From: an uncultured Allomuricauda sp.
GTDB lineage: Bacteria > Bacteroidota > Bacteroidia > Flavobacteriales > Flavobacteriaceae
Assembly: GCA_937899065.1 (NCBI GenBank)
Contig: CALBPG010000254.1
Location: forward strand, 1-33,756
Length of the DNA: 33,756 nt
Direction: 5' to 3'
Under the pieces are notes generated by a model. It searched no databases. It saw only the letters and a list, made by a program, of their open reading frames with translations, and was not told the origin of the DNA. Shown one piece after another: positions 1 through 33,756 of the stretch (position 1 is its first letter; each line of letters starts with the position of its first letter). A program made the translations under genes and the position numbers.

Positions 1-274
1 TCCAAGCTATGGTGCCTCCAGTACTGAACGCCAGATAATGGCTTGGCGTATTTTCCTTTTTCAATAGGTGTGCTACGGCCGTGTCAATACCAGAATCCTT
101 AAATGCCGCATGAACGTTTTCTTCTGTAGAAACAGGGACATCGATATTGCCTAATTGTTGGCAATCGTAAAATTCAATATCGTAATACTGTTGCAAGTAT
201 CCGAAATAAGAAGTAATCCAGAGGCCTCTTTTAACGCCCCACATATCTGAGAGTACAACAAGTTTTTCCGCCAT
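1..274 (-). CDS. alpha/beta-hydrolase-like protein, 3' part cut off by the window edge
   Basis: An open frame starts at the ATG read leftwards from 274 (MAEKLVVLSDMWGV) and runs uninterrupted to base 1, giving the first 91 residues. The last visible residues, AFSTGGTIAW, resemble the nucleophile elbow of alpha/beta hydrolases (G-x-S-x-G with Ala for the first Gly), with a plausible nucleophilic Ser at about residue 84. No signal peptide is visible, so a cytoplasmic enzyme is expected. Its substrate cannot be told. It lies on the same strand as the GH3-type gene upstream, 74 bases away, and could be co-transcribed with it. The family call rests only on this motif and the general look of the N-terminus, so it is tentative. 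Confidence 0.5.
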   Translation of the reverse strand, partial: MAEKLVVLSDMWGVKRGLWITSYFGYLQQYYDIEFYDCQQLGNIDVPVSTEENVHAAFKDSGIDTAVAHLLKKENTPSHYLAFSTGGTIAW

Positions 275-348
275 TTTGGGATGTAATGTGTTAGTTATCT
301 TTCCAATTTGCTTTAGAAAGTTCTTTATTAAAAACGGAAAAAGTGGAT

Positions 349-1854
349 TTAATTGTTCATTTGAAGCAATTCTTCGATGTACGTGCGCTCATTGGACAGT
401 CTCGGAATTTTATGTTGCCCGCCCAATTTGTCTTTAGATTTTAACCAATCGTGGAAAAGATTTTTGCGCGCCACATGTACCGTGGGCATTTTCAAGGTCA
501 TATTATTGTACCGTTTCGCTTCGTAATCCGAGTTTAGCGACTTCAAGGCATTGTCCAGAAACTCAGTGAAGTACGCAATATCTTCGGGGGGCTTTCGAAA
601 CTCTATCAACCATTCATGTCCTCCTTTTTCCGTGCCATTCATGAAAACCGGAGCGGCGGTGTAGTCCATGATTTCTGCCTCTGTTTTTTGGCAAATGCGC
701 TGAAGCGCTTCTTCTGCATTTTCAATAATAAGTTCTTCTCCAAAGGCATTGATGAAATGTTTGGTTCGTCCTGTAATACGAATCCGATAAGGGTCTATCG
801 AAGTAAAACGTACAGTATCTCCAATTTTATAACGCCAAAGACCGGCGTTGGTACTTATGACCATAGCATAGTTTACTCCAGTTTCTACTTCCCAAAGAGG
901 AATTGCCTTGGCGTCATCCTCTTGTGTTGGAATAAACTCATAAAAAATACCGTAGTCCAACATCAACTATAAATCCTGGGAATTATTGCGGTCTTGAATG
1001 CCAAAAAAACCTTCAGAGGCATTATAGGTTTCATAGTAATTGAAGCTTTTTCGAGGCAATAATTTCTCAAACTGTTCCCTGTAGGGCGAAAAACTAACCC
1101 CGCCATGGAAGTATACTTCCAAATTTTCCCAAACTTGGAACAGATGGTCTTTTCCGGAGCGTTCCAAAACATCGTTGAGCAATACCAACATCCAAGAAGG
1201 TACCCCCGCCAAACTTGTTACGTTTTCATGTACGCTTTCTTCAATAATGGCTTCTAGTTTGGTTTCCCACTCACTCATCAAAGAAACTTTACTACTTGGT
1301 GTACTGCTGAATTCGGCCCAAAGCGGCATATTATCAATTAAGATGGCAGACAAATCTCCGAAAAACGTACCGTTGTCTTTATATAACTCTTTGCTGCCAC
1401 CCAATCGCAGGCTTTTACCAGTAAACAGTTGAGAGTTTTCATTGTTATTCAAATACAGACACAACAAATCCTTGCTTGACTTAAAATGACAATCTTCCAA
1501 AGCCTCAGCACTTACGGGAATGAATTTACTTTTGGCATTAGTGGTTCCGCTACTTTTGGCAAACCATTTTATGGAAGTAGGCCAAAAAACATTTTGTTCG
1601 CCCCTTCTAGCCCTTTCAATGTTTGGGGCCATGTCTTCATAGGTGGATACGGGTACACGCGAACGAAAAGTCTCATAATCCATGAAATCCTTGAAACCAT
1701 ATTGATTTCCGATTTCGGTAGCCGAGGCAAAGTCCACTAGCTGGTGCAATACTTCATTTTGAACGTCTGAAGGATACTTCAAAAAAAGCTCGATTTGATG
1801 GTAGCGTTTTTTAAGCAACCAAGAGGCGATGGAGTTGAATAAAGGTATTGGCAT
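349..1854 (-). pseudogene. GH3 auxin-responsive-promoter family protein, interrupted by an in-frame amber codon
   Basis: Two same-frame halves (1854-970 and 966-349) together give about 501 residues, the usual length of bacterial GH3-family proteins. These are acyl-adenylate-forming, firefly-luciferase-like enzymes. The N-terminal half begins MPIPLFNSIASWLLKKRYHQ and carries the adenylate-loop region FAKSSGTTNAKSKFIP. The frame breaks at QDRNNSQDL, then TAG at 969-967, then LMLDYGIFYEFIP. Nothing is lost and the frame does not shift: one T-to-A change of a TTG leucine codon explains the stop. The downstream half keeps recognisable family sequence (WRYKIGDTVRF, RTKHFINAFGEEL), so the lesion is recent or an error. 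A restart at the ATG of 963 could make only the C-terminal part. The substrate of bacterial GH3 proteins is mostly unknown. Confidence 0.85.
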
Positions 1855-1860
1855 TTTAGG

Positions 1861-1868
1861 TATATTTG
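1861..1868 (+). promoter_or_regulatory. -7 promoter element for the DUF2797 gene
   Basis: TATATTTG matches the Bacteroidota -7 consensus TAnnTTTG exactly. A TTG at 1835-1837 lies 23 bases upstream, at the long end of the accepted spacing. Transcription would start near 1875 and give a leader of about 75 bases that includes the hairpin at 1902-1918. The element is read from sequence only. Confidence 0.5.
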
Positions 1869-1901
1869 GTCAGCTAGAAATCCAGGACCAATAGCTAAAA
1901 T

Positions 1902-1922
1902 AGAGCATCTTATGCTCTTTTT
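1902..1922 (+). terminator. leader hairpin with T-run, possible attenuator or operator
   Basis: AGAGCAT (1902-1908) and ATGCTCT (1912-1918) form a perfect 7-bp stem with a 3-base loop, followed by a run of five T. This is the form of an intrinsic terminator on the plus strand, yet no plus-strand gene ends upstream. It sits inside the predicted 5' leader of the DUF2797 gene, 28 bases before its ATG. It also directly abuts a possible minus-strand -7 box (TATTTTAG, 1902-1895) for the GH3 gene, so an operator role is an alternative. Confidence 0.45.
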
Positions 1923-1949
1923 CAAATCTCATAAAACCTAGAATTTTCA

Positions 1950-2744
1950 ATGTTGTACCAAGGTGTTCTTCGTAAAATGCAAACCCAAATGGGAAATCCC
2001 ATCCAGTACTTTTTGGTATTTGAGAACGATTTCTTGAACATGAACCAAGCATTGAACAAAGAAGTTTCCATCAATTTCATCACGTATCAATGTTTGAATT
2101 GCGGAAAAGAATTGCCCATCTACCGCCAAGGTTTTTGCAAGAAGTGCTTTTATGAAACCCCTTCCGCGGCGGACTGGATTATGCGGCCTGAGTTGAGCAA
2201 GGCACACCTTGGTGAAGAAGACCGTGATTTGGCTTATGAAAAACAGGTGCAGTTGCAACCCCATGTGGTGTATTTGGCCAATTCAAGCAATGTAAAGGTT
2301 GGGGTCACACGAAAATCACAAGTGCCAACACGATGGATTGACCAAGGGGCGCACGAAGCCATCGCAATTGCGGAAACACCCAATCGCTATCTTGCTGGAA
2401 TTACCGAAGTAGCCTTAAAGGCGCATGTCAGCGATAAAACCAGTTGGCAAAAAATGTTGACCAACCGCATTGAGGATGTTGATTTGACCGAGTGGCGCGC
2501 AAAACTCAAAGCTGAGATTCCAGAGGAGGCCAAGGACTTTTTTGATGACTCCCAAGACGAATACCAGTTGGATTTTCCGGTTTTACAGTATCCTGAAAAG
2601 GTTAAAAGTTTGAACCTACAGAAAACTCCATCGTATACTGGTGTTTTGAAAGGTATTAAGGGTCAATATCTAATTTTCGAAGACCAGACGGTTTTTAACG
2701 TACGAGCCAACGAAGGCTACGTGGTGGGAATAGACATAAAATAA
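1950..2744 (+). CDS. DUF2797 family protein
   Basis: This 264-residue cytoplasmic protein is recognised as DUF2797 by its start (MLYQGVLRKMQTQMGNPIQY) and by the four cysteines Cys48, Cys51, Cys63 and Cys66, a likely zinc site. The section LANSSNVKVGVTRKSQVPTR resembles the core of a GIY-YIG-like fold as described for this family. Its function is not established. The start is clear because the conserved N-terminus begins at this ATG. It is divergent from the GH3 gene and convergent with the AsmA-like gene, so it is a single-gene transcript with its own promoter and a leader hairpin. Confidence 0.85.
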   Translation: MLYQGVLRKMQTQMGNPIQYFLVFENDFLNMNQALNKEVSINFITYQCLNCGKELPIYRQGFCKKCFYETPSAADWIMRPELSKAHLGEEDRDLAYEKQVQLQPHVVYLANSSNVKVGVTRKSQVPTRWIDQGAHEAIAIAETPNRYLAGITEVALKAHVSDKTSWQKMLTNRIEDVDLTEWRAKLKAEIPEEAKDFFDDSQDEYQLDFPVLQYPEKVKSLNLQKTPSYTGVLKGIKGQYLIFEDQTVFNVRANEGYVVGIDIK

Positions 2745-2745
2745 T

Positions 2746-2771
2746 CCCTACATTTTACTTTTAGGGGTTTT
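2746..2771 (+). terminator. weak bidirectional hairpin between convergent genes
   Basis: CCCTA (2746-2750) can pair with TAGGG (2762-2766), followed by GTTTTG. The stem is only five pairs and the loop is 11 bases, and it overlaps the stop codon of the AsmA-like gene on the other strand. It is the only candidate terminator in the 16-base gap between the two convergent genes. Confidence 0.25.
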
Positions 2772-5448
2772 GAGTACTATCCTTCTTTTTCTTCTTTTTG
2801 CCTAAAAGTCCACCCAAAAGAGACTTTGCCTTGCTTTCAACAGGGTCTTCTTTTGCTTGGGTCGAATCATTTTTATCATACTTACCGAGAAGTGTTCCCA
2901 GTACGGCTTGTGTCGTTGATTTTTCAGTGTTGGTAGAATCTTTTTCCGAACCCAATACCCCAGCAAGCAAATCAGTAGCTTTATCTTTCCCTTGTTTCAA
3001 TAAGCGTTGTTTTAGAACCTCTACAAGTTGTCCTGTCAACTTTTTCACCCCTGAAGTTAAATCCGTGCTCACACTCGGACTCGTGTAAGAGCCACCAATA
3101 TTGGCCGTTACTGGAATGGATACCTCATCACTCTCGGACATGTCTAACTTTGCCATCAAATCGGTCACTTCTTTCCCAAGGTATTTCGCAGGTACATCTA
3201 AGGTTGCGGTGTACGCCATTTGCTTTTCAAAATCATGCGTTCCAGAAACATTGACCGCAATATCTTCGTAATTCACGGTGAACGGTTTAACCGCCACTTT
3301 TCCGTTGTCAAAACTCAAAGCTGTTTTCAAATTCTCCAAATTGAGCTTTTCCGAATCCAAAAAAGACATTTTACCTTCTAGCGCATTCAATAATGGTGCT
3401 TTTTGGGTGTCCACTTGGGTGTTGAGCAATTCCGCCAGCAAATTCCCTGAAACGGTCGCCAAATTCGGCGTGAAAGCATCCTTGAGATTCCCAGCAATTT
3501 TGATATCAGAATTCAATTTCCCTTCAAAAGCACTGGCCAAGGGTGCCAAAACCTTAAACAAATCCAAGGCTTGAAAGGATTCTCCAATCCCCAAATTGTC
3601 CATTCCCAAACTCACATCAAAAGTGGACACTTCTTCCTTAGTCGATACGGAACCATTTAAGCCCACGTTTCCACCAAAGAGGGAAGAGCGCAAGTTTTGC
3701 AAAGTTGCTGTTTCATCTTTGATGATTAAGGTTCCCGATACGTCTTTTAAGGATAGATTATCATACAAAACCGTATTGGCTTTCGCATCCAATGTGCAAT
3801 CCAAAAAGGAAGGAATTCTAATTTTTTCAGAGGATGGTGTCTCGCTTTCGGTTTCTGTTTCGGACTCCGCAGTTTCTTCCACCATGAAATCATCCAAAGC
3901 AATGGTATCCGAATTCAAGCTAAAGCGCCCCTCAATATTTTCATCATTGAACATGAACCCAAGTAGGTTATCCAAGGTACCAGAAGCCTTGAAATCAGTT
4001 CGCCCTGTTTTGCCATCAAAAGACTGGAGTGAAACCTTATCCGGTGTGAATGAGACCGCAGCCTTTTGAATCTCCAATGGGTTTTTGAGCTCTTCTGAAG
4101 TATATTGAAATCCGCTTAGCGACATCTCGCCAGCAGTTTTGGTGTTTTGATATTGTTTCTGCTCCAAAGAAGCCATATCAAAGGCCGTATTCAAATCGGC
4201 AGTGAGTATTCCTTGTAAATTGTGGTCCGCTGGAAACGGATAAGCCTTAGCTAAGTTACCAAGATTGATTTTACCATCTACGCTAGCTTGTACCCTTGTA
4301 TTGCCCAACAGTTCAGTGATTTTTGAACTCAAGTTGAAACGGTCTTGTAAAATGCGAAAAGATAACCTCCGTAAATCCACGAACGTATCCTCCGTGACAC
4401 CAGTCGTATTTTGAATACTGGCATCAATCGTAATGTCCTCAACCGTTTGGGGCAAATCTGGATACTTAAAGGAAGCGTTGTTCGATGCCATTTTGATGTC
4501 AAACTTTGGAATATGGGTTTCGTCCACCACCCCGGTAAAGTTTCCTTCAACTTGAAAGTCTCCCGTGGTTTTCACAGTTTCTATGTTTTGGGAGTAAGCC
4601 TCTGGGATGACCGCCAAAAAATTCTTGAAATCTGAAGAGGGGGTTTTAAAATGAATGTCTACCTCTTGGTTGTCATCGTTGATTTTTACAAAACCATCAA
4701 ACACCAACAACAACTGATTAACCAAAGCCTTATTTTCCAAAAAGGTGTATTTGCTATTTTCCAAATCCACCCCAATTTTAGCATCCAAAGCGACAGGGTT
4801 TTGATTCAAATACCGCGTGCTATCCAGTTCAAAGGACACCAAAGCATCCGTCTTGGTCACCAGTTCAGATTGTTCCAAGGAAAGATTCCCAGTACCCGAA
4901 TGGTTCATTTCATTGAGTTCAAGGTGCATTCCGCTGGAAAAATCATCGTAGCTAATATTTGCATTGGTAATGCTATACGATTCCAAATTCAGTTGAAAAT
5001 TGTTCGAAGTTTCCTGAGAGGTGCCCGAAGCCGTTTCCGCTGAAGGTTTCGAAATGTCATAATTTGCGTTCTCGTCCCCATCTACCTGTATACCTACTGT
5101 GGCATTTTCCAATACCAGACGCTTAATGGCAATAGGGTCCTCTTCCGTTTTGAACAATTCCGATAACGACATGGACAACCCAATATGACCAGCCGCAAAA
5201 AGGGTATCCCCCTCAAAAGGGGCAGCGTTTATCAAGGAAACTTTATCCAGGGCGACATGGGCATTCGGAAAATCTTTGAACAAACTGAGATTAGCCTCTT
5301 CAAAATCAAAGGTGGCGGTGATGTTAGTATTGACTTTGTTCTTGATGATGTCCGCTATTTTTCCTTTAAGGAAAAAAGGGACCGCGACCAACAGGACGAC
5401 CATCAACAGAACAAAACCCGCGAGAATTTTCAGGTTCTTTTTCTTCAT
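2761..5448 (-). CDS. AsmA-like envelope protein
   Basis: The 895-residue protein has one N-terminal membrane anchor (about residues 7-28, LAGFVLLMVVLLVAVPFF) followed by a very long beta-strand-rich region facing the periplasm. This is the AsmA/TamB-type layout thought to bridge the inner and outer membranes in lipid transport. N-terminal AsmA features (NVNTNITATFDFEEANLSLF, FPNAHVALDKVSL) and repeated GxL-type strands near the C-terminus support the family. An acidic Ser/Glu/Thr stretch lies near residues 520-540, and the tail is lysine-rich (GKKKKKKDSTQNP). It is the last gene of a run with sppA and the queuosine-precursor transporter, 38 bases behind the latter. A role in outer-membrane lipid homeostasis is inferred from the family. 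Confidence 0.85.
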   Translation of the reverse strand: MKKKNLKILAGFVLLMVVLLVAVPFFLKGKIADIIKNKVNTNITATFDFEEANLSLFKDFPNAHVALDKVSLINAAPFEGDTLFAAGHIGLSMSLSELFKTEEDPIAIKRLVLENATVGIQVDGDENANYDISKPSAETASGTSQETSNNFQLNLESYSITNANISYDDFSSGMHLELNEMNHSGTGNLSLEQSELVTKTDALVSFELDSTRYLNQNPVALDAKIGVDLENSKYTFLENKALVNQLLLVFDGFVKINDDNQEVDIHFKTPSSDFKNFLAVIPEAYSQNIETVKTTGDFQVEGNFTGVVDETHIPKFDIKMASNNASFKYPDLPQTVEDITIDASIQNTTGVTEDTFVDLRRLSFRILQDRFNLSSKITELLGNTRVQASVDGKINLGNLAKAYPFPADHNLQGILTADLNTAFDMASLEQKQYQNTKTAGEMSLSGFQYTSEELKNPLEIQKAAVSFTPDKVSLQSFDGKTGRTDFKASGTLDNLLGFMFNDENIEGRFSLNSDTIALDDFMVEETAESETETESETPSSEKIRIPSFLDCTLDAKANTVLYDNLSLKDVSGTLIIKDETATLQNLRSSLFGGNVGLNGSVSTKEEVSTFDVSLGMDNLGIGESFQALDLFKVLAPLASAFEGKLNSDIKIAGNLKDAFTPNLATVSGNLLAELLNTQVDTQKAPLLNALEGKMSFLDSEKLNLENLKTALSFDNGKVAVKPFTVNYEDIAVNVSGTHDFEKQMAYTATLDVPAKYLGKEVTDLMAKLDMSESDEVSIPVTANIGGSYTSPSVSTDLTSGVKKLTGQLVEVLKQRLLKQGKDKATDLLAGVLGSEKDSTNTEKSTTQAVLGTLLGKYDKNDSTQAKEDPVESKAKSLLGGLLGKKKKKKDSTQNP

Positions 5449-5486
5449 GACACAAGATTTAGGTACGTAAAGAAAGGAAGAAGGTG

Positions 5487-6194
5487 TTAATCCAACTGTA
5501 TTTCTCCCCCTATTTTTAAGTTAAATCTTTTACGCAATAGATATACGAAGAAATAGAGCAAAGGGGTGTCGAGGAAGGCAATTAATACCTTAAAAAGAAA
5601 TCCACTTACTACGAGACCATAGAATAAATCCCAAGGAATCTCCCCAAAGGAGCAGAGTAAAAGCACCACGGTGAAGGTGTCGATAAACTGGGAAGAAAAG
5701 GTAGAAAAGTTGTTGCGAAGCCATAAATATTTGCCCTTGGTTACTCTTTTCCAGAAGTGGTAGATTTGAATATCCACGAACTGGGCGAGCAAATACGCCA
5801 TCATGGATGCGAAAACGGCCACGATGGTATTCCCAAACACATCTTTGAACATGGTATTGGATACAGGAGACCATTCGGTTGCTGGGACAGCAGAGGCAGT
5901 ATAGACGATGCCTAAAGAGAAAAAAGAGGCAAAAATACCAGCAATCACGATTTGATTAGCCTTGCGCTTTCCAAAGATTTCCGAAATCAAATCCGTTATC
6001 AAAAAAGTCAACGGATAGGGTAAAATTCCGACAGAGATTTCGAAAAGTGAAGCGCCTAATATCTCAATATCCCCAAAAGGTTGCCAATAAAAGAACTTTT
6101 GGAAAATCAAGTTGGACACCACCAGGGAAGTGATGAACAAAGCTCCCAAATACAAATAAATGGAAAACGCAAAGCGCTTGTCTTTTTGCGTCAT
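5487..6194 (-). CDS. queuosine precursor transporter (VUT/YhhQ family)
   Basis: This 235-residue integral membrane protein has about six hydrophobic segments. Family signatures are TDLISEIFGKRKANQIV after the second segment and QFVDIQIYHFWKR followed by LWLRNNFSTFSSQFIDT. The family (COG1738) imports the deazaguanine precursors preQ0/preQ1 used to make queuosine in tRNA. Length and topology fit. Its start lies 4 bases after the sppA stop, so the two are almost certainly co-transcribed. That pairing probably reflects operon packing rather than a shared pathway. Confidence 0.9.
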   Translation of the reverse strand: MTQKDKRFAFSIYLYLGALFITSLVVSNLIFQKFFYWQPFGDIEILGASLFEISVGILPYPLTFLITDLISEIFGKRKANQIVIAGIFASFFSLGIVYTASAVPATEWSPVSNTMFKDVFGNTIVAVFASMMAYLLAQFVDIQIYHFWKRVTKGKYLWLRNNFSTFSSQFIDTFTVVLLLCSFGEIPWDLFYGLVVSGFLFKVLIAFLDTPLLYFFVYLLRKRFNLKIGGEIQLD

Positions 6195-6198
6195 TCGT

Positions 6199-7959
6199 TT
6201 ACTTAATATTTAAGGAATAGGGAAGTCGGGCTTGTACCCCTTCAAACTGTTTTGCTTTTTTCAGGTCTTGCAGTACTTGATAGGCTTCGGTGCCAATTTC
6301 CTCCTCTACATATTGGGTCAGCCATTCACTTCGAGCACCGCCAAAATCCTCCATAAACCGTTCAAAATCCGATTTGTATTTAGGGTACTTTCGAATACCA
6401 AACTCGTCAAGTTCGGCGAGTTCAGCTGCGGCATAAATAGCATCTTCCAAGCTCCCCAACTCATCGACCAATCCATTTTGAACTGCATCGGTTCCACTCC
6501 ATACCCTACCTTGGGCTAAGGAATCTACTTCAGCTAAGGTCATGTTTCTGCCTTGCGCAACACGCTCCAAAAAGACATCGTAGGTATCTTCAATACTTTC
6601 TTCAACTACTTTTTTGAAGGTATCAGTCATCGGTTCAAACACGGAATATTCTACTGAATTTTTATTGGTGCCTACTTGTTCGGCATTCACCCCAATGGTC
6701 TTGGAAAGCTCATGTACGTTAGGAATGGTTCCAAATACTCCGATGGAGCCTGTTACTGTGGTTGGTTCGGCAAAAATCTTATCTCCTCCAGCACCAATGT
6801 AATACACCCCCGAAGCGGCCACATTTCCAAATGAAACCACCACCGGTTTAACCGCTTTTACCAATTCTACCTCGCGCCAAATGATATCAGAAACCAAAGC
6901 ACTACCGCCTGGTGAGTTCACCCGAAGGACAACGGCCTTAATCTTATCATTATTCTTGGCCTTTTGAAGCGCTTTTTGAATGATACCCTGTCCAATGTAA
7001 TCTTTGCCACCTTCACCATACAGAATCTCTCCTTGTGCATAAATGACTGCAATTTTATCCTTTCCGCTCCATATTTTTTTGCCTAGTGCTTCACGTTGGT
7101 ATTCCGAAAAACTTACGTAGTTGATGTCGTCTTCAGCAGTAAGGTTCAATTTCGTTTTGAGCATAGCCTCATACTCATCAAAATGGGCTGCCCCATCAAT
7201 TAAGCCCGCAGCAATGGCCAATTTCGGATTCCGAGCTCCAAGTGTATCCGCAGTCTTGTTGAGCTCTTCCACAGAAATGTCTCGCGCATCCGAAATATCT
7301 TCAAGCATCGTATTCCAAATAGAGGAAATCAAAGCGGTGATTTGCTCTCTATTTTCAGCACTCATAGCATCATACAAATAGGGCTCAACAGCACTTTTGT
7401 ATTTTCCGTGGCGAATCACTTCAATTTTCACTCCTGTCTTTTCCTGTAACTCTTTCAAGTATAAAATCTCAGTTGCCAAACCTTTGAAATCCATTCCCCC
7501 AACCGGGTTCAAATAAATGCTATCAGCCACACTGGCGAGATAATAATCTTTTTGAGTGAAGTAATCTGAATAGGCATAAATGGCTTTCCCTTTCAGTTGA
7601 AATTCTTCCAACGCCTCACGAATCTCTTGTGTCTGCGCTAGACCAGCTTGAATAAAACTGGTCGTCAAACTCAAGGCTTTAATTCTATCATCATCTGCCG
7701 CGATAGCTATGGTGTGAAGAATATCGTCCAAACCATTTCCTTCGCTGAACAGTCCTCCAAAGGGGTCGGCTTCATCTTTCCCTTCGTAATCTGAAATGGG
7801 CTCCGAAAAACTGAGTTCCAAAACGGAGTTGGATTCAACGGTTACACCGTCTTCTGCACTACTAACAAGTGCGAAGAACACAAAAAACATAAAAAATAAA
7901 ATTCCAAAGGCAATCAGCGTACCTAAAATGGCCGCAAGGAGGTTTCGTAAAAACTTCAT
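6199..7959 (-). CDS. sppA: signal peptide peptidase SppA, 67 kDa type
   Basis: The protein is 586 residues long, as expected for the long two-domain SppA type. An N-terminal membrane segment (about residues 8-31) anchors it in the inner membrane with the catalytic part outside. The catalytic dyad is visible: Lys188 in HGKYKSAVEPY from the N-terminal half, and Ser383 in GNVAASGVYYIG from the C-terminal half. VNSPGGSALVS, which precedes the serine, and TGSIGVFG after it are also typical. SppA degrades signal peptides left in the membrane after secretion. It heads the minus-strand unit sppA, queuosine-precursor transporter, AsmA-like gene, with a perfect -7 box upstream. Confidence 0.95.
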   Translation of the reverse strand: MKFLRNLLAAILGTLIAFGILFFMFFVFFALVSSAEDGVTVESNSVLELSFSEPISDYEGKDEADPFGGLFSEGNGLDDILHTIAIAADDDRIKALSLTTSFIQAGLAQTQEIREALEEFQLKGKAIYAYSDYFTQKDYYLASVADSIYLNPVGGMDFKGLATEILYLKELQEKTGVKIEVIRHGKYKSAVEPYLYDAMSAENREQITALISSIWNTMLEDISDARDISVEELNKTADTLGARNPKLAIAAGLIDGAAHFDEYEAMLKTKLNLTAEDDINYVSFSEYQREALGKKIWSGKDKIAVIYAQGEILYGEGGKDYIGQGIIQKALQKAKNNDKIKAVVLRVNSPGGSALVSDIIWREVELVKAVKPVVVSFGNVAASGVYYIGAGGDKIFAEPTTVTGSIGVFGTIPNVHELSKTIGVNAEQVGTNKNSVEYSVFEPMTDTFKKVVEESIEDTYDVFLERVAQGRNMTLAEVDSLAQGRVWSGTDAVQNGLVDELGSLEDAIYAAAELAELDEFGIRKYPKYKSDFERFMEDFGGARSEWLTQYVEEEIGTEAYQVLQDLKKAKQFEGVQARLPYSLNIK

Positions 7960-7983
7960 CTACACGAGATTATAAACAAGTCG

Positions 7984-7991
7984 CAAAGATA
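7984..7991 (-). promoter_or_regulatory. -7 promoter element for the sppA operon
   Basis: Read on the minus strand, the bases are TATCTTTG, a perfect TAnnTTTG match, 24 bases upstream of the sppA ATG. No clear TTTG is seen at the -33 distance. On the opposite strand a weaker box (TTACTTTG, 8005-8012) may serve the folK-dNK gene, so the two promoters would be back to back within about 60 bases. Confidence 0.5.
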
Positions 7992-8021
7992 ACCATTGTT
8001 TTACTTACTTTGCCAGCATAT

Positions 8022-9170
8022 ATGGGCGCTACACACCAAGTTTATTTGTCGTTGGGCAGCAATCTCGAGCATCGTTTTCGCTATTTGCAAAAGGGAGTTA
8101 TTGCTATTGCAGAAAAAATGGGTGAGGTTCTCAAGACTTCACAGGTGTATGAAAACCCCGCCGTAGGATTTGAGGGGGACCCTTTTTTGAATGCTTGTAT
8201 TTTGGTTGAAACCTCAATGTCCCCTGCAACAGTACTTGACACTGCTTTGCATATTGAGCAGACCTACGGTCGCACGCGGGACGCAAATACGACGGGATAC
8301 GCTTCGCGCACCCTGGATATTGACGTGCTTTTGTATGACAATGTTCTCTTGGATTCGGAAACCTTGACCCTACCCCACCCTAAAATGGCAGAACGGGCTT
8401 TTGTGCTCAAACCTTTGGCTGATATTGCGCCACAGTACTATCACCCACTGCTCCAAAAAGACATTCGCAATCTTTTACAGGAATGCAAGGACCGCGTCGC
8501 CGTTCAAAAAACCAAGCACCAGCTGTTTAAAAGTCGTGAACACTTTTTTTCACAGGTTCAGCTAATTGCTATTGAGGGTAGTATTGGAGCTGGTAAGACC
8601 TCATTAGCCAGGATGATATCAGAAGATTTCAATGCCAAGTTGGTGTTGGAACGCTTTGCAGACAATGCATTTTTACCCAAATTTTATGAAGACCCGACGC
8701 GCTTTGCGTTTCCTTTGGAAATGTCATTCTTAGCAGACCGCTACCAACAGTTTTCAGAAGATACGGCCCAATTTGACTTGTTCAAAAACTTCATGGTCAG
8801 CGACTATGATATTTTCAAGTCGTTGATTTTTGCCCAAATCACATTGCAGAAGGATGAATTTAAGCTTTATCGCAAGCTGTTCAACTTTATGTACAAGGAA
8901 ATAAAGAAGCCGGATATCTATTTATTCTTATACCAAAATACCGACCGTTTGTTGGAAAACATCAAAAACCGAGGTCGAACGTACGAACAGAATATTGAAG
9001 CTCAATATTTAGAGAAAATTAACAGGGGATATCTTGATTTTCTGAAGGAACATCCCCAGCAGAACAGTATTGTTTTGGATCTTAGCGAGTTGGATTTTAT
9101 TAAGCATCCCAAGGATTACACCTTTATTTTGGAACAGCTGGAAGACAACTTGCTGGATAAAGCATTTTAA
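8022..9170 (+). CDS. folK: HPPK (FolK) - deoxynucleoside kinase fusion protein
   Basis: I place the start at the ATG of 8022 (MGATHQVYLSLGSN), which fits the HPPK start; an upstream TTG at 8010 adds only four residues. Residues 1-155 are 2-amino-4-hydroxy-6-hydroxymethyldihydropteridine pyrophosphokinase of folate synthesis, with the signature YASRTLDIDVLLY near 93-105. Residues about 178-382 are a deoxynucleoside kinase: P-loop GSIGAGKTS (186-194), LERFADNAFL, SFLADRYQQF and the lid NRGRTYEQNIE. The fusion is common in Bacteroidota. It joins folate synthesis and dNTP salvage in one cytoplasmic protein of 382 residues. A strong terminator follows at 9264. Confidence 0.93.
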   Translation: MGATHQVYLSLGSNLEHRFRYLQKGVIAIAEKMGEVLKTSQVYENPAVGFEGDPFLNACILVETSMSPATVLDTALHIEQTYGRTRDANTTGYASRTLDIDVLLYDNVLLDSETLTLPHPKMAERAFVLKPLADIAPQYYHPLLQKDIRNLLQECKDRVAVQKTKHQLFKSREHFFSQVQLIAIEGSIGAGKTSLARMISEDFNAKLVLERFADNAFLPKFYEDPTRFAFPLEMSFLADRYQQFSEDTAQFDLFKNFMVSDYDIFKSLIFAQITLQKDEFKLYRKLFNFMYKEIKKPDIYLFLYQNTDRLLENIKNRGRTYEQNIEAQYLEKINRGYLDFLKEHPQQNSIVLDLSELDFIKHPKDYTFILEQLEDNLLDKAF

Positions 9171-9189
9171 GGGAATTTTAGGAAAAATG

Positions 9190-9290
9190 TTTGCATAAAA
9201 GAAATCCTTTTACTTTATTAGCCGTCTCGTTCTAAGGAACTAACTAACTCAAACTATATATGAAGCCCCGTACTCCGGGGCTTTTTATTT
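9190..9290 (+). ncRNA. candidate short independent transcript ending at the terminator
   Basis: Between the folK stop and the trmH stop, a TTTG at 9190-9193 and a TACTTTAT box (9211-9218, 6 of 8 matches to TAnnTTTG) are 17 bases apart. They would start a transcript near 9225 that ends at the strong terminator after about 60 bases. The transcript would contain the small hairpin GTTC-TAAG-GAAC (about 9229-9240). There is no good reading frame. The region may simply be the 3' UTR of folK. Confidence 0.2.
9264..9290 (+). terminator. intrinsic terminator after folK-dNK
   Basis: AGCCCCG (9264-9270) pairs perfectly with CGGGGCT (9276-9282) around a five-base loop, followed by TTTTATTT. It ends the plus-strand transcript. 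Its T-run overlaps the stop codon of the convergent methyltransferase gene. Confidence 0.85.
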
Positions 9291-9818
9291 GTTTTGCCAC
9301 TTCGACCATAGGTCCCAAACCACTACCCCAGCCGATACAGAAATGTTCAAAGAATGCTTGGTTCCACCTTGTGGAATTTCCAAAACCACATCACTTTGAG
9401 ACACCACAGCTTGGTCCACACCTTTTACCTCATTACCGAAAACCAAGGCAATTTGTTTGTGATTTTTTGGATTAAAGTCTTGGAGTAAAGTGGCTCCTTC
9501 AGCCTGCTCAATGGAAATCACCGTTACCCCTGTTTCTTGCAATTCCCGAACCACCTCTAGTGTATCCTTGCCATAAACCCAATCCACACTTTCTGTTGCC
9601 CCTAAGGCGGTTTTGCGAATGTCTTTATGGGGAGGTGTCGCCGTAATTCCACACAAATACATCTTCTCTACCAAAAAAGCATCCGCCGTGCGAAAAACAG
9701 AACCAATATTGTTAAGGCTTCGAATATTGTCCAACACCAAAATCAAGGGTGTCTTTTTGGCGGCTTTATACTCATCAATAGTCAGCCGCTCCAGTTCTTG
9801 GTTTTCCAGTTTGCGCAT
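9285..9818 (-). CDS. RNA 2'-O-methyltransferase, SpoU/TrmH family
   Basis: The ATG at 9818 (MRKLENQELERLTIDEYKAA) is preferred; an in-frame TTG at 9842 would add eight residues. The 177-residue protein has the three SPOUT motifs of the SpoU class: NIRSLNNIGSVFRTADA (motif 1, with its arginine), IALVFGNEVKGVDQAVV (motif 2) and IPQGGTKHSLNISVSAGVVV (motif 3). These proteins methylate the ribose 2'-OH of tRNA or rRNA with S-adenosylmethionine and form a deep trefoil knot. The target nucleotide cannot be told from sequence. The gene is divergent from mutS and convergent with folK-dNK. Confidence 0.88.
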   Translation of the reverse strand: MRKLENQELERLTIDEYKAAKKTPLILVLDNIRSLNNIGSVFRTADAFLVEKMYLCGITATPPHKDIRKTALGATESVDWVYGKDTLEVVRELQETGVTVISIEQAEGATLLQDFNPKNHKQIALVFGNEVKGVDQAVVSQSDVVLEIPQGGTKHSLNISVSAGVVVWDLWSKWQNK

Positions 9819-9903
9819 GGTAGTTTTCAACTTTGGATTCAAGATATCAACAAAAATTTTTGGGGCTCCTTGAAAACGGTATTTTCGTTTGTACCGTAAT
9901 CCG

Positions 9904-9911
9904 CAAAAATA
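9904..9911 (-). promoter_or_regulatory. -7 promoter element for the SpoU methyltransferase gene
   Basis: On the minus strand the bases read TATTTTTG, a full match to TAnnTTTG. Transcription would start near 9897 and leave a leader of about 80 bases before the ATG at 9818. The mutS start on the other strand is only 18 bases away. Confidence 0.4.
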
Positions 9912-9928
9912 ACAAACAAAAACACGTT

Positions 9929-12553
9929 TTGGCGAAAAGCAAGGCTTCCAAAAAGACTACTCCCTTGATGCAACAATACAACAGCATCAAAACCAAACAT
10001 CCTGATGCTTTGTTGCTGTTTCGTGTGGGGGACTTTTATGAAACGTTTGGACAAGATGCGGTGAAGGCGTCCAAAATTCTGGGCATTGTGTTAACGCACC
10101 GAAACAATGGTGGTGACAATACTGAACTGGCTGGTTTTCCGCATCACTCGCTCAATACCTATTTACCCAAATTGGTTAAAGCAGGAGAACGAGTCGCCAT
10201 TTGTGACCAGCTTGAAGACCCAAAGCAAACCAAAAGCATCGTCAAACGAGGGGTTACCGAGTTGGTTACGCCTGGGGTTGCTTTAAATGATGATATCCTC
10301 AACGCCAAGCAGAACAACTTTCTTTGCGCCGTGCATTATGGAAAGGCGAAATTGGGGATTGCTTTTTTGGATATCTCCACCGGTGAGTTTTTGATAACGG
10401 AAGGGCAGCTTGACCAAATCGATAAGCTCATACAGAACTTTTCGCCCAATGAAATCTTGGTTTCCAAGAAACATCGCACGGATTTCAAGGAAGATTTTGG
10501 ACCGCAACACCATACTTTTTTACTGGAGGATTGGATTTACCACGAAGATTTTTCCAACGAAATGCTAACACAGCATTTCAAAACCACTTCGCTAAAGGGT
10601 TTTGGAGTCTCGCACTTGGACTTGGGTATTGTTGCCGCAGGAGCGGTATTGCATTACCTCTCGGAAACACAGCACAATCGCCTTTCACATATTAATGCGA
10701 TTCAGCGTATCGGGCATGATGAGCATGTTTGGATGGACCGATTTACGATGGGGAATCTGGAACTGTTCCATTCGCCCCACCCCAACGCGGTAACGCTCAT
10801 CGATGTGATTGATAAAACCCTCTCCCCTATGGGCGGACGTCTCCTCAAACGTTGGTTGGCGTTTCCCCTGAAGGATATTATCTCCATTCAAAAACGACAT
10901 GGGGCGGTTGAACAACTCAAAGTCAATGGCAGTGATTTGGAGCGATTTCGAAATCTTATTAAACCCATGGGTGACTTGGAACGCTTGGTTTCGAAACTTG
11001 CAACGGCCAAAATCAACCCCAGAGAGGTAGTACAGCTCAAAAACAGCCTGGAAGCTTTGGTGCCCATAAAACAACTGCTGTTACAAAGTGAACATGATGT
11101 TTTGCAGGAAATGGGCCAAGCCATCGACACCTGCGAAGCCCTTCGTGAACGAATAAAAGCGGTTTTGGATGAGGAAGCACCCATCCAATTGGCCAAAGGC
11201 CAAGTGATTGCGTCAGGGTTTTCGCAGGACTTGGACGAGTTGCGGGATTTGGCTTTCTCCAGCAAGGATTACCTCGACCAAATGGTACAGCGAGAAACAG
11301 AGCAAACCGGCATCACTTCACTTAAAATTGGTTCCAACAATGTCTTTGGCTACTACATTGAGGTACGGAATACCCACAAGGACAAAGTTCCTGAGAATTG
11401 GATTCGAAAACAGACCCTAGTCAATGCCGAACGCTATATCACGGAAGAACTCAAAACCTATGAGGCCAAGATTTTAGGGGCGGAAGAACGTATCCATGAA
11501 TTGGAACAACAACTTTTTGAACAGTTGTTGTTGTGGATGCAAGAGCATATTCCTACCGTGCAGCATAGCGCCAAGCAACTGGCGCAACTGGATTGCCTTT
11601 GCGGTTTTGCTGTTTTGGCTATTGAAAACAACTATGTGCAACCACAACTGGATGATTCGACTAATCTTCAAATAAAAGAAGGGCGACATCCCGTTATCGA
11701 AAAGCAACTTCCGCCAGGTGAAGCATACATCACAAACAGCGTTACCTTAAATCGTGAAGACCAACAAATCATTATGGTCACTGGACCGAATATGAGTGGT
11801 AAATCGGCCATTTTGAGACAAACTGCGCTTATTGTCCTGCTCGCACAAATGGGAAGTTTTGTACCTGCTGAATCGGCGAAAATTGGGATGGTCGACAAAA
11901 TCTTCACCCGGGTAGGTGCGAGCGATAACATCTCACTTGGCGAATCCACTTTTATGGTGGAAATGAACGAAACCGCCAGTATCTTAAACAATTTATCTGA
12001 ACGTAGCCTCGTACTGCTCGATGAAATTGGACGAGGTACCAGCACCTACGACGGGATTTCCATTGCTTGGGCGATTTCAGAATTTTTACATGAACACCCA
12101 GCACGGGCCAAAACCTTGTTTGCGACGCATTATCACGAGCTGAATGAAATGACTAAGACCTTCGAGCGCATCAAAAACTTCAATGTTTCGGTGAAAGAGG
12201 TCAAAAACAACGTGCTTTTCTTGCGCAAACTAGTTCCTGGGGGAAGCGAGCACAGTTTTGGCATCCATGTAGCGAAAATGGCCGGTATGCCGCAACAGGT
12301 ATTGCAAAAAGCGGGGAAGATTCTAAAGAAACTGGAAAAATCCCATTCCAGTGAAGAGATATCGGATACTTTAGAAAAGGTAGGCTCCCAAGAAATGCAA
12401 CTGAGCTTTTTCAATTTGGATGACCCACTTTTGGAAGAAATTCGAGATGAAATTCTACACCTCGACATTGACACCCTAACTCCAGTTGAAGCGTTGATGA
12501 AATTGAATGAAATCAAGCGGTTGTTGACCAAAAAGAAGGAGGCTAGTTCATGA
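9929..12553 (+). CDS. mutS: DNA mismatch repair protein MutS
   Basis: The likely start is the TTG at 9929 ([20 protein letters not shown]), because family similarity begins there; the open frame further upstream overlaps the promoter region of the methyltransferase gene. The result is 874 residues, normal for MutS. The mismatch-reading Phe-x-Glu motif is Phe36-Tyr-Glu38 in [11 protein letters not shown]. The ATPase has Walker A GPNMSGKS (619-626), the signature [14 protein letters not shown], Walker [17 protein letters not shown] and the switch FATHYHEL. It binds mispaired DNA and recruits MutL. A perfect promoter for tRNA genes follows. All key residues are present, so it should be active. 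Confidence 0.97.
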
Positions 12554-12606
12554 CCTTCCCTCTTGAGATGTAAAATAGCGTAGGAGAATTTCAGCCCGAA
12601 AATCCT

Positions 12607-12635
12607 TTTGAAATTGAAGAATTGTATTAAATTTG
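12607..12635 (+). promoter_or_regulatory. tRNA promoter (TTTG and TAAATTTG)
   Basis: TTTG at 12607-12610 and TAAATTTG at 12628-12635 match the two Bacteroidota promoter elements perfectly, 17 bases apart. Transcription would start near 12642, right at a small hairpin CGCTT-GTAA-AAGCG (12642-12655), about 30 bases before tRNA-Gly. This is one of the clearest promoters in the window. Confidence 0.75.
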
Positions 12636-12671
12636 CATCCGCGCTTGTAAAAGCGAATGTTCTTTAATCAT

Positions 12672-12744
12672 GCGAAAATAGCTCAGTTGGTAGAGCATCA
12701 CCTTGCCAAGGTGGAGGTCGCGGGTTCGAATCCCGTTTTTCGCT
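12672..12744 (+). tRNA. tRNA-Gly (anticodon GCC)
   Basis: The acceptor stem GCGAAAA (12672-12678) pairs with TTTTCGC (12737-12743). The D-arm has AGCTCAGTTGGTAGAGC. The anticodon stem-loop is CACCT-TGCCAAG-GTG with anticodon GCC, and the T-arm is CGGGTTCGAATCCCG. The discriminator is T12744 and CCA is not encoded. It is driven by the promoter at 12607. Confidence 0.97.
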
Positions 12745-12815
12745 CGACTTCGACTCCGCTCAGTCACCAAGGGTGGAGTTTTTTTTTGCACTCCTTCGCT
12801 GAAGCTTCGGAGTAC
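12745..12815 (+). repeat. tRNA spacer made of two short palindromic repeat-like units, with T8 run
   Basis: Directly behind tRNA-Gly lies ACTTCGACTCCGCTCAGT, which resembles short palindromic repeats dispersed in many Bacteroidota genomes (from memory, not searched). ACTCC (12757) and CACC then fold against GGTG and GGAGT, followed by T9, giving a terminator-like structure. A second unit, ACTCCTTCGCTGAAGC then TTCGGAGT (about 12790-12813), also has ACTCC/GGAGT ends. Both occupy the spacer between two tRNA genes that are otherwise expected to be co-transcribed. Confidence 0.4.
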
Positions 12816-12819
12816 TTAG

Positions 12820-12907
12820 GCTCGAGTGGTGGAATTGGTAGACACGTTGGACTTAAAATCCAATGGCCATTGTGGCCGTGCGGGTTCAAGTCCCGCCTCG
12901 AGTACCA
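12820..12907 (+). tRNA. tRNA-Leu (anticodon TAA)
   Basis: The acceptor GCTCGAG (12820-12826) pairs with CTCGAGT (12897-12903), with G-U at the first pair. The D-region GTGGAATTGGTAGACAC is typical of leucine tRNAs. The anticodon loop is CTTAAAA in the stem TTGGA/TCCAA, so the anticodon is TAA. A long variable arm (TGGCCATTGTGGCCG) and the T-arm GCGGGTTCAAGTCCCGC complete a class II tRNA. Discriminator A12904 is followed by an encoded CCA (12905-12907). Confidence 0.97.
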
Positions 12908-12943
12908 AAACCCTCTTAATCATTTGATTTTGAGGGTTTTTCT
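12907..12943 (+). terminator. intrinsic terminator of the tRNA unit
   Basis: AAAACCCTC (12907-12915) pairs perfectly with GAGGGTTTT (12932-12940), and the loop can extend the stem with AATCA/TGATT. A T-run follows. Its end touches the last bases of the convergent lipoprotein gene, so it may work in both directions. Confidence 0.85.
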
Positions 12944-13415
12944 ATATCCGTTCCATGCGTAATCGCAGTATGGTATTCTCCAAAACGCCATCATCATCTA
13001 GGTCATACAGTATGTCCCCGTCCAAATTCCATAGGCCATCGTTGGTGAGCTCCATGTTAAAATAGGCCTCATCTCCCGGACCATCGCCATCTTCAAGCAT
13101 TACTAGGTTAACACCGTCAAATCCGAATTGACCTGAAAATTCTTCCACAGGTTCGTCAGGAAGGGTCATCACGGCAAAAAAGCGTCCGTTCTCCTGCACG
13201 GTCATCGTAAAGGTACCCCCGAGGGTTATTACCTCAAATCCGCTGTCCCGAACTTCCAGCTCTTCAAAATCCGCAAATTGTGCATTCCATGCACCCGCAA
13301 TATCCGTCATGGAATATACACTGCCTTCCAAAGAAAATTCAAATTCTGAGTCATCACCATTACTGCAACTGATGATAAACACGGTAAATATTGTTAGGAG
13401 TGTGCGCTTGCCCAT
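12942..13415 (-). CDS. putative lipoprotein, unknown function
   Basis: This 157-residue protein starts with a lipoprotein signal (MGKRTLLTIFTVFIISC), giving a lipidated Cys17 followed by SNGDDSE; the acidic residues behind the cysteine are compatible with Bacteroidota surface-export signals. The mature part is acidic, beta-rich and has the pattern IAGAWNAQF, GGTFTMTVQENGRFFAVM and GLWNLDGDILYDLDDDG. The first of these resembles the opening strand of lipocalin-like domains. The family is not recognised. It is a single-gene unit convergent with the tRNA genes. Confidence 0.75.
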   Translation of the reverse strand: MGKRTLLTIFTVFIISCSNGDDSEFEFSLEGSVYSMTDIAGAWNAQFADFEELEVRDSGFEVITLGGTFTMTVQENGRFFAVMTLPDEPVEEFSGQFGFDGVNLVMLEDGDGPGDEAYFNMELTNDGLWNLDGDILYDLDDDGVLENTILRLRMERI

Positions 13416-13565
13416 AAGATTTGATTTTAAATGATACTGCGTTTCTATTACTATTAAAATTATTTTAGTGCAGCGCGGCAGGGTAGCACTGAGGTTACCA
13501 TTTTACGTATTTTGGTTACATGCCAAACAAAGTATGGTTTTTAAGGGACCGCAACGAAAACCTTT

Positions 13566-13573
13566 TACCTTTG
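13566..13573 (+). promoter_or_regulatory. -7 promoter element for the secreted protein at 13630
   Basis: TACCTTTG fits TAnnTTTG fully and lies 56 bases before the ATG at 13630. No clear TTTG is seen at the right distance upstream; a T-rich stretch at 13536-13542 is 23 bases away. Confidence 0.45.
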
Positions 13574-13629
13574 AATTCAAGGAATAAGCATTTTGCACTT
13601 GGTTAAATTAGCATGCCTAATTCGAAATC

Positions 13630-14178
13630 ATGATTAAGAAATTACTACTAGTCCTATTTATCACTTTACCAATTGTTGCCCATTCCCAATTTTCGGGTGC
13701 GCTCGCACTAATGAAGGTTGACACCAATCCAGAATTTGACCAGTATGAAAAAATACTCTTTGATGCCACGGAATTCATCTTCGATAACCCCAAAGACTTT
13801 AGGTCCAAAGAGTTTTTGAGTGCTTGCAAGATTGTTGATTTTTGGAAAAACAAGGACACGGGTATCAATGTTCCTGTTTTTGGAAGTTTTTACAATTCCC
13901 TGAATCCAAAAACCAACCACCAGTATTTTTACATGATAGCCGTTATGAACTACATTCTCAGCGAAAAAATAAACCAAGGCAGGCTGCTGAAAAACATCAA
14001 AATTGAAGGGCAAACCTATAGTGAACAAGAAGATGTAAGAGAGTCCCAGCTTGAAGGCGCCAAGATTTTTTTGGACTACGCAGCGAACAAAAAGAACAAT
14101 ATCATTTTGTATCCAAGTTCCAAGAAATTCGTAAGGGCTCATAAAAAGGGAAAATTGGAAGAGGTCTTTTTTGAGTAG
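13630..14178 (+). CDS. secreted protein of unknown function
   Basis: The 182-residue protein has a Sec signal peptide (MIKKLLLVLFITLPIVAHSQ, cleavage likely after HSQ). The mature domain is mainly helical, with LDYAANKKNNIILYPSSKKF near the end. No catalytic motif or known family is apparent. It is followed after 47 bases by another small secreted protein of similar size, and the two probably form one transcript. The start ATG is supported by the signal peptide directly behind it. Confidence 0.7.
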   Translation: MIKKLLLVLFITLPIVAHSQFSGALALMKVDTNPEFDQYEKILFDATEFIFDNPKDFRSKEFLSACKIVDFWKNKDTGINVPVFGSFYNSLNPKTNHQYFYMIAVMNYILSEKINQGRLLKNIKIEGQTYSEQEDVRESQLEGAKIFLDYAANKKNNIILYPSSKKFVRAHKKGKLEEVFFE

Positions 14179-14225
14179 GCAAAATTCGGTTCAATATGGA
14201 ATTCATCGCTAAAACCCAATGGAAC

Positions 14226-14723
14226 ATGAAACAATTGATTGCACAAAGCGCATTCTTATTTGTTCTGTACGCTGGGTTCTCCCAATCCGAAACCAAGGTA
14301 TTATCCCATGAAGATTACCATATCAAGTCCGTCGCATTCATTCAATACCTAAAAAATGGAGGTAATTTCGACGACTTGAACATTTGGTACGATGGAAAAA
14401 TACAGGATGACCTGATGGAAAAGCTACATCGGCTCAGTGCTTTTGCCAATAAAAACCCAGAAGCACTTCAAATCAGCACTATCCCTAATGAAACGCTGCC
14501 TAAACAAAACAACCCTTTGGTAATGTATTATCTATTGGTTGATAAAAAAGAAGAAGCTGAATTTGGTCTTTTTCTAGGCTACCGTGATGACGGAAATCTC
14601 CTTATTGATGATATTAAATTGTTGGATGAAATAGACACACCGAAAGCACAAGACCCCGACATCGGTAAATCCCTATCAATTCCACCACCGCCACCTCCAC
14701 CAAATTCCAAAGGGAAGCATTAG
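14226..14723 (+). CDS. secreted protein with a C-terminal polyproline tail
   Basis: I choose the ATG at 14226 because it starts a signal peptide (MKQLIAQSAFLFVLYAGFSQ); an in-frame ATG at 14196 would put ten extra residues in front. The mature part of about 145 residues has no recognised domain. Near the end, seven prolines in a row (before NSKGKH) form a stretch that normally needs elongation factor P for translation. The gene lies 47 bases behind another secreted protein and directly before a broken lipoprotein start. Confidence 0.7.
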   Translation: MKQLIAQSAFLFVLYAGFSQSETKVLSHEDYHIKSVAFIQYLKNGGNFDDLNIWYDGKIQDDLMEKLHRLSAFANKNPEALQISTIPNETLPKQNNPLVMYYLLVDKKEEAEFGLFLGYRDDGNLLIDDIKLLDEIDTPKAQDPDIGKSLSIPPPPPPPNSKGKH

Positions 14724-14740
14724 GGAATTTCAAAAAGACG

Positions 14741-14851
14741 ATGAAAAAAAATTCTAATTAGAGTACTTATATTTCTTTAACTCTTTTATTTTCCTATTGC
14801 AAAAACAGCACCCTATCCTTAGAACATAGCGCGCATTTGTCCCTTTTATGA
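14741..14851 (+). pseudogene. possible relic of a lipoprotein gene start
   Basis: An ATG with eight A follows 17 bases behind the preceding stop. In the ATG frame the product stops after MKKNSN (TAG 14759-14761), but the same frame then reads SLTLLFSYCKNSTLS, an apparent lipobox with cysteine. One base fewer in the A-run would give MKKILIRVLIFL, a normal signal-peptide start. Together they look like a lipoprotein signal peptide broken by two small frame changes. The body of the gene is missing. The homopolymer also leaves room for a sequencing error. Confidence 0.3.
14810..14831 (+). promoter_or_regulatory. promoter-like repeat, copy 1
   Basis: This 22-base segment, containing CCCTATCCTTAGAAC, matches the copy at 19668-19689 in 20 of 22 positions. 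TATCCTTA approximates the -7 box. It lies 92 bases upstream of the fusion hydrolase gene at 14923. Confidence 0.45.
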
Positions 14852-14922
14852 GCAGAGTTGTCCTTTTGCACCTTCAAAATCTTTAAGTTCTTTGATGGCA
14901 AACAAAACTACTTCAATATACC

Positions 14923-16374
14923 ATGAAGTCAACTTACATAATAAAATGGCCAAGAACTAAATCGTTTTTTTTCTCGTTAACATTTTTCTTCTTCTTTTTA
15001 GCTGGTAACGCCAAACAAAATGAGATTTACCAAGTTTTGGAGGATTTTAGGATTGGAATAATTTCCCTTGAAGACGAAGATAAATGGTCCGAACTCTTTT
15101 TGCATGATACCATTACCTGGGCGATGATAAGGGAAGGTCAAACGGAGCTTGTCAAGAATTCTGAAAACCCCACTTTTAGGTTCTACAGTAGCAATCCCAT
15201 TTCTTTCTTTAAATTCCTAAAAAGCAAGAATCAACAATTTGAAGAAAAGTTCTTTAACATCATGGTATCCACAAATGACAAATTTGCCACAGTAGATTTT
15301 CAATACACTTTCAATCAAAACGGGAAGATACTTAATTGGGGCAAAGAACATTGGTCAATGTTAAAGGTTAAGGGAGAATGGAAAATCAGCAGTGTCACTT
15401 GGACTGAAAACCTCCAAACGTTGGAGAAATGTCCTTTTAGCAATATGGATTCTTTTGCCTTATCACAATATAGGTGCCCCCCTTGTCCATTTGATTGTCA
15501 AAACATATTATATAACAAACCAGGAATTTGTAATGTTTGCGGAATGCAATTGGTCGAGGTTGAGAATAATGTTTTTAATCGTTACAAGGAGTCAAACTTT
15601 TACATAAGCAATGGAGATGTCAAACTGTTCGCGGCCTACTACCTTCCAAAAGATATGTCAAAGCTCAAAGGTGCCGTAGTTGTCACCCACGGTTCAGCCC
15701 CTACTACGCATGAGGACCTTTCTTTTTATACAAACCTAGCTACTGAGCTGAACATGGCGGTTCTGGCGTATGATAAAAGAGGAACTGGGCAGTCCGCCGG
15801 GAAATATGAAAACTTTACGGTTGAAGGCAGTCAAAAGTGGTTTGACCTATTAGCTTCTGATTTAGAAGCTTGCGCTGAATGGCTTAAAGGCCGGTCCGAA
15901 CTTAAAGACTTAAAACTGGGGTTTCTTGGAGGAAGTCAAGCCGGTTGGATTATGCCCTTGGCGGCATCAAGAATAGAAGGGATTGATTTTATGGTAATTG
16001 GAGAAGGTGCAGCAGTTTCAGCAGGAGAGGAACATTTTTTTAGTAACCTTACCGGTGATGGAGGACCCCAAAAAAGTTCTATTGAAGCAGCAGACCTTGC
16101 GTTACAGTCGTGGGAAGGGGACAAAGGTTTTGCCCCGCGCCCCATATTGAAAAAGTTAAAGGTACATACCCTCTGGTTGTTTGGAACCAATGACCCAGTA
16201 GTTCCTGTTGATGCATCTTTAAGAGTTCTAAGGAAAATCAACAATCCCTTTTTTGAAATCAAAATCTTGGAAAATGGCGACCATAACTTCAAGAATACGC
16301 TTAGTGGTAAACGGTATGATTTGATAACTTTTATCAAGCCATGGATGATTAAAACCAAAATGATTCTTGACTAA
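14923..16374 (+). CDS. secreted NTF2-like / metal-binding / alpha-beta hydrolase fusion
   Basis: The 483-residue protein has three parts behind a hydrophobic N-terminus (about residues 14-28). Residues about 33-165 look like a SnoaL/NTF2-like domain ending in GEWKISSVTWTE. Residues about 182-213 resemble the heavy-metal-binding zinc-ribbon-like domain found in metal-efflux proteins: CPPCPFDC, then NKPGICNVCGMQLVE, with Cys185, 188, 192, 203 and 206. Residues about 225-480 are an alpha/beta hydrolase with oxyanion motif VTHGSAP, nucleophile Ser338 in GGSQAGW, Asp424 in GTNDPVVP and His454 in NGDHNF. All catalytic residues are present. The substrate is unknown. It probably acts in the periplasm. 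Confidence 0.8.
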   Translation: MKSTYIIKWPRTKSFFFSLTFFFFFLAGNAKQNEIYQVLEDFRIGIISLEDEDKWSELFLHDTITWAMIREGQTELVKNSENPTFRFYSSNPISFFKFLKSKNQQFEEKFFNIMVSTNDKFATVDFQYTFNQNGKILNWGKEHWSMLKVKGEWKISSVTWTENLQTLEKCPFSNMDSFALSQYRCPPCPFDCQNILYNKPGICNVCGMQLVEVENNVFNRYKESNFYISNGDVKLFAAYYLPKDMSKLKGAVVVTHGSAPTTHEDLSFYTNLATELNMAVLAYDKRGTGQSAGKYENFTVEGSQKWFDLLASDLEACAEWLKGRSELKDLKLGFLGGSQAGWIMPLAASRIEGIDFMVIGEGAAVSAGEEHFFSNLTGDGGPQKSSIEAADLALQSWEGDKGFAPRPILKKLKVHTLWLFGTNDPVVPVDASLRVLRKINNPFFEIKILENGDHNFKNTLSGKRYDLITFIKPWMIKTKMILD

Positions 16375-16488
16375 ATGACTTCTGATGGAGAATAAGAATT
16401 GGTTTAATGGTTTTTGTTCCAAAAAAGATTAGTGTTGGTATTCCTTTTTGGATTTGGCAATTATCCAATACGATTAAAAATACAGTTC

Positions 16489-17949
16489 TTACCTTACTTT
16501 TTCAAACATTGTGAACGATAAGGTTTCAACGTCATCTCTAAGAAATTCGATTTCAGTTGGGCCGTTGACAAAATTAAATCTGAATTTACCTGAAACTTCA
16601 TTCATAATAAAGGTACTGTCTCCAACATATATTAAATTGTGACGTATACCACCCCATGCAACGGGAAAGAATAACTTACCATCGCTTTCCTTAATCTCTA
16701 GAATTGGACCAAATTTAATATCCTTATAATGCCCTAATATTTCAGAAATCAAGGTTTCCGGTAAGCGTTCTTGGTTAACCCAATCCAGTTCTGTGCCCCA
16801 TTGGTGTGTTCTAATGATATTATCTCGTAAGACATCCGTAATTGGCATTCTGACCTTGTTTGGACCATTCCCAAGCATAACTATTCCATTTCCACCAGAC
16901 ATCGTAGCGTAAACATGTCCTCCAATACCCGTATTTGCACCTCCATGTGAGAACCAATCAATGTTTCCATACCAATTCATGCGTTCCCATCCAAGACTCC
17001 ACCCCCGCATCCCCTTTAAGGTTACAATCTCTGTGGTACGTTTAGCTACTTCTTCAGAAATGATTGAAGATCCCTTCCTATTCAATGCTTTTTGGATTTC
17101 AATCAATAATGTTGCCAAGTCTGTTGGAGAAGACCACATACCCGAGGCTGAAACTTGTGGAGTTATTGGAATACCCGTTCTAATCAAATTTCCCGCTTCA
17201 TCATGGGCCTTAGCTACATTTTTCAAAAAACCTTTCTGATTCGGTTGTTTCATGGTCGTATGTTCCAACTTGAGGGGAGCAAAAATGTATTCATTCGCTA
17301 AATCTGCCAGGGATTTTCCAAAGTAATCCTCAAGAACCATCATCGCAATGGTATATCCGCCGCCACTATATCTCCAATCCGTTCCAGGCTTAAAGACAAG
17401 TTTTACCGCCTCGTTGTGAGGCACTTTTCCATGCACCGATTGTAGAATACTGGGAATAGTATCTCCTTGATAGAAATCTGTAAAGCCCCCTTGTGTTGCT
17501 CCCGAAGTATGACTCAACAAAAGTTCAAGGGTAACCTCAATCTCCTCATTAAATTTGTTTTTAGGCAATTGCCATCTTTTCAAATAAGTATTTACAGGAA
17601 CACTTAAACTAAGTAATCCCCTATTTTCTAAAATGGCACATAGTAAAGCGGTTATTGGTTTTGATATGGAAGCAGTTGAGTAAGCTGTATTAACATCAAT
17701 GGGTATAGAATCATATTTCACACCCCATGTCCCGGTCCAAATAACCTCATAATTCTCAAATACTGCTACACTCAAACTCTTTAATCCTTTTTCATTCATC
17801 AATTGACGAATGGTGACGGTATCTGAATCTCCATTGGGTATTTTTAAGGATGCACTTTTTTTCTTGGTTATATCCTCATTTTTAACCACTACATTATCCT
17901 CGCAACTTGCAAGCGAAACAGAAAGCAAAAGGCAGATTAAGATTCTCAT
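16489..17949 (-). CDS. class C beta-lactamase-like serine hydrolase, lipoprotein
   Basis: The 486-residue protein has a lipoprotein signal with Cys16 (LLSVSLASCEDN). It belongs to the beta-lactamase/penicillin-binding-like superfamily (CubicO type): the SxxK motif is Ser94-Ile-Ser-Lys97 in STASISKPIT. The second motif at YSGGGYTIA has Tyr194 but Gly in place of the usual Asn. WFSHGGANTG takes the place of the KTG box. A C-terminal domain of about 90 residues follows. Such proteins are usually peptidases or esterases, not antibiotic-resistance enzymes. A near-palindromic site about 140 bases upstream matches one in front of the AraC gene next door, suggesting control by it. Confidence 0.88.
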   Translation of the reverse strand: MRILICLLLSVSLASCEDNVVVKNEDITKKKSASLKIPNGDSDTVTIRQLMNEKGLKSLSVAVFENYEVIWTGTWGVKYDSIPIDVNTAYSTASISKPITALLCAILENRGLLSLSVPVNTYLKRWQLPKNKFNEEIEVTLELLLSHTSGATQGGFTDFYQGDTIPSILQSVHGKVPHNEAVKLVFKPGTDWRYSGGGYTIAMMVLEDYFGKSLADLANEYIFAPLKLEHTTMKQPNQKGFLKNVAKAHDEAGNLIRTGIPITPQVSASGMWSSPTDLATLLIEIQKALNRKGSSIISEEVAKRTTEIVTLKGMRGWSLGWERMNWYGNIDWFSHGGANTGIGGHVYATMSGGNGIVMLGNGPNKVRMPITDVLRDNIIRTHQWGTELDWVNQERLPETLISEILGHYKDIKFGPILEIKESDGKLFFPVAWGGIRHNLIYVGDSTFIMNEVSGKFRFNFVNGPTEIEFLRDDVETLSFTMFEKVR

Positions 17950-18264
17950 TTTTTGATGCTTTGATTGATGAATAAATCAATTTGATTAATTGACCCGAAT
18001 ACTAGTTTTAGCACTATTGATTTTAGAGCTAAGGTTTTTTGGTCGGAAGGAAATTAGACAAAAAGAAATCTAGTCGATTCAAGATTCATTTCCACATCAT
18101 GAAGTGGAAAGTATTTACTGAAAAGTGAAAGGAAATCAATAAATCATCAGGTCAACTTTATGAAGATAATGAACAATGATAAAGATTATTCTGACTGTGC
18201 TAGTCTTTACAGGAAAGCGAAACTGTTCTTGCTTAAGGGTATTTAAACAAACTGACTTGCATTT
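17950..18264. other. intergenic region with regulatory site, no supported gene
   Basis: These 315 bases are AT-rich. They contain the operator-like near-palindrome at 18089-18110, a possible minus-strand -7 box TAGATTTC (18072-18065) placed 16 bases from it, and a smaller inverted repeat AATCAA-T-TTGATT at 17975-17987 just before the hydrolase start. A 28-codon frame at 18160-18246 has no supporting feature. Confidence 0.5.
18089..18110 (-). promoter_or_regulatory. operator candidate for the AraC regulator, copy 1
   Basis: TTTCCAC (18089-18095) and GTGGAAA (18104-18110) are perfect inverted arms. The centre holds the palindrome TCATGA flanked by one A on each side, so 20 of 22 positions are symmetric. 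The reverse complement matches the site at 19423-19444 in 19 of 22 positions. It lies upstream of the serine hydrolase gene and behind the AraC gene. Confidence 0.6.
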
Positions 18265-19341
18265 TTACTGGCCCTTTCGATGAGAAAGTCTATAAGCCTT
18301 GGGGGAAGAACCCTCATTTTTCTTGAAATATGTATAAAAACTTGTAGTTGAGTTAAAACCGGATTCAAATATTATTTGCGAAATGTTTTTTTCATGATTT
18401 GAAAAAGATACAAGAAGGTATTTTGCGTGCATTAACCTACGCTTATTTATAAAATCAGAAAAGTTGGTGTTGAAGTACAAATTAATCGTGTGAGATACAT
18501 GTCTTGGGCTCATACCAACCTTTTCAGCCAACGTTTGAATATTCATTTCAGGATTTTTGAATAACTCATCCCGTTCAACTTTATCCAAAATATGTTTAGC
18601 GTATCGACTTATCTGTTGTTGATTAAAATCATCCTTATAACTTCTGATTGCAGTGCTTTTGTCAATTGGAATACGCTCAAAATTTTCATAGATGCCCATA
18701 AAAGAATTGGTTTTCATCCAACCCGCAATCGTCAAATAATTGATGATGAAAAGGAAAATAAGTGCCTGAAGAAAAACAAGACCCATTGAGAAAATTTGTG
18801 AGTCCGTGAAATCGAATAAAAACTTTAATGAATCAACCAGGATTAAAGGAAAAAATGGAACCAAAAAGGTAGATAACCATCCAATATCCACAATGTCCAA
18901 GTTTGAATAATTGGCCTTAAGAATTCGCTTTGTTCGTAGAAACGTGTTGAATGAAACCACAAAATAATAGCCAAAACAAACAGCTAGAAACCCTTCAAAA
19001 AAACCTGAATCACGACCAACAAACGTCGCGAAAACAAAACAAAAAATGGGAGTTCCATGCAATTTCCAATTGGCCTTATCGTCATGATTAGTATAATTCA
19101 AAGATTGTATATATAACAACAGGAATGGTCCATACAAAAAGCCAAAATAAGCGAGTATGTCTAAAGATAAATCAGTATATCTTGCAACAAAAGCATATGC
19201 TATTTCTACAACGAGCGTAAATAAAAAACCTGCTAGATATAAGTTGCTTATTTTTTTTCCCCGCCTTGTAAAAACCAAAAAAATAGCTAAAACTAAACTC
19301 TGTATGCCTTGAACAAACAATAATACAAGAATAAAGGACAT
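18265..19341 (-). CDS. membrane-anchored AraC-family transcriptional regulator
   Basis: The 358-residue protein begins with about seven hydrophobic segments over residues 1-215 (MSFILVLLFVQGIQSLVL and following), then carries an AraC-type DNA-binding domain at about 255-352. The domain has two helix-turn-helix elements: IQTLAEKVGMSPRHVSHTIN and ISQIIFESGFNSTTSFYTYF. The signature NKRRLMHAKYLL lies between them. Such regulators, frequent in Flavobacteriia, sense signals at or in the membrane. Two near-identical operator candidates flank the gene: one in front of its own promoter, one in front of the neighbouring hydrolase. The ligand is unknown. Confidence 0.9.
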   Translation of the reverse strand: MSFILVLLFVQGIQSLVLAIFLVFTRRGKKISNLYLAGFLFTLVVEIAYAFVARYTDLSLDILAYFGFLYGPFLLLYIQSLNYTNHDDKANWKLHGTPIFCFVFATFVGRDSGFFEGFLAVCFGYYFVVSFNTFLRTKRILKANYSNLDIVDIGWLSTFLVPFFPLILVDSLKFLFDFTDSQIFSMGLVFLQALIFLFIINYLTIAGWMKTNSFMGIYENFERIPIDKSTAIRSYKDDFNQQQISRYAKHILDKVERDELFKNPEMNIQTLAEKVGMSPRHVSHTINLYFNTNFSDFINKRRLMHAKYLLVSFSNHEKNISQIIFESGFNSTTSFYTYFKKNEGSSPKAYRLSHRKGQ

Positions 19342-19389
19342 AAAAAGGTTTGTATATAATGGCTAATGAAAAAATAAGTTAAGATTCTA

Positions 19390-19397
19390 CAAACATA
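19390..19397 (-). promoter_or_regulatory. -7 promoter element of the AraC gene
   Basis: Read on the minus strand the bases are TATGTTTG, a full match to TAnnTTTG, 48 bases upstream of the AraC start. The operator candidate begins 25 bases further upstream, the position of an activator site next to the -33 region. No clear TTTG -33 element is visible, consistent with dependence on an activator. Confidence 0.5.
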
Positions 19398-19422
19398 GTC
19401 AGTCAAAACATATAGAAATTCT

Positions 19423-19444
19423 GTCCCACTTCATGATTTGGAAA
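19423..19444 (-). promoter_or_regulatory. operator candidate for the AraC regulator, copy 2
   Basis: The core CCACTTCATGAT is followed by TTGGAAA. Aligned to the reverse complement of the site at 18089-18110, 19 of 22 bases agree; the left arm (GTCCCAC) differs at two bases and the right arm at one. It lies 82 bases before the AraC start. Confidence 0.55.
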
Positions 19445-19667
19445 CTAAGAGTCCAAGTAAAATACGTTTAAAGCGGATGGTTGCAGCAAAATGCCGCTTG
19501 GACATTATCTTATATTGCATCCCAAAATGACCAGAACCTTCAATACCTTCTTGGATAACGCATAGCCAAAAGCAATGATTAACGATAAAAACGATTTCCC
19601 ATGTTGAAAAAGCTAAGTAAATTCAAGTAAGATTCGAACGATTAGCCCCCACAAAAAAATCCACAAT

Positions 19668-19689
19668 ACCCTATCTTTAGAACGTAGCG
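19668..19689 (+). promoter_or_regulatory. promoter-like repeat, copy 2
   Basis: This segment contains CCCTATCTTTAGAAC and matches 14810-14831 in 20 of 22 bases. TATCTTTA at 19672-19679 differs from TAnnTTTG only in the last base. It lies about 40 bases before the DUF6090 gene, whose promoter it probably is. Confidence 0.5.
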
Positions 19690-19729
19690 AACACTTTTAT
19701 CAGCCTTCGCTGGAAACCTTGCATTTCAT

Positions 19730-20494
19730 ATGTCAAAAATCTTTGGAAAATTTCGACGCCAATTGTTGAAAGAGAATCGATTCAGTAAATATTTGCTTTA
19801 TGTTGTGGGAGAGGTGGTCTTGGTCGTCATCGGTATTTTGATTGCTCTGCAAATCAACAATTGGAACGAGGCGCAAAAAGAAAGTGCTGAAGAAAAAAGA
19901 CTGCTCTTGGCCCTGATTGAGGATTTTGAGGAGAATAGCCTACGAATTGAAACTGCCATAAGCAAAGAAAAGGATATGATTACCATGAGCAAATCCTTGA
20001 TTGCAGCCATGCAATCTGACCAAAAAACCATTGACAAAGACTCCATCCGGTTCTGGGTAGCCTCAGGAGCCAAATCGTGGTGGAATGCACAATTTGTAAC
20101 GGGCACCTATGACGCCATCGTGAGTTCTGGAAAGATTGATATTTTGAAAAGTGATGCCTTGAAACGGGTGTTATCCCAGTTCGCAGCGGACATTGATTCT
20201 GGTTTTGAAGACCATGACGAGTCCATCAACTATTTGATGGAAATGAACCACATCTCTGCAGACGTGGCTCCTGCCATCATTCATGAGGTACAACGCGAAG
20301 CACTGGATATTTCCATAAACGACAAGGATTTGGATGAACCCATTCAAAAACTCATTGAAAATGACACCTACTTGGGTTTGTTGATTTCGAAAACCTGGCT
20401 CGAAACCCTTAGGGTGGATTATCAGGAAAAATTACAGGCATACATTGCAGAAATCCTTTCCATCTGTAAATCAGAACTAAACCAATCCGCATAA
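19730..20494 (+). CDS. DUF6090 family membrane protein
   Basis: The 254-residue protein starts MSKIFGKFRRQLLKENRFSK, followed by a membrane segment (about residues 22-41, LLYVVGEVVLVVIGILIALQ) and the conserved INNWNEAQKE, the hallmark of DUF6090. The rest is a helical, probably periplasmic domain. The family is abundant in Bacteroidota and has no assigned function. The start is fixed by the conserved N-terminus. It is followed after 13 bases by a serine hydrolase gene, so both are very likely in one operon. Confidence 0.85.
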   Translation: MSKIFGKFRRQLLKENRFSKYLLYVVGEVVLVVIGILIALQINNWNEAQKESAEEKRLLLALIEDFEENSLRIETAISKEKDMITMSKSLIAAMQSDQKTIDKDSIRFWVASGAKSWWNAQFVTGTYDAIVSSGKIDILKSDALKRVLSQFAADIDSGFEDHDESINYLMEMNHISADVAPAIIHEVQREALDISINDKDLDEPIQKLIENDTYLGLLISKTWLETLRVDYQEKLQAYIAEILSICKSELNQSA

Positions 20495-20507
20495 AAACAA
20501 AATAGTA

Positions 20508-21779
20508 ATGAAGCGAGTGCCCTATCTTATCATATTGAGTATTGTCTTTTTTTCATGCAAAAAGGAAGCTTCTACCAACAGTATTACGGAGCTTGAAGCT
20601 TTACAGGACTCCATATCGCGTACGTTGACCGAGATACATAGGCAAGGTGGTATCAAGGGTTTTGGTGTCGCTATCGTAAATGCAGATACCACGCTTTATT
20701 CAGAAGGATTTGGTTATGCAACCCTCGACAGTACAAAAGCCTATACCAAACATTCCCTTCAAAACATTGCGTCCGTATCCAAGACTCTAATTGGTATTTC
20801 CTTGTTAAAAGCCCAAGAAATGCAAAAGCTGAATCTGGACGACCCTGTGAATGACTATTTGCCTTTTGAAGTTAGTAATCCTTATCATCCTGAAGATACC
20901 ATCACCATTAAACATTTGGCTACGCATACCTCATCCATTCAAGATGGTGATTTGTATGATACGACATCTTACATACTAAAGCATGCAGCGGATACCCTAA
21001 TTGTTCAATCCATGCCTAGAGTAGATGGGTTCAATCCTCCCGCAGCAAACATGGATATGGGTACTTATTTGGAAAAATTCTTATCCCAAGAAGGGGAATG
21101 GTATCAACCTATTCATTTTTTAGAACAAAGACCGGGACAGTTTTATGAATACACTAATATCGGGGCCACCTTGGCCGCCTATATTATTGAAAGAGCTACG
21201 GAAACCTCCTATTCTGACTTCACCCAAATACATATTTTAACTCCGTTGGGAATGACCTCATCTGGTTGGAATTCTGCAGCGCTCGATACCACCAAACTCA
21301 CCCAACTTTTTACTGATGAGGGTAGACAGATACCGAACTACACCTTGATTACGTATCCTGATGGAGGACTCATTACTTCTGCCGATGATAAAGCCAAATA
21401 TCTAAGTGAAATTATCAAGGGGTATTCCGGAAAAGGAACACTTTTGTCTGAAGAGGGCTATCGTCTTTTCTTCTCCAAGTTTCTTTCTGAAAGCAACTTT
21501 AAGGAAGGAAGGGACACCGACAGACCTTTTGATGACGAATATAACAGTGGTCTTTTTATGGGGCATGCTCCCAATGGATACATAGGTCATACCGGAGGCG
21601 ACCCAGGTGTATCTACTTTTATGTTTTTTAATCCCGAAACGAAGATTGGAAAGCTGCTGTTTATCAACACCGACCTCAACCAGAACACCGTGGACCAATT
21701 CTTCGCGATATGGGATACATTGGCGTCATACGAGCAACGTTTGGACGAGCAAGCTGGGAAAATAAAGGTCAATAAATAA
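20508..21779 (+). CDS. class C beta-lactamase-like serine hydrolase, lipoprotein
   Basis: The 423-residue protein carries a lipoprotein signal (SIVFFSCKKEA, Cys17). Catalytic motifs of the beta-lactamase/DD-peptidase-like superfamily are complete: Ser89-Val-Ser-Lys92 (SxxK), Tyr215-Thr-Asn217 (YxN) and His361-Thr-Gly-Gly in the KTG position. It is distinct from the hydrolase at 16489: it lacks that protein's long C-terminal extension and has a normal YxN. Likely roles are peptide or ester hydrolysis at the cell envelope. It is co-transcribed with the DUF6090 gene and is convergent with the permease gene downstream. Confidence 0.9.
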   Translation: MKRVPYLIILSIVFFSCKKEASTNSITELEALQDSISRTLTEIHRQGGIKGFGVAIVNADTTLYSEGFGYATLDSTKAYTKHSLQNIASVSKTLIGISLLKAQEMQKLNLDDPVNDYLPFEVSNPYHPEDTITIKHLATHTSSIQDGDLYDTTSYILKHAADTLIVQSMPRVDGFNPPAANMDMGTYLEKFLSQEGEWYQPIHFLEQRPGQFYEYTNIGATLAAYIIERATETSYSDFTQIHILTPLGMTSSGWNSAALDTTKLTQLFTDEGRQIPNYTLITYPDGGLITSADDKAKYLSEIIKGYSGKGTLLSEEGYRLFFSKFLSESNFKEGRDTDRPFDDEYNSGLFMGHAPNGYIGHTGGDPGVSTFMFFNPETKIGKLLFINTDLNQNTVDQFFAIWDTLASYEQRLDEQAGKIKVNK

Positions 21780-21861
21780 TAAAACCATCTTCAACACCGA
21801 ACACAACGGGATGGAATGGCTGTTTCAATTACTCCTTCAAGCTGAAGGCTTTCAGTCAGGT

Positions 21862-24282
21862 TTATTCTGCTCTCAAACTGTGTATTGGATTTTGCCTTGA
21901 AACCTTCGCGATTTGAAAGCTAACGCTGAATAATGCGATAAGCAGTACGCCAACGATGGCAATACCAAAAACCCACCAAGGCATATCAATGCGATACGTG
22001 TAACTCTCCAACCAACGGCTCATGAGATAATAGGCCATGGGTATGGCAACCAACCCTGATAATAAAACCAAAAGAGTAAAGTCCCCCGATAACATCTTGA
22101 ACAAGTTGGTGATAGAAGCACCCAACACTTTACGGATACCAATTTCTTTGGTTCGCTTTTCAGCAATGAAGGAGGCCAGTCCAAACAAGCCCAAACAACT
22201 TATGATGATGGTCAGAACAGAAAAAATTCCTGATAACTTGCGTAACCGTTCTTCAGAAACAAATTTTCTACCAAAGTTTTCATCCACAAACGCATACTCA
22301 AAAGGAACATTTGGTGCGATTTTTTCAAATACTGCTTCGACTTTTGCGATTGACTCCGTAATATTTTGAAAAGGGGCCAACTTCACGGCTATCCAATTGG
22401 AATTGGTATAATCTACCATATAAATGGCTGGCTTCACGGGTTCAAAAGGGGATTCGGTCAAGAGGTTCTCCACTACCCCAATTACCTTGTGTTCGCCATT
22501 GGTCCATCGTATGGTTTCGCCAACAGGTTGGTCAAAGCCCATGTAGTCAACAGCCGCTTGATTCAGAATGTATGCTGTGGAATCGGATGCAAAGTCTCTT
22601 GAAAAATCTCGACCTTCTACTATGTTCCAACTAACCGCTTTTCCAAAATCATGCGAAAAATAGAAGGTGACGATATTGGTAATCAAGTTGGGGTCTTTCC
22701 CGCTCCATTCAAATCCACCGTTGCTATTCCATACGTCCGTTAGTGGACTTGACGATTCTGTGATTTCTGTTACGACTCCGGTGTTAATCAATGACTCTCG
22801 CATTAAATTGTACTTCCCTTCATAATCTTCGGTATTCTTGGGAATCATGAGTAACTGGTCGCTATCATATCCTGTAGAACGGTCCTTGGTATGCTGGATT
22901 TGTTGATTCACAATGATTGTCCCAACGATAAGAACAATAGAGACCGTAAATTGAAAAACGACCAGAGCGCTTCGTAAAAATACCTGTGGTTTTCCTGATT
23001 GCATAGTACCTTTTAACGCTTTCAACGGACGAAATGAAGAAAGATAAAGCGCAGGATAACTTCCTGCCAAGAAACTTGTGATTAACACCAATCCCAGACT
23101 TACCAACCAAAACCAAAGGTTTGTATAAGGAAATTCCATTTGTTTCCCCGCCAATTCATTGAACAAAGGCAAACAGAATACTACCAGTCCGCAAGCTATG
23201 GTAAACGCAAAAAAGGTAACCAAAAGGGATTCAAACATAAATTGAAAAATCAACCGGTATTGGTCTGACCCAACGGTTTTCCGTATGCCAACTTCCTTGG
23301 CTCTTTTCTGGGCCCGAGCTGTAGCGAGGTTCATAAAGTTTACGCAAGCCAGCATCAAAACAAAAATGCCTATAATGCCAAACATCCTAACGTATTTTAT
23401 GGCGCCCCCGATAGACTGGCCATTTTCAAAACTACTCTTCAAATGCCATTCTTTCATGGGGTGTACAAATACTTCAGGATTACTTCGTTTTGTTCCTTCG
23501 GGCACATGTCGGTACATCGCTTTGCTAATTTTCGCATTGACTGCGGCAAAAGAGGCCTCATCTTTCAGCTGCACATAAACCTGATAGGAGTTGTTGTCCC
23601 ATAGATTTCTGTCTCTAGCTATTCTTACCCATTCATTGGCTGAAACATAGTGGTCCCAAGGCGCTATGAAATCCAGCTGTTGGTAACCCGCTTCATCGGG
23701 AATGGCATCAAAAACATTGGAATCACGGGGAATATCCTTAAAAACTCCACTAACGGTAGCACTGTCTTTGTTATTGATTTTAAGTGTTTTCCCTAAGGGG
23801 TTTTCATCCCCAAAAAGCTCTTTGGCTGTTGACTCTGAAAGCACAACAGAATTGGGGTTGTCAAGGGCGCTTTGATTTCCTTTAGGCATTTGGAGTGAAA
23901 ACATGCGCAAGGCATCTTTTTCCATGAAAACTCCCATCCGTGATAAGTCCGTATCATTTACCGATAGCACATTATCTCCTGGGAAAGAAGCCATTACTAC
24001 ATACTCAAAGTCATCCGCATAAGAGGTTCTAAGTTCATTTGCCAAAGGGTACGGTTGGGTATACCGGGTTCGCGTTTCGCCATCAAAAGTCTTGTTTTGT
24101 AAGACCTGTCCTATTTTGTCATAATTCTCAAACCGGGCATTAAAAGTGGTTTCATCATAAACCCACAAACCAATCAGCATCGCTACGGCCAAACCAATGG
24201 CAAGCCCACCAATATTGATAAAGGAATACGTTTTGTTCTTTATGATGTTTCTCCATCCGATTTTGACGTAATTCCGTATCAT
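21862..24282 (-). CDS. ABC transporter permease, MacB/FtsX type
   Basis: The 806-residue protein begins MIRNYVKIGWRNIIKNKTYS followed by a membrane helix, the classic start of the long MacB/FtsX-type permeases of Bacteroidota. It has the layout of two repeats: N-terminal helix, periplasmic MacB-like core domain, three helices (about residues 285-410), then a second periplasmic domain and three final helices (about 690-795). RAQKRAKEVGIRKTVGSDQ and EKRTKEIGIRKVLGAS are the paired coupling-helix motifs after each domain. These permeases act with a separate ATPase in mechanotransmission or export. No ATPase gene is next to it in this window. Confidence 0.92.
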   Translation of the reverse strand: MIRNYVKIGWRNIIKNKTYSFINIGGLAIGLAVAMLIGLWVYDETTFNARFENYDKIGQVLQNKTFDGETRTRYTQPYPLANELRTSYADDFEYVVMASFPGDNVLSVNDTDLSRMGVFMEKDALRMFSLQMPKGNQSALDNPNSVVLSESTAKELFGDENPLGKTLKINNKDSATVSGVFKDIPRDSNVFDAIPDEAGYQQLDFIAPWDHYVSANEWVRIARDRNLWDNNSYQVYVQLKDEASFAAVNAKISKAMYRHVPEGTKRSNPEVFVHPMKEWHLKSSFENGQSIGGAIKYVRMFGIIGIFVLMLACVNFMNLATARAQKRAKEVGIRKTVGSDQYRLIFQFMFESLLVTFFAFTIACGLVVFCLPLFNELAGKQMEFPYTNLWFWLVSLGLVLITSFLAGSYPALYLSSFRPLKALKGTMQSGKPQVFLRSALVVFQFTVSIVLIVGTIIVNQQIQHTKDRSTGYDSDQLLMIPKNTEDYEGKYNLMRESLINTGVVTEITESSSPLTDVWNSNGGFEWSGKDPNLITNIVTFYFSHDFGKAVSWNIVEGRDFSRDFASDSTAYILNQAAVDYMGFDQPVGETIRWTNGEHKVIGVVENLLTESPFEPVKPAIYMVDYTNSNWIAVKLAPFQNITESIAKVEAVFEKIAPNVPFEYAFVDENFGRKFVSEERLRKLSGIFSVLTIIISCLGLFGLASFIAEKRTKEIGIRKVLGASITNLFKMLSGDFTLLVLLSGLVAIPMAYYLMSRWLESYTYRIDMPWWVFGIAIVGVLLIALFSVSFQIAKVSRQNPIHSLRAE

Positions 24283-24610
24283 AAGTATCGTTTGTTATTT
24301 GTTATCCAGTGAGTTGCTTCAGGCATCATTTTCAACGTACCACGTTTGGAACAACCATATTCATGCCAGTATCACAACTATTTGATTAACAGAAACTTAA
24401 TTCAATTTTCTCATCAAAATTAACTGTAATTTGTAAAAAAAATGGACAAACCCTGTCAAAGGTGTTTACACCAAAACCCATTGAAAACGAGAGGTTTCCA
24501 ATCGTTTGGACAGGATTTTCATGCATTCTTTTTGTCTAAAAATCTTGAATTCCGAGAAGAATTAATCTTTAGCTTTAGTACGATAGAACACAAATGCAAA
24601 CCCTGATGAT
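24283..24610. other. intergenic region without a firmly supported gene
   Basis: In these 328 bases I see a possible operator-like inverted repeat (GTACCA-cgtt-TGGAAC at about 24337-24352) in front of the permease gene. A 54-codon frame at 24442-24606 begins MDKPCQRCLHQ but lacks other support. Near 24560-24580 are TTTAG-containing boxes that may be the promoter of the small membrane protein at 24611. Confidence 0.35.
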
Positions 24611-24778
24611 ATGAAAAACGTTTTGACGCTAGCTATTGTCCTATTATTGATTCTAGCCCTATTGATTATGTACCTTGGGATGCAACGGGAAAGTATTTTA
24701 AATCCTCCCAATATCACCGGAATTGGTTTTATTGTGATTGCACTAGTTCTTGTATTTTGGCGTAAAGAAATTCAATAA
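24611..24778 (+). CDS. small two-helix membrane protein, 55 residues
   Basis: The frame MKNVLTLAIVLLLILALLIM continues to a second hydrophobic stretch (GIGFIVIALVLVFW) and ends with RKEIQ. Two membrane helices separated by a short polar loop (GMQRESILNPPN) and a positive C-terminus fit a genuine small membrane protein. It stops 14 bases before the start of the CAT-like gene and probably belongs to that transcript. No family is recognised. Confidence 0.6.
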   Translation: MKNVLTLAIVLLLILALLIMYLGMQRESILNPPNITGIGFIVIALVLVFWRKEIQ

Positions 24779-24792
24779 ATCGATTGAGAACC

Positions 24793-25422
24793 TTGAAAAC
24801 CGAATTAGACTTGAAAAGCTGGAGCCGATACGAACACTTTAAGTTCTTTTCGGCTTTCGACGAGCCCTTCTTCGGAACAACGGTACGATTGGATTGCACC
24901 CAGACCTATAAAACCGCCAAGCGAAATCAAGCATCCTTCTTTCTGTCTTACCTGCATAAATCACTTGTTGCGGCAAATTCCATAGCCAACTTTAGATATC
25001 GCATTGAAGATGGGAAGGTATTCGAATATGAGCGCATCGATGCTTCTCCTACCATTAACCGAGCTGATGGCACTTTCGGATTTTCGTATTTGAAGTTTGA
25101 TAAAGATTTCAACACCTTTCGAGATTTGGCCCTTCCCGTGATTCAAGAAGTGTGGGAGTCAAAAGGGTTGGTTCCAGGGACGGCTGGTCAAAACGTAATT
25201 CACTATTCAAGTTTACCATGGCTGGATTTCACTTCTGTTTCGCACGCGAGGCATTTTAGTTTTGGGGACAGTTGCCCGAAAATCTCATTTGGTAAAATGA
25301 CCAAAACAAAGGACGGATTCGAATTTCCGGTTTCCGTACACGTGCACCACGCCTTGGTCGATGGCATTCATGTTGGACAATTCGTGGAGCGGTTTCAGGA
25401 GTTGTTGAACCAGGTTGAATAA
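24793..25422 (+). CDS. chloramphenicol-acetyltransferase-like enzyme
   Basis: There is no ATG near the start. I choose the TTG at 24793 (MKTELDLKSWSRYEHFKFFS), which fits the family's N-terminus; another TTG at 24784 adds three residues. The 209-residue protein has the CAT active-site motif VHVHHALVDGIHVGQF with catalytic His186 and structural Asp190, and the conserved FFGTTVRLDCT near the start. CAT enzymes are trimeric acetyl-CoA-dependent O-acetyltransferases. Chromosomal homologues in Flavobacteriia need not act on chloramphenicol, so resistance is not claimed. It probably shares a transcript with the small membrane protein upstream and two lipoproteins downstream. Confidence 0.85.
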   Translation: MKTELDLKSWSRYEHFKFFSAFDEPFFGTTVRLDCTQTYKTAKRNQASFFLSYLHKSLVAANSIANFRYRIEDGKVFEYERIDASPTINRADGTFGFSYLKFDKDFNTFRDLALPVIQEVWESKGLVPGTAGQNVIHYSSLPWLDFTSVSHARHFSFGDSCPKISFGKMTKTKDGFEFPVSVHVHHALVDGIHVGQFVERFQELLNQVE

Positions 25423-25443
25423 AAATGCATTTGCCAATACTTT

Positions 25444-25998
25444 ATGAATCGATTGTTTTTGCTCTTCATATTCGTACTAATCCTATCCTGCAAACCGTCA
25501 TCGGACAAGGTGGAGGAAAAACTCTACGCATGTTTCACTAACTCCTTATCGCAAAAGGAAATGCAAAAGCTAAACGCTATCAGCACGGCATATGAAAGCT
25601 ACCTCATCGAGCAAAGGGTGTTGGAATCCTCGGAAGCAGAAAGCTACTGGAACTTCTATAGAAAAATTGTGGAGTCAGGCACATTTGAGTTTACCAATGA
25701 CTTTAATTTTTCTGAAAAAACACGTTTTCTGGAGCGGGAAAGTTTGGAAGCAAATCAAGCGCAATTGGATTGCTATACCCGTATTTTTCAATCCGAAGCG
25801 TATTTGCAGTCCAAACAATATCGATTGCAGCAAGAAATGCAATCTCTTCGAAAGCATCGGGTCACGCCAAAAATAATCGCCCAAACCACTATTGAAATAT
25901 TGTCCGTTGATGATTTTGAATTGGAATACAACCGCTTAATGACATTACTCTTTATTGAGACAATCAATGAAACCTACAAAGATGCATCAGATGAATAA
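25444..25998 (+). CDS. putative lipoprotein, unknown function
   Basis: The 184-residue protein has the lipoprotein signal MNRLFLLFIFVLILSCKPSS with Cys16. The mature part is strongly helical and charged, with no recognised domain; two further cysteines (Cys30 in LYACFTN and one in LDCYTR) could pair. It starts 21 bases after the CAT-like gene, and its stop overlaps the start of the next lipoprotein gene (ATGAATAA), so the two are translationally coupled. Confidence 0.7.
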   Translation: MNRLFLLFIFVLILSCKPSSDKVEEKLYACFTNSLSQKEMQKLNAISTAYESYLIEQRVLESSEAESYWNFYRKIVESGTFEFTNDFNFSEKTRFLERESLEANQAQLDCYTRIFQSEAYLQSKQYRLQQEMQSLRKHRVTPKIIAQTTIEILSVDDFELEYNRLMTLLFIETINETYKDASDE

Positions 25999-26407
25999 GG
26001 TCATAAAACACGTTGTGTTTTACGCTTTGGTCTTCTGTGCTGCATCATGTGTTGAGAAAAAGGCACCCAACCCTATTGTAGGGAATTGGTCTGCCCGCTA
26101 CATGATTATTGATGATGAAGAGCTTTTGGGTTATTTATCTGACAAACCAACTTTTCGACTAAAACCTGCCATTTTCACGGAAGACAATTCAATGATTGTT
26201 TTCTTAGAAGCTGAAAACAGGGCAAATATTCAAGCCAAGTACTTCCTAAAGGGCGCAGATTCCATTCAAATTGAATCCTCTATTTCCAATTTAACCGGAC
26301 AATATCGAATTAAAAGGGAAGAAAAGGGAGGACATAAAATCATGAAATTCATAGCGCCTCAAAAAGAAATGTATTTTGAACAGAATACGGCGAGAGTTAG
26401 TTATTGA
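25991..26407 (+). CDS. small lipoprotein, lipocalin-like opening
   Basis: I choose the ATG at 25991 (MNKVIKHVVFYALVFCAASC), which gives a 138-residue lipoprotein with Cys20; an ATG at 25982 is three codons upstream. The start overlaps the preceding gene by eight bases. Behind the lipobox comes NPIVGNWSARYMIIDD, the G-x-W pattern that opens lipocalin-like beta barrels, followed by alternating beta-strand sequence. The ligand is unknown, and the lipocalin reading rests on this pattern only. Confidence 0.7.
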   Translation: MNKVIKHVVFYALVFCAASCVEKKAPNPIVGNWSARYMIIDDEELLGYLSDKPTFRLKPAIFTEDNSMIVFLEAENRANIQAKYFLKGADSIQIESSISNLTGQYRIKREEKGGHKIMKFIAPQKEMYFEQNTARVSY

Positions 26408-26516
26408 ACAAAGGGACTAACTACCGCTACTTCAACTTTCTAAATTTCACTCACTAACAAGCCGCATTCGCTCATTGCGAGTTTCTTATCCTACTTTTTT
26501 GGAGTAGGTTGGAAAT

Positions 26517-26636
26517 ATGAGGGACTTCAAATCCAAAATAGTAGACGGAAAAACCTTTGAACATAGAAACAGGCTTGTTAAACCTTTGTTTCTCCTTGCA
26601 CTGTTGATTGTCTGTTTTGTGATGTGTTCCAATTAG
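26517..26636 (+). CDS. doubtful 39-residue small protein
   Basis: The frame reads MRDFKSKIVDGKTFEHRNRL and continues to a hydrophobic end (FLLALLIVCFVMCSN). A charged start followed by one membrane-type helix would fit a small tail-anchored protein. No promoter or ribosome-binding feature sets it apart, and chance is a fair explanation. Confidence 0.2.
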   Translation: MRDFKSKIVDGKTFEHRNRLVKPLFLLALLIVCFVMCSN

Positions 26637-26701
26637 TCCGATACTCTCTAAGACATCTTCACCTTACAAAATCAAACCAAAAGCACTCACCAAAACATAA
26701 T

Positions 26702-26717
26702 CCCTATCTTTAGATAG
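26702..26717 (+). promoter_or_regulatory. promoter-like element, third copy of the CCCTATCTTTAG type
   Basis: CCCTATCTTTAG recurs here as at 19669 and, with one change, at 14811. TATCTTTA (26705-26712) is one base from TAnnTTTG. The arms CTATCT and AGATAG form an inverted repeat around two T. It lies 35 bases upstream of the phasin-like gene at 26752. Confidence 0.45.
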
Positions 26718-26751
26718 CACGAAACGCATATCCCAAGTAAAAAAAGCGAAA

Positions 26752-27291
26752 ATGGCAAAAAAGGCAGCAGAGACCGCCTCCTTCATGATGCGGTTTACCC
26801 AAAAGATATATGAAGAACATGGTGAATCCAAAGTACAGTGGCGGGGCAACGTGTCTCACGTTCAAGGAGGAGAAAACCTCAATTTCTCTGATTTTAAGGA
26901 TGCGGTGGCTTTTATTCAAGAGCATTTGACCGACCTCACCCGCGAAGCCACCAATGATAGAAGCTCAGAAGAACAGGAGAATATTTTGCACAAAAGCTTT
27001 TCCCTTTTCAAAACTGTAGCCGCGACAGGTCCTAAAATTTTAAAGGAAACGCTAAAGGACCCCCGCAAGCAAGTAGCCAATTTGCAGGACCAATTGAGCG
27101 AATATGGGGAAGAACTGTTGGAGAAAGTCCCCTTGGACCAATGGCGCAACGCCTCAAAATCGGACTTCTTGTCCATTCAAGAATCCTTGGCAGCACTTTC
27201 ACAATCCGTAGCCTTACTTACCGAAAAGGTAGATGCTCTGCATGCTTCGGAAACCACCAAAGCGAAAACACCTCGTTCTAAAACAAAATAA
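26752..27291 (+). CDS. phasin-like coiled-coil protein with N-terminal WRG motif
   Basis: The 179-residue protein has no signal peptide. Its first part carries FTQKIYEEHGESKVQWRG followed by NVSHVQGGENLNFSDFKDAV, a short conserved module I recall from hypothetical proteins of other phyla. A helical middle follows, with KILKETLKDPRKQVANLQDQ. The C-terminus has a regular coiled coil (SIQESLAALSQSVALLTEKV) and a basic tail rich in Lys, Thr and Ser. Granule-coating phasins have the same style: short, helical, coiled coil, basic tail. The gene is followed three bases later by the SARP-type activator and precedes other phasin-like proteins. The phasin role is inference. Confidence 0.6.
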   Translation: MAKKAAETASFMMRFTQKIYEEHGESKVQWRGNVSHVQGGENLNFSDFKDAVAFIQEHLTDLTREATNDRSSEEQENILHKSFSLFKTVAATGPKILKETLKDPRKQVANLQDQLSEYGEELLEKVPLDQWRNASKSDFLSIQESLAALSQSVALLTEKVDALHASETTKAKTPRSKTK

Positions 27292-27294
27292 GCG

Positions 27295-28104
27295 GTGACA
27301 CAAGAGGCGTTGACACAGCAATTGGAAAGCCACAAAACCTTCGGTCTTGAAGCCCCCATAAAATTTCAGACCATGGGTCAATTTGCGCTATGGCGCGATG
27401 GAGAAAAAGTCAACACCAAAGATTGGGGTCGGGACAAAACCCTACAACTCATTCAATACTTTATTTCCTATCGGCACAAACACGCGCTTCACAAGGAACA
27501 TATTATGGACCATTTATGGGAAGAAGGCGATGACCGGGATTTTAAGGTAGCCCTTCATGGGGTAAACAAAGTACTGGAGCCCAATAGGGCTTCTCGTACC
27601 GATGCAATTTATGTACAAAGACAGGGAGTTACCTATCAGCTCAATCTCGATTTGGTTTGGATTGATGTGCAAGCTTTGGAAAACTTCATCATCATCGGGA
27701 ATGAGGCTTTAAGTGAGCATCCTAAGATAGCGCAAGAAGCCTATAAGCAAGCCATTGAGCTTTACCAAGGAGAATATCTTCCCAATCGTATCTTTGAAGA
27801 CTGGTCTTCTGAGGAACGCGAAAAAACACAAGTACTCATTCTAGGAGCACTGGTGAATATGGCTGAACTCTTGGTAAAAGAAAATCCAATGGAAAGTGTT
27901 CGTCTCGCCCAACAAGCCATCGGCATAGACAAGACCTGGGAAGATGCGTATCGCATTCAAATGGAAGCTTACATAGTTAAAGGCAACCGCCCCCAAGCAC
28001 TCAAAACCTACCAAAAGTGTGCGGATATCTTGGACGAAGAGTACGGTATCCCTCCCCTTCCTGCTACCAAAGCCCTCCTCAAGGAAATTGAAACTTTGGC
28101 TTAA
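27295..28104 (+). CDS. SARP/AfsR-type transcriptional activator (winged helix + BTAD)
   Basis: The gene starts at GTG, three bases behind the phasin-like gene, so they form one operon. The 269-residue protein has a winged-helix OmpR/SARP DNA-binding domain at about 20-118 (TMGQFALWRDGEKVN, RDKTLQLIQYFISYRHKHAL, LWEEGDDRDFKVALHGVNKV, YVQRQGVTYQLN). A bacterial transcriptional activation domain (BTAD) follows at about 122-267, with AYKQAIELYQGEYLPNRIFE, WSSEEREKTQVLI and GNRPQALKTYQKCADILDEE plus YGIPP. This is the minimal SARP layout. SARPs bind heptamer direct repeats with 11-bp period just before the promoter core, and exactly such repeats occur in the next two promoters downstream. I therefore propose it activates them. 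Confidence 0.88.
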   Translation: MTQEALTQQLESHKTFGLEAPIKFQTMGQFALWRDGEKVNTKDWGRDKTLQLIQYFISYRHKHALHKEHIMDHLWEEGDDRDFKVALHGVNKVLEPNRASRTDAIYVQRQGVTYQLNLDLVWIDVQALENFIIIGNEALSEHPKIAQEAYKQAIELYQGEYLPNRIFEDWSSEEREKTQVLILGALVNMAELLVKENPMESVRLAQQAIGIDKTWEDAYRIQMEAYIVKGNRPQALKTYQKCADILDEEYGIPPLPATKALLKEIETLA

Positions 28105-28179
28105 AATTCAATTTAAACATCTGTTTTTCAGGTATTTATTTCCTTTTTTTTCAAGAAAATTATCTCTTGGGTCAAGGTT

Positions 28180-28213
28180 GTAACTCATCTGTAACTCCCT
28201 GATTTTATGTTTG
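28180..28213 (+). promoter_or_regulatory. SARP-type operator and promoter, copy 1
   Basis: Two identical heptamers GTAACTC (28180-28186 and 28191-28197) are separated by four bases, giving an 11-bp period. Exactly eight bases further is TATGTTTG (28206-28213), a perfect TAnnTTTG box. No normal TTTG -33 element is needed if an activator fills this place. The promoter serves the gene at 28252 and lies directly behind the SARP-type gene. Confidence 0.75.
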
Positions 28214-28251
28214 CAGTGTAAAATTTGAATCATCAAATAAAACATACCATT

Positions 28252-28509
28252 ATGGCTACGAAAACACAAAAAACGAAGCGCACTTTAGTAGAAAAAACAG
28301 CAGACAACATGCTGGGCATGGCCACTATGGCAAACGACTTTGCATTGAACACCACTGAAAAGGCGTTTGACACTTCCTTTAAAATGGCAAACAAGTCTTT
28401 GGACGTCACTTCAAAGATTATGAAAAAAGGATTGGACATCACTGCCACCCAACAAGATTTGGTTTTTGATGTGTTAACTGGAGTAAAGAAAAAAATTGTA
28501 AAAAAGTAG
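28252..28509 (+). CDS. phasin-like small helical protein, 85 residues
   Basis: The start is the ATG at 28252 (MATKTQKTKRTLVEKTADNM), 38 bases behind the -7 box. The protein is basic, without signal peptide, and predicted to be one long amphipathic helix bundle with the pattern FALNTTEKAFDTSFKMANKS. Near the end is QQDLVFDVL (residues 67-75), followed by GVKKKIVKK. The same signature is found in both following proteins. Phasins, which coat storage granules, are small helical proteins of this kind. Its promoter carries the SARP-type repeats. Function is inferred. Confidence 0.6.
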   Translation: MATKTQKTKRTLVEKTADNMLGMATMANDFALNTTEKAFDTSFKMANKSLDVTSKIMKKGLDITATQQDLVFDVLTGVKKKIVKK

Positions 28510-28534
28510 AGATAACCCCCTAACATTCAATAGT

Positions 28535-28568
28535 GCAACTCATTTGTAACTCGCGGTTACTAGGTTTG
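28535..28568 (+). promoter_or_regulatory. SARP-type operator and promoter, copy 2
   Basis: Heptamers GCAACTC (28535-28541) and GTAACTC (28546-28552) are again separated by four bases, and the second lies eight bases before a perfect box TAGGTTTG (28561-28568). Spacing is identical to the copy at 28180-28213, while the 8-base stretch before the box differs. It drives the gene at 28609. Confidence 0.75.
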
Positions 28569-28608
28569 CACCAACAAATACGAATAACAACATTTTAAAA
28601 TATAAATC

Positions 28609-29445
28609 ATGGCTACAAAAACAACAAACAAGACACAGAAGAAAAGCCTAAACAATTCATTGGTAAATGCTACGATGGCAACTATCAACACCACTGTGGA
28701 GCACGGTGAAAAATGGCAAAAGCTAACCAAGAAATTGGTTAAGAAATCAGAGCCCGTTCGCAGAAAGCAAATGGATATGGTTTTCGAAACCGCTACTGAG
28801 GTAAAAGCACAATTTAACTCTGGAAAAGAGAGAATGTTCGACTTGGTTGGATACGATGGAGAAGTAGTTGAGCGTGCAGTAGAGTATGCTACCCAAAATC
28901 CTGTAAGCAAAAAGGTTATCAAAGTTGCTGGTTCTGTTAAGGAAACCATCACTGAAAACCCTGTAGTAAAGCAAGTTGAAAAAACTACTGAAAATCTTAA
29001 GGCTAAAGGCACCGCTAAATTGAACGACCTTAAAGAAGATGTTTTGGAACAAGCCCAAAAAATCTTGAACAAAGGTGAGGAAATGGTAGAGGACGCTCTA
29101 GACACCAAAAAGGTTAAGAAGCAAGCCAAAGCGAAAGTGAGCAAGGCTAAAGCGAAAGCAGCTTCTACTACTAAAAAGGTAGCAGCGAAAGTAGAGCCTG
29201 TTGCCAAAAAAGTAAAAGCAGTTGAAAAAAAGGTGGTTGAAACCGTAAAAGATGATTTGAAATTAATCCACGGAATTGGACCAAAATTGGAAACCATCTT
29301 TAACCAAAACGGAATTGTGACATACGCTCAGTTAGCTAAAGCCAGCGAAGCTACCATGAGAAGCATCTTGGAAAAAGCTGGACCTGTTTTCAAACACGCA
29401 AATTTCGCGGATTGGAAAAAAGAAGCTGAGAAAATGCGCGCCTAA
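28609..29445 (+). CDS. phasin-like protein with Lys/Ala linker and helix-hairpin-helix end
   Basis: The 278-residue protein has three zones. Residues 1-160 are helical with KQMDMVFETATEVKAQFNSG (53-72) matching the QxDxVF signature of its two neighbours. Residues about 165-215 are a Lys/Ala/Val-rich, histone-like linker (KKQAKAKVSKAKAKAASTTK and AAKVEPVAKKVKAVEKKV). Residues about 216-260 are a helix-hairpin-helix-type domain (LKLIHGIGPKLETIFNQNG then IVTYAQLAKASEATMRSILE). The combination recalls PhaF of Pseudomonas, a phasin with a histone-like tail that ties granules to DNA, but the HHH end is different. It is the most strongly predicted target of the SARP-type operator and leads a two-gene unit. 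Confidence 0.65.
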   Translation: MATKTTNKTQKKSLNNSLVNATMATINTTVEHGEKWQKLTKKLVKKSEPVRRKQMDMVFETATEVKAQFNSGKERMFDLVGYDGEVVERAVEYATQNPVSKKVIKVAGSVKETITENPVVKQVEKTTENLKAKGTAKLNDLKEDVLEQAQKILNKGEEMVEDALDTKKVKKQAKAKVSKAKAKAASTTKKVAAKVEPVAKKVKAVEKKVVETVKDDLKLIHGIGPKLETIFNQNGIVTYAQLAKASEATMRSILEKAGPVFKHANFADWKKEAEKMRA

Positions 29446-29483
29446 TTCAGGTCTGTGCATTTCAACATTAAAATCTAGAAAAG

Positions 29484-29771
29484 ATGAAAAACAATAAGAC
29501 AGCAAAAAAAGCAAAAGGATTTATCGGAAAAACGATATCCAAAGCAAAAGACTTTGCCTTAAACGCAAATGACATTGCCCTAGCTAAAACAGAAGAAATC
29601 GTAACAGATTCTTTGGAAATTGCAGCGCAATGGCAAAAGGTTGGTGAAAAAGCGATTAAAGGTGGATTGAAATTATCCGCTAATCAGCAAGACCTTGTCT
29701 TTGATATTTTGAACGAAGTTAAATCCGATGTAAAAGAAGGCCAGAAGAAGTTTCGTAAACTCGTAGCCTAA
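29484..29771 (+). CDS. phasin-like small helical protein, 95 residues
   Basis: The protein starts MKNNKTAKKAKGFIGKTISK. It resembles the 85-residue protein at 28252: FALNANDIALAKTEEIV corresponds to FALNTTEKAF there, and NQQDLVFDILNEVK (residues 67-80) matches QQDLVFDVLTGVK. It has no signal peptide or membrane segment. It lies 38 bases behind the HHH protein in the same transcript, and a strong terminator follows it. The similarity to its neighbours suggests duplication within the locus. Confidence 0.6.
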   Translation: MKNNKTAKKAKGFIGKTISKAKDFALNANDIALAKTEEIVTDSLEIAAQWQKVGEKAIKGGLKLSANQQDLVFDILNEVKSDVKEGQKKFRKLVA

Positions 29772-29796
29772 ACTTTCAAACGGATTCCATGAACGA

Positions 29797-29838
29797 AAAC
29801 CAGAATATCTCCTATGTGGGTATTCTGGTTTTTTCGTT
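29797..29838 (+). terminator. strong intrinsic terminator closing the phasin-like operon
   Basis: AAAACCAGAATA (29797-29808) pairs perfectly with TATTCTGGTTTT (29822-29833), twelve pairs, followed by TTCGTTTTT. Outer bases AACGA/TCGTT can extend it. It separates the SARP-controlled genes from the TetR unit. Confidence 0.9.
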
Positions 29839-29939
29839 TTTCATCCCTAAAACAAGAAATCGCTATTTTAGCAAAAGGCCACTATCTTCTTCTTGGAAGT
29901 TGAGGCAAACGTAGTGACCTAATATTCTCAAACAGCACA

Positions 29940-30593
29940 TTGGCAAGAAAAAAGACCATAACAAAAGCGTATCTCATAGATTGTTATATGGATACCGTAG
30001 TGGCCCAACACGGCACCCCTTTTACGGTGGAAGACCTGGCAGAAGCGCATAATTTCACGTCAAAAGCCTTCGAAGCCCATTTTGAAAGCTTTGATGACCT
30101 CAACAAAGCCATCTTCAAGATTTTCTTGGACAATGCGTTAGCCGTACTTGCCGAAACACCAGAATACTTCGGCTTTAGCAAAAAAGACAAATTGCTAAGC
30201 TTGTATTACACCCTTTTCGAGAATTTCACCCTCAATCGTGATTTTGTTTTACTGACCATCAAGAGTTACGGACTGAATTTAAACACCCTGTCGCTTTTCA
30301 ATGAGTTAAAAGAAAGCTTTGTGGCCTTTGTGGATTCCCTTGAAATGGAAACCATCCGCTTACATGACACCCTGGATTCCTTTCAAAAAAAATCGGTTCA
30401 AGAAGGGCTTTGGGTACAATTCCTTTTGACCCTAAAGTTTTGGATGTCCGATGACTCTCCGAAATGCCAAAAGACAGACATTTTTATTGAAAAATCAGTG
30501 AATACCGGAGTAGAACTCTTGAACACGAAGTCCCTGCATAACATCATCGATTTAGGCAAGTTTTTATACGCTGAAAAAATAAAAACCAAGTAA
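29940..30593 (+). CDS. TetR-family transcriptional regulator
   Basis: No ATG fits; the TTG at 29940 starts MARKKTITKAYLIDCYMDTV. The N-terminal helix-turn-helix is visible at residues 8-55 (TPFTVEDLAEAHNFTSKAFE then AHFESFDDLNKAIFKIF), the standard place for TetR proteins. The C-terminal ligand domain of about 150 residues is helical and unassigned. It is separated from the ABC1 kinase gene by five bases, and the wax ester synthase gene follows, so it probably controls this operon, perhaps in response to a fatty acid or acyl-CoA. The ligand is not known. Confidence 0.82.
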   Translation: MARKKTITKAYLIDCYMDTVVAQHGTPFTVEDLAEAHNFTSKAFEAHFESFDDLNKAIFKIFLDNALAVLAETPEYFGFSKKDKLLSLYYTLFENFTLNRDFVLLTIKSYGLNLNTLSLFNELKESFVAFVDSLEMETIRLHDTLDSFQKKSVQEGLWVQFLLTLKFWMSDDSPKCQKTDIFIEKSVNTGVELLNTKSLHNIIDLGKFLYAEKIKTK

Positions 30594-30598
30594 GCGCC

Positions 30599-31933
30599 AT
30601 GAAATCCTCCAAAAACATCCCGATTTCCAAACTGCGCCGCACGTCTAAATTAGTGCAAACTGGGGCCAAGGTTGGGGTAAATTATTTGAAGTACTACGGC
30701 GATAAAATGGTGAACTCTGAAGAAGAAGCCAAGGAACGTCTGGAGGAAAACAATGCCAATGACATTTACGATAGCCTCAAAACACTAAAGGGAAGTGCTT
30801 TGAAAATGGCACAGATGATGAGCATGGAAAAAAACATCATGCCCAAGGCGTTCGTAGAAAAATTTTCGCTTGCGCAATTCTCGGTTCCTCCCCTTTCCGC
30901 TCCTTTGGTGCTGAAAACGTTTAAAAAATCCTTTGGCAAACTGCCGCACCAACTTTTTGATGCATTCAACAGTCAAGCCATCAATGCCGCAAGCATCGGG
31001 CAGGTTCACCAAGCCCAAAAGAATGGGAAAACCTTGGCTGTAAAAATCCAATATCCCGGTATTGCGGATAGCATCCAATCCGATTTGGCCATTGTAAAAC
31101 CTGTAGCCATGAAAATGTTCAAAATTTCTGGCGAACATTCCGAACAATACTTTAAAGAGGTAGAAAACAAATTGGTCGAGGAAACCGATTACGTTTTGGA
31201 ACTGGCCCAAAGCCAAGAAATCGCTAAAGAGTGCGCGCATATTGAAAACCTCAAATTTCCAGAGTACTATCCGGAATATTCCTCTACCGATATCATCACC
31301 ATGGATTGGATGGAAGGACTACATCTCTCTGAATTTGTAAGAAGAAATATAGACCAACAAGCAGCCAATGCCATTGGGCAAACCCTTTGGGATTTTTACA
31401 TGTACCAAATTCATGTATTGCGTAAGGTACATGCCGACCCGCATCCAGGTAACTTCCTTATTTCAAACCAAAATGAAGTGATTGCTTTGGATTTTGGTTG
31501 TATGAAAACCATTCCAGATACCTTTTATGAACCCTATTTTGCCTTGTTCAATTACGAAGTATTGCACGATTCGAAGCAATTTGAAGAGAACCTTGAAGCA
31601 CTGGAAATCTTGAAACCGGAAGATAGCGAAGAAGAAAGAGCACGATTCAGTGACTTGTTTTTCGAAATCATAGAATGTTTTACCACCCCTTTTCAAGATG
31701 AAACCTTTGATTTTTCGGACAGGGAAATGTTTGATAAACTAAGCACTTACGGCGAAAAATACATCAAAGAAGCGTCTTCCTTGAACATGGGCGCCAATCG
31801 AGGGTCGAAGCATAACATTTATATGAACCGAACCTTTTTCGGACTTTTCAGTCTTATGTTCGACCTCAAAGCAGAAAATATTACAATCAACAATTACACC
31901 CATTATTTGGAAGAGGAAACCGTATTGGGATAA
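30599..31933 (+). CDS. ABC1/UbiB-family atypical kinase
   Basis: The 444-residue protein has the ABC1 (UbiB/AarF/ADCK) motifs: KMAQ (69-72) in place of the usual KxGQ, AASIGQVHQA (130-139, Ala-rich nucleotide loop), Lys149 in LAVKIQYPG, VHADPHPGNFLI with the catalytic Asp280 and Asn285, and DFG at 298-300. Family members use ATP and influence ubiquinone or other lipids; substrates are mostly unknown. The Gly-to-Ala change in KxGQ is the only odd residue. It stands between the TetR-type regulator (5 bases) and the wax ester synthase gene (11 bases), so it should work in lipid metabolism here. Confidence 0.9.
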   Translation: MKSSKNIPISKLRRTSKLVQTGAKVGVNYLKYYGDKMVNSEEEAKERLEENNANDIYDSLKTLKGSALKMAQMMSMEKNIMPKAFVEKFSLAQFSVPPLSAPLVLKTFKKSFGKLPHQLFDAFNSQAINAASIGQVHQAQKNGKTLAVKIQYPGIADSIQSDLAIVKPVAMKMFKISGEHSEQYFKEVENKLVEETDYVLELAQSQEIAKECAHIENLKFPEYYPEYSSTDIITMDWMEGLHLSEFVRRNIDQQAANAIGQTLWDFYMYQIHVLRKVHADPHPGNFLISNQNEVIALDFGCMKTIPDTFYEPYFALFNYEVLHDSKQFEENLEALEILKPEDSEEERARFSDLFFEIIECFTTPFQDETFDFSDREMFDKLSTYGEKYIKEASSLNMGANRGSKHNIYMNRTFFGLFSLMFDLKAENITINNYTHYLEEETVLG

Positions 31934-31944
31934 AACAAAAAACG

Positions 31945-33756
31945 ATGGCCGCGAAATTAGACATCAAGGATATTGCACAAGAAGTACTAGACGGAAAATT
32001 CAAACAGATTTCCGGTTACGATGCTGCCTTTTTGTACGCAGAATCCCCTACCAGTCCTATGCATATTGCTACGCTAGTGGTAGTGGAAGATTCTTTGGAA
32101 TTCAAGGATTTCAAAAAAATTGTAGCCTCCAAGCTTCACTTGATGCCCAAGTTCAGACAGCGGTTGTTGAACGTGCCCATGAACTTGGATTATCCCTATT
32201 GGGTTGATGACCCCAATTTTGAATTGGACTTGCATTTACATCGCATGAAGCTCCCAGACCCTTCCAACTGGGAAACCTTGCGCCGGACCACTTCTCGAAT
32301 TTTCAGTGCCCCTTTGGATTTAAGACGTCCGCTATGGTCCATCCATTTTATTGAAGGGATAGATGAAATTGCACAGGTTCCCAAAGGTTCTGTGGCTATT
32401 GTCAGTAAAGTGCATCATGTCATGATTGATGGCAATTCAGGGGTAGGACTCATGGGCATCTTGTTTGACAAGGATGACAAGGCCAAACCCATAGACCTTT
32501 CCAAAGTCAAAAAATTTGACCCAGACCCGCTACCAGGAGATATCAGCCTATTGCTGAAAAGTGGCTACGGCTTTTTGAAGAATCCCTTCAAATTGCCCAA
32601 GACCCTTGCCGAGACCGCGGTGGCCTTTATCAAAACCAAGACCTCAAAGACGCTAAGCATCCAAAAAGAGTTTACTTCGGCACGATATCCGGTACCGATT
32701 ACCATATTCAACGGAAACATTTCCCCGAAACGGACCTGGGGTACGGCCATTCTGGAATTTGACCGGGTCAACAGTCTTCGAAAATCTACGGGAGGCAGTA
32801 TCAATGACCTCATCCTCGCCTTTTGCGCGGGAGCCATTCGACGCTATCTGCAAGAACGAGAGAAGTTACCACTGCAACCTTTGGTGGCCAATGTGCCGAT
32901 TTCCATCCGAAGTGAAAACGACAAATCGCATAACAACCAAATTGCCAACATGATGATTCAGTTGGCGACACATATTGACGACCCCCTAGAGCGTTTGGAA
33001 TACATTCAAGAGCAGACCATGTTGGGGAAATCAAGACACAAAACCATGGGAGCAAAAACCCTGTCGAAAATGGCAGATGCCGTGCCCTTCGGGCTTGCCA
33101 ATCTTGCGGCAGGTTTGTACAGCAAATACAACATCAAAGATTTGCATAGACCTCCGTTCAACGTGACTATAACGAACGTTCCTGGACCTCGTAATCTCTT
33201 GTATTTGAATGGCCACAAAGTCGTAGCCATGTTCGGTTTGACCCCAGTAGTAGACGGGTTTGGATTGATTATTGCAGCATTTAGTTACAACGGAGTGATT
33301 AGCATCACAACTACTTCGGACGCGAAGACCATGCCCGATGCTTACGTGTTTTCAAGGTACATTAGGGAATCGGCCAACGAATTGGAGCAATTGATATTGA
33401 CCCAAGCCAAAAGCAAGGGTGCTGATAAAAAAGAAGCACCGCAAAAAAGCGAAAGCACGGTCTTCTTCAATGCGTTGAAGCGTTATGTAAAGAAAGAAGT
33501 TGCGCTTGTCAAAAAATTCAAGGGCATCTACCATATTAATGTGGATTTGGGTGCTCGAAGCGAATGTTGGGAAATTAACCTCAGCTCAGAACCCGCCACT
33601 GTCAAAAAGACGAAAAACTTGGACCCTAAAACGGTCTTGGACATTGAAGACGCCAACCTATATGCCCTTTACAAAAAGAAGCTTCTTTTTGAAGAATTAA
33701 AAATCCAACAACGGTTGAAAATGACGGGTACGGCAACGGACAAGGGGAAATTCACC
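31945..33756 (+). CDS. wax ester synthase/diacylglycerol acyltransferase with SCP2-like extension (3' end beyond window)
   Basis: The frame starts at ATG 31945 (MAAKLDIKDIAQEVLDGKFK) and stays open to the last base, 604 residues and still running. The enzyme part (about 1-485) carries the active-site motif HHVMIDG (157-163), RRPLWSIHFIEG (127-138), SINDLILAFCAGAIRRYL (285-302) and NVPGP (411-415), all typical of WS/DGAT enzymes. These join acyl-CoA to long-chain alcohols or diacylglycerol to make wax esters or triacylglycerol. After a Lys/Glu/Ser-rich linker the C-terminal part (about 525-604 and beyond) resembles an SCP2 sterol-carrier-type lipid-binding domain: FKGIYHINVDLGARSECWEI and KTVLDIEDANLYALYKKKLL then LKIQQRLKMTG. 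Normal WS/DGAT proteins end near residue 460-480, so the extension is unusual. Confidence 0.88.
   Translation, partial: MAAKLDIKDIAQEVLDGKFKQISGYDAAFLYAESPTSPMHIATLVVVEDSLEFKDFKKIVASKLHLMPKFRQRLLNVPMNLDYPYWVDDPNFELDLHLHRMKLPDPSNWETLRRTTSRIFSAPLDLRRPLWSIHFIEGIDEIAQVPKGSVAIVSKVHHVMIDGNSGVGLMGILFDKDDKAKPIDLSKVKKFDPDPLPGDISLLLKSGYGFLKNPFKLPKTLAETAVAFIKTKTSKTLSIQKEFTSARYPVPITIFNGNISPKRTWGTAILEFDRVNSLRKSTGGSINDLILAFCAGAIRRYLQEREKLPLQPLVANVPISIRSENDKSHNNQIANMMIQLATHIDDPLERLEYIQEQTMLGKSRHKTMGAKTLSKMADAVPFGLANLAAGLYSKYNIKDLHRPPFNVTITNVPGPRNLLYLNGHKVVAMFGLTPVVDGFGLIIAAFSYNGVISITTTSDAKTMPDAYVFSRYIRESANELEQLILTQAKSKGADKKEAPQKSESTVFFNALKRYVKKEVALVKKFKGIYHINVDLGARSECWEINLSSEPATVKKTKNLDPKTVLDIEDANLYALYKKKLLFEELKIQQRLKMTGTATDKGKFT

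Follow-up and report, generated by a model that had tools for sequence, protein, structure and literature searches.

Two promoters of an uncultured Allomuricauda sp. (Flavobacteriaceae) carry paired 11-bp direct repeats at a fixed distance from a Bacteroidota -7 box, directly behind a gene for a SARP-like regulator. The arrangement is a known activator architecture, here with another phylum, another promoter partner and, judging from the neighbouring genes, another target class. The best explanation, which we consider very probable, is that the regulator gene encodes an activator of the SARP type suited to Bacteroidota promoters, which would bind the repeats and activate transcription from both promoters. 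As proposed in the preliminary description of this DNA, the SARP mechanism thus appears to be adapted to the -7 element. The proposal is supported by the co-occurrence of site and regulator, a geometry kept in three families, the predicted SARP fold, and an AfsR box whose position coincides within 1-2 bases.

Two exact sites in the window

The analysed window is one whole contig of 33,756 bases, whose relevant features are collected in Table 1. Its two promoters had been described as GYAACTC-N4-GTAACTC-N8-TAnnTTTG, and both copies are exact, with 0 mismatches: site 1 (28180-28213) reads GTAACTC-atct-GTAACTC-N8-TATGTTTG and site 2 (28535-28568) reads GCAACTC-attt-GTAACTC-N8-TAGGTTTG. The regulator gene stops at 28104, so that the reported 75 bases between its end and the first site hold as well. 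Within the window no further match to the full pattern is found with up to 3 mismatches, and 100 shuffles yield 0 occurrences. The bare pair is not rare at the same tolerance (4 in the window versus 3.2 expected); the unusual feature is the exact pair together with the box, not the bare pair. In the genome itself (4,048,859 bases, 269 contigs, 92% complete) the exact pair GYAACTC-N4-GTAACTC occurs twice, both times at the window sites, and the reversed pattern 0 times. Among 296 genomes of the order, the bare pair has two matches outside the own genome (G058 and G223); neither is followed by TAnnTTTG and both were judged to be chance.

Table 1. Features of the regulator locus in the window (coordinates on the contig).
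Feature	Coordinates	Strand	Description and evidence
GeneX	26752..27291	+	179 aa, possible inclusion-associated partner; no family match over curated cut-off
SARP-like regulator	27295..28104	+	269 aa, OmpR-type winged helix + BTAD; PF03704 E=5e-16; predicted fold
Operator 1	28179..28200	+	11-bp direct repeats TGTAACTCATC / TGTAACTCCCT; ~-39 to -18; phylogenetic footprint
-7 box, promoter 1	28206..28213	+	TATGTTTG; start expected near 28218
PhsA	28252..28509	+	small protein, 85 aa from ATG; phasin-like by context only; no significant family match
Operator 2	28534..28555	+	11-bp direct repeats TGCAACTCATT / TGTAACTCGCG
-7 box, promoter 2	28561..28568	+	TAGGTTTG; start expected near 28573
PhsB	28609..29445	+	phasin-like region, Lys/Ala-rich stretch, C-terminal HHH-like domain; NCBIfam PhaH 4.2e-8, below cut-off
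PhsC	29484..29771	+	small protein, 95 aa; phasin-like by context only
TetR-family regulator (TetR_C_23)	29940..30593	+	PF17931 E=4e-34
ABC1/UbiB-type kinase	30599..31933	+	PF03109 E=9.5e-54
WS/DGAT (wax ester synthase/diacylglycerol acyltransferase)	31945..33756	+	open at contig end; PF03007 E=1.5e-49, PF06974 E=4.9e-27

Anatomy of the operator and its promoter

The anatomy of the site was derived from 68 distinct sites in 34 genomes (26 genomes with two sites, 4 with three, 4 with one). Conserved across them are T-G-Y-A-A-C-T, occurring twice with period 11, a C-A after the first unit, the box TA-N2-TTTG, and YA after the box. A T precedes each GYAACT unit in 68/68 sites at both places. A looser pattern that requires neither T again returns 68 sites with T in 68/68 at both places, whereas the pattern positions are otherwise selected by the search; the A after the first heptamer and the bases 3' of the box lie outside the search pattern. 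Only 26/68 sites have C at the end of the second heptamer. The repeat unit is better written as TGYAACT than as GYAACTC, and the 3' repeat therefore ends 9 bases before TA. Of the geometry described initially, the 11-bp period stands, while the 8 bases to the box apply in the GYAACTC frame and become 9 for the conserved unit. The statement that the spacers differ in sequence is likewise correct for the window (atct versus attt), but the 4-base spacer is not free: its first base is A in 65/68 sites and its last base T in 68/68. The specified positions of the box are T in 66, A in 67, then T in 68, T in 68, T in 65 and G in 68 sites; six of the 68 sites, one each in loci L020, L024, L031, L032, L115 and L116, deviate from TAnnTTTG by one base. 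The bases upstream (-40 to -3) are weakly conserved across the 68 sites.

The same geometry emerges from a count that is blind to the sequence of the repeats. Among 407 TAnnTTTG boxes of 26 loci, 49 are preceded by repeats at period 11 and spacer 9 and 30 at period 11 and spacer 8; the largest cell at any period other than 11 holds 4 boxes. (Locus L030, which has no site in the 68-site set, was excluded from this count.) A TTG 17-23 bases before TA, the range in which it stands ahead of the box, is present in 0/43 exact sites versus 57/410 boxes of the same loci. The consensus of the Bacteroidota -33 element is TTTG (PMC2483708, PMC7366714), and TAnnTTTG lies at -12 to -5 (PMC9723704), which places the two 11-bp units at about -39 to -18. 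Both window sites have the TAnnTTTG of primary-sigma promoters at -7 and lack TTTG at -33, and we file these promoters under the Bacteroidota primary-sigma class by the -7 box only. In three loci, two complete operators are found 77-89 bases apart before PhsA (L017 at 6902 and 6991, L018 at 7027 and 7104, L141 at 2539 and 2616), possibly tandem promoters of the same type.

The comparison with Streptomyces SARPs drawn in the preliminary description agrees with the literature on AfsR, whose box consists of two 11-bp direct repeats, the 3' one standing 8 bp from the -10 element (PMC10936776). The afs box spans -40 to -19, and in each 11-bp unit a protomer touches the leading 8 base pairs; as a general rule for SARPs, the same source gives a repeat length of 11 or 22 bp and a distance of 8 bp between the 3' repeat and the -10 (PMC10936776). 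The sites described here share the 11-bp direct-repeat operator, with a 3' repeat about 8 bp from a -10-type box and overlapping the -35 region, to which the regulator would bind.

The regulator is predicted to have the SARP fold

The product of the regulator gene scores 59.8 bits against PF03704 (C-terminal bacterial transcriptional activator domain; cut-off 22.1) and is the only PF03704 match at E<=0.001 in its own genome. The N-terminal winged helix is weaker by sequence (PF00486 E=0.16, below cut-off), and searches of PDB sequences with the regulator gave no significant SARP match. An AlphaFold2 model built from 26 related sequences has a mean pLDDT of 91.6, and a Foldseek search of the model against the PDB returns AfsR (transcription initiation complexes) and EmbR at ranks 1-6. 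VIA-align superposes residues 14/21-269 on AfsR (8hvr, 8k60) and EmbR (2fez) with Z 18.2-18.9 and rmsd 2.5-3.2, at 18-19% identity to AfsR; the next-best row is an unrelated TPR protein (Z 13.2). The full SARP layout ascribed to this protein is thus borne out by the domain match and by a predicted fold that, along almost its entire length, resembles the SARP domain of AfsR and EmbR; the OmpR-type winged helix takes its SARP-like relative placement by predicted fold only. On predicted fold, domain and operator geometry we file the protein as a SARP-domain regulator that would bind these operators and activate from them.

A mapping of contact residues, anchored on W74 of AfsR, suggests how the two proteins compare. 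In this alignment the f33 regulators (a further family, see below) run ungapped to the recognition helix and most others are four loop residues shorter. The phosphate contact R87 of AfsR would correspond to K84, and its base contacts T88 and R92 to V85 and G89, all three of them invariant here; if so, recognition must differ in detail from AfsR. The pattern fits an AfsR-like architecture with another reading of the bases. D71 and E76 of AfsR contact the polymerase, and alanine at either weakened activation (PMC10936776). The equivalent of D71 is acidic in 28/29 sequences (N in L031) and that of E76 in 29/29. For the two-protomer cooperativity of SARPs and their contact with sigma region 4 and the alpha-CTD, these acidic positions are the only trait seen here.

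Conservation of the site and co-occurrence with the regulator

A scan of genome contigs yields 26 loci with relatives of the regulator (50-84% identity over the best segment) from Flavobacteriaceae genera and Saprospiraceae records. The paired site lies behind the regulator in 25 of the 26 loci; in the exception, L030, a transposase-like gene lies behind the regulator and no site is found. Both Polaribacter filamentus loci have a transposase-like gene between regulator and operon (L029:7167-8210 and L030:7166-8209; nearly identical gene, same strain), which in L029 is followed by the site. The difference between the two contigs behind this gene reflects a genuine rearrangement or else an artefact of assembly at the element. 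A relaxed scan for the full site covered 25 genomes including the own genome (L025 and L030 lie outside this sample): 24 of the 25 genomes match, with 44 sites, and 44/44 fall within the regulator locus. G353 (L032) is the one genome that gives no match; its box reads TTTATTTG. Two Saprospiraceae loci share the arrangement.

The arrangement extends to a third family. At a threshold of 1e-10, a search with a regulator profile matches 21 of 395 genomes of the phylum. Family f33 has three small relatives (L114-L116; 37-40% identity over ~250 residues), of which the one in L114 matches PF03704 with 66.5 bits. Their sites read TGTAACC/TGTAACY with the same spacing, stand before TACCTTTG or TACYTTCG, and lie 13-24 bases behind the regulator. 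As anticipated for related genomes that carry the regulator, the geometry is therefore kept in three families. Apart from f33 and the own genome, 17 of the matching genomes remain; the surroundings of three of these (L117-L119, larger BTAD proteins of 716-725 aa) were examined, and no paired site with up to 4 mismatches is present in the 10 kb around them. Other Bacteroidota encode several large BTAD proteins with open frames of 630-1072 aa (L092, L105 and L112 in G626; L088, L106 and L113 in G450).

Co-occurrence was assessed in one draw of 397 genomes of the same family, each searched for both site and regulator. The regulator is found in 11 genomes, the site in 14, both in 11, and the regulator without the site in 0; among the 386 regulator-free genomes 3 have one variant site each (Fisher's exact p=4e-19, which is indicative, as genomes are treated as independent though related). 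The 11 regulator genomes represent 10 genera; 5 of the 11 already belong to the 25-genome site scan, and one is the own genome. They hold 25 of the 28 sites, the nearest starting 61-801 bases past the end of the regulator match and the farthest up to 1,161. Duplicate assemblies with identical coordinates were counted as one (G023=G331, L008; G1041=G332; G805=G336; G990=G340; G1039=G345; G842=G347).

The three site-only genomes (G729, G749, G881) have a different form, GCAACCA-N3-TGCAAC. The lone sites, followed by N9-TAnnTTTG, are located at L124:1501-1534, L127 (minus strand, ~1501-1534) and G729:C2:94074-94107. By eye, the L124 site falls where a Fur-like gene ends and precedes a cation-efflux gene; the L127 site stands just ahead of a gene for a small Cys/His-rich protein, with a second cation-efflux gene close by. 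The sites of G749 and G881 were set aside: their repeat is of the different GCAACCA type, and the adjoining genes look by eye like metal-transport and Fur-type genes. GCAACCA sites may belong to a metal regulator that likewise recognises direct repeats of 11 bp. Finding the repeat in genomes without the regulator, or a lack of conservation, had been named as evidence against the idea, which survives both, with 3/386 site-only genomes of another type, the site in 11/11 regulator genomes and the geometry kept in three families. Since the loci share ancestry, part of the conservation may be inertia, though the bases from -40 to -3 upstream are little conserved.

Gene content of the locus

Of the window genes compared by BLAST (1e-3), only the regulator and GeneX accompany the site in all three families. 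A GeneX homologue adjoins the regulator in 26/26 loci as well as in L114-L116, with invariant residues SF..RF.Q and W-R-G..H.Q among 16 sequences. The order GeneX, regulator, [site], PhsA, [site], PhsB, PhsC, TetR, ABC1 is found in 23 of the 26 loci; the small gene that comes first is closer to PhsC than to PhsA in L028 and L029. The TetR gene is present in 23/26 loci and was not found in L030-L032, nor in L114-L116. ABC1/UbiB-type kinases also occur in plant plastoglobules, and in the window the WS/DGAT gene lies directly behind ABC1. Among 19 members of the PhsB family, HHH_5 is matched in 12, Apolipoprotein in 5 and Phasin in 4 (E<=0.01). As a presence test PhsB was discarded: 60/60 genomes of the genus match at 1e-5, with only G000 and G023 beyond 1e-10; the best E of the other 58 genomes ranges from 1.5e-10 to 7.6e-6, and residues 104-278 are covered among the matches listed. 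PhsB might tie inclusions to DNA, as described for MLDS of Rhodococcus (PMC5504291).

As a test of a PHA role, PhaC_N was looked for and found in 0/1 (own genome) and 0/21 other Flavobacteriaceae and Saprospiraceae regulator genomes (21 of 24; G335, G337 and G350 were left out), and a PHA role was rejected for these two families. Therefore another storage enzyme was sought, and WS/DGAT was found: it lies on the contig of the site in 25/25 regulator genomes searched (Flavobacteriaceae and Saprospiraceae; G023 counted with G331, G353 placed via L032), and in 0/24 congeners without the regulator. In three Polaribacter genomes WS/DGAT is located ~9-10 kb upstream of the sites, not behind them; elsewhere it is found within ~4 kb downstream. 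In the Saprospiraceae locus L031 phasin-like genes are followed by an alpha/beta hydrolase and WS/DGAT, with an acyltransferase gene beyond on the opposite strand.

In f33 the site precedes genes of another storage polymer. In L114 it is followed by GeneX, a small familyless protein, PhaE, class III PhaC (above the cut-off of TIGR01836, E=4e-147), PhaB and PhaA (the latter two as best models, below equivalog cut-offs). PhaC_N (PF07167) is on the same contig in the other two f33 genomes, so that 3/3 have it, with weak scores; WS/DGAT is also matched in 3/3, more weakly (E 1e-14 to 1e-15) and on a different contig. Taken together, WS/DGAT, the PHB operon of L114 and the weak PhaH match of PhsB suggest carbon-storage inclusions as the common theme. 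Storage-inclusion genes (neutral lipid, PHB) as the target class are new here and absent from the preliminary description; the assignment is suggested by gene content.

Proposed mechanism and alternative explanations

In our proposal, the protein encoded at 27295 is a small activator of the SARP type. Two of its protomers would sit side by side on the paired TGYAACT direct repeats of 11 bp, at the position usually taken by a -33 element. The bound protomers would recruit RNA polymerase, presumably by contact with sigma region 4, to a TAnnTTTG promoter without a -33 element ('sigma adaptation', as for AfsR). The regulon would be local, comprising 1-3 promoters behind the regulator's own gene that would drive phasin-like coat proteins; further genes of the neutral-lipid storage locus with WS/DGAT might be reached by read-through or operon continuity. 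In the distant family f33, the same switch would drive the PHB operon.

The repeats might instead be the operator of another factor, the TetR protein of the operon or a global regulator, with the SARP-like gene a bystander. The TetR gene does belong to the same locus in 23/26 loci, yet the site is kept in L031, L032 and L114-L116, where TetR was not found, and the window repeats are direct, whereas palindromes are the usual operators of TetR proteins. With a global factor, sites would be expected in other places too, which disagrees with the confinement of 44/44 sites to the regulator locus and with only 3/386 site-only genomes; we consider this explanation improbable. Chance, that is, similar promoters that arose by local duplication and have no regulatory meaning, is already disfavoured by the comparative data and appears extremely unlikely: the two sites are indeed ~350 bases apart, each before a gene of similar composition, but the geometry is conserved in 34 genomes of three families within little-conserved flanks, and site and regulator co-occur almost exclusively.

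A closer variant retains the SARP-like protein as the factor on the repeats but makes it a repressor that blocks the overlapped promoter. A protein bound there would cover part of the -33 region and could keep the polymerase out. Position and spacing are nevertheless those of activating SARP boxes, the missing -33 TTG (0/43) is as expected of activator-dependent promoters, and the BTA domain of AfsR contacts polymerase (PMC10936776). Repression seems slightly less probable even than a foreign factor, and activation by the SARP-like protein remains the preferred reading.

Relation to known systems and significance

The closest known system is AfsR of Streptomyces coelicolor (8hvr, 8k60), which shares the OmpR-type winged helix and BTAD over nearly the full length, two 11-bp direct repeats overlapping the -35 region, and a promoter with a poor -35 (PMC10936776). 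It differs in sequence (18-19% identity); here the unit is TGYAACT, the promoter is of the TAnnTTTG type, NOD and TPR domains are absent, and the putative targets are storage genes, whereas AfsR acts in antibiotic control. The same two-domain core is found in EmbR of Mycobacterium tuberculosis (2fez, 2ff4), which has an extra FHA domain (Z 18.9), and its targets differ from the storage genes here. SARP-LAL regulators such as PimR likewise use heptamers set 4 bases apart, to which at least 2 monomers bind cooperatively, and have one very local target; the heptamers are CGGCAAG, the C-terminal part is large, and the main operator lies off the -35 (PMC5930380). In Rhodococcus jostii the MLDSR gene adjoins that of a major lipid-droplet protein, MLDS, but MLDSR is an XRE-type helix-turn-helix protein and not a SARP (PMC5504291).

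WS/DGAT proteins of ~613 aa, some with an SCP-2 end, have been described in marine Bacteroidota such as Polaribacter, Muricauda, Ulvibacter, Winogradskyella and others, and the accumulation of wax esters and triacylglycerols in the phylum is called unexplored (PMC10351704). The main text of that paper contains no words beginning with 'SARP', 'regulator' or 'transcriptional'. Among the open-licence papers listed, none was found that connects SARP or BTAD with Bacteroidota regulation or with storage granules. For the roseobacter Dinoroseobacter shibae, a highly expressed 'SARP family' regulator and phasins are listed in one table, unlinked (PMC4069834).

If confirmed, the finding would carry SARP activation, which the cited papers describe for Actinobacteria, into a phylum whose primary-sigma promoter is of another kind, and the spacing rule would then be suggested to follow the geometry of the polymerase rather than the sequence of the -10 element. 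On a broader and distinctly speculative reading, which we hold to be possible though on balance doubtful, a SARP-type activator is a widespread, locus-bound switch for Bacteroidota carbon-storage inclusions. One regulator-operator cassette would then serve wax ester/TAG droplets in two families, Flavobacteriaceae and Saprospiraceae, and PHB granules in a third. The inclusion itself might set the activity of the activator via the co-travelling GeneX or the phasin-like proteins, growth of the inclusion surface feeding back on coat-protein transcription. The tight site would make the regulon directly predictable, and the protein would be a candidate with which the regulation of neutral-lipid and PHB storage can be tested in marine Bacteroidota.
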